Shown piece by piece: positions 1-48,651 of a DNA stretch of 48,651 bases. The notes below the pieces were generated by a model. That model saw only the letters and a program-made list of their open reading frames with translations. It was not told where the DNA came from and made no database searches. A program made the position numbers and the translations under genes. The DNA comes from an uncultured Eubacteriales bacterium (lineage in GTDB: Bacteria; Bacillota; Clostridia; Oscillospirales; Oscillospiraceae), in contig ONPN01000050.1 in the NCBI GenBank assembly GCA_900319695.1, positions 1-48,651 on the forward strand. Direction: 5' to 3'. Positions within the stretch are counted from its first letter, which is position 1; each line of letters opens with the position of its first letter.

Positions 1-42
1 GCTCAAGGGTCATTGGACGTGAAGTCCGACATAACCTTGAGC
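1..42. repeat. Inverted repeat with nested stem at window edge
   Basis: Outer arms GCTCAAGG (1-8) and CCTTGAGC (35-42) are perfect complements. An inner stem GGAC (15-18)/GTCC (24-27) closes on GTGAA. No T-run follows, so this is not a textbook terminator. It lies just beyond the 3' end of the minus-strand LysR gene. It could be a weak terminator for a gene outside the window or part of a structured RNA. Bases 43-108 show nothing else recognisable. Confidence 0.4.
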
Positions 43-108
43 TGGTCGATATATGTTAAATATAGATTGTTTTTTGAAACCAGTGTGACTTTTTCAATTT
101 CAAAAGTA

Positions 109-993
109 TTACAGCGCCTCCCGAAAGTGCGGGAGAAGCCAGTCTCTCAGCAGGCGGACTGGGGCGTCTGACTCTCCCTCTCTGGTCAGGAAGCTGCTGC
201 ATAGGGGCAGATCCTCCCGAAACGGGACGCTACGTACACGGCTGTGGGCCTCCTCACGCGGATCGTAGCGGTTCAGCGCGAAGCTCCCCTGCTCCATCAC
301 GTGATAGAGCACCTGATAGAAGCCCGTCATCGGGACAAACTCCGTCTCAGCCCCCGCCTCACGGCAGGCGCGAAACAGCGGCGCAAACTCATCGCCCAGG
401 CCGGGCAGATACAGAGACAGGCCGTCCAGATCCCGTGCGCCGACAAACTCCCGATGAACGAGCGCCTCCGAGTTTCGCATCAGCACGGCGGCGGGATGCC
501 GGGAGAGCTCCGTGCGCTCTAGTCCGGGCCGGACAGCGCCCATGTCCATGACCAGGCAGGCGTCCAGCACACCCGCTAGCAGCATGGAGACGGTCTCGTC
601 GTTAGTCAGCTGCATTTCGTTCACCCGCAGCTTCGGATAGGAGGCGCCAAATGCCGCAAGGTATTTTTTGAGCGAGGGCAGATAGTCCGGAACCAAAGAC
701 AAACTTACGCCGAGGCGCAGGGGCTTCTCGCTGACCATATCGGCGTTCATCGTCTGCTGCAGGCTGTGAAAGGCTTCCACGGCTTTCTGTGCGCCCTCCC
801 GCAACAGCCGTCCCTTCGGCGTCAGGAAGAGATGGTTTTGTCTGTTCTCAAACAGCGGGCCGTTCAGCTCCCGTTCCAGCTCGGCGATGTTCTGCCGCAC
901 GGCCTGACGGCTCATATAGACCTTTCCCGCCGCCCGGGTATAATTCAGTTCTTGACATACGGCGAGGAAAATCGTCAGTTGTTGAATCGTCAT
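109..993 (-). CDS. LysR family transcriptional regulator
   Basis: A 294-residue LysR-type regulator. The N-terminal winged helix-turn-helix (about residues 1-60, beginning MTIQQLTIFLAVCQELNYTR, with a recognition helix near SRQAVRQNIAELE) is followed by a LysR substrate-binding domain from about residue 90. The ATG at 991-993 is chosen over an upstream in-frame ATG because an AAGGGG Shine-Dalgarno sits about 9 nt before it and the LysR HTH normally starts within a few residues of Met1. It is divergent from the exported flavoprotein at 1137, the usual layout for a LysR regulator and its target. A TTGC-N7-GCAA palindrome lies in the shared 143-bp spacer over its own start site, so autorepression and activation of the flavoprotein are expected (inference). 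The ligand is unknown. Confidence 0.9.
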   Translation of the reverse strand: MTIQQLTIFLAVCQELNYTRAAGKVYMSRQAVRQNIAELERELNGPLFENRQNHLFLTPKGRLLREGAQKAVEAFHSLQQTMNADMVSEKPLRLGVSLSLVPDYLPSLKKYLAAFGASYPKLRVNEMQLTNDETVSMLLAGVLDACLVMDMGAVRPGLERTELSRHPAAVLMRNSEALVHREFVGARDLDGLSLYLPGLGDEFAPLFRACREAGAETEFVPMTGFYQVLYHVMEQGSFALNRYDPREEAHSRVRSVPFREDLPLCSSFLTREGESDAPVRLLRDWLLPHFREAL

Positions 994-1025
994 AGCAGAC
1001 CGCCCCTTTATCAAGATGGGATAAA

Positions 1026-1053
1026 CGCAAGCTGAGCTTGCGCCCCATGCAAG
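1026..1053. promoter_or_regulatory. LysR operator: overlapping palindromic half-sites
   Basis: Three alternating half-sites GCAAG (1027-1031), CTTGC (1037-1041) and GCAAG (1049-1053) form two palindromes that share the middle half: CGCAAGCT-G-AGCTTGCG (1026-1042) and CTTGC-N7-GCAAG (1037-1053). The second fits the LysR T-N11-A rule (T39...A51). It covers the predicted start site of the minus-strand LysR promoter and lies about 55 bp upstream of the plus-strand start, as expected for autorepression plus activation. The same TTGC-N7-GCAA core recurs at the second LysR locus (42194-42216). Confidence 0.6.
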
Positions 1054-1082
1054 ATTTTACCGTATTTTTCTGAAGATGTAAA
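1054..1082 (-). promoter_or_regulatory. Promoter of the LysR gene (109-993)
   Basis: Read on the minus strand: TTTACA (1082-1077), 17-nt spacer, TAAAAT (1059-1054). The predicted start falls within the palindromic LysR operator. Confidence 0.6.
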
Positions 1083-1084
1083 TA

Positions 1085-1093
1085 TGTTATAGT
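1085..1093 (+). promoter_or_regulatory. Extended -10 of the flavoprotein gene at 1137
   Basis: TG (1085-1086), one base, TATAGT (1088-1093) is an extended -10 box. The -35 region (1065-1070, TTTTTC) is poor, as expected where a LysR activator is needed. The leader is about 37 nt, and CAGGAG precedes the ATG at 1137. Confidence 0.55.
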
Positions 1094-1136
1094 GCAGACA
1101 GCAAAACAATTTTTATTATTTACAGGAGTGATCAAG

Positions 1137-2992
1137 ATGTCCAATGAAGTAAGTCGTCGGCAATTTCTGAAGGGCTCCCTCGCAACCGCGGCCGGCGCGG
1201 CGCTGTTCGGTCTCGGCTTTGCGCCCAAGGCCAAGGCGGACGGGATCTACACCCCCGGCACCTACAGCGCGGTGGCAAAGGGTAAGGTCAGCGACATTAC
1301 CGTCACCATGACCTTTGACGAAAACAGCATCACCGATGTGAAGGTGGATGTCTCCGGGGAGACCCAGGGGATCGGCGCCGCCATCGGCGAGAAGATGGAA
1401 GGCGCCATCAAGTCCGCCCAAGGCTGGGATGTGGACGCCATCACCGGCGCCACCGAGAGCAGCGACGCCGTGCGCAAGGTGGCCGCCGCCTGCGTCGCCC
1501 AGGCCACCGGCAAGGAAGTCGTCATCGAAGACAACACGCCCACTGCCAACAGCGATTGGCTCGGCGAGGAGCCTGTCATCGACGAGAGCGCCATCACCGC
1601 CGAATATGAGTGCGATGTGCTGGTGGTCGGCGCCGGCACCTCCGGCTCTTTCGCGGCCTGCGCCGCCGTCGAGGAGGGCGCCAGGACCATTCTGATCGAG
1701 AAGTTCAACCACGATATGGCCTCCGGCATCCGCGACACGCTGGCGGCCTGCCACTCCAAGCAGCAGCAGGAGGACGGGGACGATGTGGACAAGAACGTCG
1801 CCGTCAACCACCTGTGCAACTGGAGCCAGGGCTATACCCGCCGCAGCCTCGCCAAGGTCTGGGCGGACAACAGCGGCGAGGCCATCGACTGGTTTGCCGA
1901 GCGCCTGGCCGAGGGCGGCATGCAGTTTTTGCATGAGATAGACAACCACGAGCTGCCCTCCAACTATGAGTTCCTTGACGTGGGCCACTCCACTCAGTAC
2001 TATGACCAGTACTATGAGCAGCTCACCATGGACAAGCTCTTCGACTACGCCGTGCCCAAGGGGCTGGACATCCACTATGAGACAGAGATGGTCAAGCTGG
2101 AGAAGGATGGCGAGCGCGTCTGCGGTCTGATCGCCAGGACCTCCGCCGGCGACTATGTGCGCTACAAGGCCTCCAAGGGCGTCATCATGGCGACCGGCGG
2201 CTACGGCAGCAACATGGAGATGGTTGCCACCCTCCAGCCTTGGACCCTGGAGCAGATCTGCGTCAATTACAACAAGTCCGGTTCCAAGGGCGACGGCATC
2301 AAGGCCTGCCTCTGGGCCGGCGCGGTGATGGACACGATCCACAGCGCCATGATCTTTGACCGCGGTGCGGTCAAGCCCAACGAGGAGGGCATCCCCGGCC
2401 AGAGCGTGCCCGGCGGCTGGTTCTGGATGGGCAGCCAGCCCTTCCTCAAGGTCAATCTCAAGGGCGAGCGCTTCATGAACGAGTACCAGCCCTATGACTA
2501 CGTCCTGCATCAGGCGGCCATGCAGCCCTCGCACACTTACCGATAGAGACCATCATCGGTATGAACGCCGGTCTTGAGGCGGAGGGCTACATTGTCCGCG
2601 CCGACAGCATCGAGGAGCTGGCCGAGAAGCTGAATCTGCCGGTAGAGACCTTCGTCAAGACGGTTGAACGCTACAACGAGCTGGCCGTCAAGGGCGAGGA
2701 CGAGGATTTCGGCAAGGAGGCCTACCGTCTCTCCACCATGGACGCTCCCCCCTACTTCGGCACGCGCCAGTGCGGCGGTTACTTCATCTGCACCATGGAC
2801 GGCATCCAGATCGACGACAACATGCACGCCGTTCGCGCCGACGGCACCGCCATCGAGGGTCTCTATGTCGTGGGCGACTGCTCCGGCAACTATTTCGCAA
2901 ACAGCTATCCCAACCTGATGGGCGGAGCCGCCGCCGGCCGGAGCACCACCTTTGGCCGCGTCGCGGGCAAGAACGCTGCAAAAGGGATCTGA
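1137..2992 (+). pseudogene. Tat-exported FMN/FAD reductase, broken by internal deletion
   Basis: Starts at ATG 1137 (CAGGAG upstream) with a Tat signal (SRRQFLKG, residues 6-13). An FMN-binding domain follows (about 36-125) with flavin-attachment motif DAITGAT, Thr106, then a fumarate-reductase-like FAD domain opening with VVGAGTSG. The frame stops at TAG 2544-2546, just after a conserved HTY segment. The C-terminal part resumes in another frame near 2540 (PIETIIGMNAGLEAEGY) and runs to the normal end at 2992, including ICTMDGIQIDDNM and the FAD-contacting LYVVGDCSG. The join skips what I recall as roughly 30-40 residues in intact relatives, so this looks like an out-of-frame deletion of about 100 nt, not a single-base slip. 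Intact relatives act as exported terminal reductases using flavin-delivered electrons; the substrate is not evident. An assembly error is the main alternative. Confidence 0.8.
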
Positions 2993-3015
2993 TGATTTCT
3001 AAAGCGTAATATATA

Positions 3016-3054
3016 ATGGAGCTGCAGCTTTTCTCTCATTGGCTGCAGCTCCAT
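3016..3054. terminator. Strong hairpin after the broken flavoprotein
   Basis: Perfect 13-bp arms: ATGGAGCTGCAGC (3016-3028) and GCTGCAGCTCCAT (3042-3054), with a 13-nt loop. The sequence after it (ATTAACTG) is AT-rich but has no long T-run, so termination is probable and not certain. Confidence 0.55.
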
Positions 3055-3389
3055 ATTAACTGTTAGTCCATTGTATATCCGGTTATCGAGCTCTCTTTTC
3101 ACAAGAAAAAACGGTCGTAAATTGGTCGTAAGTTTCAATTGACACGATCTCAAAGCATTGATTTAACAGCATTTTCACCCTCAAACATTCAGTTTTGCCG
3201 AAGATTTGAATATTCATCTCTCATAACCTCGTAATTCTTGATAATCCTCTGCCTAAATACGGAGAACATCAAAATCTCTGCCTCGCAGCTTGCTTGAATC
3301 AAGTATATTCAATCAAGTACATACTGTCAAATTTTTCTTTGTTCGTTTCTGTTTGTCTTGAGTGAGTTCTTATGTTCACTGAATGCCTC
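3055..3389. other. AT-rich non-coding stretch
   Basis: About 335 bp with no convincing gene on either strand, clearly more AT-rich than the flanking genes. The only structure noted is a 9-bp direct repeat AATCAAGTA (3297-3305 and 3311-3319). It may be the left edge of horizontally acquired DNA that includes the kinase cassette to the right (inference). Confidence 0.5.
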
Positions 3390-3418
3390 TTGAAACCGGA
3401 GAATCGCGGAATTATAAT
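3390..3418 (+). promoter_or_regulatory. Near-consensus promoter for the kinase cassette
   Basis: TTGAAA (3390-3395), 17-nt spacer, TATAAT (3413-3418). The first gene downstream is the kinase at 3682, so the leader is about 255 nt and contains the whole first MITE-like repeat copy (3475-3639). Confidence 0.75.
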
Positions 3419-3474
3419 GAGACAATAAGTATGAGTGCCTGTCCGGGCGAACAAACGGGGCTTTCAGAAATATT

Positions 3475-3639
3475 TAAGGCAACGCCGCACAATCCGCCTT
3501 CGGCGCCTTCCGGAAAAAATGTGCCCTGACTTTGTCACCTTTTCTTGAAATGCACAAAGTATTTCTGTGAAAATACTGCCTTCCTCAGAGCCCAATTTTT
3601 TCAGGATTCGCTCTCGCCGAATTGTGCGGTGCTGCCTTA
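3475..3639 (-). repeat. MITE-like element, long form, copy 1
   Basis: A 165-bp element with terminal inverted repeats: TTAAGGCAACGCCGCACAAT (from 3474) on the left and GAATTGTGCGGTGCTGCC (to about 3637) on the right. Its reverse complement aligns along nearly its full length with copy 2 at 6136-6304, including interior blocks such as GTGAC..A.TCAGGGCACA. It encodes no plausible protein. It sits in the leader of the kinase gene, downstream of a near-consensus promoter. The TTAA-like outer ends suggest insertion at TTAA (inference). Confidence 0.8.
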
Positions 3640-3681
3640 TGGCTTGGAGCAACTGAACATATGAGCAGGAGGGTTTGGGAC

Positions 3682-4551
3682 ATGGAAAAGTTTCGGGAGA
3701 TCAGTATAGAAGGATGTACAGAGATCGGACGAGGTGCGCATGGAATTGTCTATCAGACCGCACCGGATATGCTGGTAAAGGTTTATAACAAGAATACCTC
3801 TTTAGATTCCATACGGAAGGAAAGAGAATTGGCCCGCTGGGCGTTTGTGAAAGGAATCCCGACAGCGATCCCCTTTGACATTGTGCGTGTCGGCGATCGA
3901 TACGGAATTGTGTTTGAACATCTGGAGGCGAAATCCTCTGCTGATTATATAAGGGAATCTCCGGAGCATTTTGAGAGTTACCTCAAACAATCCGTCGCTT
4001 TAATGAAGCAGATCCATGCTGTTGCGGCAAAGCCGGGTGAACTCCCGGATATGAAACAGCAGACCTTGAGCTGGCTGCCGAAGGTTTATAAATATCTGCT
4101 TGAAAATCTCTGTTCAAAGCTCAGTAACTTTGTGGATGCGATACCGGACAGGAATACCATCATTCATGCGGATTTTCACATGAAGAACATCCTGATATGC
4201 GGCGACGAACTGATGCTCATTGACATGGATACGCTCAGTACGGGAGATCCGATTTTTGAGCTTGCAACCGTGTTTGTATCCTATCGTCAATTTCCTTCCA
4301 TAGAACCAAAAACTGCCTATATGCTGGGTATTGATGTCGAAACGGCTGCAAAAATCTGTGACCGGTTTTTTGAGCTGTATCTTGATCAGGCAGATGAGGA
4401 GATGCTTCGTGATACCAGGGATAAAGCGCAGCTTTTGGGCTGTATCCGCATTATAGACTATATGGATCGACATGCAGAAATACCGGATCGCAAGAAATGT
4501 ACCGAACGTTGCGCAGAGGATATTACAAAACTCCTTCAGATCGCAAGGTAA
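3682..4551 (+). CDS. APH/choline-kinase-like small-molecule phosphotransferase
   Basis: A 289-residue protein-kinase-fold phosphotransferase of the aminoglycoside phosphotransferase (APH) superfamily. Visible: glycine-rich loop EIGRGAHGIV (14-23), a candidate ATP-binding Lys33, the Brenner motif HADFHMKN (162-169) with catalytic Asp164 and metal-binding Asn169, and the metal Asp181 in LIDMDT. Overall similarity is to the TIGR02172-type clostridial family of unknown substrate, so an antibiotic-resistance role should not be assumed. The ATG at 3682 is chosen because AGGAGGG lies about 9 nt upstream. The gene is more AT-rich than its neighbours and lies between two inverted MITE-like copies, which suggests horizontal acquisition. 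It heads the transcript that continues into the TetR remnant and corA. Confidence 0.8.
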   Translation: MEKFREISIEGCTEIGRGAHGIVYQTAPDMLVKVYNKNTSLDSIRKERELARWAFVKGIPTAIPFDIVRVGDRYGIVFEHLEAKSSADYIRESPEHFESYLKQSVALMKQIHAVAAKPGELPDMKQQTLSWLPKVYKYLLENLCSKLSNFVDAIPDRNTIIHADFHMKNILICGDELMLIDMDTLSTGDPIFELATVFVSYRQFPSIEPKTAYMLGIDVETAAKICDRFFELYLDQADEEMLRDTRDKAQLLGCIRIIDYMDRHAEIPDRKKCTERCAEDITKLLQIAR

Positions 4552-4601
4552 GAATATCATTTGATTCCAGTTTTATTTTTGTCTTCTGTGTGGCCTGGAT
4601 C

Positions 4602-4961
4602 TTTTTCCAGGACGCAGACAGCACAGACATTCTTTCCGTGGAGTCCGCCGCGGCGGGCATGAACAGGATGCGGCAGGAGATGCTGTTTTACCGCCCGGCC
4701 TATGAGGATTCGTCCCAAAACGCGCTATGGCAGTATATGCTGGAATACTTTGCGGAGCGCTATACCCGACTTGCCAAAGAAAAGCTGGGCGCTGATACGC
4801 TCGACACGCAGCTTGTTTACAGTATTCGTTTTTATTGTATGGGTTCCGTCGGCATGACGAGGGAACGGGTATTGTACGACAACATCACCCCCGCCGAAGT
4901 GATTGTGCGGATGATATTTGCCTCCATGCCGGAGAGCCTGCGGCAGCTCTACGGCCTGTAA
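4602..4961 (+). pseudogene. TetR-type regulator remnant (C-terminal domain only)
   Basis: From about 4602 the frame encodes the all-helical ligand-binding half of a TetR regulator (helices near LWQYMLEYFAERYTRLAKEK and VYSIRFYCMGSVGMT, ending in MPESLRQLYGL). The frame stays open back to 4497, but the upstream part overlaps the kinase gene and reads as non-homologous hydrophobic filler. No helix-turn-helix domain exists, so a DNA-binding function is lost. GC content rises at about 4610, marking the join between the AT-rich kinase segment and this remnant. It could be expressed as a small protein from an internal ATG (for example MNRMRQEM), but no Shine-Dalgarno supports that. Confidence 0.65.
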
Positions 4962-5022
4962 CGGCGGGCGCGATCAGGAAATACAGCCGGAACGGTGTAT
5001 CTGAAAAAAAGGAGTCAGATTT

Positions 5023-5946
5023 ATGAGCTATTATCTTTTGGCGGAAACTGTGCAGCCCTGTTCAAAGGCGGACATTTTGAGCAAGAAGGACATGCAGTAC
5101 GCTGCGATTTTGACGACGCCCGAATGGGAGCGCGAACGGGAGAGCTTCGACATGGGCATTGAGCTGGATCTTGACGTCCGGAACATCCACAACACGAAGG
5201 CCGAGGTCAACTTTGACTCGCTGACCGGGTCTTTTCAGATACCGGATCGGAACAATCTGAAAGAAAACGAATTCTGCTTTGCCTTTGCCCTGGACGAAAA
5301 GGGCATCGTTTTCATCGACGACAGCGGCAAAGCGGAACAGATGGTTCAGGCCATCCGCCGCACGAAACGCTGGCGGGTGCCGAGTCTGGAACGTTTCCTG
5401 CATGATTTTCTGGAACAGATCGTGGATCACGACCTGTCGATCATGGAGCGCTATGAGGATGAGCTGAGCCGGATTGAGGACACGATCCTGTCCTCTCAGG
5501 GGCAGGGAGATTTGGCGCGTGTCAACGAGATCCGCAGCGATCTCCGCAGGCTGCTGGTACACTATGAGCAGATCATTGATATGACGCAGGAGCTGGAAGA
5601 GAATGAAAACGGTTTCTTCCGGGAAGAGAATCTGCGCTATATCCACCTGTTTATGAACTATATGACGCGGCGGCACAGCACCGCGGCCTCACTGTGCGAT
5701 TACGCGGTGCAGGTGAGGGATCTCTACGACGCGCAGCTCGGCGTGCGTCAGAACAGGATCATGACGCTGCTCACGGTCGTCACGACGATCTTCATGCCGC
5801 TGACGCTCATCGCCGGATGGTACGGGATGAATTTCCGCTATATGCCGGAACTGGAATGGCGTCTCGGCTACCCCGCGGTCATTGCGCTGAGCGCCGCGAT
5901 CGTCGTTTTCTGCCTGATCCTGTTCAAAAGGAAAAAGTGGTTATGA
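5023..5946 (+). CDS. corA: CorA-family divalent cation transporter
   Basis: A 307-residue CorA-type Mg2+/divalent cation channel. The N-terminal alpha/beta cytoplasmic domain is followed by long helices (about 150-240; coiled-coil-like, ERYEDELSRIEDTIL) and two C-terminal membrane segments (about 250-270 and 283-302). The signature YGMNF lies at the end of TM1 and a basic tail KRKKWL follows TM2. The length is normal for the family. AAAGGAG lies 8 nt before the ATG. It overlaps the next small gene by ATGA. Substrate choice among Mg, Co, Ni and Zn cannot be read from sequence. Confidence 0.9.
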   Translation: MSYYLLAETVQPCSKADILSKKDMQYAAILTTPEWERERESFDMGIELDLDVRNIHNTKAEVNFDSLTGSFQIPDRNNLKENEFCFAFALDEKGIVFIDDSGKAEQMVQAIRRTKRWRVPSLERFLHDFLEQIVDHDLSIMERYEDELSRIEDTILSSQGQGDLARVNEIRSDLRRLLVHYEQIIDMTQELEENENGFFREENLRYIHLFMNYMTRRHSTAASLCDYAVQVRDLYDAQLGVRQNRIMTLLTVVTTIFMPLTLIAGWYGMNFRYMPELEWRLGYPAVIALSAAIVVFCLILFKRKKWL

Positions 5947-6137
5947 TGAAAAAGACTGTCAGTCTTCTCTTGACGCTTGCCGTCATGCTGATCGTTTCCC
6001 GCTTTATTGTGCGCATTGTGGACGCCACCGTACAGATCGACGATGATATCGGCATCCTGCTCCTGCTTCTGCTCTTTGTGAATGCCGCCATCGGGTGGAT
6101 AGGCTATAAACTGTACCGGGCCGCGAGGAAAAAATAA
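5943..6137 (+). CDS. Small two-helix membrane protein
   Basis: A 64-residue protein starting MMKKTVSLLLTLAVMLIVSR, with two predicted membrane segments (about 5-22 and 37-57) and a basic C-terminus (YRAARKK). Its ATG overlaps the corA stop (ATGA), so translational coupling is likely and a role with CorA is plausible (inference). The TAA stop (6135-6137) coincides with the first bases of MITE-like copy 2, so that element may have defined the present C-terminus. No family recognised. Confidence 0.7.
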   Translation: MMKKTVSLLLTLAVMLIVSRFIVRIVDATVQIDDDIGILLLLLLFVNAAIGWIGYKLYRAARKK

Positions 6138-6304
6138 AGGCAACACCGCATAATTCGGCAAGAGCAGATCCTGAGAAAATTTGGGTTCTGATAAAGGCAC
6201 TTTTTCGCAGATGTACTTAAGTGAGCGTCCAAAAAGAAAAAGTGACGAAATCAGGGCACAAATTTTCCAGGAGATGCCGCAGGCGGATTGTGCGGTGTTG
6301 CCTA
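6136..6304 (+). repeat. MITE-like element, long form, copy 2
   Basis: About 169 bp: left end AAAGGCAACACCGCATAATT, right end GGATTGTGCGGTGTTGCC. It is homologous to copy 1 (3475-3639) in the opposite orientation, so the kinase-to-small-protein cassette is bracketed by inverted copies. It overlaps the stop codon of the upstream gene. No coding capacity is seen. Confidence 0.8.
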
Positions 6305-6466
6305 AAGTTTCGTGATGTCTCTTTTATGGCGGCTTTCTCTCTCCCACGGATTCCGCTCCGGCTTCTCCGCCCTGTGTGTTCTGCCGCCCGCTCTGTTTCT
6401 TCTGCGCCGAAGGAATCGGAGCGAAAAGCCGAACAGCAAAAACAGAAGTGTCGGACAAAATAATCC

Positions 6467-6495
6467 TTGACAGAAAACCGCAGCTTCGGTATAGT
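6467..6495 (+). promoter_or_regulatory. Consensus promoter for the sORF-EFR1 transcript
   Basis: TTGACA (6467-6472), 17-nt spacer, TATAGT (6490-6495). The first base of the transcript should fall near 6502, about 40 nt before the 29-codon ORF and 145 nt before the ferredoxin gene. Bases 6305-6466 hold no gene that I can support. Confidence 0.8.
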
Positions 6496-6541
6496 GTTTG
6501 TGAACACTTCACCGTTTCATTTCTTGTAGGGAGGGATTCTA

Positions 6542-6631
6542 TTGAAGAAGCTTACTTCCGGTATCCTCATGTCCTGTTTTATTGTCCTGCTTGCAAAAAG
6601 CATGTGGGAGTTAGACCATATCAAATTCTGA
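6542..6631 (+). CDS. Candidate 29-residue membrane peptide / leader ORF
   Basis: TTG start at 6542 with a strong Shine-Dalgarno AGGGAGGG (6528-6535) six nt upstream, and a TGA stop at 6629-6631. The product begins MKKLTSGILMSCFIVLLAKS and continues with MWELDHIKF: a basic N-terminus, then one hydrophobic helix. It lies between a consensus promoter and the EFR1 gene, ending 15 nt before that gene's start and overlapping its Shine-Dalgarno region, so it could be a coupled small membrane protein or a leader peptide. Family unknown. The evidence is its ribosome-binding site and position only. Confidence 0.5.
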   Translation: MKKLTSGILMSCFIVLLAKSMWELDHIKF

Positions 6632-6646
6632 TCGGGGGAAAACACA

Positions 6647-7429
6647 ATGAGTGAAAACATCATCTACTGCTACTCCGGCTCCGGCCATTGCCTGAACATG
6701 GCCAAGAGCATTGCCTCACGCCTGGGCGATACCGATATCGTCCTGATGCGCTCCTTCCCCGAAAAGACCGACGCCACCGAGGCGAAGCGGGTCGGCTTCA
6801 TCTTCCCCTGCTACGGCGGCGGTCTGCCCGGTCATGTGGAGGAATATGTCAAAGCCATCAAAATCGCTCCGGGCGCCTATAAGTTCGCTGTAGAGCAGTT
6901 CGCGGGCTATATGGGCTGCGGCCTGCACAAGATTGACGAGATTGTCGGGCTCGACTACTGGAACCTGATCTCCAACCACTCCACCTGCATCTGGCTCATG
7001 CCGCATACGCTGAGTCTTCCCCCCACGACAAAGGAGGAGGCGCAGGCCCGGATCGACCGCAAAGCCATGGAGGTTGCCGCCGCCGTCAAGGCCGGAAAGC
7101 GCAGCGAGAAGAAGCCGCCTGAAAAGAAGCTCTTTGCGCTGGAGGACAGCGTTTTTTCCAGGATGCACCCGAAGCGGGTCAAAAAATTCTGGGTCAAGGA
7201 TAGCTGCATCGGCTGCGGCACCTGCGTGCGCATCTGTCCTCAGGGCAATATCACACTGCAGGACAAGCGGCCCACTTTCGGAACCGACTGCATCGGCTGT
7301 CTGAGCTGTGTGCAGTTCTGTCCGAAGGAGGCGATCAACGTGGGCAAAACCACCGAGAAGCGCGAGCGCTTCCCGAATCCCAGCGTGAAGGCCATGGATC
7401 TGACGAAAAAGATCATCCATATTGATTGA
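6647..7429 (+). CDS. EFR1-family flavodoxin-ferredoxin fusion
   Basis: A 260-residue cytoplasmic electron carrier. The N-terminal flavodoxin-like domain (about 1-150) has a phosphate-loop segment YSGSGHCLNMA and FPCYGGGLPGHV. The C-terminal region carries two 4Fe-4S motifs, CIGCGTCVRICP and CIGCLSCVQFCP. The domain order matches the EFR1 family common in anaerobic Firmicutes. The redox partner is unknown. Its start has GGGGG a few nt upstream. It is followed by a GntR regulator with its own promoter. The exported flavoproteins elsewhere in the window make a place in electron flow attractive, but nothing here shows a direct link. Confidence 0.88.
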   Translation: MSENIIYCYSGSGHCLNMAKSIASRLGDTDIVLMRSFPEKTDATEAKRVGFIFPCYGGGLPGHVEEYVKAIKIAPGAYKFAVEQFAGYMGCGLHKIDEIVGLDYWNLISNHSTCIWLMPHTLSLPPTTKEEAQARIDRKAMEVAAAVKAGKRSEKKPPEKKLFALEDSVFSRMHPKRVKKFWVKDSCIGCGTCVRICPQGNITLQDKRPTFGTDCIGCLSCVQFCPKEAINVGKTTEKRERFPNPSVKAMDLTKKIIHID

Positions 7430-7442
7430 TCCATGCTCACCC

Positions 7443-7471
7443 TTGAAACACTTTTATAGAAATGTTAAAAT
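7443..7471 (+). promoter_or_regulatory. Promoter of the GntR regulator
   Basis: TTGAAA (7443-7448), 17-nt spacer, TAAAAT (7466-7471). The expected start (about 7478) lies inside the palindrome at 7470-7506. Confidence 0.7.
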
Positions 7472-7506
7472 AAGCAGGACAGTTTCCAGAAAACTGACCT
7501 GCTTAT
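7470..7506. promoter_or_regulatory. Palindromic operator/hairpin over the GntR start site
   Basis: Arms ATAAGCAGGACAGTTT (7470-7485) and AAACTGACCTGCTTAT (7491-7506) pair over 16 bp with one mismatch. The palindrome begins in the -10 box and ends 17 nt before the GntR ATG, ideal for autorepression by a dimeric GntR protein. As RNA it could also act as a terminator for the upstream EFR1 gene, though it lacks a T-run. Confidence 0.6.
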
Positions 7507-7522
7507 CGTTTAGGAGCGCTCT

Positions 7523-8215
7523 ATGAATCTCAACAAAATCTCCGTGCGCGAGGAGTTCGTGCGCGCGATTGAGAATAAAATTCTGTCCGGCGAACTGAAA
7601 ATCGGCGACCGTCTTCCGAGTGCGCGGGAGCTGTGCACGCTGATGGGCGTGAGTCTCACCTCTGTCAGCACCGGTATCACGGAGCTTGCCAACAAGGGCT
7701 TTCTGGCGGTCAAGCCCCGCCATGGGGTCTATGTAAAAGATTACCGCAAGGAAGCCACTCCGGAGACCTTTTTTGCCATTCTGCGCTACAACGGCGGAAA
7801 CCTGAACGCCCATGAGATTCGTTCCTTCACCGAGACCCGCATTGCCGCCGATCCGCTGGTGGCAAGGCTTGTGGCGGAGCGGGCCAGTGACGCGGAGCTT
7901 GCGGAGCTCCGCACCCTCGCCGGACGCTTTGCCGTGTGTAAAGAGCTCCCGGATGCCTGCGAGGCCATCACCGCGTTTTGCTATCGGCTGTATCAGCTCA
8001 GTGACAACTCCATTTTTGCCATGCTTTACAAGACAACGATGGAGGCCCAGAAGGGCATGTACGCCCTGTATTTTAAGAAAAACGGCCTGCGCACTGTGAA
8101 AGAGACCATGTCCTCCGTTGCCGAAGCCATGGTCGGGCGTGACTGGGAGACGGCCGGGAAGCTGCTGCTCAGCTCTGTGGAGAGCGTCATCTCCGGGGAA
8201 AGCTCTTTGATCTGA
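7523..8215 (+). CDS. GntR-family regulator, FadR/FCD subfamily
   Basis: A 230-residue regulator. The N-terminal winged HTH (about 8-75) shows the GntR pattern ILSGELKIGDRLPSARELC and a wing GFLAVKPRHGVYV. The C-terminal helical domain (about 95-225, with VARLVAERASDAELAELR) resembles FCD effector domains. TAGGAG lies about 8 nt before the ATG. The palindrome across its promoter suggests autorepression. The upstream EFR1 gene is the nearest candidate target, but that gene has an independent consensus promoter without the same site. The effector is unknown. Confidence 0.88.
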   Translation: MNLNKISVREEFVRAIENKILSGELKIGDRLPSARELCTLMGVSLTSVSTGITELANKGFLAVKPRHGVYVKDYRKEATPETFFAILRYNGGNLNAHEIRSFTETRIAADPLVARLVAERASDAELAELRTLAGRFAVCKELPDACEAITAFCYRLYQLSDNSIFAMLYKTTMEAQKGMYALYFKKNGLRTVKETMSSVAEAMVGRDWETAGKLLLSSVESVISGESSLI

Positions 8216-8270
8216 TTTTCTCTCTGGTGCTTTGTAAAACGATATTGCAAGAACAGAACTTGGGCTGTAG

Positions 8271-8294
8271 ATTGCCGCACTCGCGGCATTTTAG
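8271..8294 (+). terminator. Terminator after the GntR gene
   Basis: Short hairpin TGCCGC (8273-8278)-ACTC-GCGGCA (8283-8288) followed by TTTTAG. It overlaps the stop of the minus-strand HATPase remnant. Confidence 0.55.
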
Positions 8295-8578
8295 AACACA
8301 TTTCGGATGGTCAGCAGCATATTCTGACCGTCCCGATTCTCATAATGCACATCGTCCATTGACTTTTTCAGCATATAGATGCCGAGGCCGCCGATCGGGC
8401 GCTTTTTCAACGGCAGTCTTGTATTCGGATCGCATCCTGCCAGCGGATCAAAGGGCTTTCCCCGGTCGGAAAGCATAATAATCAAAGTCTTTGGGTCCTC
8501 CTGTATGTCGATTTGAATACATATCTGACCGCTTTCCGCGCCGTAGGCATATTTTGCGATCCGGACGGCTCCTGCATC
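8291..8578 (-). pseudogene. Truncated anti-sigma factor-type HATPase (RsbW/SpoIIAB-like)
   Basis: The C-terminal half of a small GHKL ATPase: RIAKYAYGAESG, then the nucleotide-box segment LIIMLSDRGKPFDPL, GGLGIYMLKKSMDDVHY and NMLLTIRNVF, as in anti-sigma serine kinases. The open frame runs right into the end of the PHP gene (stop at 8583). The sequence that should hold the N-box Glu and Asn is replaced (ENDAGAVR), and the N-terminal 50 or so residues are absent. No start codon with a Shine-Dalgarno is evident. A kinase of this type normally pairs with a STAS antagonist, and one lies 1 kb upstream on the same strand. A deletion ending at the PHP gene is the likely cause. Confidence 0.7.
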
Positions 8579-8582
8579 GTTT

Positions 8583-9491
8583 TCATTTCTCCGGATATAT
8601 GCTCGACGGTCTCAGCAGCATGTCCGGCAGCTTCGGGTCTGCCCGCTCCAGAAACCGCACCATGCCTTCGGGCACGGGTATACTGTATTCCATGCCGGTA
8701 TCGCCGAGGGCGATCAGCTTATTCGTTCCGTGATAATCGCTGCCCGCCGTCACATAGAGCTCATAGCGCTCCGCGCATTTCAGCATCTCCCTTTTCAGCT
8801 TTGGAGAGAAGCCCGAGTAAAACGCCTCGACCCCCTGCAGGCCGAATCCGATCAGTCGCTTCAGGCGTTCATCCATCTCCTCGCCGACAATCAGCTCATC
8901 TCCGCTGCCGAAGCACGGATGCGCCAGCACCGGGACGCCGCCGCTTTTCAGGATGCCGCTGATGGCCTGCTCCGGGCGTACAAACTCGTTTTTAAAATGC
9001 TTTTGGTCGATAAATTGTCGGATCGCTTTCTCTTTGGTTTCCGCGTATCCGTACTTCACCATCAGATTGCCGATATGCGGCTTGCCTGGGTTGTCCAATG
9101 CCAGGAGCGTCTGTATCTCCTCCTCCGGAAAGCGGAAGCCAAATTCATCCCGAATGAAATCCAGCCTCTCCCGTACCTTTTTCATGCGCAGACTGTGTCC
9201 CAGAGCGACAAGCTCCCGCATGGCCGGCGCGTCGGGATCATAGGCATAGCCGAGGATATGATACTTTCCCTGCTCGTCTTTGCAGGAAAACTCCGCCCCG
9301 TTCAGAAAAGCCGGATCGCCCTCACGCAGAAGCCCGCGCACGATGCGGCAGCCCTTCACCGCGTCGTGATCGCTCACCGCGAACAGCGAAAGCCCGGTAT
9401 GTTTCACCGCTTTCAGAAGCTCCTCCGGCGAATCGCTTCCGTCGGAAACCGTGGTATGTATATGCAAATCAATTATCTTTTTTAAAAACAT
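8583..9491 (-). CDS. PHP-domain phosphoesterase
   Basis: A 302-residue PHP metal-dependent phosphoesterase (relatives include YciV/TrpH-type RNA/nucleotide phosphatases). Metal-binding motifs are visible: DLHIHTTVSDGSDSPEEL at residues 8-25, VSDHDAV, LNGAEFSC, LAHPCFG and GSDYHG. The ATG at 9489-9491 is chosen because GGGAG precedes it by about 8 nt and the motif HxH then lies at the usual distance from Met1. The last residues (SSIYPEK) abut the HATPase remnant and may have been altered by the same rearrangement. The substrate is uncertain. Confidence 0.85.
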   Translation of the reverse strand: MFLKKIIDLHIHTTVSDGSDSPEELLKAVKHTGLSLFAVSDHDAVKGCRIVRGLLREGDPAFLNGAEFSCKDEQGKYHILGYAYDPDAPAMRELVALGHSLRMKKVRERLDFIRDEFGFRFPEEEIQTLLALDNPGKPHIGNLMVKYGYAETKEKAIRQFIDQKHFKNEFVRPEQAISGILKSGGVPVLAHPCFGSGDELIVGEEMDERLKRLIGFGLQGVEAFYSGFSPKLKREMLKCAERYELYVTAGSDYHGTNKLIALGDTGMEYSIPVPEGMVRFLERADPKLPDMLLRPSSIYPEK

Positions 9492-9540
9492 GGACTGTCT
9501 CCCGCGCCCCATACCGCTCACTTTTCTGCACAGAGAGCAT

Positions 9541-9588
9541 ACAGGGCAAACGCCCGGCCTGACTGTGCGTCAGGAAGGACGCCCCTGT
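9541..9588. repeat. Branched inverted repeat between STAS and PHP genes
   Basis: Outer arms ACAGGG (9541-9546) and CCCTGT (9583-9588) enclose CCTGAC (9559-9564)/GTCAGG (9569-9574). It could slow or terminate the minus-strand transcript between the two genes; no T-run follows. Confidence 0.35.
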
Positions 9589-9613
9589 CTCAGTCAAGCG
9601 TTGATGTTCTATC

Positions 9614-9913
9614 TCACTCGATGGTCAGAATGTCGCTGAAGCCGGTCACATCAAAAATCTCCCGGACGGTGTCGTTGACGTGGATGAGCTTCATCTCACC
9701 CTGCTTGTTCATGATCTTCTGGGCCGAGAGCAAGACACGCAGGCCGGCGGAGGAGATATACTCCAGCTTTTCCAGGTCCAGAACAAGGGCACCGACGCCG
9801 GGCAGCGCGTCTTTCAGTTCCCCCTCAAGCCGAGGCGCGGTGGTGGTGTCCAGACGGCCGGACAGCTCTACGGTAAGCGTCGTATTCTCCAGTTTTTTGT
9901 TGATGTTCAGCAT
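9614..9913 (-). CDS. STAS-domain anti-sigma factor antagonist (RsbV/SpoIIAA-like)
   Basis: A 99-residue single-domain STAS protein with the family core ALVLDLEKLEYISSAGLRVL (residues 42-61). Ser54-Ser55 mark the site phosphorylated by an anti-sigma kinase in this family. AAAAGGAG lies 8-9 nt before the ATG. Its own sigma-A promoter is at 9978-10006. The partner kinase that normally follows is only a remnant here (8291-8578), so this antagonist either uses a kinase encoded elsewhere or is losing its role. The SpoIIE-type phosphatase at 25784-27046 is a candidate to dephosphorylate it (inference). Confidence 0.85.
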   Translation of the reverse strand: MLNINKKLENTTLTVELSGRLDTTTAPRLEGELKDALPGVGALVLDLEKLEYISSAGLRVLLSAQKIMNKQGEMKLIHVNDTVREIFDVTGFSDILTIE

Positions 9914-9977
9914 GATCCGTTCTCCTTTTCAGATTGATCCGGTGTTGTCACTTGCGGCGATTTCATTTCGATAAGCG

Positions 9978-10006
9978 ATGATACAGCCAACTTGCACATT
10001 TGTCAA
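9978..10006 (-). promoter_or_regulatory. Promoter of the STAS gene
   Basis: On the minus strand: TTGACA (10006-10001), 17-nt spacer, TATCAT (9983-9978). It is back to back with the HAD phosphatase promoter at 10036. Confidence 0.65.
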
Positions 10007-10035
10007 TCTTGTTCTGCCGGATTGCGGCAATGTCC

Positions 10036-10065
10036 TTGACAGCGACGCACACTTGCGGATACAAT
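10036..10065 (+). promoter_or_regulatory. Promoter of the exported HAD phosphatase
   Basis: TTGACA (10036-10041), 18-nt spacer, TACAAT (10060-10065). The leader to the ATG at 10162 is about 90 nt. Confidence 0.65.
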
Positions 10066-10161
10066 GACATTCACGGGCCTTATCCACTTTTGTGAGCATG
10101 GGACATGTTTGTAAGAAGCCCGGAAAACGCGGATATCAAAACTGTCTTAAGGAGAACAAAC

Positions 10162-11601
10162 ATGAAAAAGTACCTTTCCTTTTGCCTGGCGCTGCTTATG
10201 GCGCTGGGCCTCTGTCTCTGCGGCGGCAGCACAGCCTTCGCGGAGGAGGCGTATGCGTACGAAGAAGTTTTCGCCGACTGGAACGACGGCGCACCCGCGC
10301 TCGGTGCGCTGATCGACTATGTTGAGGCCGTGACGGACGTAGCCTCGCCGGACTATATTCCGCCTGCCGACCGCATCGCCGTCTTCGATATGGACGGCAC
10401 CCTCTGTGCTGAGCTCTGCCCGACCTATCTGGAGTATTATCTGCTGGCCTGGCGCATCCTCAAGGACCCCACCTATACGCCGGACGCCGAGATGCTGGCG
10501 TTTGGGCGCATGCTGCGGGATCATGCGATGGACAAGTCCTTTCCCGACCATATGGACATGCTTCACGCCACTCACGCCGCCAAAGCCTACGCCGGGATGA
10601 CGCTGAAAGAGTTTGCCGATTTTGTGACCGGCTGCCTGCTGCGCGATGCGGACGGCTTTGAGGGCATGCCCTGGGCGCTGGCCTTCTACACCCCCATGAT
10701 TGAGGTCGTGGACTATCTGCAGGACAACGACTTTAAGGTCTATATCTGCTCCGGCAGCGACCGTTTCATCTGCCGCACCTTCGTCGAGGGTATCCTGGAC
10801 ATCCCCTATGAAAACATCATCGGCATGGATGTGGAGCTTGAGGCAAGCGGCCAGCAGGGTGAGGACGGTCTGGAATACGTCTTCAAGGCCGGGGACGATA
10901 TTATCCGCACGGACAGGCTGCTCATCAAGAACCTGAAAATGAACAAGGTCAAGCAGATCGTTCAGGAGATCGGCCGCAAGCCTGTGCTCTCCTTCGGCAA
11001 CAGCAGCGGCGATGTGAGCATGCACATGTACACCATCAGCGGCAATCCCTACCGCAGCGCGGCCTTCATGCTGGTGGCGGACGACGACGCGCGCGACTAC
11101 GGCGATCCCGTGAAGACCGAGTCCCTGAAGCAGAAATGGGCGGACAGCGGTTTCAACGTGATCTCCATGCGCGACGACTTCCGCACCATCTACGGCGACG
11201 GGGTGGTCAAGACCGGCGTCTTCCACTGGCTGGAGGACCTGGCGGAGGATCGCAGCGCCGTCCCGTCCGAGCCTGAGACGAACAGCGGCACGCAGTATAT
11301 CCTCTACCTCGGCACAAATGACAAGGACACCAACAAGCCTGTCTTCACCCAGGCCGAGGCCCAGGCAAAGGCCAAGGAGATCCTGATCCGGCACTTCGGC
11401 GGCTACACGCTGCAGGAGGCAAACGGCGGCTGGATGGACGGCGACACGCTCTACCAGGAGTATACGCTGGTGATCTATCTGAGCGACACGAACGAGGAGG
11501 CCGTACATGCTGCGGCGGACGAGCTGGTCGAGACCTTCCACCAGAACTCTGTCCTGATCGAAGCCATCCCCACGCAGGCCGAGTTCTACGCTGGCGCGTA
11601 A
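10162..11601 (+). CDS. Exported HAD-superfamily phosphatase with C-terminal DUF3574-like domain
   Basis: A 479-residue secreted protein. The signal peptide (1-29) has a hydrophobic core LSFCLALLMALGLCLCGG and a plausible cleavage after STAFA. The HAD catalytic motif DMDGT lies near residue 76, with later motifs CSGSDRF and SFGNSSGDVSM, giving a phosphoserine-phosphatase-like order with a large cap. After a Ser/Pro-rich linker (about 365-375) the last 100 residues (YILYLGTNDKD..., FGGYTLQEANGGW, YTLVIYLSD) resemble DUF3574, an uncharacterised small domain. AAGGAG precedes the ATG at 10162; longer frames from 10105 lack support. It acts outside the membrane; the substrate is unknown. Confidence 0.8.
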   Translation: MKKYLSFCLALLMALGLCLCGGSTAFAEEAYAYEEVFADWNDGAPALGALIDYVEAVTDVASPDYIPPADRIAVFDMDGTLCAELCPTYLEYYLLAWRILKDPTYTPDAEMLAFGRMLRDHAMDKSFPDHMDMLHATHAAKAYAGMTLKEFADFVTGCLLRDADGFEGMPWALAFYTPMIEVVDYLQDNDFKVYICSGSDRFICRTFVEGILDIPYENIIGMDVELEASGQQGEDGLEYVFKAGDDIIRTDRLLIKNLKMNKVKQIVQEIGRKPVLSFGNSSGDVSMHMYTISGNPYRSAAFMLVADDDARDYGDPVKTESLKQKWADSGFNVISMRDDFRTIYGDGVVKTGVFHWLEDLAEDRSAVPSEPETNSGTQYILYLGTNDKDTNKPVFTQAEAQAKAKEILIRHFGGYTLQEANGGWMDGDTLYQEYTLVIYLSDTNEEAVHAAADELVETFHQNSVLIEAIPTQAEFYAGA

Positions 11602-11620
11602 CAAGCCATCTATCTAAAAC

Positions 11621-11650
11621 AGCGGGAGCCCTTTCTATTGGGCTCTCGCT
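11621..11650 (+). terminator. Hairpin after the HAD phosphatase gene
   Basis: AGCGGGAGCCC (11621-11631) pairs with GGGCTCTCGCT (11640-11650) with one mismatch and an 8-nt loop. No T-run follows. A TATACT box at 11655-11660 just after it may start the helicase transcript, with a weak -35 TTTCTA 17 nt upstream. Confidence 0.5.
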
Positions 11651-11692
11651 GTGCTATACTGTGGATAAACAGTTCGACGATGAGGTGATCCC

Positions 11693-13843
11693 ATGGACGA
11701 CTCCCTTCTCAATCCCGCCCAGCTTGAGGCCGTCACAACGACCGAGGGCTTCGTGCGCGTCATCGCCGGGGCGGGCTCCGGCAAGACCCGCGCCCTGACG
11801 CGGCGCTTCGCCTTTCTGGTAAACGAACTCGGCATCCTGCCGGGGAACATTCTCTGCGTCACCTTCACCAACAAGGCGGCCAATGAGATGCGCCGCCGCA
11901 TCCACTCCCTCACCGGCGACAACGACACGGGCTATATCAACACCTTCCACGGCTTCTGCGTGTCGGTTTTGCAGGAGGACAGCTTTGCCGTCTCGTTCCC
12001 GAAGAGCTTTCTGGTGCTGGACAATTCCGATATTGACGACATGCTCCGTATCATCTACGACGAGCGGGGGCTTACCCTGCGGGACATGACCTTCGCCCAG
12101 GCCCGGGATATGATCGAGATTCAAAAGCTCTTCAAAAAGCCCGAATACTATCTTGACCTCATTGGCCTCTCCCTCGAGGCCCTGCGCGAGAAATATGAGA
12201 AGGCCGAGGGCGTGAAGGACGTGATCTTCTACGGCTATCTCTACCAGGCGAAAAAGTGCTTCGGTCTGGACTACAACGACCTCATCAAATTCACGCTCTA
12301 CATTTTCCGCGAAAATGCCGACATCCGCCTCAAGTGGCAAAAGCGCCTCGAGTACATCATGATCGACGAGTTTCAGGACATCGACATGCTCCAGTATGAG
12401 CTGATGGAGGCCCTGTGCGGCTACCACAAAAACCTCTTTATCGTCGGCGATCCGGACCAGACCATCTACACCTGGCGCGGCGCGGACGTGAAGTATCTGC
12501 TGGACTTTGACCGGGGTCACCCCGGGACGAAGACGATCATGATGATGCAGAACTACCGCTCCACCCCGCAGATCATCAGCGCCGCCAACAGCCTCATTGA
12601 CAAAAACCGCGCCCGCATCAAAAAGGACCTGATCCCCGTCCTCCCCGACGGCGAGAGCGTCCTGTGCCACCACGCCAAAAACGCGGAGGCGGAAGCCGAG
12701 TGGATCGCGTACCGGGCCCATGAGCTCCACGATCGGGGCGTCTCCTACCGCGACATGGCGGTGCTCTACCGTGCGCACCACGTCACCCGCAGCCTTGAGG
12801 AGGTCTTCCGCAGGCGTGAGCTGCCGTACGCCATCTACAGCGGCGTCCAGTTTTTCGGCCGCGCAGAGATCAAGGACGCGCTGAGCTATCTACGCATGGC
12901 GGCCTATAAGGACGATCTCTCCTTCCGCCGCGTGGCGAACGTCCCGAAGCGCAACCTCGGCGAGCGGCGCATGCGCTTTCTTGAGGACTATGCCGCCCGC
13001 GAGAGCTGCACCCTGTACGACGCCCTGCGCCGGAACCTTGAGGGAGAGCTTTTCAAAGGCACGAAGGCCGCGAAATTTGTCCGCCTCATTGAGGACTTCT
13101 CCGCCTCCTGCGCCGAGCGGCCCGTGTCGGAGCTGCTGGCCGACATTCTGGATAAGAGCGGCTATGAGGCCATGCTGCGCACCGAGGGCAGTCAGGAGCG
13201 TCTGGACAACCTCGCCGAGCTCAAGCAGTCCGTCTATGAGTATGAGACGAGCTGCGGCGAGGAGGCCACGCTCGTCCACTACCTCGCCCACGTCGCCCTC
13301 TTCACGAACGCCGACGCCGAGACGGAGGGCGAGCGCGTCAAGCTCATGACCGTGCACGCGGCCAAGGGCCTGGAATTTCCCTGTGTCTTCCTCTGCGGGA
13401 TGAACGAGGGCACCTTCCCTACCCGCCGCACCGGCACCCTCCCCGCCATGGAGGAGGAGCGGCGGCTGGCCTTTGTCGCCATGACGAGGGCGGAAAAGCG
13501 CCTCTTTCTCTCCGAGGCCGAGGGGCGGGATCTGGACGGCTCGCCCCGCTATCCCTCGCGCTTTCTGCTGGATATTGACCCCGCCCTGCTCAGCTATGAC
13601 GGGACGCCGCGCGAGGATCTGATCAGCGACGCGCGCGGCTATATCGCGGCGAACGAAAACCGCCTCTCGGCCGGCGAGTTTCAGCCCTTCCCCGTCGGCC
13701 AGCGGGTCAGTCACGCGATACTTGGCCCCGGCACCGTGGTGGAGATCGACGCCGACAAGGGCGCGCACCTCGTCAAATTTGACGCGATGCCCACGCCCCG
13801 CGCCATCTCCTTCCGCGCAAAGCTGGAGAAGAGCGAGGAATAA
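11693..13843 (+). CDS. UvrD/PcrA-family 3'-5' DNA helicase
   Basis: A 716-residue superfamily-1 helicase. Motif order is complete: Q-motif region LLNPAQLEAV, Walker A GAGSGKT (about 24-30), TFTNKAANEMRRR, Walker B MIDEFQDID, motif III GDPDQTIYTWRGA, motif IV QNYRSTPQI, motif V LMTVHAAKGLEFPCVFL and motif VI VAMTRAEKRL. The C-terminal tail (GPGTVVEIDADKG) resembles the PcrA/UvrD tudor-like module. It acts in repair or unwinding ahead of replication; it is shorter than some UvrD proteins but intact. The start has GAGGTGAT upstream. It could be the housekeeping pcrA or a second paralogue. Confidence 0.9.
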   Translation: MDDSLLNPAQLEAVTTTEGFVRVIAGAGSGKTRALTRRFAFLVNELGILPGNILCVTFTNKAANEMRRRIHSLTGDNDTGYINTFHGFCVSVLQEDSFAVSFPKSFLVLDNSDIDDMLRIIYDERGLTLRDMTFAQARDMIEIQKLFKKPEYYLDLIGLSLEALREKYEKAEGVKDVIFYGYLYQAKKCFGLDYNDLIKFTLYIFRENADIRLKWQKRLEYIMIDEFQDIDMLQYELMEALCGYHKNLFIVGDPDQTIYTWRGADVKYLLDFDRGHPGTKTIMMMQNYRSTPQIISAANSLIDKNRARIKKDLIPVLPDGESVLCHHAKNAEAEAEWIAYRAHELHDRGVSYRDMAVLYRAHHVTRSLEEVFRRRELPYAIYSGVQFFGRAEIKDALSYLRMAAYKDDLSFRRVANVPKRNLGERRMRFLEDYAARESCTLYDALRRNLEGELFKGTKAAKFVRLIEDFSASCAERPVSELLADILDKSGYEAMLRTEGSQERLDNLAELKQSVYEYETSCGEEATLVHYLAHVALFTNADAETEGERVKLMTVHAAKGLEFPCVFLCGMNEGTFPTRRTGTLPAMEEERRLAFVAMTRAEKRLFLSEAEGRDLDGSPRYPSRFLLDIDPALLSYDGTPREDLISDARGYIAANENRLSAGEFQPFPVGQRVSHAILGPGTVVEIDADKGAHLVKFDAMPTPRAISFRAKLEKSEE

Positions 13844-13856
13844 AGAATAGATGTAT

Positions 13857-13900
13857 AAAGGACAGGAGATCGCTTTACGCAGTCCCCTGTCCCCTTTTTT
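13857..13900 (+). terminator. Terminator between helicase and DUF362 genes
   Basis: GGACAGG (13860-13866) pairs with CCTGTCC (13886-13892), followed by CCTTTTTT. It overlaps the last bases of the convergent DUF362 gene. Confidence 0.7.
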
Positions 13901-15017
13901 AAATTTTGATCAGCTCGTAGTCCCTTGAGCCGAGGCCGATCTCCTCGGCGTGGATGAGGCCGGGCTCCCACTCGGCGTCCGGGTGGTTGAGATGGAAGTA
14001 CTCGTGATTCGGGTCCTCGTCCCAGAAGGACTTGATGTGCCTGTCCAGGCGGCTGCCCTCGATGACGGGCATCTTGTTGCAAAGATCGACGCAGGCCTGA
14101 TCCAGGGCCACGGGGTCGAAGGAGGCGAGCATGCCAATGTCCGGGATGATGGGCACATCGTTTTCGGCATGGCAGTCGCAGAAGGGCGACACGTCGCAGA
14201 TCAGGGAGATGTGGAAGTTCGGGCGATCCTTCACCACGGCGTAGGCGTATTCGGAGATTTTGCAGGAGAGAATGCCGGCGGAGTGCTCCACGCTCGGCTC
14301 GATGGCGTCCTTCGGACATACCGCGAGACAGCGCCCGCAGCCGACGCACTTGTTGTGGTCGATGCTGGCCTTGCCGCCAACCACGCGCGGGCCATCGTGG
14401 GCGCAGATGCGCACGCAGGAGCCGCAGCCGATGCAGAGCTCGGACTCGACCACGGGCTTGCCCTCCCAGTGCTGCTCCATCTTGCCGGAGCGCGAGCCGC
14501 TGCCCATGCCGAGATTCTTGAGCGCGCCGCCGAAGCCCGCTTCCTCATGGCCCTTGAAGTGGCTCAGGGAGATGATGATGTCGGCGTCCATGATGGCCTG
14601 GCCGATCTTGGCCTCCTTGACAAGCGGCAGATTGATGGGCACCAGGGCCTCGTCGGTACCCTTGAGGCCGTCCGCGATAATGACGTGACAGCCGGTCTGC
14701 AGGGGTGAAAAGCCGTTTAGGTAGGCGGTATCCATGTGGTCAAGGGCGTTCTTGCGGCTTCCGACATAGAGGGTGTTGCAGTCGGTCAGAAACGCCTTGC
14801 CGCCGAGCTCCTTGACATAGTCCACGACGACCTTGGCGTACTGCGGCCGCAGATACGCGAGGTTGCCGAGCTCGCCGAAGTGGATCTTGATGGCGGCGTA
14901 GCGGTCGGTAAAGTCGATGCTTTCAAAGCCCGCCTTTTTCAGCAGACGGTGCAGCTTCTGGGGCAGCGTCTCGTTGGTGACGTGAAAATCGGTGAAGTAT
15001 ACGGGGGATTTTGCCAT
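13899..15017 (-). CDS. DUF362 protein with two 4Fe-4S clusters
   Basis: A 372-residue DUF362-family iron-sulfur protein. The N-terminal DUF362 region (residues 1-180; KIHFGELGNLAYLRP, DADIIISLSHFKGHEEAGFG) is followed by a ferredoxin insert with CIGCGSCVRICAHDG and CVGCGRCLAVCPKDAI, then the rest of DUF362 (CDVSPFCDCH, GMLASFDPVALDQACVDL). The ATG at 15015-15017 is preceded by AAAGGAG; an open extension further upstream is not needed. Family function is unsettled; a redox or cofactor-handling role in anaerobes is likely. It is transcribed alone from 15094-15122. Confidence 0.88.
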   Translation of the reverse strand: MAKSPVYFTDFHVTNETLPQKLHRLLKKAGFESIDFTDRYAAIKIHFGELGNLAYLRPQYAKVVVDYVKELGGKAFLTDCNTLYVGSRKNALDHMDTAYLNGFSPLQTGCHVIIADGLKGTDEALVPINLPLVKEAKIGQAIMDADIIISLSHFKGHEEAGFGGALKNLGMGSGSRSGKMEQHWEGKPVVESELCIGCGSCVRICAHDGPRVVGGKASIDHNKCVGCGRCLAVCPKDAIEPSVEHSAGILSCKISEYAYAVVKDRPNFHISLICDVSPFCDCHAENDVPIIPDIGMLASFDPVALDQACVDLCNKMPVIEGSRLDRHIKSFWDEDPNHEYFHLNHPDAEWEPGLIHAEEIGLGSRDYELIKI

Positions 15018-15093
15018 GTTGTCAGCTCCTTTAAGATAATGGTTACAGCCCGTCGCCGGGTCCTCTCTCCTGCTTCTTTCGTACATTGTTTCT

Positions 15094-15122
15094 ATTATGA
15101 CAAAGAAGCCCCCGCATTGCAA
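15094..15122 (-). promoter_or_regulatory. Promoter of the DUF362 gene
   Basis: On the minus strand: TTGCAA (15122-15117), 17-nt spacer, CATAAT (15099-15094). It abuts the integrase remnant. Confidence 0.6.
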
Positions 15123-15146
15123 GGGCCGCTTATGAATAAACAATGA

Positions 15147-15410
15147 ACTATTTGCGGATCGCCGGTGCGCGGGTTCGTCAGCGGCCCGGTGTTCGTCACC
15201 CGCACGGGAAAGCCGCTCAACCGCTCCAACGTCTGGAAGATGCTCAAGCGCCTCGCAAGCGCGGCAAAGGTACTGGCAAAGAAGGTCTTTCCCCACAACC
15301 TGCGGCACCTCTTCGCCCGGACGCATTACGCGAAATTCAACGACATCGCGCGCCTCCCGGACATCCTCGGCCACAGCAGCATGGACACCACCCGGATTTA
15401 TACGGCCTGA
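15147..15410 (+). pseudogene. Tyrosine recombinase/integrase remnant (C-terminal catalytic part)
   Basis: An open frame with no credible start (TGA at 15144-15146) encodes the tail of a phage-type integrase: GPVFVTRTGKPLNRSNVWKM, box II FPHNLRHLFAR and LGHSSMDTTRIYT with the catalytic Tyr. The N-terminal DNA-binding domains and the first catalytic Arg are absent, and the protein stops immediately after the Tyr, whereas relatives continue. It is a relic of an integrative element. No excisionase, relaxase or att repeats were seen nearby. Confidence 0.8.
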
Positions 15411-15460
15411 AGCGGAAAAGAAGAGAGGCGGCAGCCAGGGCGGCGACGTTGTGTTCTACA

Positions 15461-15493
15461 GCGGCGGCTTCGTATACTCTGCGAAGCCGCCGC
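15461..15493 (+). terminator. Perfect GC-rich hairpin after the integrase remnant
   Basis: GCGGCGGCTTCG (15461-15472) and CGAAGCCGCCGC (15482-15493) are perfect 12-bp arms with a 9-nt loop TATACTCTG. The T-run after it is weak (GTTCTGTTT). It may be the old terminator of the integrated element. Confidence 0.6.
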
Positions 15494-15546
15494 ACGTTCT
15501 GTTTGACAGCCTGTGCAAGCGGGGGCTGCAAAGCGCGGATAAGCAC

Positions 15547-15575
15547 TTGACGCGCCGGGGAAATCGGGATAAAAT
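15547..15575 (+). promoter_or_regulatory. Promoter of the xpaC-telA operon
   Basis: TTGACG (15547-15552), 17-nt spacer, TAAAAT (15570-15575), about 30 nt before the xpaC start. Confidence 0.65.
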
Positions 15576-15606
15576 ATAATGAAAAGTTTTAAGGATCGGG
15601 GGCGAT

Positions 15607-16347
15607 TTGATCGTGAGCGGAAAGAGCAAAGCCTGGATCTGGGCGCTGGGGTCGGGCTTATTCGTCAGCCTGTGGATTATCGCGGCGCTTCTTGCGGGAA
15701 TCAAGGGTTGGCCTGCTTTGTTGTATATGATGATCGTGCTCACGGCTGGCGGTATGACGGCGGGCCTGGCGGCGCTGATCGTCCGGGGCCATGAGAAGCG
15801 CAAGGCCCGCAAGCTCGAACGTGAATTGCGCAGGCAGGCCAGAGAGGCAGGGCAGAATCCGTCCGCGGCGGCTCCCTTAAAAACCAAGGTCACCAAAAAG
15901 AGCTATGGCCCGGAGATCGACCCCGTGATTACCGAGGGCAACCGGGCGCTGAGCGAGATGGGCAGGCTCTACATGTCCATCCAGGACCCGGAGGTGCGCC
16001 AGAAGATCAACGAGATCATGCGCATCACCGACAAGATCACGCAGGACGCCATCTCCGATCCCTCGGACATTCCGCAGATCAAGAAGTTTATGAACTACTA
16101 CCTCCCCACCACCATCAAGCTCTTAAACGCCTACGACCGCATGAGCGCCCTGGGCGTGCAGGGGGAGAATGTGGACAAGAGCATGAAGAGCATCAACGAT
16201 ATGCTCGACCAGGCCATCGAGGCCTACAAGAAGCGTCTCGACTCCCTGTTTGAAAACCAGGCCCTGGACATTGAGACGGACATTGAAGTCATGAACACCA
16301 TGCTCGCCAGAGAGGGACTCTCCGGCGATAAAGATTTTGATATTTGA
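15607..16347 (+). CDS. xpaC: XpaC-like 5-bromo-4-chloroindolyl phosphate hydrolysis family protein
   Basis: A 246-residue membrane-anchored protein: two N-terminal hydrophobic segments (about 9-30 and 36-60), a basic helix (HEKRKARKLERELRRQAREA), then a helical cytoplasmic domain (about 100-235) typical of XpaC (NRALSEMGRLYMSIQDPEVR, YYLPTTIKLLNAYDRM). XpaC proteins commonly pair with TelA, as here (17-nt gap). Their role is uncertain; they are linked to envelope stress and toxic-anion resistance. TTG 15607 or GTG 15613 may start it; GGGGGCG is the only nearby ribosome-binding sequence. Confidence 0.85.
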   Translation: MIVSGKSKAWIWALGSGLFVSLWIIAALLAGIKGWPALLYMMIVLTAGGMTAGLAALIVRGHEKRKARKLERELRRQAREAGQNPSAAAPLKTKVTKKSYGPEIDPVITEGNRALSEMGRLYMSIQDPEVRQKINEIMRITDKITQDAISDPSDIPQIKKFMNYYLPTTIKLLNAYDRMSALGVQGENVDKSMKSINDMLDQAIEAYKKRLDSLFENQALDIETDIEVMNTMLAREGLSGDKDFDI

Positions 16348-16364
16348 GAAAGGAAGCAGACAGC

Positions 16365-17519
16365 ATGAACGAAGAAAGCCGCATTCCCTCTCTGACGCTG
16401 GACCCCGCGCCCGCCGAGACGGCCGCCGCCGTCCAGGAAGCGCCCCAGGAGGAGGTCAAGGAAGAAGCGCCCGAGGTCAAGGAGTTTGATCTCAGCAGTC
16501 TCTCCCCCGCCGAACAGGCCGCCGTGCGCAGCTTCTCCGAGAAGATCGATGTCATGAATACCGAACAGGTCATGCACTACGGCAGCAACGCGCAGAAGAA
16601 CATCTCCGAGTTCTCCGGCGCGGCCCTCGGCACCGTACGCACCAAGGATCTGGGCGAGGTCGGCAACATGCTCGGCGATCTGGTGGTGGAGCTCAAGGGC
16701 CTGAACTTTGAGCCCGAGCAGAAAAAGGGCCTCATGGGTCTGTTCAAAAAATCCGGCCAGAGCATTGCGGAGCTCAAAGCCTCCTACGACAAGGCCGAGA
16801 CCAATGTCGACAACATCGTCGAGTCCCTGGAAAAGCACGAGATCACGCTGATGAAGGACATCAGCATGATGGACAAGATGTACGACAAGAACCAGGAGTA
16901 TCTCAAGGAGCTGACCATGTACATCCTCGCCGGCAAACTCAGGATCGAGCAGCTGCGCAATGAGGAGCTGCCCAAGTACAAGGCCAGGGCCATGGAGACC
17001 GGTCTGCCCGAGGACGCCCAGGCCGCCAACGATTTCTCCAATATGATCGGCCGCTTTGAGAAGAAGATCCACGATCTGGAGCTGACCCGCACCATCTCCG
17101 TGCAGATGGCCCCGCAGATCCGCATGATCCAGAACAACGACAGCCTCATGGCCGAGAAAATCCGCTCCTCCATTATGAACACCATCCCCCTGTGGAAGAG
17201 CCAGATGGTCCTGGCCCTGTCCCAGTACCACTCCGATCAGGCCATGAAGGCCCAGCGCGAGGTGACCGACGTGACCAACGCCCTGCTTATGAAGAACGCC
17301 GAGGCCCTGCACCAGGGCAGCGTCAATATCGCCAAGGAGGCCGAGCGCGGCATTGTCGATATTGAGACGCTCAAGAAGACCAATATCGAGCTCATCCAGA
17401 CCCTGGACGAGGTGCGCCAGATCCAGGACGAGGGCCGCGCCAAGCGTATGCAGGCCGAGCGCGAGCTTGCCCAGATCGAGGGCGAGCTCAAGCAGAAGCT
17501 CCTGTCCATGAAGGGCTGA
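16365..17519 (+). CDS. telA: TelA-family toxic anion resistance protein
   Basis: A 384-residue soluble helical protein of the TelA/KlaA family. An acidic, Ala/Pro-rich leader (about 1-45) precedes the conserved helical core (VRSFSEKIDVMNTEQVMHYG, MGLFKKSGQSIAELKASYDK, LTRTISVQMAPQIRMIQNND, IPLWKSQMVLALSQ) and a C-terminal coiled coil ending KLLSMKG. AAAGGAAG precedes the ATG at 16365. It forms an operon with xpaC. Family members were named for tellurite resistance but the native function is not clear. Confidence 0.9.
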   Translation: MNEESRIPSLTLDPAPAETAAAVQEAPQEEVKEEAPEVKEFDLSSLSPAEQAAVRSFSEKIDVMNTEQVMHYGSNAQKNISEFSGAALGTVRTKDLGEVGNMLGDLVVELKGLNFEPEQKKGLMGLFKKSGQSIAELKASYDKAETNVDNIVESLEKHEITLMKDISMMDKMYDKNQEYLKELTMYILAGKLRIEQLRNEELPKYKARAMETGLPEDAQAANDFSNMIGRFEKKIHDLELTRTISVQMAPQIRMIQNNDSLMAEKIRSSIMNTIPLWKSQMVLALSQYHSDQAMKAQREVTDVTNALLMKNAEALHQGSVNIAKEAERGIVDIETLKKTNIELIQTLDEVRQIQDEGRAKRMQAERELAQIEGELKQKLLSMKG

Positions 17520-17530
17520 TCGCCCTTATC

Positions 17531-17602
17531 GTCATTCTGAGCGCAGGCGAAGAATCCTTCCATAAGATCCTTCGCCGCGCTCAGGATGACCTTTTTATTT
17601 TT
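17531..17602 (+). terminator. Widespread GTCATTCTGAGCG-type inverted repeat acting as terminator
   Basis: GTCATTCTGAGCGCAGGCGA (from 17531) and GCCGCGCTCAGGATGAC (to 17590) form long imperfect arms, then CTTTTTATTTTT. This is the familiar repeat that yields false proteins with ILSAAKDL and FFACAQNDDK in many genomes. Here it closes the xpaC-telA operon. Confidence 0.7.
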
Positions 17603-17624
17603 GCACAGAAAGCAGGGATTTCCA

Positions 17625-18095
17625 TTGTCCATTGAAAAAGGCCGCGCGTATTTCCGCGCCCTCGGCATCGAGGACCGCGTGCTGGAGTTCGACGTCTCCT
17701 CCGCCACGGTGGAGCTCGCGGCGAAGGCCGTGGGCGTGGAGGGCGCGCGCATTGCGAAGACGCTCTCCTTCAAGACGCCCGAGGGCTGTATGCTCATCCT
17801 GGCCGCGGGCGACGCGCGCATCGACAATCACAAGTTTAAAGAGCGCTTTCACATGAAGGCCAAGATGCTCACGGCCGACGAGGTGCTTGAGCTCGTGGGC
17901 CATCCCGTCGGCGGGGTCTGCCCCTTCGGCTGCAATGAGGGCGTGCCCGTCTACCTCGACGAAAGCCTCAGACGCTTCGAGACCGTCTTCCCCGCCGTCG
18001 GCAGCGCCAACAGCGCCATCGAGCTGAACCTTGACGAGCTGTACCGCTATTCCAAAGCCCTCGACTGGGTGGACGTCTGCAAGCTGCCCGCGTGA
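17625..18095 (+). CDS. ybaK: YbaK/EbsC-type aminoacyl-tRNA deacylase
   Basis: A 156-residue YbaK/ProX-like editing domain that hydrolyses mischarged tRNA (Cys-tRNAPro or Ala-tRNAPro in characterised members). Family segments: IAKTLSFKTPEGCMLILAAG, NHKFKERFHMKAKMLTADEV with the conserved Lys, GHPVGGVCPFG, and VFPAVGSANSAIEL. The full domain is present. The likely start is TTG 17625 with AGGGA about 9 nt upstream; no ATG fits. It has a classical terminator immediately after. Confidence 0.85.
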   Translation: MSIEKGRAYFRALGIEDRVLEFDVSSATVELAAKAVGVEGARIAKTLSFKTPEGCMLILAAGDARIDNHKFKERFHMKAKMLTADEVLELVGHPVGGVCPFGCNEGVPVYLDESLRRFETVFPAVGSANSAIELNLDELYRYSKALDWVDVCKLPA

Positions 18096-18108
18096 AAAGG
18101 TGAACAAT

Positions 18109-18141
18109 CCCGGATCAGCTTGATCCGGGGTTTTGCTTTTT
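18109..18141 (+). terminator. Rho-independent terminator after ybaK
   Basis: CCCGGATCA (18109-18117)-GCT-TGATCCGGG (18121-18129), perfect, followed by GTTTTGCTTTTT. Confidence 0.9.
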
Positions 18142-18155
18142 GGTAAATTCTTAAG

Positions 18156-18184
18156 TTGCCAAGCGGGCGGAACTGTTGTACTAT
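18156..18184 (+). promoter_or_regulatory. Promoter of the lipoprotein gene
   Basis: TTGCCA (18156-18161), 17-nt spacer, TACTAT (18179-18184). The predicted start (about 18191) coincides with the first base of palindromic element copy A, so that element makes up almost all of the leader. Confidence 0.65.
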
Positions 18185-18190
18185 GTTCTC

Positions 18191-18286
18191 ATACTGGTCT
18201 CCCATAAAACGGCTTAAAGCCGTTTTATAGTGCCAAAGGCACGTCGGAGACCTATGAGACGTGTTTTGTGCCCGAGGGCACAAAAC
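18191..18286 (+). repeat. 96-bp triple-hairpin element, copy A
   Basis: Identical to copy B (23999-24094) over 96 bp. Structure: GGTCTCC (18196-18202) pairs with GGAGACC and encloses two hairpins, ATAAAACGGCTT-A-AAGCCGTTTTAT and GTGCC-AAA-GGCAC. A third hairpin, GTTTTGTGCCC-GA-GGGCACAAAAC, ends the unit. It is non-coding. It lies between promoter and start codon of the lipoprotein gene. Its last hairpin contains the only GAGGG near the start codon. Confidence 0.9.
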
Positions 18287-18297
18287 TGGTGTTTTCC

Positions 18298-19413
18298 ATG
18301 AAAAAGAAAACCACTGTGATCATTTGTCTGGCCCTGTGCGCGCTTATGCTCTGCGCCTGCGGTCACGGCAGCGCAAAGGACGCGCCGGCCACGCCCTCAC
18401 CGACGATGACCGCCGCGCCGACCCCAGTCGTCCTGACCCCGGCTCCGATGTCGACGCCCATGCCTACGTACACGCCTGCGCCGACCTACACGCCGATGCC
18501 GACCTATACGCCCGCACCGACGCCGGCCTCTTCCCTGCCGCTTATCACCAAGAGTCCGACCGGCGAAACGATCAACGCCAACGGAAGCTGCATGTTCATC
18601 ACGCGCTACGAAAACGCCGACGCGGCCGAGTGGCACTTTGTCAGCCCGGACGGCTGGCGTGATCTCGACTACCGCACCGCCCAGAGGGAGTTTCCTACCC
18701 TGAAGATCAACGGCGGCAACACCAAGGATCTGAGTCTTGAGAGCGTCCCGGAGGATCTCAACGGCTGGAAGGTCTACTGCCGTTTTACAAACAGAAACGG
18801 CTCGGCGAGCTCCGCCTCGGCTCAGATCACAGTCCTGCCCGTGCCGGATGATCAGCTCACCGGGAAGACCATGACCGTTTATGATGATAACGGCTCGTCT
18901 CTGCTGGTCGCGGAATTTGGCGACGGAACCTGGAGAACCTGGGAGGGCGCGGTCTACTATCTCGGCACGGACGGTATCCTGCGCGGCAGGAACAATCCGG
19001 ACCTCTACACCTACGTCCCCTCCGGCACTTCTTCGGACTCTTCCGCTGACGCCTCACAGTCCACCGGCCGAACCATGACGGTCTACTACAGTGACGGAAC
19101 GTCTGTTCTTGTCAGGGAAGCGGCCGACGGAACCTGGCTCACCCCGAGCGAGGAGGTCTACTACCTCGGTGAGGACGGCACCCTGCGCTGCACGGGCGAG
19201 GCTGATCTCTACACAAGCGATCCCTCCCCCGCCTCTGAACCCTCTGTCTACACCCTCACCGCCTATTATGCCGACGGCACACCCGAGCTCATCACTCAGA
19301 ACAGCAATGGCACCTGGACATCCTCGGGCGGTACGATCTATTACCTGGGCGCCGACGGCGTCATGCGAGCGAGCGGCGCAGGCGATCTCTTTGCCTACAA
19401 TCCCGTGTGGTAA
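18298..19413 (+). CDS. Lipoprotein with Pro/Thr linker and three C-terminal repeats
   Basis: A 371-residue surface lipoprotein. The signal peptide ends in lipobox LCAC with lipidated Cys21. Residues 27-80 are a Thr/Pro-rich spacer with period-like TYTPMPTYTPAP units. An Ig-like or adhesive module follows (about 85-180; NGSCMFITRYENADAAEWHF, VYCRFTNRNGSASSASAQI). Three related repeats of about 55-60 residues then occur (starts near MTVYDDNG, MTVYYSDG, LTAYYADG; each with GTW and YYLG.DG). No known enzyme motif. The ATG at 18298 has a poor Shine-Dalgarno because a palindromic element fills the leader. A phosphoesterase lipoprotein follows after 17 nt, presumably in one operon. Confidence 0.8.
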   Translation: MKKKTTVIICLALCALMLCACGHGSAKDAPATPSPTMTAAPTPVVLTPAPMSTPMPTYTPAPTYTPMPTYTPAPTPASSLPLITKSPTGETINANGSCMFITRYENADAAEWHFVSPDGWRDLDYRTAQREFPTLKINGGNTKDLSLESVPEDLNGWKVYCRFTNRNGSASSASAQITVLPVPDDQLTGKTMTVYDDNGSSLLVAEFGDGTWRTWEGAVYYLGTDGILRGRNNPDLYTYVPSGTSSDSSADASQSTGRTMTVYYSDGTSVLVREAADGTWLTPSEEVYYLGEDGTLRCTGEADLYTSDPSPASEPSVYTLTAYYADGTPELITQNSNGTWTSSGGTIYYLGADGVMRASGAGDLFAYNPVW

Positions 19414-19430
19414 GCCGTCCGATAAAGCCT

Positions 19431-20711
19431 ATGAAGATCAACAAGAATTTGTTTCTTGTTCTGCTCGTCGTCCTTTCCCTCCTGCTCTCCGCCTGCGGAC
19501 ACGCCCAGGCCCTCTCCCCTGCCGTCCCCTCCTTTCCGCCGCTGCCGGAAAAAACGGGGCTGCGGATCGCGGTGGCTACGGACCTGCATTTTAACCCCGA
19601 TTACCGACCGGACGGCACGGACGAGCCGGTGCAGGCCATGTACAGTCTGGAGCTTGCCGACGCGCTGCTCTGGGACGCGAAACGTCAGGACGCGGATTTT
19701 ATCCTGCTCACCGGCGATCTCTGCAACGGCGGCAAGCCCCACCGGCATGAGGGGCTGACAGAAAAGCTCCGCGCCGCTGAGGAAAACGGCCTGCCCGTCT
19801 ATGTCGTGCCGGGCAACCACGATCTCGCTCCGATCAAGCAGACGGACTTTGCCGCGTTCTATGCCGATTTCGGCTATGACGAGGCGTACAGTCGTGACCC
19901 CGCGTCCTTGAGCTACTGCGTCGTGCGCGACGGCCTGATGCTCCTGATGATGGACACCGCGGGCTACAGCACCGGCGCGATCGACCTGCCGGGCGCGCCC
20001 GGCTATGACGCGGAGAATCCCTTTTTTACCGAATCCACGCTCCGCTGGGCGGAGGAAATGCTGCGCAAGGCCTCTGAGCAAAAGCTGCGCGTGCTGGCGG
20101 CGGGGCACTATAATCTGCTCCCTGAGATCAGCAGCGACCCGGCGAGCACCGGGTATTACCTTGAAAACGGCTCTCGCTTCGCCGCCCTGCTCCGCGCCTA
20201 TCACGTCCCCCTCTATCTCAGCGGCCACATGCACATGCGCGCGGTGTATCAGAAGAACGGCCTGACTGAGCTTCTGACCGAGTACCCCCTCGCCTATCCG
20301 ACGGCCTACAGTGTCCTGGACATCACCGACGACGCCATCACCTATACCCCGCGCCGCGTCGATGTGGAGTCCTGGGCGGCCGAGAGCGGACAGACCGACC
20401 AGCGCCTGCTGAACTTCGCCCAGTGGCAGCAGGACGGGCTTTGGCAGTATTCGGTGGAAAACGTCGACTACATGGCAAAGAAAAATCCGCTGAGCGCCAG
20501 AGAGAGATCCCAGGCCGTTGAATTTTTCTACCGCGTCATGGACGCCTTCTGGCGGGGCGAACTTGCCAACGAGCGCGAATCCCTTGTGACGCTCCCCGGA
20601 TATGCGTCTTTCTTCCGCTGCGCCGAGGGCTACGCCTACGGCTGGTGGCTCAGCGAGCTGATCGACACGACCACGCCGCTTGTAAAAGGTTTTACGATAC
20701 CTTGGCAATAA
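19431..20711 (+). CDS. Calcineurin-like metallophosphoesterase lipoprotein
   Basis: A 426-residue lipoprotein with lipobox LSAC, Cys22. All metallophosphoesterase motifs are present in order: ATDLHF (D-x-H), LTGDLCNGG, PGNHD, AGHYNLL and SGHMHM, so the dinuclear metal site looks intact. The C-terminal 110 residues form an extra helical region of unknown role (WWLSELIDTTTPLV at the end). ATG 19431 places the lipobox correctly; a GTG at 19407 would only add a non-signal extension. It acts on the outer face of the membrane; the substrate could be a phosphodiester or cell-wall phosphate (inference). Confidence 0.85.
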   Translation: MKINKNLFLVLLVVLSLLLSACGHAQALSPAVPSFPPLPEKTGLRIAVATDLHFNPDYRPDGTDEPVQAMYSLELADALLWDAKRQDADFILLTGDLCNGGKPHRHEGLTEKLRAAEENGLPVYVVPGNHDLAPIKQTDFAAFYADFGYDEAYSRDPASLSYCVVRDGLMLLMMDTAGYSTGAIDLPGAPGYDAENPFFTESTLRWAEEMLRKASEQKLRVLAAGHYNLLPEISSDPASTGYYLENGSRFAALLRAYHVPLYLSGHMHMRAVYQKNGLTELLTEYPLAYPTAYSVLDITDDAITYTPRRVDVESWAAESGQTDQRLLNFAQWQQDGLWQYSVENVDYMAKKNPLSARERSQAVEFFYRVMDAFWRGELANERESLVTLPGYASFFRCAEGYAYGWWLSELIDTTTPLVKGFTIPWQ

Positions 20712-20722
20712 TACTATTTAAA

Positions 20723-20759
20723 AAAGAATGAGCTGTTCCTCACGAACGGCTCATTCTTT
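20723..20759. terminator. Bidirectional terminator between convergent genes
   Basis: AAAGAATGAGCTGTT (20723-20737) pairs with AACGGCTCATTCTTT (20745-20759) with one mismatch and a 7-nt loop. A-rich on the left and T-rich on the right, it suits both the plus-strand lipoproteins and the minus-strand GH3 operon. Confidence 0.8.
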
Positions 20760-20770
20760 CATATTGCGGC

Positions 20771-22711
20771 TTATGCCGCCCTGGCGTAGAGAATCTGATC
20801 GGTCGGCATGTACTGCTCATCCAGCGTCGGGATATTGACGGGCAGCCTGCCCTCAGTGGAGATCAGGCCGAAGCAGGCCAGCAGACCCGCCGGCAAATTG
20901 GCGGACCAGGAGCTTCCGTCCGCGGGCATCTCCCGCATGGCGCTGCCCCAGTAGGTCAGCAGCACAGCGTCCGCCTCCGGGAAGCGCGCCGCGTCATAGG
21001 GCAGCTGGCAGCTGACAACGATCACGGTTTTTCCGTTTTCATGCACAGCGTCGATCAGTCTGTCGAAGGTTCCGGAGGAAAAGCCGTCCCCGGTGGACGG
21101 ATCCAGGCAGGCTGCCGCATAGACTCTGTGCACCAGGATCACATGGTCGGCCTGTGTCGCCGCCTCGATGCACGCCGCTTCGTTGTCGCTCGTGTTCTTC
21201 ATCACGGTAATCTCCGCTCCATCGGGCAGCGCCTGCCTCTCCTCCAGCAGCTTACCGGCCAGATCGCCCGCACCCGCGCGGCTGGCACAGGAATCCGCAA
21301 ACAGGATCAGCGTCTTCTCCCCCGGTTTTACGGTCAGCGGGAAGGCGTCGTTCTCGTTTTTGACCAGCGTCAGCGCTTTCTCGGCGATCTGCCGCTCGGT
21401 CTCCCGGTGCGCGGCCGAGCCGATCCCGTCCTTCGCCGCAGCGATCTTCTCCTCCGTCACCGCAAAGTCCGTCTGATTCAGCAGACCGTATTTCTGCTTG
21501 AGTCTCAAAATCCGCAGGACCGCTTCATTGATCCGTGCCTCCTCGATCTCACCGCTCTCAACCAGCGCCGTCACCGTATCCACAAGCCTGTCCAAAGAGT
21601 GAAACAGCTTCGTATCCTTTACCGTGGGCAGGATCAGCAGATCGACGCCCGCGTTGATCGTCAGCTTCAGCATATCCTCCTCGCTGAAATGATCGGCAAT
21701 TGCGGCCATATCCAGCGCATCGGAGACGATCACGCCCTCAAAGCCGAGCTCTCCCCGCAGAAGCTCCGTCAGGATTCTGCGGCTCATGGTTGCGGGCAGA
21801 TACACCTTCTCCCCCGTCGTGAGGGAGGTACAGGTCTCCGTCTCGATCTGGGGGTATTGGATATGCGCGGTCATCACCATGTCAGCCCCCGCGTCGATCG
21901 CGGCTTTGAACGGGATCAGCTCAAAGGATTTCAGCTCCTCATAGCTTCTGTTGATGGTCGGAAAGCCGGTATGGCTGTCCGTATTGGTGTCTCCGTGGCC
22001 GGGAAAGTGCTTGACTGCGGCGGCGATCCCAGTGTCGTGCAGGCCGCTCAGAAAAGCGCAGCTGAATTTTGCGGCGGTCTCCGGATCATCTGAGAAGGAG
22101 CGTATCCCTATCACGGGATTGCACGGATTGTTGTTGACGTCGACCACCGGCGCAAAATCCGCCTGAACGCCGAGAAGGCCGAGCTCTTCCCCGTAGACGG
22201 CGGCCATTTTCCGCGCGTTTTCCGGGTCCCCCGTCGCCGTGAGCGTCATGCTGCTGACGCCGATTGTGCCGTAGCCGATCCGGCTGACATTGCCGCCCTC
22301 CTGATCCACGAAGATCATTTGGGGCAGTCCCCCGCCCTCCCGGTTCGTACCCTGAAAATCGGAGATCAGGCGCAGCGTCTGTTCCGCATCCTGAAAGTTT
22401 TCACTGAAAAGGAGGATGCCGCCGAAATGTGTCCGGCCGAGCAGCTCACGGATCTCATCGTTGAGCTCGGTGATTTTAACGGATGGCGCTTCCTCTGCCC
22501 GCTCCTCGCCCTCGTTCTCAGGCACCTCTTTCCAGACACGAAAGGAGGCGATCATCATCTGGGCTGCCTTATCCCGCAGCGTCATCTTTGACAAGATGCG
22601 CTCAAGCGGGTCTCGGTTTCTCACTACCAGGATGAAGGCGAAGCCCAGAATCATCACAGCGGAAACGAACAGGCAGACAAGTCTCTTCGCTTTTCCATTC
22701 ATTTTGTTCAT
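20771..22711 (-). CDS. nagZ: Glycoside hydrolase family 3 beta-N-acetylhexosaminidase (NagZ-like)
   Basis: A 646-residue exported or membrane-anchored GH3 enzyme. The N-terminal hydrophobic segment (about 9-30) is a signal anchor or signal peptide. The GH3 barrel includes FVDQEGGNVSRIG (135-147), KHFPGHGDTNTDSHTGFP (234-251) with the NagZ-specific Asp-His pair (Asp245/His247), and VIVSDALDM with nucleophile Asp331. A C-terminal alpha/beta domain (about 430-645) is present as in the two-domain Firmicutes NagZ. Expected reaction: release of GlcNAc from muropeptides outside the cell. GGGAG lies upstream; ATG 22711 or 22702 may be used. It ends the minus-strand run from FolT and the MurP-like protein, consistent with peptidoglycan recycling. 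Confidence 0.88.
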   Translation of the reverse strand: MNKMNGKAKRLVCLFVSAVMILGFAFILVVRNRDPLERILSKMTLRDKAAQMMIASFRVWKEVPENEGEERAEEAPSVKITELNDEIRELLGRTHFGGILLFSENFQDAEQTLRLISDFQGTNREGGGLPQMIFVDQEGGNVSRIGYGTIGVSSMTLTATGDPENARKMAAVYGEELGLLGVQADFAPVVDVNNNPCNPVIGIRSFSDDPETAAKFSCAFLSGLHDTGIAAAVKHFPGHGDTNTDSHTGFPTINRSYEELKSFELIPFKAAIDAGADMVMTAHIQYPQIETETCTSLTTGEKVYLPATMSRRILTELLRGELGFEGVIVSDALDMAAIADHFSEEDMLKLTINAGVDLLILPTVKDTKLFHSLDRLVDTVTALVESGEIEEARINEAVLRILRLKQKYGLLNQTDFAVTEEKIAAAKDGIGSAAHRETERQIAEKALTLVKNENDAFPLTVKPGEKTLILFADSCASRAGAGDLAGKLLEERQALPDGAEITVMKNTSDNEAACIEAATQADHVILVHRVYAAACLDPSTGDGFSSGTFDRLIDAVHENGKTVIVVSCQLPYDAARFPEADAVLLTYWGSAMREMPADGSSWSANLPAGLLACFGLISTEGRLPVNIPTLDEQYMPTDQILYARAA

Positions 22712-22730
22712 TCTCCCATTCAAACTCTTT

Positions 22731-23384
22731 TTACCGTGCCTCTGCCGTTCCGAGCAGGGGCTGCGCAACATGCCTGTTGAAGAAAGCGATCAGCGGGCCC
22801 ATAAAAAACGCGGTAATGATGGTTCCGACGCCGACCGAGCCAAAAATCTGTACGGCGTCCATCCCGGAGATCAGACACAGTGCGACGCCCGAAGCGACAC
22901 AGACGCTGTCCGTTATGATGCGGCAGAACTGAAAGGGAATCCGGCTCTGACGCTCCGACCATACAAGGGCGATGGCGTCGTAGGTGGAGACGCCCAGGTT
23001 TGCCGTGAAATACAGCGCGGAGGCAAGGGACAGGATCACCAGCCCCGGCAGAAACAGGAGCACGCGCGTGACCAGTCCCGGCTCCGGAAACAGACGCACG
23101 CACACAGACTGCGAGAATTCCACAATATAGCCGAGCAGAAACAAATTGATAAAGGTCGCGATCCCGATTTTGCTTCGATCCGTCAGCAGGGAGAAGCACA
23201 GCAGCAGAAGATTGACGATGACATACAGCGTCCCGAAGCGAATCGGGATCACCGCGTCAAGCCCGCTCATAAGCGTCTGGAAGGGATCGACGCCGAAGGC
23301 CGCATGCTTGAACATGCCGACGCTCAGTCCGCAGATGACCACGCCGAATACGCTCATCAGAATCCGTTTTGTATAGGTTTTCAT
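22731..23384 (-). CDS. YczE/YitT-like integral membrane protein
   Basis: A 217-residue membrane protein with about five or six hydrophobic segments. It opens MSVFGVVICGLSVGMFKHAA, with the conserved GVDPFQTLMSGL after TM1 and a second copy-like GVSTYDAIALV after TM4, the pseudo-repeat expected of YczE-family proteins. Function is not established; it is often near transporters and regulators. It lies between the Nudix gene (1-nt gap) and nagZ (19-nt gap), so it is in one operon. Confidence 0.8.
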   Translation of the reverse strand: MKTYTKRILMSVFGVVICGLSVGMFKHAAFGVDPFQTLMSGLDAVIPIRFGTLYVIVNLLLLCFSLLTDRSKIGIATFINLFLLGYIVEFSQSVCVRLFPEPGLVTRVLLFLPGLVILSLASALYFTANLGVSTYDAIALVWSERQSRIPFQFCRIITDSVCVASGVALCLISGMDAVQIFGSVGVGTIITAFFMGPLIAFFNRHVAQPLLGTAEAR

Positions 23385-23385
23385 G

Positions 23386-23964
23386 TCAATCTCTCCCCGG
23401 ATGCAGATTTTTTTCTTTCAGGTAGTCCCGCAGAACCGCAAGGCCCGGCTTCGGTACGCAGAAGCGCTCCCGGCTGTTCTGTATCTCATTCCACACGGCT
23501 TCCAGATCGAACCAGCGCACCTCGGAAACCTCGCTCTTCTGGAGCTTCATCTCTCCGATCGGCCCGTCGTACAGATAAACGTTTGCAAATTCATTGTCCC
23601 GGAAGAGCCGACCGTGAAAGGCTCTCTCATACTGTATCCGAAAAGTGCCGATAAAATGCAGCTGTCCCGGCGCTGCCTCAATCCCAAGCTCCTCGCGCAG
23701 CTCGCGTAAGGCGGAGGGGAGCGGCTCGTCCCCGGCGGGGATATGTCCGGCGGAAGAGGTGTCATACAGGCCGGGGAACGAATCCTTCTCCTCGCTGCGC
23801 TTCTGCAGGAGGATCTCGTACCCATGCTCTGAGGATCTCACGATCCAGACATGGCTTGTCCGGTGAGGGAGGCCCTTTTGATGCGCCTCATCTCTGGATA
23901 CCATTTTCCCGGTCGGCTGACCGTTTTTGTCTACAACGTCAAAGTATTCCATCCGCCGCTTCAC
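23386..23964 (-). CDS. Nudix hydrolase, IPP isomerase-like subgroup
   Basis: A 192-residue Nudix protein. The N-terminal signature MEYFDVVDKNGQPTG and RTSHVWIV resemble the YfcD/Idi subgroup. The Nudix box spans GHIPAGDEPL, then ALRELREELGIE with the REXXEE-type metal-binding core. It lacks clear proof of IPP isomerase activity, and many of these act on nucleotide diphosphates. GTG 23964 follows AAAGGAC closely; ATG of MEYFD four codons later is an alternative. It is the first gene after palindromic element B. Confidence 0.85.
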   Translation of the reverse strand: MKRRMEYFDVVDKNGQPTGKMVSRDEAHQKGLPHRTSHVWIVRSSEHGYEILLQKRSEEKDSFPGLYDTSSAGHIPAGDEPLPSALRELREELGIEAAPGQLHFIGTFRIQYERAFHGRLFRDNEFANVYLYDGPIGEMKLQKSEVSEVRWFDLEAVWNEIQNSRERFCVPKPGLAVLRDYLKEKNLHPGRD

Positions 23965-23998
23965 CCTGTCCTTTTTCGGGCACCGATTCTTCCGTTTT

Positions 23999-24094
23999 AT
24001 ACTGGTCTCCCATAAAACGGCTTAAAGCCGTTTTATAGTGCCAAAGGCACGTCGGAGACCTATGAGACGTGTTTTGTGCCCGAGGGCACAAAAC
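23999..24094 (+). repeat. 96-bp triple-hairpin element, copy B
   Basis: Base-for-base the same as copy A (18191-18286). It lies in the 161-bp gap between the MurP-like PTS gene and the Nudix gene of the minus-strand operon, inverted relative to transcription. The strong hairpins could separate expression of the two operon halves. Confidence 0.9.
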
Positions 24095-24125
24095 GTATTA
24101 CTCTTCAAAGTTTTTCGTCCTTCAT

Positions 24126-25748
24126 TCAATTGCACAGCACCGTGATGATGACCGGTGAGAGACCGGCGCTTTTGATTTTCTCAAGATCGGCCTCCATCAC
24201 GCCCTGCCCCGCCGCGACGGTATCTCCCTCTTTGATCAGAGGGGTGAGGCCGTCGCCGCCCAGCGTAAAGGTATCGAGACCCACAAGAAGCAGAATCTCC
24301 GTGCCGTCGGTCGTGCGGAAGGTCAGCGCGTGGTTTGTGTCGGCGATTTCCGCGACGACGCCGTCGCAGGGAGCGAGGATATGGCCGCTGTCGGGCATGA
24401 TGCCGATGCAGCTGCCGATAACACCGGAGGAGAACATGATGTCCGGGATCTGCTTCATGGGGACGGTCTCGCCCCCCACGGGGGCAGAGAGCGCGAGGCT
24501 GGCCGCGCCGCGCCGGCCAACTGCCATCAGCCGCTCGCCGGCCCGGATGGTCCGGGACTTTTTCCGGCAGAGACGGGCAAACGCCGAGGAGCGCACGGCG
24601 GCGGCCTGATCGGCAGACAGCGCCGTCTCGAAGTTCAGTTCCTCCCGATAGAGCAGATCGGTGATCACATAGCCCCCGACATAGCTGATGGCGAGGGCCA
24701 GCAGGTAACAGAGAACGCTACGCACCGGTCCGCCCTGCCCCGCCGTCATCAGGAACGCGCCCAAAAGGCCCGAGGAACCCCAGTTGACAGCAGCTACCTG
24801 TGTGACCATGACGAAGGCGCCGCCGAAGCCCGCGCCGAGCCCCGCCGTCAGAAAGGGCTTTCCGAGCGGCAGCGTAACGCCGTAGATGAGCGGTTCTCCC
24901 ACGCCCAGAATGCCCGCCGGCAGCGCGCCAGCAATGACGGAACACAGGTCGCTGTTGCCGGCCTTCTTCGCTTTTTTCCACAGCGCAAGCGCCGCCCCAA
25001 CCTGTCCCGCTCCCGCCATGGCGAGGGCGGGATAGAGCGTGACATAACCGAGCTCCTGGAGCTGGACACTGTAGAGCGCCACCAGACCGTGGTGCATGCC
25101 TGTCGCCACCAGCGGGAGAAAGGCGGCCGCGGCGAGGTAACCGGAGATTGCCCTGACAAACATGTTGCTGGACAGACACGCTCTTCCAAAAAGCCATACG
25201 ATGCCGCCCGAGGCGTAGCCGAAAAGCGGCATGATGAAAACGACATAGGGGATCACGCACAGCAGCATGGTCAGCAGCGGCGTAAACACCACATCAACCG
25301 ACTCCGGCACGACGCGGCGTATCGCCTTCTCCACATAAGCAATCAGAAGCGCGCCCGCGATCACGGCCAGCACGCCGCCCTTTCCGCTGCACAGGACGGA
25401 ATCGAGGGGGATTTCGCTGTTGTACAGGCCCATGATGGAGGCGACCTTATTGATCCCGTCCAGGGAGCTGAGCATGCCCAGCATGCCGCCCAGAATGGGC
25501 GTGCCGCCGAAGCGCCACGCCGCGCGGTAGCCGGCCCAGGCGCTCAGGCAGCTCATCATCGAGGAATTGATCAGCGACAGAATCTGGTAGAGAAAAGCCC
25601 AGGCACTGTTGCTCTCATAATCCGGAACCATCTGCGCGATGAGAGAGGCGGACGCCCCGCACAATCCAGCGCAGATGATGCCCGGGAGCAGCGGGATAAA
25701 GATTTCCCCTATGATTCTCAGAATATTTTTGATCCTGTACCTTTTCAT
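24126..25748 (-). CDS. MurP-like PTS protein: EIIC plus degenerate EIIA, no EIIB
   Basis: A 540-residue fusion. Residues 1-380 form a glucose-superfamily EIIC permease whose loop GVGEPLIYGVTLPLGKPF is the type seen in N-acetylmuramic acid transporters (MurP). Residues about 415-540 are an EIIA-Glc domain (ILAPCDGVVAEIADTNHALT). Two things are wrong for a working PTS enzyme. No EIIB domain exists: the protein begins at the segment that normally follows EIIB. The phosphorylated His of EIIA (E. coli Crr His90, in LFVHFGIDT) is Leu488 here (ILLLVGLDT; codon at 24285-24287), though the helper His (TNHA) remains. It could rely on other enzymes, act as a facilitator or sensor, or be decaying. Neighbouring nagZ fits a cell-wall sugar role. 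Confidence 0.85.
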   Translation of the reverse strand: MKRYRIKNILRIIGEIFIPLLPGIICAGLCGASASLIAQMVPDYESNSAWAFLYQILSLINSSMMSCLSAWAGYRAAWRFGGTPILGGMLGMLSSLDGINKVASIMGLYNSEIPLDSVLCSGKGGVLAVIAGALLIAYVEKAIRRVVPESVDVVFTPLLTMLLCVIPYVVFIMPLFGYASGGIVWLFGRACLSSNMFVRAISGYLAAAAFLPLVATGMHHGLVALYSVQLQELGYVTLYPALAMAGAGQVGAALALWKKAKKAGNSDLCSVIAGALPAGILGVGEPLIYGVTLPLGKPFLTAGLGAGFGGAFVMVTQVAAVNWGSSGLLGAFLMTAGQGGPVRSVLCYLLALAISYVGGYVITDLLYREELNFETALSADQAAAVRSSAFARLCRKKSRTIRAGERLMAVGRRGAASLALSAPVGGETVPMKQIPDIMFSSGVIGSCIGIMPDSGHILAPCDGVVAEIADTNHALTFRTTDGTEILLLVGLDTFTLGGDGLTPLIKEGDTVAAGQGVMEADLEKIKSAGLSPVIITVLCN

Positions 25749-25783
25749 AGGTCAAGTCTCCTGTATGCAGTGTGTTTGTCCGT

Positions 25784-27046
25784 TCACGACGGCCCCATAT
25801 AGCGAAAGCACAGCATGGTGATGTCGTCAAACTGTTCCGCTCCGTCCACAAAGGCATGGATGTCGTTCATGACGTTGGCCAGAATCTGTCCCGGCTGCGC
25901 GTCCGGCTCGCTGTTGAGGGCATTGAGCATGCGATCGGTACCGTAAAGCTCGTTCGCCCCGTTCGTGGCCTCCGCGACGCCGTCCGTGTAGACGAAAACG
26001 CTGTCGCCCGGATTCAAGCGGAACTCATGCTGTCTGAACGGGATTCCTTCCATGGTGGCGACCGGCATGGAGTGCCGGTAGATCACCAGCTCATAGCTGC
26101 CGCCGGCCCTGCGCAGGACCGGATGCTCATGCCCAGCATTGGCCGCTACGCCTTTCCCGGTGGAGATTTCGAGCACAGCCACCCACATCGTCACGAAAAA
26201 GCCGGCGTCGTTGCTCTCGCAGAGCTGGTTGTTCACGCTCTCGAGCGCTTCCGCCGGACTTTTGCCGTTCTGCAGTCCGGATTTGATCAGCACGCGCGCC
26301 ACCATCATCAGCAGCGCAGCGGGAACACCCTTGCCCGACACGTCCGCCATGACAAGGCCGATATGGTCCTGATCGATCATGAAGAAATCGTAGAAGTCGC
26401 CGCCCACCTCCTTTGCCGGCGTCATGCTGGCGTAGAGGCTGAACTCCTTGCGGTTCGGGAAAGCCGGGAACAGGCGCGGCAGCTGGCTTGCCTGGATCTG
26501 GCTTGCCATGTCGAGTTCCGCGCCGATCCTCTCCTTTTCCGCCGTGACCCGCTTGATCTGGTCTATGTACAGCATGGTACGGGCGGACTGCTTGGCGAAG
26601 GATTCGGCCAGCACCTCGATCTCGTCCCCCGTGCGGTAGACGTTCTCCATCTGAAACTGCCTGTTGCGCACGCCCAGCGAGGCCACGCGCCGCGTGATGG
26701 TGTTGAGCGGATCAATGATGTGCCCCGTGATGGAATACGCGGAGATCATGCCGGCCGCTACGATAAAAACCACCAGCAGGATGAGGATGTTTCTGGCGTG
26801 AAACATCTCCTTTTGAAAAGCGGTCACGGCTTCGCTCCGTAAGACCTCGTACTCGTCCTCCATCCCGTTGTCTATATAGATCTGTTTCTGGGTCTCGTAG
26901 GTGTCGCTGACGAGCTGCGACACTCTCGCGGACTGGTAGTAAAAAACCGCCGTGTAGGCCGCAATGACCAGGATGATCGTGACCAGCAGCATACCGAATA
27001 TTTTTTGCCGGATACCGCTGTTCAGATTGCTTCTATGCTTCTCCAT
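25784..27046 (-). CDS. Membrane SpoIIE/RsbU-type PP2C serine phosphatase
   Basis: A 420-residue sensor phosphatase: TM1 (about 16-38), a short extracellular loop (about 39-85), TM2 (about 88-105), a HAMP-like linker (ITGHIIDPLNTITRRV), a helical coil (AEKERIGAELDMASQIQASQ), then a PP2C/SpoIIE domain with GGDFYDFF, MADVSGKGVPAALLM, NAGHEHPVL, VYTDGVAEATN and QFDDITML. Metal-binding Asp residues are intact. Such enzymes dephosphorylate STAS antagonists in response to an external signal; the STAS protein at 9614-9913 is a possible client (inference). GGGGAGG precedes ATG 27046. PTS follows after 35 nt. Confidence 0.88.
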   Translation of the reverse strand: MEKHRSNLNSGIRQKIFGMLLVTIILVIAAYTAVFYYQSARVSQLVSDTYETQKQIYIDNGMEDEYEVLRSEAVTAFQKEMFHARNILILLVVFIVAAGMISAYSITGHIIDPLNTITRRVASLGVRNRQFQMENVYRTGDEIEVLAESFAKQSARTMLYIDQIKRVTAEKERIGAELDMASQIQASQLPRLFPAFPNRKEFSLYASMTPAKEVGGDFYDFFMIDQDHIGLVMADVSGKGVPAALLMMVARVLIKSGLQNGKSPAEALESVNNQLCESNDAGFFVTMWVAVLEISTGKGVAANAGHEHPVLRRAGGSYELVIYRHSMPVATMEGIPFRQHEFRLNPGDSVFVYTDGVAEATNGANELYGTDRMLNALNSEPDAQPGQILANVMNDIHAFVDGAEQFDDITMLCFRYMGPS

Positions 27047-27199
27047 GGATATCCTCCCCGTGATAATGCGTTTATCTCCTATGCGGAAGGCCCTGCCCTT
27101 TCTGTGCGCAAAGACCTGCCTTGTGTTCAAAGCCGCGAAAGCCCTTCGATTTTCTCTCATTCCGAATGCCGGGGTCTCCCGCGGCGGTCGGCGTTCTCC

Positions 27200-27718
27200 T
27201 CATTCACGGCTCTCCGGCGGCAGGCTTTCTCCCACGGCACGCAGAGCCCTTGAGACGACCCGGATGCCGATTAGCTGTACCGCTGTCAGGATCACGCACT
27301 GAACAACTCGGGCAGCTAAAAGCGGGCCGTAAGGCGAGCCATACAGGATAGAGATCCAGAGCGTGTTAAGAAACAGACTGAGGACAAACTGATTGATGCC
27401 GACGGCTGCGATACACTGCGGCCAGCCCTGTTTTTCATGCAGAAAAAAGCCGAAGACGAAGCCGGTCAAAAAGGCCGTCAGCGTGAAGCCGGGGAAATAC
27501 GCGCCGATCGGAAAAAGGATCGCGCCTATGAAGTCGCCCAGCGCGGCGACCACGCCCGCAGCGAGCGGCCCGCAGAGGATGGCGGCCGCGACGATCGGTA
27601 CAAAGCTCAGGCCGATCTTCATGTTCCAAGCGCTGATGGAGAGAAAACGCGAGAGCACGATCTCCATAGTCGTAAGCAGCGCAAGGGTTGTGAGAGTTCT
27701 GGTGTTGAATTTGGACAT
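27200..27718 (-). CDS. folT: ECF transporter S component, folate family (FolT-like)
   Basis: A 172-residue membrane protein with six hydrophobic segments, reading like FolT: MEIVLSRFLSISAWNMKIGL, FVPIVAAAILCGPLAAGVVAAL and GAILFPIGAYFPGFTLTAFL. It binds the vitamin and works with a shared EcfAA'T module encoded elsewhere. The start has GAAAGGGGCGG upstream. Its promoter is at 27904-27932, and the roughly 180-nt leader contains MITE-like copy 3. I saw no tetrahydrofolate riboswitch in that leader. Bases 27047-27199 between it and the phosphatase hold nothing recognisable. Confidence 0.85.
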   Translation of the reverse strand: MSKFNTRTLTTLALLTTMEIVLSRFLSISAWNMKIGLSFVPIVAAAILCGPLAAGVVAALGDFIGAILFPIGAYFPGFTLTAFLTGFVFGFFLHEKQGWPQCIAAVGINQFVLSLFLNTLWISILYGSPYGPLLAARVVQCVILTAVQLIGIRVVSRALRAVGESLPPESRE

Positions 27719-27792
27719 AACGGCCCGCCCCTTTCATCATCGCCGCCATTCAAAAGAGCCATGTGATTGTTCCGCCGAAGCCCGGGATTCCG

Positions 27793-27845
27793 TTAAGGCA
27801 ACACCGCACAATCCGCCATCGCCGAATTGTGCGGTGCTGCCTTAA
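27793..27845. repeat. MITE-like element, minimal form, copy 3
   Basis: A 53-bp near-perfect palindrome, TTAAGGCAACACCGCACAAT at one end and ATTGTGCGGTGCTGCCTTAA at the other. It consists of just the two terminal repeats of the long copies at 3475 and 6136, with the roughly 115-bp interior missing. Both ends finish in TTAA. It lies in the folT leader. Confidence 0.85.
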
Positions 27846-27903
27846 AGGCAGTTCTGTACCCCTCCTCTCGGGAGCACAAAGACAGCAAATGAATAACAAG
27901 AAT

Positions 27904-27932
27904 ATTTTATCACATATTGCCGCGCGGCGCAA
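27904..27932 (-). promoter_or_regulatory. Promoter of folT
   Basis: On the minus strand: TTGCGC (27932-27927), 17-nt spacer, TAAAAT (27909-27904). The leader to ATG 27718 is about 180 nt and includes the minimal MITE-like palindrome. Confidence 0.6.
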
Positions 27933-27957
27933 GGCGGTGAAGCGGACACATGGCACG

Positions 27958-27994
27958 AAAAAAGGAAAGCCGCGGGACACTGAGATCCCGCGGC
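27958..27994 (-). terminator. Terminator of the Old Yellow Enzyme gene at 28013
   Basis: On the minus strand: GCCGCGGGA (27994-27986), 8-nt loop, TCCCGCGGC (27977-27969), then TTTCCTTTTTT. Perfect 9-bp stem. Confidence 0.9.
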
Positions 27995-28012
27995 CAGTAT
28001 TACTCCAACAAA

Positions 28013-30220
28013 TTACACGGCGCGACCGGCGTCGTTGCCGCCGCGGATCGCGAGAGCAATATTGAAGGGTGCGGCACAGTCGCCGATGGCGTAGGTCTCC
28101 TTGACGGAGACGCCGTCCAACAGACTGGTATCCGGCAGCATGTCGGCCGCATTGACAATCGCGTCGCAGGGGATAACGGTATCTATCCCGGTATCCATTG
28201 TGACTGTTGCCATTCCGTCCTTCACGCTCTTGATGGAAGACTCGGGGAAGGAATTGAAGCCAAGGGCGTACAGCGCAGTCGTCATCATGCGCTTTGCGTG
28301 CTGGGACTGCTGGATATCAAAGTCGTCAGCCACACTCGGTGTCACCATGGTGACGTGCTTTTTATGAACCGTAAGCCAGAGCGCGGCGTCAAACGCCTGC
28401 GCATTGGAACCATATACGATCACATTGTCGCCCATCTTCTCAAACATGAACCTCTCCATTTCGATCACCGGGACATCCGCATCGACCTCGAGCGCGGCAC
28501 GCTGACCGCCGGTCGCAAGGATCACGGCGTCGGGCGCTTCGGCCTCAATGAGTTCCTTTGTGACCTCGGTGCCGGTCTTAACCGTGACGCCTGCAAGCTC
28601 CATCTGGCGTATGAGGTACTTCTTGAGATCCGCGAGGTTCTCGTGCGGGCCCTTGACCATTGCGGCAAAGTCCAGCATGAAGCCGAGAGAACCGCGCTTT
28701 TCGTAGAGAGTCACGTCATGTCCGCGCAGGGCGGCGACACGGGCCGCCTCCATACCGGCGGGGCCGCCGCCGATGACCATGACCTTTTTCTTTGTCTCAG
28801 CCGGGGGCAGCTCATAAGTCGCAGGGCCGCCCTCACGCATGACGCGCTGGGTCAGGGCGTTGACACGGCAGTAGCAGAACATGGCGTTCATCTCATTGGA
28901 GCCGGAGTGGCAGTGCAGGCAGCGCGTGCAGGGGGCGATCTCGTCAAGTCTGCCCTCGCGCAGCTTGTTGACATACTCCATATCGACGGTCAGAGGGCGG
29001 TTCATCAGGAAGAAGTCGAGTTTGCCGTCCTCCAGCGCCTTCTCAAAGAAGTCGGGCGCGTGGGCCGGGTCCATATAGGTGACAGCGCCGACCGGGATCT
29101 TGAGCTCCTTCTTGTACATAGCCGCGATATTGAGCGCAATGCCGCAGCCGCTGGTGTTGCCGATGGCCTTGCCCTGGAAGTGGCGTGTGAAGTCGTACTG
29201 CGTACCGAAACCGGTGCAGCCCTCCACGCCGTTGAGGATGAAGTACAGGTCGGAGCCAAACTGCGCGACATGGTGCCCGAGAGGCCCGATGCGCAGGTGC
29301 ATGGAGTCGCAGCCGGCAGCCTCAAAGAGCTTTGCGGCGGCGATGCCCTCCTCGATCGTCAGGACCTTGGTGTGCGGCGTGGTGACGTCGGTGTCGAGGG
29401 TCATAATGGTGGGGTTATTGGCGATGTTGTCGTTTTCCTCCACACAGTCGATGAGGCACTGGATCGCAAGGTCCGGGCACTCGGCCTTGAGCTTTTCAAG
29501 AATCTCGGTGACGAAGCGGGCGCGGTTCTCGATGCTCTTGCCGCCGTACTCGTCTGTGCGGGTGTTGTGGAAGCGCGACAGGAAATGCGCAGGCATATTG
29601 AAGCCTGCGCAGTTGAACTCCACGACCTTGAAGCCGACCTCGTAGAGGCCCTTGGCAACCTGGACCATGCGGGCCTGTTTTGCGTGGATGTCGTCAACCG
29701 TCATCTCGTTCTCGCCCATGCCGAAGCCGGAAATCTGATAGCCCAGCGTTGCGCCGTATTCGGCGCAGCCCTTGACGAGTTTTTCAAGATAGGCGCGGTT
29801 TTCCGCCTCATATTCACCGCTCTCGGGGACCTCAAGGAAGTCGACAGATTCGATGAAGATAAGCTCGACGCCGCCCTTGGCGAGGTGGAAGTAGTATTCA
29901 AGGAACTCGTCCGTCATACCGGCAAGGTAGGCCGCCGAGCCGGCGGCGGACTTCACCATGCGGTGGTGAAGCTCGACATTGCCGATTTTGAAGGGGGAGA
30001 AAATCGCCTTGAGTTCCATGTCATGGGTGCGGAACTCCTCCTCCGGGAGCTGGGGATTGAGATAAGCCTGCGGGATCATGTCCAGGGATTTGATTGCCTC
30101 CGTCGGGGTCTGTGACGCTGAGTCGGCAAAGGCCATTGTGGGAATCGCACTCATTGCGCCGACGCTGACCGCGCCTGCTGCGATCCCCTTGAGAAAATCT
30201 CTGCGGGAAATGTTTGCCAT
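28013..30220 (-). CDS. Tat-exported Old Yellow Enzyme-type FMN/4Fe-4S/FAD reductase
   Basis: A 735-residue exported oxidoreductase. Tat signal SRRDFLKG (5-12) with AFA cleavage near 30-32. A TIM-barrel FMN domain of the NADH:flavin oxidoreductase family follows (about 70-420; HHRMVKSAAGS, IENRARFVTEIL, FFLMNRPLTVD), then a 4Fe-4S cysteine cluster CTRCLHCH...CYCRVNA (about 430-455) and a C-terminal FAD/NAD-type Rossmann domain (MVIGGGPAGMEAARVAALRG), the architecture of 2,4-dienoyl-CoA reductase. AGAAAGGACG precedes the ATG. Export implies it takes electrons from outside the cytoplasm and not from NADH. It is paralogous to 42284-44488 and probably reduces an enoate-type substrate (inference). 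It stands alone with its own promoter. Confidence 0.88.
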   Translation of the reverse strand: MANISRRDFLKGIAAGAVSVGAMSAIPTMAFADSASQTPTEAIKSLDMIPQAYLNPQLPEEEFRTHDMELKAIFSPFKIGNVELHHRMVKSAAGSAAYLAGMTDEFLEYYFHLAKGGVELIFIESVDFLEVPESGEYEAENRAYLEKLVKGCAEYGATLGYQISGFGMGENEMTVDDIHAKQARMVQVAKGLYEVGFKVVEFNCAGFNMPAHFLSRFHNTRTDEYGGKSIENRARFVTEILEKLKAECPDLAIQCLIDCVEENDNIANNPTIMTLDTDVTTPHTKVLTIEEGIAAAKLFEAAGCDSMHLRIGPLGHHVAQFGSDLYFILNGVEGCTGFGTQYDFTRHFQGKAIGNTSGCGIALNIAAMYKKELKIPVGAVTYMDPAHAPDFFEKALEDGKLDFFLMNRPLTVDMEYVNKLREGRLDEIAPCTRCLHCHSGSNEMNAMFCYCRVNALTQRVMREGGPATYELPPAETKKKVMVIGGGPAGMEAARVAALRGHDVTLYEKRGSLGFMLDFAAMVKGPHENLADLKKYLIRQMELAGVTVKTGTEVTKELIEAEAPDAVILATGGQRAALEVDADVPVIEMERFMFEKMGDNVIVYGSNAQAFDAALWLTVHKKHVTMVTPSVADDFDIQQSQHAKRMMTTALYALGFNSFPESSIKSVKDGMATVTMDTGIDTVIPCDAIVNAADMLPDTSLLDGVSVKETYAIGDCAAPFNIALAIRGGNDAGRAV

Positions 30221-30264
30221 TTTTATCGTCCTTTCTGTGAAATATTACCAGAAACCGATAAGTA

Positions 30265-30293
30265 ATTATACCACCTGTCTGGCAGTATTGCAA
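30265..30293 (-). promoter_or_regulatory. Promoter of the 28013-30220 reductase
   Basis: On the minus strand: TTGCAA (30293-30288), 17-nt spacer, TATAAT (30270-30265). The -35 lies inside the palindromic site at 30288-30305. Confidence 0.65.
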
Positions 30294-30305
30294 GAATTGC
30301 GCAAA
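30288..30305. promoter_or_regulatory. LysR-like site resembling the 42194 operator
   Basis: TTGCAAGAATTGCGCAAA here compares with TTGCAAGATACGCAAA at 42198-42213: the same half-sites, with two extra bases in the centre. It overlaps the -35 box in the same way as the LysR/Eet-side promoter does at 42198-42203. No LysR gene is adjacent, so control by one of the two LysR proteins in this window, or another one, is possible. Confidence 0.45.
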
Positions 30306-30354
30306 CGTTTTTAATTATTTTAAGTTTCCCACCATGGCTCGCTGCAAACGGCAA

Positions 30355-30386
30355 TCAGCGCCCAACCTGAACAGGCCGGGCGCTGA
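30355..30386 (-). terminator. Hairpin downstream of cotJC
   Basis: TCAGCGCCC (30355-30363) and GGGCGCTGA (30378-30386) are perfect 9-bp arms. It lies 12 nt past the cotJC stop. The T-run is better placed for the plus strand, so it is a moderate terminator on the minus strand. Confidence 0.55.
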
Positions 30387-30397
30387 GATCATTTTTT

Positions 30398-30994
30398 TCA
30401 TCTGTCGAAGGATGGGTTCACCGCGTAGAAGTTCTTCTCGTTCAGCTTTTCCGACGCAAGGCGCAGGCCCTCGCCGAAGCGCTGATAGTGTACCACTTCC
30501 CGCTCCCGCAGATAGCGCATGACGTTATTCACGTCCGGATCGTCCGACAGGCGCAGGATATTGTCGTAGGTGACGCGGGCCTTCTGCTCCGCGGCCAGAT
30601 CCTCGCTCAGATCGGCGATCACATCGCCCTTGACGGCCATGGACGCCGCGCTCCACGGGAATCCCGAGGCCGCCGTCGGGTAGACGCCCGCCGTGTGGTC
30701 GACGAAGTAGGCGTCAAAACCCGCCTTTTTGATCTCGTCGACGGACAGATCGCGCGTAAGCTGGTGCACCACTGCGCCGATCATCTCCAGATGGCCCAGC
30801 TCCTCCGTCCCGATGTCGGTCAGCAGGCCCTTGAGCTCGGGATAGGGCATGGCGTAGCGCTGGCTCAGATAGCGCAGCGAGGCGCCGAGCTCCCCGTCCG
30901 GCCCGCCGTATTGCGAAATGATGAACTTTGCCAGGGCGGGGTTGGTGCTGCGGATTCTGACCGGGTATTGCAGCTTCTTTTCATACACAAACAT
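30398..30994 (-). CDS. cotJC: Spore coat protein CotJC, manganese catalase family
   Basis: A 198-residue ferritin-like dimanganese catalase-family protein of the spore coat. Metal ligands are visible as Glu35 (GPDGELGA), Glu65 and His68 (TEELGHLEM), and the later REREVVHYQRFGE. The length matches CotJC. ATG 30994 has AGGAGGG upstream, overlapping the end of the preceding coat gene (stop at 30997-30999), so the two are translationally linked. Expressed in the mother cell during sporulation in known spore formers; it may help protect the spore from peroxide. Confidence 0.93.
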   Translation of the reverse strand: MFVYEKKLQYPVRIRSTNPALAKFIISQYGGPDGELGASLRYLSQRYAMPYPELKGLLTDIGTEELGHLEMIGAVVHQLTRDLSVDEIKKAGFDAYFVDHTAGVYPTAASGFPWSAASMAVKGDVIADLSEDLAAEQKARVTYDNILRLSDDPDVNNVMRYLREREVVHYQRFGEGLRLASEKLNEKNFYAVNPSFDR

Positions 30995-30996
30995 AC

Positions 30997-31443
30997 TCAG
31001 CGCTCCCTCCTGTTCTGAAACTCCCAGGGCCAGGGATCCTTGAGCCAGGTGAAGCTGTCCCGGCCGAGCTGATCGCACTGGGTAACGACGCCGTAGCGGG
31101 CGGTGTAGCGCTCGCGGGCCTCTTTTCTCAGGGCCAGGATGCTCTGGTAGAGGTCGAAGGCCTCCTGATCGTCGGCGTGGGTATCGAGGTAGAGCTCCAG
31201 CTCGTCGGCTACGAAATCGATGGCCATGAGCTCCGCCGTCGGCACGTCGGGCGCTTTCTCGTTGACGATATTCATAAATGGGAGATCAAGTCCCGGAAAC
31301 AGCGTCCCGCGGGCCAGGGCCTCCGAGGCGTCATAATTGGGCGCGGCGGAGATCTGCATGGGCACATACGACATGGCAAGCGGCGCATACGCTCCCGGCA
31401 GCTTTCCGTTCCGGTAGCTTTGATCGGGTTTTACACAGCTCAA
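30997..31443 (-). CDS. Fused CotJA-CotJB spore coat protein
   Basis: A 148-residue protein that joins two normally separate coat proteins in one frame. Residues about 1-60 match CotJA (YAPLAMSYVPMQ, SEALARGTLFPGLDLPFMNI). Residues about 68-148 match CotJB (IDFVADELELYLDTHADDQE, ERYTARYGVV, WLKDPWPWEF). The start is TTG 31443: a strong AAGGAGG sits 7 nt upstream, and no ATG is near. The much longer open frame reaching 31623 runs through a repeat element and is not coding. A CATAGGAT box (31478-31485) upstream fits mother-cell sigma factors. cotJC follows after 2 nt. Confidence 0.87.
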   Translation of the reverse strand: MSCVKPDQSYRNGKLPGAYAPLAMSYVPMQISAAPNYDASEALARGTLFPGLDLPFMNIVNEKAPDVPTAELMAIDFVADELELYLDTHADDQEAFDLYQSILALRKEARERYTARYGVVTQCDQLGRDSFTWLKDPWPWEFQNRRER

Positions 31444-31477
31444 TAAAATTCCTCCTTGAAGCGTCAGGCTTCGCACC

Positions 31478-31485
31478 ATCCTATG
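31478..31485 (-). promoter_or_regulatory. Candidate sigma-E/sigma-K -10 box for cotJ
   Basis: On the minus strand CATAGGAT matches CATAnnnT, about 35 nt before the TTG start, with CAC about 16 nt further upstream as a possible -35 element. In Bacillus subtilis cotJ is sigma-E dependent; the assignment here is inference. Confidence 0.5.
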
Positions 31486-31502
31486 ACGCAGCGGGAGGAG
31501 TG

Positions 31503-31568
31503 TGATACTGGTTTTCGTTAAAACGGCTCGTTTTAACGAAAAGGCATCGCGCAGGGCGCGCTGCCAGT
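31503..31568. repeat. Second palindromic unit joined to element copy C
   Basis: ACTGG (31506-31510) and CCAGT (31564-31568) bracket a 12-bp perfect hairpin TTCGTTAAAACG-GCT-CGTTTTAACGAA and a GCGC-rich stem. It shares the ATACTGG start with elements A and B but has a different interior. It runs directly into copy C, giving a composite of about 150 bp. Confidence 0.6.
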
Positions 31569-31653
31569 TTTGTGCCCTCGGGCACAAAACACGTCTCATA
31601 GGTCTCCGACGCGCCTTTGGCACTATAAAACGGCTTTAAGCCGTTTTATGGGA
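31567..31653 (-). repeat. 96-bp triple-hairpin element, copy C (truncated)
   Basis: The reverse complement of copies A and B, with one substitution, ending at GGGA (31653), so the outer ACTGGTCT end is lost. It overlaps the 3' end of the HAD hydrolase gene (31623-32351) and encodes that protein's final residues and stop codon. Confidence 0.88.
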
Positions 31654-32351
31654 TTTTCCAGCAGCCGCTCAAATTCCGACAGGGCCGCGATCTCATAGTC
31701 GGGGACAATCGGCCCGTTGTTTGTCTTCCCGTTCGGATTGAACCAACAGGTTTTGATCCCCGCGTTGAGTCCGCCGCGGATGTCCGAGGTGAGGCTGTCT
31801 CCGAGGATGATCGCCCGCTCCCGCTCAAAGCCGGGAATCTCCCGGAAGCAGTGTTCAAAGAAGCGTTTTTCCGGCTTGTTGCCGTCCATATGCTCGGAGA
31901 CGAAAATCTTCTCAAAATACCGCGCAATGCCCGCGCTCTCGATGCGGCTGTCCTGCACCGACTGCGTGCCGTTGGAGCAGATAAAGAGGCGGTATGTCCC
32001 GTACAGCGCGTCCAGCAGGGCCTCGGCGCCGGGCATGAACCAGTGCCCCTCCCCGAGCAGCTTCTCGTACAGCGCCTGCGTCCTGAATGCGTCCGCCTCG
32101 ACGCCGAGCTCGCGGAACAGCGCCTCGAAGCGCTTGACGAGAACCTGGTCTCTGGTCAGGATCCCGTCTTCAAGCATTTCCCAATGCCTGATATTGATTT
32201 GGTTATACCGCTTTGCGATCTCGTCGCTGAACGGCACGCCGACGAGCGCGAAGGCGCGGCCCAGGGCGTGATGCTCTGCCGTGTTGAAATCTAAAATCGT
32301 GTTGTCCAGATCCAGCAGGATCACGGGGCGTGTGTCCGTCTGTCCGCTCAT
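31623..32351 (-). CDS. HAD hydrolase, YjjG/pyrimidine 5'-nucleotidase-like; C-terminus from a repeat
   Basis: A 242-residue HAD-IA phosphatase: motif I DLDNTILDF (near residue 14), motif II FICSNGTQ, motif III Lys in GNKPEKRFF, and motif IV ILGDSLTSDIRGG. It resembles the YjjG family, which dephosphorylates (often non-canonical) nucleotides. The start overlaps the murF stop (ATGA), so it is an operon partner. The last residues PIKRLKAVL and the TAG stop are encoded by palindromic element C, so the native C-terminus was replaced when the element inserted. Motifs I-IV lie well before the junction, so activity is probably kept. Confidence 0.85.
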   Translation of the reverse strand: MSGQTDTRPVILLDLDNTILDFNTAEHHALGRAFALVGVPFSDEIAKRYNQINIRHWEMLEDGILTRDQVLVKRFEALFRELGVEADAFRTQALYEKLLGEGHWFMPGAEALLDALYGTYRLFICSNGTQSVQDSRIESAGIARYFEKIFVSEHMDGNKPEKRFFEHCFREIPGFERERAIILGDSLTSDIRGGLNAGIKTCWFNPNGKTNNGPIVPDYEIAALSEFERLLENPIKRLKAVL

Positions 32352-33700
32352 GGCTTCAGCTCCTTGACGGCCTCCGCCACATGCTCCATATGCATGCCGA
32401 GCGAGGCCTTGACCAGCACGCGGTCGCCCTTTTGAAGAAGCCCCGGCAGGGCCTCGATCATGGCGTCGCGGCTTTCAAACCAGCAGCCCCTCTCCCCCGC
32501 TCCGGCGGCGATCTCTTTACCGAGCGTCCCGCAGGCGGCGACGAGCTCAATGCCCTTCTCCGCCGCATACGCGCCGAGCTCACGGTGCAGGCGCGGGGAA
32601 TCCTCTCCGAGCTCCAGCATATCGGCCAGCAGGCAGACACGCCGCCCCCCGCAGGCCGCGAGAGAATCCACCGCGCAGCGCATGGACTCGGGATTGGCGT
32701 TATAGCAGTCGTCCACCAGCGTGACAAAGCCGGTATCCACGACGGCGTTTCTTCTGCCGACGGTGGCATAGGAGGCGATGCCCTCCTCAATCTCGCGGTC
32801 ACTGAATCCCAGCGCGATACCGACCGCCGCCCCCTCGAGCGCGGCGTAGACCATCTGCCGCCCGAAGGCCGGGACATCGGCGCGGATGATCCTGTCAGTA
32901 TATGTGATGCGGCAGCGGGTGCGTCCCTCGGGCAGGAGCTCAATCTCATCCGCCCGCACTTCGCAGTTGTCCCCCGTGCCGAAGCGGATGACGCGCTGGG
33001 AGCAGCTCAGCCTTTTCAGATGCCCGTCATCCCCGTTGCAGATGACCACGCCGTCGGGCGGCAGGAAGGCCAGCATCTCGGTCTTGGCGCGGAAGACGCC
33101 GTCCAGATCGTGCAGAAATTCCAGGTGCGCCCGGCCGATCACGGTGAAGACCGCAATGGTCGGCCTTGCGACGGACGCAAGCTCCGTCATCTCGCCGAAG
33201 CCTGAAATGCCCATCTCTACCACGGCGGCCTCATGCTCGCGCTCGATGCGGGAGACCGTCATCGGCACGCCGATCTGGTTGTTGTGGTTGCCCTCCGTCT
33301 TCAAGACGTTGAAGCGGGCGGACAGGACGCTCGCGATCATCTCCTTGGCCGTCGTCTTGCCGACACTGCCCGTCACGCCGATGACGGGGATACGCAGGGT
33401 TTCCCGGTAGGCGGCGGCGATTTTCTCCAGGGCCGTCTGGACGTTCTCAACCACGATCACGGGGCCTTCGACGCCGTCCGGTACATGCTCCGCCAGCGCG
33501 CAGACCGCGCCTTTGTCCAGCGCCGTCTGAATATAGCGGTGTCCGTCCGTCTTCTCCCCGCGGAAGGCGACGAAGAGATCGCCCGCCTCAACGGCGCGGC
33601 TGTCGATCACGGCCCGGCCGATCCCAGGCGCGGGGTCGGGGCAGCCGACCAGTTTACCTCCGCAGGCCTCCGCCGCGGCTTTCAATGTCATAGTCTTCAA
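32348..33700 (-). CDS. murF: UDP-N-acetylmuramoyl-tripeptide--D-alanyl-D-alanine ligase
   Basis: A 450-residue Mur ligase that adds D-Ala-D-Ala to the cell-wall precursor in the cytoplasm. N-domain: VIDSRAVEAGDLFVAFRGEKTDGH. ATP-binding loop GVTGSVGKTT with NHNNQIGVP following. C-domain: DDCYNANPESM and LADMLELGEDS. The length is normal for MurF. TTG 33700 is preferred: AAAGGAG lies 8 nt upstream, whereas ATG 33691 would be 17 nt away. Its promoter is at 33726-33754. The HAD phosphatase is coupled downstream. Confidence 0.93.
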   Translation of the reverse strand: MKTMTLKAAAEACGGKLVGCPDPAPGIGRAVIDSRAVEAGDLFVAFRGEKTDGHRYIQTALDKGAVCALAEHVPDGVEGPVIVVENVQTALEKIAAAYRETLRIPVIGVTGSVGKTTAKEMIASVLSARFNVLKTEGNHNNQIGVPMTVSRIEREHEAAVVEMGISGFGEMTELASVARPTIAVFTVIGRAHLEFLHDLDGVFRAKTEMLAFLPPDGVVICNGDDGHLKRLSCSQRVIRFGTGDNCEVRADEIELLPEGRTRCRITYTDRIIRADVPAFGRQMVYAALEGAAVGIALGFSDREIEEGIASYATVGRRNAVVDTGFVTLVDDCYNANPESMRCAVDSLAACGGRRVCLLADMLELGEDSPRLHRELGAYAAEKGIELVAACGTLGKEIAAGAGERGCWFESRDAMIEALPGLLQKGDRVLVKASLGMHMEHVAEAVKELKP

Positions 33701-33725
33701 AAAACCATCTCCTTTAACGCTGAAG

Positions 33726-33754
33726 AGTATACCATACAGACCGGCACGAAGCAA
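33726..33754 (-). promoter_or_regulatory. Promoter of murF-HAD operon
   Basis: On the minus strand: TTGCTT (33754-33749), 17-nt spacer, TATACT (33731-33726), about 26 nt before the TTG start. Confidence 0.65.
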
Positions 33755-33800
33755 AGAAAACCTTCTCCGATCTTTCTTTTACATTTCCTAAAAAAAGTAG

Positions 33801-33828
33801 TGCACAGTGGGAAAAGATATGTTATAAT
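33801..33828 (+). promoter_or_regulatory. Extended -10 promoter of the exonuclease gene
   Basis: TGCACA (33801-33806), 16-nt spacer, TATAAT (33823-33828) with TG at 33820-33821 forming an extended -10. ATG 33865 follows after about 30 nt of leader. Confidence 0.65.
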
Positions 33829-33864
33829 ACTAAAGTACATTTTTTCGGACAAAGGATTTTTGCT

Positions 33865-34851
33865 ATGAACTATGTTGTGGTGGATCTGGAATGGAATCAG
33901 GCGATGAGTTCCAAGTCCTCCGTTTTTAACAAGCTGCCGATCCATCTCGGCGGCGAAATCATTGAGATCGGCGCGGTCAAACTCACCGAAGACATGCGCC
34001 CCGGCGAGGAGTTTACCGTGGACGTCAAGCCCGTGTACTTCCGCCGCATGCACTATAAGGTCAAAAAGATCACCGGCTTTGACAAGGATCGCCTCGCCCG
34101 CGGCCTCTCCTTCCCCGACGCGATGGAGCAGTTCCGCGCCTGGTGCGGGGACGATGTGACCTTTGTCACCTGGGGCTGTGACGATCAGCGCATCATGGAA
34201 CAGAACATCATCATCCACGATCTGGACTGGGACTGGATCGCCGGTTGGATCAATCTCCAGCTCATCTACAATTTGCAGACCGGCGGGGACAAAAACCAGA
34301 AATCCCTCGCCAGCGCCATGGAGCACTTTGAGATCGAGCAGACGCGCATCGCGCACGACGCGCTGGGTGATGCCTACAACACCGCCCTCATCGCCTCCCG
34401 CCTTGATATGAAGGAGGGCTTGCGCATGTATGACGACGCCGCGCGCATCCTTGCCTCGCGCATGCCGAACTATAAGCCGCCCACGGAGGCCGAGGGTCCC
34501 GATACCCTCAGTCACGACTGCTTCGACGGCTTTACCAGCAAATCCGAAGCCTTTTCGGATGAGCGTCTGTCTACCCTCGCCTGCCCCGTATGCGGCGGGG
34601 AGACCAGCCCTCTCAAGTGGATTAACCAGGGCGATCAGCGCTACATGAACCTCTATTCCTGCGCCGAGCACGGCAGTTTCCTCGTGCGGGCCAAGTTCCG
34701 CAAGAACAAGGAGGACGGCGCGTGGCTTGCCAACCGTCTGGTCTATGAGGCCGACGAAGAGATGCTCGGCTTCTACAAAGCCAAAGCCGCCCAGTCCAGA
34801 CGGCGCAGCCGCGGTCACAGCCAACGCAAAGGCCGCTCGGCCGGCAAATAA
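33865..34851 (+). CDS. DEDD-type 3'-5' exonuclease with C-terminal metal-binding module
   Basis: A 328-residue protein. Residues 1-190 form an RNase T/DnaQ-like exonuclease: VDLEWNQ (Asp-Glu of Exo I), WGCDDQRIM (Exo II Asp) and IAHDALGDAYNTA (Exo III His and Asp), i.e. a DEDDh enzyme like KapD/ERI-1-type nucleases. Residues about 225-300 add a segment with CPVCGG and later CAEHG that could bind zinc; the tail is strongly basic (RRRSRGHSQRKGR), suggesting nucleic-acid contact. The target (RNA or DNA) cannot be read from sequence. It is monocistronic, with promoter and terminator both visible. Confidence 0.87.
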   Translation: MNYVVVDLEWNQAMSSKSSVFNKLPIHLGGEIIEIGAVKLTEDMRPGEEFTVDVKPVYFRRMHYKVKKITGFDKDRLARGLSFPDAMEQFRAWCGDDVTFVTWGCDDQRIMEQNIIIHDLDWDWIAGWINLQLIYNLQTGGDKNQKSLASAMEHFEIEQTRIAHDALGDAYNTALIASRLDMKEGLRMYDDAARILASRMPNYKPPTEAEGPDTLSHDCFDGFTSKSEAFSDERLSTLACPVCGGETSPLKWINQGDQRYMNLYSCAEHGSFLVRAKFRKNKEDGAWLANRLVYEADEEMLGFYKAKAAQSRRRSRGHSQRKGRSAGK

Positions 34852-34855
34852 AAAT

Positions 34856-34895
34856 CGACTGCTTCGGTCATAGAGCCGGAGCAGTCGGTTTTTTG
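34856..34895 (+). terminator. Terminator after the exonuclease gene
   Basis: CGACTGCTTCGG (34856-34867) pairs with CCGGAGCAGTCG (34876-34887) with one mismatch, followed by GTTTTTTG. It also abuts the convergent PepSY gene. Confidence 0.85.
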
Positions 34896-34896
34896 T

Positions 34897-35610
34897 TTAT
34901 GTGGATGCCGCTTCGTCCTGTGTCTCCTCCCCGCCGCCGAGAGCCGCGGCGTCGGAGAAGCTGGGTCCGGACTGCTTCCAGCTCATGATCTCGCCGCTCA
35001 CCGCGTCGATCACATAGTCGTAGCCGATCTCGCCGACCGTGAAGCTGACCTCATAGACGGGGTTGCCGTCGTCATCCTTGGTGCGGTATACGCCGCTGAC
35101 CTCCGTCTGTTTCTCGCCGGGGTCGGCATCCTGCAGGGCGATCTCCAGAGCCGTGTTGACACCGATATACTTAAGCGGCTGCGGCTCCGCCGCGAAAGCA
35201 GCAGTTTCGTTCAAGGTAAACACGGTCTCCTCCGATACGTCTGGGGCTGGCGTTTCAGCCGGAACCGCGGGCTCAAATACAATCGGCGCTGCGGTCTCGA
35301 CGGGCGCTGCGGTCTCTACGGGCGCTGCCGTTTCTATGGGGGCCGGCGTCTCCGTCTCTGCCGGTGCTTCCGTCTCGGCGGGAAGCTCGGTCACCTCAGG
35401 CGCAGGCGTCTCGGTCTTCGACTCGCGCGTCTTCGTGGAACCGGGGATATAGGACTCCAGGATCGGGTACAGCTTTCCCTGTACCTCACGCGGCAGAGGC
35501 AGCGTGTTGAGCTCCAGGCCCGTCACGATGCCGCCGGCGTAGGCAGCCAGGATCAGAATGATCCAAATCCACCAGAGGGAATGCTTTTTCTTTTTGGGCT
35601 GTTCGTTCAT
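34897..35610 (-). CDS. Membrane-anchored PepSY-domain protein with Glu/Thr/Pro/Ala linker
   Basis: A 237-residue protein: cytoplasmic Lys-rich head (KKKKH), one membrane helix (about 12-31), a low-complexity extracellular linker (about 60-125) with repeats such as APVETAAPVE, then a PepSY-like domain (about 145-215; TALEIALQDADPG, YRTKDDDGNPVYEVSFTVGE, DYVIDAVSGEIMSW). PepSY domains often restrain proteases or sense the envelope; no peptidase is fused. The start has GAGGAG upstream. It is 18 nt downstream of ribF and may be at the tail of the rbfA-ribF operon. Confidence 0.8.
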   Translation of the reverse strand: MNEQPKKKKHSLWWIWIILILAAYAGGIVTGLELNTLPLPREVQGKLYPILESYIPGSTKTRESKTETPAPEVTELPAETEAPAETETPAPIETAAPVETAAPVETAAPIVFEPAVPAETPAPDVSEETVFTLNETAAFAAEPQPLKYIGVNTALEIALQDADPGEKQTEVSGVYRTKDDDGNPVYEVSFTVGEIGYDYVIDAVSGEIMSWKQSGPSFSDAAALGGGEETQDEAAST

Positions 35611-35628
35611 AGCGATCTCCTCTCATCA

Positions 35629-36549
35629 TCAAGACTGAGATGTTGTATTGCCGCTCTGCCGGAACCAGGCTCTCGCCTCGTCGGCGTCGCGTCGAATCTG
35701 CCGGGACAGTTCCTCGTAGTCCTCGAATTTCACCTCGGGCCGCAGGAACTTATAAAACTCTACTCTGGCCTGACGGCCGTAGAGATTGCCGGAAAACTGC
35801 AGAAGGTGGGTCTCCACGTTGACACGTCCCTCGTCGCTCACGGTGGGGCGCACGCCGACATTTGCCACCGCGATATGGCCGGAGCCGTCCTCGAGAAACA
35901 CCTTGGCCGCGTAGACCCCCCGGCGCGGGACGATGACCCCCTCGGGAAAACTCATGTTGATCGTCGGCGCGCCGAGCTTTGTCCCCAGATGATAGCCGGA
36001 GTGGACCGTATCCTGCAGGGTGTGCGGGTGGCCCAGATATCTTGCCGCCGTCTCCATATCGCCTTCGGCGATCAGGGTGCGTATATAGGTAGAGCTCACG
36101 ATCCGCCCGTCGAGGCGCACGGCCTCGATGATGTCGCAGCCGATCCCTCGTTCTTCGCAGTAAGCTTTGAGCTTTACCGCCGTTCCCTCGCCGCGATAGC
36201 CAAAGCAGAAATCGTGTCCCACCACGATCCAGGCAAGCCCCAGTTCCTCAATGATCGTATCTGCGAAGCGCTGCCAGGGCATCTCCATGGTGTGGCGGTT
36301 GAAGTGGATGAAGACCACATCGTCGATCCCGTAGCAGCGGCGTATGATCTCTTCCCTGCTGAGGGCGCTGTTAATAAGCGGAACCTCTTTCCCGAACACC
36401 AGCGTGTCGGGATGTACGTCGAAGGACAGCACCGAGGGTCTGGCCCCGATCTCTTCCGCGCGCTCCTTTGTCTTGTTCAGCAGCGCGCCGTGCCCGATAT
36501 GAACCCCGTCAAAAAAACCCAGGGCGATGGCACGTTTGATATCCGCCAT
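35629..36549 (-). CDS. ribF: Bifunctional riboflavin kinase/FAD synthetase
   Basis: A 306-residue RibF that makes FMN from riboflavin and FAD from FMN in the cytoplasm. The N-terminal adenylyltransferase has ALGFFDGVHIGHGAL and VGHDFCFGYRGEG, with SSTYIRTLIAEGD after it. The C-terminal kinase has GYHLGTKLGAPTINM and YAAKVFLED...NVGVRPT. The length is typical. It follows truB with a 6-nt gap. It supplies the flavins required by the many flavoproteins in this window, although it is a housekeeping gene. Confidence 0.95.
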   Translation of the reverse strand: MADIKRAIALGFFDGVHIGHGALLNKTKERAEEIGARPSVLSFDVHPDTLVFGKEVPLINSALSREEIIRRCYGIDDVVFIHFNRHTMEMPWQRFADTIIEELGLAWIVVGHDFCFGYRGEGTAVKLKAYCEERGIGCDIIEAVRLDGRIVSSTYIRTLIAEGDMETAARYLGHPHTLQDTVHSGYHLGTKLGAPTINMSFPEGVIVPRRGVYAAKVFLEDGSGHIAVANVGVRPTVSDEGRVNVETHLLQFSGNLYGRQARVEFYKFLRPEVKFEDYEELSRQIRRDADEARAWFRQSGNTTSQS

Positions 36550-36555
36550 ATTCTG

Positions 36556-37425
36556 TCAAACCTCAAAAAAGTTTTTGATCGTTGTCATGCTTCCGGCTTC
36601 CGCACGGCCGAGCATGAGGAAAGCGCCGGACTCATTATACACGCGATACACGCCGGGCGCAAGTCCGGTGGAATAATCGTTTCCGCAGCGGATGCGCTTT
36701 TCCTCCTCCGGTGAGGCGATGCAGGCTGTCTCCCGTGAAAAGAGGCTGTCCACCGGAAGCAGACGCTCCTCAATCCGCCCCTCGTCGCGCAGCCGCTGCA
36801 TCTCTTCGATGCCGACCGCGTCCTCCACCGAGAAGCCGCCCGCCTCGATCCGCCGCAGCGCGCTCATACAGCCGCCGCAGCCGAGGCTCTGCCCAATGTC
36901 GTGGCAGAGCGTGCGGATATAAGTGCCCTTCGAGCAGCGCACATCCAGAAGCCAGTCCTCCCCCTCTCGTCCCAGCAGTCTCAGCTCACGGATCGTGACG
37001 GGGCGCGCCTTGCGCTCCACCTCGCCGCCCTTACGGGCAATGTCGTACAGGTGCCTGCCGCCGATGCGGATAGCCGAATACATGGGCGGGATCTGGAGCT
37101 GCTCACCCACGAAGCGCGCGAGCGTCTTCTCCAGCTCTTCCCTTTCTATACGGACAGGCTTTGTCTCAAGGATGTTTCCTGTTATGTCCTGCGTGTCCGT
37201 TGTAAGGCCGAGGCGCAGGGAGGCAAGATAGCGCTTCTCATCGCGCTCGGCAAATTCCACGGCCCGGGTCGCCCGGCCGACAAAGACCACCAACAGGCCG
37301 GTCGCCATGGGGTCGAGCGTGCCGGAGTGGCCGACGCGCCGCTCATGCAAAATACCCTTGAGCTTGCAGACCACGTCGTTGCTCGTCCAGCCCGCGTCCT
37401 TGTCGATGAGCAGGACGCCGTTCAT
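36556..37425 (-). CDS. truB: tRNA pseudouridine(55) synthase
   Basis: A 289-residue TruB: GVLLIDKDAGWTSNDVV at the N-terminus, the catalytic motif VGHSGTLDPMATGLL with its Asp, YSAIRIGGRHLYDIARKG, and the C-terminal CSKGTYIRTLCHDIGQSLG. ATG 37425 lies 10 nt after GGAGG; a GTG at 37431 is the alternative. It overlaps the nrnA stop by 4 nt. Order rbfA-nrnA-truB-ribF is the classic Firmicutes arrangement, here without infB and nusA upstream. Confidence 0.95.
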   Translation of the reverse strand: MNGVLLIDKDAGWTSNDVVCKLKGILHERRVGHSGTLDPMATGLLVVFVGRATRAVEFAERDEKRYLASLRLGLTTDTQDITGNILETKPVRIEREELEKTLARFVGEQLQIPPMYSAIRIGGRHLYDIARKGGEVERKARPVTIRELRLLGREGEDWLLDVRCSKGTYIRTLCHDIGQSLGCGGCMSALRRIEAGGFSVEDAVGIEEMQRLRDEGRIEERLLPVDSLFSRETACIASPEEEKRIRCGNDYSTGLAPGVYRVYNESGAFLMLGRAEAGSMTTIKNFFEV

Positions 37426-38357
37426 TTCCACAGGTCCTCCGCCACGCCGACCAGCAGCTCCCGCACATGGTCGGGGCTGCCCTCCACGGTGCAGCCGGAG
37501 GCCATCGCATGGCCTCCGCCGCCGAAGACGGCGCAGATTTCACAGCTGTTGATACCGGGAGAAGAGCGCACCGAGACACGGCAGGTCCCGTTCTCCTTCT
37601 CGCGTATGGTGATATTCAAAAGGCTGCTCTCGCAGCGTCCGGCGAGGCCCGCGAGATCATCGAGGTCGTCTTCGACGGCCCCGGTCTGGCGCAGCATGTC
37701 GAGCGTTACGGTGGCGACGGCGATCTTTCCGTCCCTGTAAAACCGCATGCCGTCATATATCATGCTCTCGAGCTTAAGCCGTGCTGCCGATACCTTCCGG
37801 AAGAACACGGTGTTCACCGTCTGACTGTCCGCCCCATAGCGCAGCAGCTCCGAGGCCGCGCGAAAGGCGGAGGCGTCGGTGTTGGCGTACTGGAAGCAGC
37901 CCGTGTCGGTGGAGAGCGCGATGTACAGAAGCGTCGCCTCCTCCGCGGTCAGATCGGCGTTCATGCACTCGATGAGCTCCAGCACGATCTCCGCGCAGGC
38001 GGCCTTCTCGCCGTGGACAAAGTTCTCCGCCGCATAGCGCGTATTCGACGGGTGATGGTCGATACAGAGATCGACCCTGCCCTCAAAGCCCTCGCAGAAC
38101 ATTTTTTCTGTCGCCGTATCCACCGACACGACATACTTCGGCTTAAACCCCTCGGGCGCGAAATACTTCCCGCAGTATGGCATCAGCCGCTTTCCGAGCT
38201 CGCGGTTCGGGTACAGCCAGGCCGTGCGCCCGCCGCGCCGCAGCGCGCTGCACAGGGCCGCCGCGCTTCCCGCCGTGTCCCCGTCCGGGTTTTTGTGCGT
38301 GACGATCAGGATGTTCTCGTGCGTCAACAAGCGCTTGGCGCAGTCTTTATAGTTCAT
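37422..38357 (-). CDS. nrnA: NrnA-type DHH/DHHA1 phosphoesterase (nanoRNase/pAp phosphatase)
   Basis: A 311-residue DHH-family phosphoesterase that degrades nanoRNA and pAp. Motifs: VTHKNPDGDTAGSAAALC, VSVDTA, LCIDHHPSN (DHH), LSTDTGCFQY, and the C-terminal DHHA1 motif FGGGGHAMASGC. The start is within the rbfA 3' end (11-nt overlap), so translation is coupled. Confidence 0.93.
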   Translation of the reverse strand: MNYKDCAKRLLTHENILIVTHKNPDGDTAGSAAALCSALRRGGRTAWLYPNRELGKRLMPYCGKYFAPEGFKPKYVVSVDTATEKMFCEGFEGRVDLCIDHHPSNTRYAAENFVHGEKAACAEIVLELIECMNADLTAEEATLLYIALSTDTGCFQYANTDASAFRAASELLRYGADSQTVNTVFFRKVSAARLKLESMIYDGMRFYRDGKIAVATVTLDMLRQTGAVEDDLDDLAGLAGRCESSLLNITIREKENGTCRVSVRSSPGINSCEICAVFGGGGHAMASGCTVEGSPDHVRELLVGVAEDLWK

Positions 38358-38718
38358 CTTCCGTCTCTCCGTTCTCTCCGATGTCGAGGGAATGGATGAT
38401 CTCGCTGATGTGCGCGCCGTATTCGATGCTGTGGTCCAGTTCGAAGACGAGCTCCGGGGTGTAGCGCAGGTTCAGCACGCTGCCGAGTTCATGCCTGAGC
38501 CAGCCGGAGGCGGATTTGAGGCCGCGCCGAAACTCCTTCTCGTCCTTGAGCCCCATCACCGACAGCCAGATTTTGCTGTAGCGCAGATCCCCCGTGGTCT
38601 CCACGCGGGTGACGCTGATCATGCCTTGCTGTACTCTCGGGTCCTTGACGTCCCGGAGTCTGGCTGAGACGACGCGCTGAATGTCGTCGTTGATTCTTGC
38701 GATTTTATTGGATGACAT
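38347..38718 (-). CDS. rbfA: Ribosome-binding factor A
   Basis: A 123-residue RbfA, a 30S maturation factor with a KH-type fold: IARINDDIQRVVSARLRDVK, VQQGMISVTRVETTGDLRYS, SASGWLRHELGSVLNLRYTP and FELDHSIEYGAHI. ATG 38718 has GGAGGC 7 nt upstream. It is first in the rbfA-nrnA-truB-ribF operon and has an unusually long structured leader (see 38719-38949). Confidence 0.95.
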   Translation of the reverse strand: MSSNKIARINDDIQRVVSARLRDVKDPRVQQGMISVTRVETTGDLRYSKIWLSVMGLKDEKEFRRGLKSASGWLRHELGSVLNLRYTPELVFELDHSIEYGAHISEIIHSLDIGENGETEDEL

Positions 38719-38949
38719 GGTTTTGCCTCCATACAAACGGGCGCCCGATCGCGCTGACCGGCGCCCGTGTATTTTTATCGTAAACGAAATTGAAAATTGC
38801 GTTTACGATATTGCCGTGTTTTTCGGTTGCCCCGCCAGGGGCGAGAAAAACGGCATCAAATCATATTATAGTAAACAAACAAAGGAAATCCCGTCCTGTT
38901 TTGGCAAGCCCTCGCTTCCGGGCATGGACAGAGGATTTCGGGCTTTGAC
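38719..38949 (-). promoter_or_regulatory. Long structured 5' leader of the rbfA operon
   Basis: About 225 nt between the predicted start and the rbfA ATG carries several stems: ATCGTAAACG/CGTTTACGAT (10-bp perfect arms, 38777-38809); GGGCGCC/GGCGCCC near 38738-38772 just before the Shine-Dalgarno; a CCCC/GGGG stem with pyrimidine-rich flanks near 38817-38854; and GAAATCC/GGATTTC near 38884-38940. No peptide with a Shine-Dalgarno was found. It may hold a regulatory RNA or attenuator; no known family was recognised. Confidence 0.45.
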
Positions 38950-38978
38950 ATTATATCATCTATTGGCAAAACCCGCAA
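38950..38978 (-). promoter_or_regulatory. Promoter of the rbfA operon
   Basis: On the minus strand: TTGCGG (38978-38973), 17-nt spacer, TATAAT (38955-38950). Confidence 0.6.
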
Positions 38979-39050
38979 GTGTCAACTTTTTTCATTATTC
39001 TGACTGATTATACCGTCTGCCGTGTAGTCGGCGTAAAATTGCTTTGCCTC

Positions 39051-39079
39051 TTGAATCTCTCTGATTTTTTCATTATACT
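39051..39079 (+). promoter_or_regulatory. Promoter of the CobW-type gene
   Basis: TTGAAT (39051-39056), 17-nt spacer, TATACT (39074-39079). AAAGGAGAAG precedes ATG 39124. Confidence 0.65.
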
Positions 39080-39123
39080 TTGATTAGCTCATATCGCCTG
39101 TCAGGTCTAAAGGAGAAGCTCTT

Positions 39124-40185
39124 ATGAAAAAATTTGCGGTGTTCAGCGGCTTTCTCGGTTCGGGAAAGACGACGGCCATGATGGCCCTGACCAAATACTA
39201 TACGGCCCATCACAGGAAAGCCGCCATGATCTCCAACGATCTCGGCGAGGGCGTAACCCTTGCCGACCATCGTCTCGCCGTACTCAGCGGTGCAAACGCC
39301 TCGGAGATCACGGATGAGTGCATCTGCTTCTGCCGCGACGTTCTGACGCAGCGGCTGAACGCCTGTTATGACGACGGCTGTGAGCTTGTCATTTCGGATA
39401 TTCCGGGCTTTGGCGTCGGCGCGCTCGAGCATGTCTATCACGGTCTCGGCAAGGACTGCCCCGGAGAGTTTGAGCTTGCCCCCTTCACCGTCCTCATTGA
39501 GCCCCGAAACGTGAAGCTGCTCCGTGACGGGCAGCCGGACGACATGGCGCACATCCTGCGCGCGCAGCTCATGGAGGCCGATCTCATCGTGCTCAGCAAG
39601 GGCGATCTTCTGACAGATGCTGAGCTTGCCGATCTCTGCGCCTGGCTTGCCGACAGCTATCCCCAGGCGAAGGTCATCACAATCAGCGCCGCGAGAGGCG
39701 ACGGACTCGAGACGCTCTCTCAGGAGCTGAAACAGGGCCATGCCTCCATGCGGCATCCCGATATCGACTATGAGGATGCACTCCTGCAAAACGCCATGGA
39801 TCAGCTCAGCGAGTACTATCTTCAATATCACGCGCAGGTCTGCTGCCTTGACTTTGACGGGACGGCGTACCTCTCGGACATTGCCCGTTCGGTGCAGACG
39901 GCGCTGCGGGCCGAGGGACGCGAGATCCCGCACATGAAGCTCCTGGCCTGGGAGCCGGGTGGCGATTTCGGCAAGGTCGATCTGCTCGGCGTCGACCGCC
40001 CGATTGAGATCACAAGGTCGTTTGAACACCCCTGCACAGCCCTCGCCGTCGTTCTGAACGCAAACGCCGCCTGTCCCGCAGCCAGGCTGGACGAGCTTAT
40101 CATGCAGGCTGTGGATACCGTCTCGGAGCAATATCAGCTCGATCTGCTGATCTTCAAAAAGGTTTTTTTCAGTCTCGGGGAATGA
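39124..40185 (+). CDS. CobW/P47K (G3E) family GTPase
   Basis: A 353-residue metallochaperone-type GTPase. Walker A GFLGSGKTT (9-17), ISNDLGEGV (family NExG-like segment), a cysteine motif ECICFC in place of the usual CxCC, SDIPGFG (G3-like), and LSKGD matching the NKxD-type base-recognition motif. The C-terminal 150 residues are divergent from ZNG1/YjiA. Substrates in this family include zinc, nickel and corrinoid systems; the present one is not evident. It is monocistronic with its own promoter and converges on the Gx-transporter gene with only 15 nt between. Confidence 0.85.
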   Translation: MKKFAVFSGFLGSGKTTAMMALTKYYTAHHRKAAMISNDLGEGVTLADHRLAVLSGANASEITDECICFCRDVLTQRLNACYDDGCELVISDIPGFGVGALEHVYHGLGKDCPGEFELAPFTVLIEPRNVKLLRDGQPDDMAHILRAQLMEADLIVLSKGDLLTDAELADLCAWLADSYPQAKVITISAARGDGLETLSQELKQGHASMRHPDIDYEDALLQNAMDQLSEYYLQYHAQVCCLDFDGTAYLSDIARSVQTALRAEGREIPHMKLLAWEPGGDFGKVDLLGVDRPIEITRSFEHPCTALAVVLNANAACPAARLDELIMQAVDTVSEQYQLDLLIFKKVFFSLGE

Positions 40186-40200
40186 TGTGCCTTTCCGCTC

Positions 40201-40704
40201 CTACCGCGGAATCAGGGATTTCGGAATGCGCTTGTCCAGGATCTGCGCGACCGTTCCCGTGACGAAGCCCATAGCCAGACCTACGAGCATCAAAACCCCC
40301 ATGTACCAGACAAGTCCGTCGGTTCTTAAGATCAGCATGGCCGCCGCGACCTGCCCGACGTTGTGCAGCACGGCTCCGGCGACGGCAGTCGCGACAAGGC
40401 CGAAGCGTCCCCCGCGGCAGAGCAGGCACATCGCCGTCAAGCTCAAAAGTCCCCCCGCAAGCGCATACAGCATGGCCCCGACGCCGGAGAACAGGAACGC
40501 CGAAAGCAGAATCTTGGCGAACATAAGGGCAAAGGCCGCAGGGATGCCGAGCCAGCAGATGGCGAGGATCAGCACGCTGTTGCTCAGGCCGAGCTTGACC
40601 CCCGGGATACCCGTCGGGATCAGACTCTCCACATAGCCGAGCATCAGCATGACGGCGACCAGCAGCGCGGACAGGGCCAAGCGTCTCACTTGTTTTCGTT
40701 CCAT
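40201..40704 (-). CDS. Gx transporter family membrane protein (EetB-like)
   Basis: A 167-residue membrane protein with five or six helices, of the family once called heptaprenyl diphosphate synthase component I (Hpre_diP_synt_I). Signature: IPTGIPGVKLGLSNSVLILA and AKILLSAFLFSGVGAMLYAL. The stop/start overlap with the NusG-domain-II gene upstream (40704) and the LysR beyond shows one operon. In Gram-positive flavin-based extracellular electron transfer loci a protein of this family (EetB) accompanies a NusG-II protein (EetA); that pairing is from memory and should be checked by search. Its molecular job is unknown. Confidence 0.85.
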   Translation of the reverse strand: MERKQVRRLALSALLVAVMLMLGYVESLIPTGIPGVKLGLSNSVLILAICWLGIPAAFALMFAKILLSAFLFSGVGAMLYALAGGLLSLTAMCLLCRGGRFGLVATAVAGAVLHNVGQVAAAMLILRTDGLVWYMGVLMLVGLAMGFVTGTVAQILDKRIPKSLIPR

Positions 40705-41237
40705 CAGTTCTCGGCCTCCGCCGCTGCGGCATACGCCTCCAGAAGGCGCGCCTCCGCTTCCTCCCGCGTGAGCAGCTCCAGCGTCAGCCGGTGCGGCAGG
40801 CAGATCACCATATTAAACAGGATGCGGGAATCCCGGTTCTCGAGCGTGACCTCGCCCTGGCCCACACAGTCCTGATTGTCACAGTTGGAGGATTCCATAT
40901 AAAACGCATTTTTCCCGATATGGACCACGTTTTCGCTCCCGTCCTCCTGCGCGACGCGAAAAGCGTTCTCCCCGCTCAGCGGGATGGGAGAATATTCCTT
41001 CCCGCCTGCCGTTACCATCAGGTAGGATTCGGCGGGATACTCCTCAAAATAGGCCCGCACCGTGTCATTTGCAAATTCCGCGTACCCGCCGGCAGCGCTC
41101 ACCGCTGCGGCGGGTTCTTCTTTTTCGGCGGGCGATACAGACGGCGCTTTTCCGTGCTGGGCGTGCCCGAGCAGAAGCACCAGCAGCGCCGCCGTGAACA
41201 GCGCCAGGAGCAGATAAAGATCTCTCTTTCGAGTCAC
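40704..41237 (-). CDS. Membrane-anchored NusG-domain-II protein (EetA-like)
   Basis: A 177-residue protein: N-terminal membrane helix (about 7-24), short linker, then an extracellular NusG domain II-like beta domain with the signature SSNCDNQDCVGQG and MVICLPHRLTLEL. The conserved cysteine pair in the signature could bind metal or form a disulfide. It overlaps the LysR gene by ATGA and the Gx-transporter gene by one base. Proteins of this type sit beside flavin transferases and exported FMN proteins in Firmicutes; here the exported flavoproteins are divergent on the other side of the LysR gene. Confidence 0.87.
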   Translation of the reverse strand: MTRKRDLYLLLALFTAALLVLLLGHAQHGKAPSVSPAEKEEPAAAVSAAGGYAEFANDTVRAYFEEYPAESYLMVTAGGKEYSPIPLSGENAFRVAQEDGSENVVHIGKNAFYMESSNCDNQDCVGQGEVTLENRDSRILFNMVICLPHRLTLELLTREEAEARLLEAYAAAAEAEN

Positions 41238-42142
41238 AGGATCACCCCGCCTTCACCCAAGCGGTCAAAATCGCCGCTGTGCCGGAAATATTCCCGGAAG
41301 CGCTCCATCAGCGGCCAATCCTCCTTTGCGTCCTCCTTCCGGCAGGCCGCGCCGATCAGGACGCTCGGCGCGTCGGCAAGGGAAACCTGACGAAAGCCCT
41401 CATTCGGCTCCAGAAAGCTCAGGGACAGGATGGGATAGCCGTTGATCTGGCAGAGGGCGTCCGCCTGATCCGGGTGCTGGTATTCGAGAAAGGCACTGTG
41501 CGGACAGCGCTCCTCCAGCAGCCGCTTGACGGCACGGAAGTTCTTCGATTCCGCGGTCCGGGCGCTCAGCAGGATCGTCTGGCCGTCCAGCTCCTCCGTC
41601 CGCACGCTCTCCCGTTCCGCAAAGGGGTGCGCGTCGGAGACGACTACCGAGTTTCGGCAGCGGAGAACAGGCAGAACGGACAGGCGTTCGTCTGCGTCCT
41701 GTATCTCAGCCAGCGGCGCGATGTCCGCCCGGTGGTTCAGCAGCGCGGAGCCGCATTCACGCAGCCTGCAGGAGATGAAGGAATAGTCGATTCCCTCATT
41801 TTCCCCCTTCAAGGCCTCACAGGCGCGGGTGACATATTTCCGGGTATAGCTGAAAATGCTGATTCTTACAAGACGTCTGCTGCATCCGACGCTCCGCGCG
41901 CGGTTGACCGCGCTCTCATAGATTTGCGGGATGGCCAGCGTCTGCCGATAAAACGCCTCGCCCTTGTCGGTGAGGGTTACGCCGAATGCGGAGCGTTCAA
42001 AGATCGGAAAGCCGACCTCTCTCTCCATGGCGGCGATCTGGCGCGTCAGCGTTGAGGTGGAGACAAAGCACTGCTCGGCGGCTTTTTTAAAACTTTTGAG
42101 CTGAACGATCACATCCAGGAGGGCCAGCTGCCTGATGTCCAT
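41234..42142 (-). CDS. LysR family regulator of the flavoprotein/Eet-like locus
   Basis: A 302-residue LysR protein: HTH (about 1-60; MDIRQLALLDVIVQLKSFKK, TSTLTRQIAAMEREVGFPIF) and a substrate-binding domain from about residue 90. ATG 42142 is chosen because AGAGGAG precedes it by about 9 nt and the HTH starts there. It heads a three-gene operon with the NusG-II and Gx-transporter genes, so the regulator and these membrane proteins are co-expressed. The operator at 42194-42216 covers its own -35 and lies at about -43 of the divergent reductase promoter: negative autoregulation and target activation are expected (inference). Confidence 0.9.
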   Translation of the reverse strand: MDIRQLALLDVIVQLKSFKKAAEQCFVSTSTLTRQIAAMEREVGFPIFERSAFGVTLTDKGEAFYRQTLAIPQIYESAVNRARSVGCSRRLVRISIFSYTRKYVTRACEALKGENEGIDYSFISCRLRECGSALLNHRADIAPLAEIQDADERLSVLPVLRCRNSVVVSDAHPFAERESVRTEELDGQTILLSARTAESKNFRAVKRLLEERCPHSAFLEYQHPDQADALCQINGYPILSLSFLEPNEGFRQVSLADAPSVLIGAACRKEDAKEDWPLMERFREYFRHSGDFDRLGEGGVIL

Positions 42143-42174
42143 ATCACCGAACTCCTCTCCGAAAAACTGCAAAA

Positions 42175-42203
42175 ATTATAACAAATTGCAACAGGCTTTG
42201 CAA
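42175..42203 (-). promoter_or_regulatory. Promoter of the LysR-NusGII-Gx operon
   Basis: On the minus strand: TTGCAA (42203-42198), 17-nt spacer, TATAAT (42180-42175) with an extended TG. The -35 is inside the LysR palindrome. Confidence 0.7.
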
Positions 42204-42216
42204 GATACGCAAAGCC
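42194..42216. promoter_or_regulatory. LysR operator, perfect palindrome
   Basis: GGCTTTGC (42194-42201), AAGATAC, GCAAAGCC (42209-42216): perfect 8-bp arms fitting T-N11-A and containing TTGC-N7-GCAA. It is centred about 43 bp before the start of the plus-strand reductase transcript and overlaps the minus-strand -35. Confidence 0.75.
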
Positions 42217-42232
42217 CCTTTTTTGTGTAATG

Positions 42233-42241
42233 TGCTATAAT
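42233..42241 (+). promoter_or_regulatory. Extended -10 of the reductase operon at 42284
   Basis: TG (42233-42234), one base, TATAAT (42236-42241). There is no good -35, the same activator-type layout as at 1085-1093. Confidence 0.65.
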
Positions 42242-42283
42242 TATTTCATCCCATTTCGGAGCAAAATTGTGAGGAGGTACAAA

Positions 42284-44488
42284 ATGAACATTTCAAGACG
42301 CGACTTTTTGAAAGGGACGGCCGCAGGCGCTCTGGGCCTTGCGGCTTCCAGTCTTCTCAGCCCGGTTTCCGCCTTTGCGGAGGGGGAAAAGAAAGCCGAA
42401 GAGCTGAACATCCACCAGGCGATGGCCGGTCTGAACCCGCAGGATTATGATTTCCGCGATCCCGATTCCGATCTCGCCGCGATCTTCAGCCCCTGGAAAT
42501 TCGGCGGTCTCAGCCTGAGCCACCGCATGGTCAAATCCGCTGCCGGCTCCGACACGCAGAAGGGCAGCGAGGAGGAGGCCGTCGAGTACTACGCCAACTT
42601 TGCCAAGGGCGGCGTGGAGATGGTCTGGGTCGAGGACTTTCTGAAATTCCATGACAACTTCCCCAGCGCCCGCGCCACCGCGATCGAGGATTCCCATGTC
42701 AAGGCCGTTGTCGACGGCGTGCATAAAGCAGGCGGCTACATCGGCTATCAGCTCAGCTGCATGGGCCGTTCCTTCAGCGGCTTTGACGCTGCGACCGCAC
42801 CCATGTACGCTTCCGCCTTTGCCGAACACCTGACCCGCGAGGAGGTCAAGCTCGTCCAGGAGGACTTCATCAACGGCGCCAAGAAGATGAAGGATCTCGG
42901 CTTCGACGCGGTGGAGATCAACGCCGCCGGCAACAACATCGGCCAGGCCTTCTTCTCCCGCCAGCGCAACCACAGGGACGACGAGTACGGCCCCCAGAGC
43001 TTTGAAAACCGCGCCCGCTTTGTCGGTGAGATCATCACCGGCATCAAGGAGGTCTGCGGCAAGGACTTCCCCGTGCAGGTTCTGATCAACGGCATTGAGG
43101 AAAACGACATTGACATCGGTCAGGCCGATCTGTCTACCACGGTCGAGGAAAACTGCAAGATCTGCAAATCTCTTGAGGAATTTGGCGCTGATTCGCTGCA
43201 CGTGCGTCTGGGCGTGTTCCGCATGCACGTGTGCCAGTTTGCCTCCGACCTCTATTTCACCGGCAACGGCATCATCGGCACGGCGGCCAACGGCACCCGC
43301 TTCGACTTCTCCCGTCACTTTGAGGGCAAGCTCCTCGCCAATCACGACGCTTACGGCATGATGCTCAAGGTAGCCCAGGAGATCAAGCAGGCCGTCACCA
43401 TCCCCGTCGGCACCGTCACCTGCATGAACCCCGCCCACGCTCCCAAGTTCTTCAACGATGCGATCAAGAACGGCATGTGCGACTTCTTCATCATGAACCG
43501 CCCGCTCACCGTCGATACCGAGTACGTCAACAAGCTGCGCGAAGGCCGCCTTGATGAGATCGCCCCCTGCACCCGCTGCATGCACTGCCACTTTGACTAC
43601 GACGAGAACGGCAAGACCTATGAGCACTGCCGTGTCAACGCGGCGACGCAGCGCGCCTGGCACGATCAGATGCCCGAGGGCGCGACCCCGCGTCCCGCGG
43701 ACGGCGACAAGAAGGTCATGGTCGTCGGCGGCGGCCCCGCCGGTATGGAGGCGGCCCGCATCGCAGCCCAGCGCGGCTACGACGTGACGCTCTATGAAAA
43801 GAACGGCATGCTCGGCGGTCTGCTCACCTTCGCCAATATCATCAAGGGCCCGCATGAGAATCTGGACGATCTCAAAAAATACCTGATCCGTCAGCAGGAG
43901 CTCAAGGGCGTCAAGGTCGTCACCGGCACAGAGGTGACAAAGGACTTTATCGAGAAGGAAGCGCCCGACTATGTGGTGCTCGCCGTCGGCGGCAAGCGTC
44001 CGGCGCTTGAGCTCGCGTCCCATGGCGCGACGACGGTCATCTCCCTCGACGACATCGCGCGCACGAAGATCGGCGAGCATGTCACCATCATCGGCGGCAA
44101 CGCCCAGGCCGTGGATACCGCGCAGTATCTCATCGCCCAGGGCAAGCATGTCACCATGGTCTCCCCCGAGGACAAGGACAAGCTGGACAAGGGCCAGTCC
44201 TCCTGGGTCAAGCAATTCACCATCCCCATGCTGTACGCAAACGGCATGCGCCTGTGGCCGAACGCCTCTGTCAAGGAGATCCGTGACGGCGAGATCGTCA
44301 TCGACGGCGAGACCGGCTGCGACATCGTGATCGCCTGCGAGACCGTCATCGACGCGCGCGACATGCTGCCGAACAAGGACATGATCGACGGTCTCTCCAT
44401 CCCCGCCATTGCGGTCGGCGACTGCAACCTGCCCTTCAACATTGCCGAGGCGATCGCCGCCGGCAATATCGCCGCGAGAAACATCTGA
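42284..44488 (+). CDS. Tat-exported Old Yellow Enzyme-type FMN/4Fe-4S/FAD reductase
   Basis: A 734-residue paralogue of 28013-30220. Tat signal SRRDFLKG (4-11) with cleavage near AFAEG. FMN barrel (about 70-410; LSHRMVKSAAGSDTQKG, FENRARFVGEIITGI, FFIMNRPLTVDTEYVNKL), 4Fe-4S cysteines CTRCMHCHFDY...HCRVNA, and a C-terminal nucleotide-binding domain (MVVGGGPAGMEAARIAAQRG, VTIIGGNAQAVDTAQYL). GAGGAGG lies 6 nt before ATG 42284. It is followed after 41 nt by the tandem-FMN flavoprotein, presumably one operon. Proposed role: reduction of an external organic acceptor by electrons delivered through flavins (inference); the acceptor is not known. Confidence 0.88.
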   Translation: MNISRRDFLKGTAAGALGLAASSLLSPVSAFAEGEKKAEELNIHQAMAGLNPQDYDFRDPDSDLAAIFSPWKFGGLSLSHRMVKSAAGSDTQKGSEEEAVEYYANFAKGGVEMVWVEDFLKFHDNFPSARATAIEDSHVKAVVDGVHKAGGYIGYQLSCMGRSFSGFDAATAPMYASAFAEHLTREEVKLVQEDFINGAKKMKDLGFDAVEINAAGNNIGQAFFSRQRNHRDDEYGPQSFENRARFVGEIITGIKEVCGKDFPVQVLINGIEENDIDIGQADLSTTVEENCKICKSLEEFGADSLHVRLGVFRMHVCQFASDLYFTGNGIIGTAANGTRFDFSRHFEGKLLANHDAYGMMLKVAQEIKQAVTIPVGTVTCMNPAHAPKFFNDAIKNGMCDFFIMNRPLTVDTEYVNKLREGRLDEIAPCTRCMHCHFDYDENGKTYEHCRVNAATQRAWHDQMPEGATPRPADGDKKVMVVGGGPAGMEAARIAAQRGYDVTLYEKNGMLGGLLTFANIIKGPHENLDDLKKYLIRQQELKGVKVVTGTEVTKDFIEKEAPDYVVLAVGGKRPALELASHGATTVISLDDIARTKIGEHVTIIGGNAQAVDTAQYLIAQGKHVTMVSPEDKDKLDKGQSSWVKQFTIPMLYANGMRLWPNASVKEIRDGEIVIDGETGCDIVIACETVIDARDMLPNKDMIDGLSIPAIAVGDCNLPFNIAEAIAAGNIAARNI

Positions 44489-44529
44489 TTTTCCGGCAGC
44501 TCATTACATGCCAGAGAGGAGAATCTCTT

Positions 44530-46728
44530 ATGAAAAAAATCTTATCCCTCTGCCTCTGCGTCTGCATGCTGCTCTCGCTCGGCCTCGTCTCTCACGCCGA
44601 GGGCTTCACGCCGGGCAGCTATGAGGCCGCGGCGCACGGCTTCGGCGGGGATGTGACGGTCAAGATCACCGTCGACGCCGAGAAGGTCACGGACATTGAG
44701 ATCGTCGGCGACGGCGAGACCCCGACCGTCGGCGGTCAGGCCATCGCGCATTACAACGAACGCCTCACGGGCATCTCGTCCGCCGAGGAGGTCGACGCCG
44801 TCTCCGGCGCGACCTTCACCTCCGCCGCCGTAAAAACCGCCGTCGCAGACTGTCTGCGTCAGGCCCGCGGGGAGACGGCTGCCGAGGGCGCGGCTCTGGT
44901 CGACGGGACCTATCAGGGAGAGGGCTTCGGCTTCAATCTCACCGTGCGCGTTCCCGTGACGGTTGAGGTCAAAGACGGGAAGCTGGCCTCTGTTGAGGTC
45001 GGCGAGAACGGCGAGACCAACGGCTTTATCGACACCGTGATCGACAAGTTCATCCCCCGTGTCATCGACTGGCAGAGCCTCGCGGTCGACGCCATCACCG
45101 GCGCGACGGCAAGCTCCAACGGCGTGCGCCAGGGCATTGAAAACGCGCTGAAGGACGGCGGCATGGACCTCGCCGGACTGTATACGCCCATTCCGAAGAA
45201 GAACGCCGCCGAGAGCTACGAGACCGACGTACTTGTGATCGGCATGGGCTCCTCCGGCACGACGGCGGCGCTCGCCGCGGCCGAGAAGGGCGTCAAGGTC
45301 CTCGCCATCGACAAGGCCGGCAAATGGGGCGGCACCGGCGCGACGACCTCCGGCCCCGCGAACATCAACGCGCCCAGCCAGGTGGCGGCTGAGATCGTCG
45401 ACTGGAAGGACCCCATCCAGGGCCAGCACACCAAGGCCCCCGGCGAGCCGCTGGTTGACGCGGACGCGCTGTATCAGACCTGGCTTGACTACACCACCGT
45501 CGACGGCGTGCAGGGCGCAAAGCCCGAGCTCATCGCCAAGGTGATCTACGAGTCCGGCGAGACCTGCGACTGGCTCCAGGATTACGGCTTTGCCTTCGGC
45601 CCGGCTGTCGGCTTCGTGGGCGGCAAGTGGGCGATCTTCTCCTCCTATGTCGGCAACAAGGCGCTCACGGAGAGCTACTTTGCCAAGGCCTATGAGAAGT
45701 ATACCGAGATGGGCGGGCAGTACCTGCTTGAGACCGAGGCGACCGATCTGCTCTTTGAGGATGGCCGCTGCGTAGGCGTCAAGGCCATCAAGGCCGACGG
45801 CACGGTCGTGACCATCCGCGCCAAGGCTGTCCTCTGCTGCTCCGGCGGCTACGCTGCCAGTGAGGAGCTGCAGCGCCGCTTCACCGGCGACGCCTACAAG
45901 CTCTACGGCATGTACACCAACGACGGCAAAATGATCCGCTCCGCGGTAGAAAACGGTGCGGCTACCTACAGCATCGGCATCTATCCGATGTCCCACTTTG
46001 TGGCCCCGAGTCAGATCACGACCTGCTTCTCGTTCGCAGACAACGATATCCCCTACGGTCTCGTCTGCACCGCCGAGGGCATGGCGGTCAACCGCGAGGG
46101 CAATCGCTTCATTGACGAATCCTCCATCGCCATGCAGGCTTTCTACCAGGGCAGCGAGTTCTTCTATGTCTACTCTGCCGACCAGATCGACGTGCTGCGC
46201 GAGAAGGGCCTGAGCGCCAACGCCTCCGGCCGGTATCTGTCCCAGGGCGGCATCACGGCCGACACGCCGCTTGCCAACATCGACGCGGTCATCGACTACG
46301 GCGTGGACGCGGGCTTTATCTATAAAGCCGCCACGCTCGAGGAGCTGGCCGGGCAGCTCGGCATGCCTGCCGAAAATCTCAAGGCCTCCGTTGCCGGCTA
46401 CAAGCCCGACGGCGACGCCTTCGGCAAGGATCCGGCAAAGTTTGAACGCCTCGGCACAGTCTCCGAGGACGCCGCGTACTATGTGGCCTTCACCGGCTGC
46501 CCGTACATCTACAGCACCTGCGGCGGACTCGACGTCAATGAGAATTTCCAGGTTCTCAACACCGAGGGAGAGGTCATCCCCGGTCTCTTCGCCTGCGGCA
46601 CGGACAGTATGGGCGTCCTCTTCAACGAGCAGAAGGCTTACACCAACTACGGCGGCTGCGCCCAGGGCTACTGCTTCGTCTCCGGACGGGATGCAGGCTA
46701 CTACGCGGCGGAGCAGATTCTCGGCTAA
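44530..46728 (+). CDS. Secreted flavoprotein with two FMN-binding domains and a fumarate reductase-like FAD domain
   Basis: A 732-residue protein. Sec signal peptide (1-24; LSLCLCVCMLLSLGLVSHAE). FMN-binding domain 1 (about 26-110) with SGAT at 92-95 and domain 2 (about 123-208) with TGAT at 190-193; Thr95 and Thr193 are the expected covalent FMN sites loaded by an ApbE-type transferase, which is not encoded in this window. Then a fumarate reductase/succinate dehydrogenase-like FAD domain (GMGSSG at 238-243; GGTGATTSGPANINAP, AVLCCSGGYAAS, GLFACGTDSMG). Two FMN domains in a row suggest an electron wire into the FAD site. The broken gene at 1137 has one such domain and uses Tat, not Sec. AGAGGAG precedes the ATG. 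A strong terminator follows. Confidence 0.9.
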   Translation: MKKILSLCLCVCMLLSLGLVSHAEGFTPGSYEAAAHGFGGDVTVKITVDAEKVTDIEIVGDGETPTVGGQAIAHYNERLTGISSAEEVDAVSGATFTSAAVKTAVADCLRQARGETAAEGAALVDGTYQGEGFGFNLTVRVPVTVEVKDGKLASVEVGENGETNGFIDTVIDKFIPRVIDWQSLAVDAITGATASSNGVRQGIENALKDGGMDLAGLYTPIPKKNAAESYETDVLVIGMGSSGTTAALAAAEKGVKVLAIDKAGKWGGTGATTSGPANINAPSQVAAEIVDWKDPIQGQHTKAPGEPLVDADALYQTWLDYTTVDGVQGAKPELIAKVIYESGETCDWLQDYGFAFGPAVGFVGGKWAIFSSYVGNKALTESYFAKAYEKYTEMGGQYLLETEATDLLFEDGRCVGVKAIKADGTVVTIRAKAVLCCSGGYAASEELQRRFTGDAYKLYGMYTNDGKMIRSAVENGAATYSIGIYPMSHFVAPSQITTCFSFADNDIPYGLVCTAEGMAVNREGNRFIDESSIAMQAFYQGSEFFYVYSADQIDVLREKGLSANASGRYLSQGGITADTPLANIDAVIDYGVDAGFIYKAATLEELAGQLGMPAENLKASVAGYKPDGDAFGKDPAKFERLGTVSEDAAYYVAFTGCPYIYSTCGGLDVNENFQVLNTEGEVIPGLFACGTDSMGVLFNEQKAYTNYGGCAQGYCFVSGRDAGYYAAEQILG

Positions 46729-46752
46729 GATTCGCAAAAACATCTTCACAGC

Positions 46753-46786
46753 AATGGGGCTGCCGAAAACGGCAGCCCCATTTTGT
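46753..46786 (+). terminator. Terminator of the reductase operon
   Basis: AATGGGGCTGCCG (46753-46765), about 4-nt loop, CGGCAGCCCCATT, then TTGTATCG. A 13-bp perfect stem, also suited to the convergent minus-strand gene. Confidence 0.85.
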
Positions 46787-46797
46787 ATCGTATAGCT

Positions 46798-47730
46798 TTA
46801 GGTGTCTTCTCGCAGGATCTTGAAAGCGGAGGTATAGGCGTAGATGAGCGGATCGTCGTAGCGGAAGAAGATCACGCCGTCCGCGGGGCTATACACGGTT
46901 TCAAGGATTTCGCCGGTGCAGGGTTCGATGATCTCCGCCAGCGCCTGCCCCGCGGTGACCCGGGCGTTCTGGGGCACCAGATTGTGATAGAGTCCGGAGC
47001 AGTTGGCGCGCACAGTCAGCAGATCGTCATAGTGGAAGATGCGTACGTCGGCGGCGGGAGCAGGAGTACCTTTTAGAATATGGTTGCAGATCATAAAGCG
47101 CTCCACCGCGTCGACAGCCACTTCCGCCCCCTGCACGCTGATCTTGGCGGTGGTGCCGGAATAGAGGCTGTAAGCGTCGGTCTCCCAGATCTGCCAGTTG
47201 TAGTTTAACGTGGCGGTATCGTAGGGCCGCGGCTCGCGCACCACGATGTACGGCAGGCCGAAGGCGCGGGCCTTTTCCGGGTTTTCATAGCCCGTGTGTA
47301 TCATCTGGATATAGGGCTGGAACTCTCCCGGCATGTAAAAAGAGGTAAACTGGATGCCGATAGGGTATTTGTTGACGACCTCAAACACTGCGGCGGCGAT
47401 ACGCTGGGTGGTTTCGCCCAGCGCATAACCGGGAAACATGCGGTTAATATCGGTGTTGTCGATGCTCCAGAAGCGTTTTCCGATATTCATGGACGCGGGG
47501 TTGAGCGTCGGGATCACCATAACCTGCCTGTTCTCTTCAAAGCGCCCCTCCGCCTCCAGCTTCTTCAGGCGCTGCAGCACACGGGAACACATGAAGATCT
47601 GCTGGTACTCGTTGCCGCGGGAGCTGCCCACAATGCACAGTGCCTTTTCCCCCTCACCGAAGGTAAAGGCGCGCAGGCGAAAGTCGTCCCGGTAGATGTT
47701 GGAGGTGCGGAGGATAACGGTCTCTTTCAT
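46798..47730 (-). CDS. M14/aspartoacylase-like protein lacking zinc ligands
   Basis: A 310-residue member of the succinylglutamate desuccinylase/aspartoacylase (M14) superfamily, paralogous to the next gene. It keeps the fold markers TLNPASMNIG and NTDINRMFPGYA and a C-terminal biotinyl-lipoyl-like segment (ARVTAGQALAEIIEPCTGEI). The zinc motif HGDE of its partner is SRGNE here (Arg38 for His), and the third-ligand DIHAS segment becomes QFTSF, so hydrolytic activity is unlikely. Its start overlaps the end of the partner gene by 4 nt, so the two are translated together and may form a complex. The substrate is unknown. Confidence 0.8.
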   Translation of the reverse strand: MKETVILRTSNIYRDDFRLRAFTFGEGEKALCIVGSSRGNEYQQIFMCSRVLQRLKKLEAEGRFEENRQVMVIPTLNPASMNIGKRFWSIDNTDINRMFPGYALGETTQRIAAAVFEVVNKYPIGIQFTSFYMPGEFQPYIQMIHTGYENPEKARAFGLPYIVVREPRPYDTATLNYNWQIWETDAYSLYSGTTAKISVQGAEVAVDAVERFMICNHILKGTPAPAADVRIFHYDDLLTVRANCSGLYHNLVPQNARVTAGQALAEIIEPCTGEILETVYSPADGVIFFRYDDPLIYAYTSAFKILREDT

Positions 47731-48651
47731 CGCGCTCCGCCTCCCCCTGCCAGGATCCGCCCCATGAGCGAGCCCTCGTCCACAAGCGGGTACTCCCGGA
47801 TCGTAAACAATAGGCCGCTCTTTTCGGCGTTTACGTATTCCAGCACCTTTCCCTGAAAGGGATCAAAGACATAGCCGACGGTCTCCCCTTTTTTGACCCA
47901 GGAGCCGTGGCGTTTTGTTTTCATAAACATCCCCGAGCAGCGCGCGTTGAGAAAGATGACCTCATCCTCCGTGTCAGCCACGATGGGCGTGCTCACAGGC
48001 GGGACGTCCCCGTCCCACATGCCGAGAACTTTCATCAGGTTCAGGATTCCGGTCGTGAGCTGCTGACCGTATTCACCGGTCAGCCGCATTCCGACGCCCA
48101 TCTCCACCACGAGGCAGGGCGTGCCGATGGCGTTCAGGGAATAAGCCAGCGTGGATTCCAGCACGGTGCTGTTGCCGTGAACCCAGACCAGATCGACGTT
48201 GGCCTGACGCGCCAGCGGCACCAGCGTATCCCGGTGGAGCTCGTTGATGCGCACCTGCGGGATCTCGGTGAGGAAAATGTTGCTGGCGTGAATATCAAAA
48301 ACCAGGTCGGCCCCGGCCAGGTCGTTTACCAGGGCGCTGGCGACAAATTCGGTCATCACGCCGGTATCGGAGCCGGGAAAGGTGCGGTTCATGTCCAGGT
48401 CAAAGCCGGGGATGCCCCGCTGGATGGAGCCGATGCCCAGGGGGTTGACTGCCGGGTAGATCTCCACGCTGCCGTGCAGCAGCTCCGGGTTCCGGTTCAG
48501 GATCCCGGTCAACAGGAAGCAGACATACTGTCCCTCCAGCTCGTCTCCATGAATGCCCGTCACCACACAGATTCGCTTGCCCTCCCCGTTTCGGATGACA
48601 TTCTTTCGTATGCGCAGGGTCTCCTCCACCGGCAGGGGGATGCTGACGATA
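47727..48651 (-). CDS. M14/aspartoacylase family metallohydrolase (5' end beyond window)
   Basis: The catalytically complete partner: TGIHGDELEGQY (His and Glu zinc ligands), PAVNPLGIGS, FDLDMNRTFPGSD, VFDIHASN (third ligand) and the general-base segment CLVVEMGVGM. A C-terminal beta domain (SGMFMKTKRHGSWVKKGETV) follows. The frame is open to the window edge: codons before GTG 48629 read IVSIPLPVEETLR, so the true start is outside. Likely a deacylase or carboxypeptidase acting on a small amide; the window does not show which. Confidence 0.85.
   Translation of the reverse strand, partial: IVSIPLPVEETLRIRKNVIRNGEGKRICVVTGIHGDELEGQYVCFLLTGILNRNPELLHGSVEIYPAVNPLGIGSIQRGIPGFDLDMNRTFPGSDTGVMTEFVASALVNDLAGADLVFDIHASNIFLTEIPQVRINELHRDTLVPLARQANVDLVWVHGNSTVLESTLAYSLNAIGTPCLVVEMGVGMRLTGEYGQQLTTGILNLMKVLGMWDGDVPPVSTPIVADTEDEVIFLNARCSGMFMKTKRHGSWVKKGETVGYVFDPFQGKVLEYVNAEKSGLLFTIREYPLVDEGSLMGRILAGGGGAR

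Follow-up and report, generated by a model that had tools for sequence, protein, structure and literature searches.

A predicted exported Old Yellow Enzyme-type flavoenzyme in a candidate extracellular redox locus with EetA/EetB-family proteins

Introduction

The terminal enzymes of flavin respiration, as described, are fumarate reductase-like (FRD-like) proteins (PF00890). In fumarate and urocanate reductases, an Arg residue acts as proton donor and His/Arg residues bind the carboxylate (PMC7921117). In Listeria, EetB is an FAD-binding ECF-S subunit that exports FAD, and PF07456 serves as the marker of eetB; a delta-eetA strain shows wild-type EET activity, and the synteny of eetA and eetB suggests some link between the two (PMC9973259).

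The window analysed here is a stretch of 48,651 nucleotides from an uncultured Oscillospiraceae bacterium of the rumen that contains a gene for an Old Yellow Enzyme-type protein (OYE) with a Tat-type signal. The enzyme family of this protein is normally intracellular, and, among the open-licence entries listed, titles and abstract openings gave no report of an exported or flavinylated OYE. We consider it somewhat probable (about 55%) that these genes make up an inducible redox module outside the cell, whose exported OYE is fed by covalent flavin.

Results

Analysis of positions 40201 to 46728 revealed two divergent groups of genes. The minus strand carries genes for a PF07456 "Gx"/EetB-family ECF-S-like membrane protein (167 aa, 40201..40704; Pfam 1.9e-28), a NusG_II/EetA-family protein (177 aa, 40704..41237; PF07009, 1.3e-12) and a LysR-type regulator (41234..42172; HTH_1 and LysR_substrate domains). 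On the plus strand lie the gene for the Tat-type OYE/4Fe-4S/FAD enzyme (734 aa, 42284..44488; Pfam TAT_signal, Oxidored_FMN and Pyr_redox_2) and that for a Sec-type FRD-like protein with two FMN_bind domains and FAD_binding_2 (732 aa, 44530..46728; assigned by Pfam, motifs and PDB comparison). A second Tat-type OYE paralog, P2 (735 aa, 28013..30220, minus strand), which the preliminary description did not mention, is 50% identical to the first, falls in its own clade in the tree and has no adjoining FMN_bind gene; this lack, shared by all seven other in-genus P2-type loci inspected, counts against a module.

Gene starts were taken from a codon-usage caller or set by eye, and the positions given for the five genes in the preliminary description needed small corrections only. 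The overlaps it reported in the LysR operon are present, not as ATGA but as GTGA between LysR and NusG_II and TGATG between NusG_II and Gx. The OYE start at 42284 was set by homology within an ORF opening at 42230. The listed LysR start is a TTG at 42172; an alternative ATG at 42142 is likely the true start, since relatives begin with MDIRQL or MDINQL.

Of the 101 genomes sampled from the genus, 21 contained the Tat-type OYE; it was seldom detected outside the genus. Ten candidates per genome were scored in one OYE survey and 4, 2 and 2 in the other three, so that negatives are softer in the latter. Loci whose OYE is at least 69% identical to that of the window were defined as the window clade (n = 11), leaving out L037/L038 (about 61-63%) and L088b (about 55%); where a genome had been retrieved twice, its duplicate loci (e.g., L032 = L055, L037 = L063) entered the count a single time. 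All five genes are contiguous in L032, L033 and L034; among these, the flanks differ from those of the window in L033 and L034 only, and the LysR of L032 reads in two pieces. This contiguity, together with best Pfam E-values per protein of 1.3e-12 to 5.5e-31, indicates that the locus is more than a chance assembly. Conservation of the five-gene set in relatives was supported: the whole set is present in 4 of the 11 window-clade loci.

Individual gene pairs gave evidence on both sides. An FMN_bind2-FRD gene follows the OYE gene in 7/11 window-clade loci, which favours a module, whereas the OYE lacks an adjacent FMN_bind/FRD gene in 4/11, which counts against it. Further support came from genome G1039, of a distant family, where a 35% identical FRD gene stands beside the OYE in another order and next to a MerR gene; G1039 was the only one of 45 genomes of that family in which the OYE was detected. 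EetAB genes occur in only 4/11 window-clade loci and are unlinked in genomes G332 and G268, both observations against a module. In G261, in favour of it, NusG_II and Gx genes diverge from an 82% identical FMN_bind2-FRD gene on a stretch that lacks an OYE; another Sec-like FMN_bind-FRD gene (L022:1-1146, at a contig end) has no EetAB on its visible side and speaks against it. The FRD-EetB association is biased, because FRD genes were sampled as OYE neighbours and not by a genus-wide search.

The LysR gene adjoins the OYE gene in 9/11 window-clade loci. A 17-bp palindrome, TTTGCAAGATACGCAAA, is located at 42197..42213 and has no other exact match in its own genome. Its core is common to 8 of the 9 LysR-linked loci; its absence from L044, which does have LysR, counts against a module, and it is also missing from L035, a locus without LysR. 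Both L035 and L044 were dropped before the final palindrome alignment. The palindrome also scores as a terminator-like hairpin, a function that was rejected, as L040 and L085 have lost the T tract. These data make the palindrome a probable LysR box and support the previously proposed LysR regulation of the locus, L044 excepted.

The window OYE matches PF00724 (1.5e-27) and PF07992 (9.4e-21), as expected for an Fe-S flavoenzyme of the OYE/DCR type, and contains a Tat signal together with FMN, 4Fe-4S and FAD cofactor motifs. Its Fe-S cysteines (429, 432, 435 and 449) show a C-x2-C-x2-C spacing like that of TMADH and HADH, and its closest PDB sequences are NCR, DCR, HADH and TMADH. Both the four cluster cysteines and the FAD fingerprint were kept in 38/38 aligned OYE sequences. 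The Tat motif, in line with a module, is present in 35/38; it is missing from the non-exported L113 and L045, and from L036, whose reading began past the signal. At the positions of DCR Met161, Glu164 and Tyr166 the window OYE has N213, G216 and N218. The Tyr of DCR and NCR, catalytic in DCR (Tyr166), is kept in none of the 36 exported members (30 Asn, 5 Asp, 1 His); cytosolic L045 has Tyr and non-exported L113 has His. Within the Fe-S flavoenzyme superfamily, the Tat-type OYE would represent a branch that is exported.

Pfam analysis did not find an FMN_bind domain in the window OYE. Nine inspected OYE paralogs of the genus carry an N-terminal FMN_bind-like domain with the ApbE motif [ST]GA[ST], as required for flavinylation, in favour of a module. 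In hhalign, this N-terminal domain matched own-genome FMN_bind domains at 98% (pairwise E 1.4e-13), with the motif DG[IV][ST]GA[ST] aligned; Pfam FMN_bind was detected at E<=0.01 in 7/9 fused paralogs and above the curated cut-off in 1/9. The Lachnospiraceae locus L043 encodes an OYE with a C-terminal FMN_bind domain (7.5e-9), which again favours a module, but SSST replaces [ST]GA[ST] there, so that its flavinylation is doubtful and the case also counts against one. The fused relatives suggest an OYE powered by attached flavins and not by the usual soluble cofactors. The NAD(P)H fingerprint GxGxQA is kept in 7/9 fused members and NCR itself deviates in this fingerprint, both of which count against inferring that the OYE is independent of NAD(P)H.

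The FRD-like protein contains [ST]GA[ST] motifs ending at Thr95 (SGAT, 92-95) and Thr193 (TGAT, 190-193), one in each FMN_bind domain, confirming the positions of the attachment motifs named before and consistent with flavinylation by ApbE. The flavocytochrome c residues Arg 402, His-His 504-505 and Arg 545 (1d4c chain) correspond to A534, Y661-S662 and N706; the Y661-S662 and N706 replacements were seen in two PDB comparisons and that of A534 in one. Since the carboxylate-binding and proton-donor positions of fumarate and urocanate reductases are replaced in this protein, either function was rejected, and the alpha,beta-unsaturated acids suggested earlier lack support as its likely acceptors.

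By sequence, NusG_II and Gx are members of the EetA and EetB families, with a PF07456 ECF-S-like protein beside an eetA homologue, in agreement with the initial view of an exported-flavin locus with PF07009/PF07456 homologues. Of 101 genomes of the genus, 7, counting the window's own, have Gx copies with at least 64% identity. A role of the pair as an electron-transfer device was rejected on the basis of FAD export by EetB and wild-type EET of the Listeria delta-eetA strain (PMC9973259). By analogy with Listeria EetB, whose FAD export favours a module, the window Gx protein would be an FAD exporter subunit.

The genome itself, 79% complete, contains 17 FMN_bind matches and, in favour of a module, complete rnfCDGEAB, TatA and TatC. 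Its one ApbE, which likewise favours a module, lies on another contig. ApbE is present in 93/101 genus genomes and in 18 of the 21 with the Tat-type OYE, and was for that reason rejected as a discriminating test. UbiA-type prenyltransferases (MenA/UbiA) gave no match in this 79%-complete genome (control, 14/14), and a Listeria-type chain through demethylmenaquinone finds no backing there.

Discussion

The signal sequences point to export of the OYE and the FRD-like protein, and both flavin enzymes probably work outside the cell. In the proposed module, LysR would sense an outside compound and switch the divergent operon via the palindromic box. The OYE would take up FMN, 4Fe-4S and FAD while still in the cytosol and leave the cell through Tat in the folded state. 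Once outside and out of reach of NAD(P)H, it would exchange electrons with ApbE-attached FMN, as suggested by the relatives with a built-in FMN_bind domain. The Sec-type signal of the FRD-like protein implies that the loading of this protein, with one FAD and two covalent FMN, should take place outside, and the NusG_II/EetB pair may supply FAD for this loading and for ApbE. Electrons would most likely come from the membrane, with Rnf as the best candidate found, and pass through the tandem FMN domains to the OYE, the FRD-like domain or both, where a probably non-carboxylate compound would be reduced.

In genomes G300, G263, G333 and G342 the OYE has no FRD gene next to it, and in G261 FRD plus EetAB genes stand without an adjacent OYE. 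Such arrangements would suit two separate exported reductases that act on related substrates and share only regulator and flavin supply, with no electrons passing between them. We hold this to be unlikely: OYE and FRD genes are also paired in a distant family, with their order changed and beside a MerR gene, and the FMN_bind-OYE fusions suggest a covalent-flavin partner for the OYE. Alternatively, the OYE could be an extracellular dehydrogenase resembling trimethylamine or histamine dehydrogenase, which would oxidise a donor and hand the electrons on, via covalent FMN, to the FRD-like reductase in a donor-acceptor coupling outside the cell. Such a role would fit the cysteine spacing, the PDB similarity to TMADH and HADH and the loss of the DCR/NCR Tyr in all exported members, but it is rather improbable in view of an overall OYE sequence nearer to NCR and DCR, the FAD fingerprint kept in all aligned sequences and the existence of OYE genes without an adjacent FRD.

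The cytosolic Klebsiella fumarate reductase is built from OYE, FMN_bind and FAD_binding_2 modules, and its flavinylation is mentioned in the literature. The same three modules at the window locus, together with the altered OYE active site, raise the idea that the OYE does no more than deliver electrons to the FRD-like domain, in a split and exported version of the Klebsiella enzyme. This appears the least probable of the alternatives: NADH is not expected outside the cell, and OYE genes without an adjacent FRD are common.

Returning to the module with a flavin-fed OYE, we give roughly even odds to a broader evolutionary scenario in rumen bacteria, in which an OYE branch moved outside and exchanged NAD(P)H for ApbE-attached FMN, by way of FMN_bind domains fused to its N- or C-terminus or of a partner protein that is flavinylated, within an expanded extracellular respiratory set and with new active-site chemistry. 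If this were true, an exported flavin-fed OYE would give anaerobic respiration in gut and rumen a second enzyme scaffold, one whose chemistry could extend to dienes, enones, aromatics and amines, conversions that the PF00890 type may not perform. It would also predict that EetB-type FAD export accompanies Sec-exported flavoenzymes that need loading outside.

The window OYE shares Oxidored_FMN, the four-Cys cluster and Pyr_redox_2 with the Fe-S flavoenzyme superfamily (2,4-dienoyl-CoA reductase, BaiCD/BaiH, bilirubin reductase, NCR, TMADH) and differs from it in the Tat-type signal, in N213/G216/N218 and in the FMN_bind fusions of some members; it scored 245 bits against BaiCD (curated cut-off 825) and 268 bits against the long bilirubin reductase (cut-off 750). 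The flavinylated extracytosolic fumarate reductase-like enzymes, such as Listeria FrdA and Shewanella UrdA (PMC8238504), have FMN_bind plus FAD_binding_2 and predicted export in common with the window FRD-like protein, which is distinguished by its two FMN_bind domains and by A534/Y661-S662/N706. As in the Gram-positive flavin EET locus (eetA, eetB, fmnB, pplA, ndh2 and dmk genes), EetA/EetB families adjoin each other and ApbE is present in the genome; unlike that locus, the window's ApbE lies on another contig, the genome gave no UbiA match, and two specific-looking enzymes stand at the locus itself.

Organization of the locus in the window

All five genes proposed in the preliminary description were present and well supported, and its observation of the locus was right, while its interpretation was right in part. 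The minus strand carries the LysR (41234-42172), NusG_II and Gx genes, with overlaps GTGA and TGATG instead of the ATGA previously given. The plus strand carries a Tat-type protein with Oxidored_FMN, four cysteines and Pyr_redox_2 (OYE, 42284-44488), followed after 41 bases by the gene for a Sec-type protein combining two FMN_bind domains with FAD_binding_2 (FRD, 44530-46728). Motif inspection identified Thr95 and Thr193 of the FRD as FMN-attachment motif residues, as had been claimed. The genome, in which the window forms contig C43, spans 2.82 Mb and is 79% complete. Its near relatives in the collection are MAGs labelled Ruminococcaceae or Oscillospiraceae bacterium, with rumen samples for loci L037 and L038 and abomasum for L035; the 'RUG' isolate names among them presumably denote rumen genomes.

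A further Tat-type FMN_bind-FRD gene at 1128-2992, with a divergent LysR gene at 109-993, is broken by a frame change near 2546, reflecting either decay or an assembly error. A gene for a CobW-like GTPase is repeatedly found near Tat-type OYE genes, at a distance of up to about 5 kb (window 39124-40185; loci L085:1710-2771 and L097:142-1203).

Conservation and distribution of the module

Conservation of the gene set was surveyed in 11 loci, counted once per genome, whose OYE is at least 69% identical to that of the window (G000, G314/L032, G296/L033, G345/L034, G300/L040, G263/L035, G333/L084, G342/L036, G339/L085, G332/L089 and L044). An FMN_bind-FRD gene lies directly 3' of the OYE gene in 7/11 loci, a LysR gene adjoins it in 9/11 (in G332 the contig ends inside the OYE gene, leaving the LysR side off the contig), and the NusG_II-Gx pair is found at four. 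The module is therefore built of separable parts, namely OYE with LysR, the FRD and the putative FAD-supply pair (NusG_II-Gx), that come and go. The whole set was kept in L033 and L034 amid flanks differing from those of the window, and the LysR gene of L032 reads as two pieces.

Within the genus, the exported OYE was detected in 21 of 101 genomes at E<=1e-60, that of the window included, often in multiple copies. The own genome was the only one matched in the family sample (1/250 at E<=1e-100) and in the order sample (1/394 at E<=1e-90), few candidates being scored in either. With a fused paralog as query and a threshold of E<=1e-70, 5/398 genomes of the phylum sample matched. Besides the own genome, these were G1003, whose OYE lacks a signal, and three genomes with a total of four Tat-type OYEs, all four bearing a lipobox-like signal. 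In genome G1039, a Tat-type OYE adjoins a protein that combines two FMN_bind stretches with FAD_binding_2 and is 35% identical to the FRD of the window, in another gene order and with a MerR gene near; a second OYE copy of this genome (L110) has no FRD-like neighbour.

MerR-type genes adjoin exported FRD or OYE genes at L109:12215-13048 (Pfam-confirmed) and in L110, L084 and L093 (judged by eye). At L036:7922-8014, the Tat signal start of the OYE gene meets a stop after 30 codons, the remainder being open in another frame, and at L088:1257-6116 two OYE genes stand in tandem, 114 bases apart, one of them fused to FMN_bind and the other unfused.

FMN_bind domains fused to exported OYEs

In nine inspected OYE paralogs, which come from eight genomes and are about 830 residues long, the Tat signal and the OYE barrel are separated by a domain of about 90 residues with the motif VDG[IV][ST]GA[ST]. 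Pfam FMN_bind matched seven of the nine at E<=0.01 but exceeded the curated cut-off in just one of the nine; a profile comparison with 12 FMN_bind domains of the own genome aligned the motif and scored 98%, at a pairwise E of 1.4e-13. The Lachnospiraceae OYE L043 bears a C-terminal FMN_bind domain (36.6 bits vs a cut-off of 22) with SSST where [ST]GA[ST] is expected. In the tree, the fused label requires three changes; the N-terminal fusions are placed within two starred clades. L043 has a long branch and an unsure position.

Active sites of the two enzymes

In the alignment, N213, G216 and N218 of the window OYE occupy the positions of Met161, Glu164 and Tyr166 of 2,4-dienoyl-CoA reductase (numbers counted in chain). 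Among 36 exported members, position 218 is Asn in 30, Asp in five, His in one and Tyr in none; the cytosolic L045 keeps H-x-x-H-x-Y and the non-exported L113 reads N-x-x-C-x-H. The FAD fingerprint is retained in 38/38 OYE sequences. All 36 exported members have QA at the end of the second Rossmann fingerprint, which reads GxGxxG in L113 and L045; since 7/9 fused members keep GxGxQA and the related structure NCR deviates too, this alteration proves nothing alone.

In the FRD, the positions of the catalytic Arg, the His-His and the second Arg in flavocytochrome c (402, 504-505 and 545 of the 1d4c chain) are taken by A534, Y661-S662 and N706, a second comparison agreeing on Y661-S662 and N706, and the remaining rows of the FRD alignment (A5) have no Arg at the first position either. 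According to a study of urocanate reductase (UrdA), the Arg/His contacts at these sites are conserved across the family and essential (PMC7921117). The top NCBIfam model of the FRD was vinyl phenol reductase (151 of 600 bits).

A palindrome between the LysR and OYE genes

The core TTTGCAAG-N3-YGCAA was found between LysR and OYE in the eight loci aligned, the near copy L032 among them, and was absent from the ninth LysR-linked locus, L044, whose LysR is 31% identical. In the own genome TTTGCAAGATNNGCAAA has one exact match, and 14 sites at up to two mismatches vs two for the reversed control. A terminator-like hairpin was also called on this stretch, although the region holds three such sites, fewer than the 5.6 of its shuffles.

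Proposed flavin supply and electron source

Seven of the 101 genomes of the genus, among them the own genome, have a Gx copy with 64% or more identity to that of the window; the remaining matches listed are at 35-43%. Four of the seven carry Gx inside the module. In G261 (L127) the pair points away from the gene of an FRD with 82% identity to that of the window, in divergent orientation, on a stretch with no OYE, the genome having OYEs elsewhere; in G332 and G268 the pair is unlinked. The pair had been likened to EetA/EetB, and it does belong to the same families as the Listeria proteins. In Listeria, EetB (PF07456) binds FAD and is required for PplA flavinylation; deletion of eetA left EET activity at wild-type level, although the synteny of eetA and eetB across 3,328 genomes points to a link between the two (PMC9973259).

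As the FRD of the module is Sec-type, FAD would be needed outside the cell, and the pair probably supplies it to both ApbE and this protein. Seven PF00890 plus FMN_bind proteins other than the FRD of the module were found in the own genome: five start with twin-arginine motifs, one is membrane-anchored and one has a Sec-like start. The gene for the latter is cut by a contig end and has no pair in view, which speaks against a strict association of the pair with Sec-type FRDs.

The preliminary description had also looked to ApbE and demethylmenaquinone genes elsewhere in the genome. One ApbE match was found; UbiA had no match in this 79%-complete genome, the control being positive in 14/14 genomes. 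A complete rnfCDGEAB set is present, and TatA and TatC score above NCBIfam cut-offs. From the complete Rnf set and the lack of a UbiA match, we infer that Rnf is the best membrane electron source candidate found.

Other FMN_bind architectures were observed. The 1229-residue product of L022:1314-5003 has seven FMN_bind stretches along with a single FAD_binding_2 domain and is probably membrane-anchored. At L025:7751-9331 (contig C94 of the own genome), a likely membrane anchor precedes FMN_bind and a Cytochrom_C552/NrfA domain fused to it, which contains CWTCK and four CxxCH. Downstream lie a CcsB gene and a gene judged by eye to be ResB-like, without an NCBIfam match; TatA/TatC genes are nearby. 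The literature search returned no matching report of an FMN_bind-NrfA-type fusion.

Relation to known systems

Flavinylated PF00890 enzymes have already been described (PMC8238504; PMC11334425; PMC12052999). A search for exported or flavinylated OYEs returned none among the matches listed, and a term search of the main text of the Fe-S flavoenzyme survey gave no hit for FMN_bind, signal peptide, extracellular, fused, LysR or Tat (PMC7371122). What is unusual about the locus is its OYE, from an exported and probably flavin-fed variant branch of a known superfamily.
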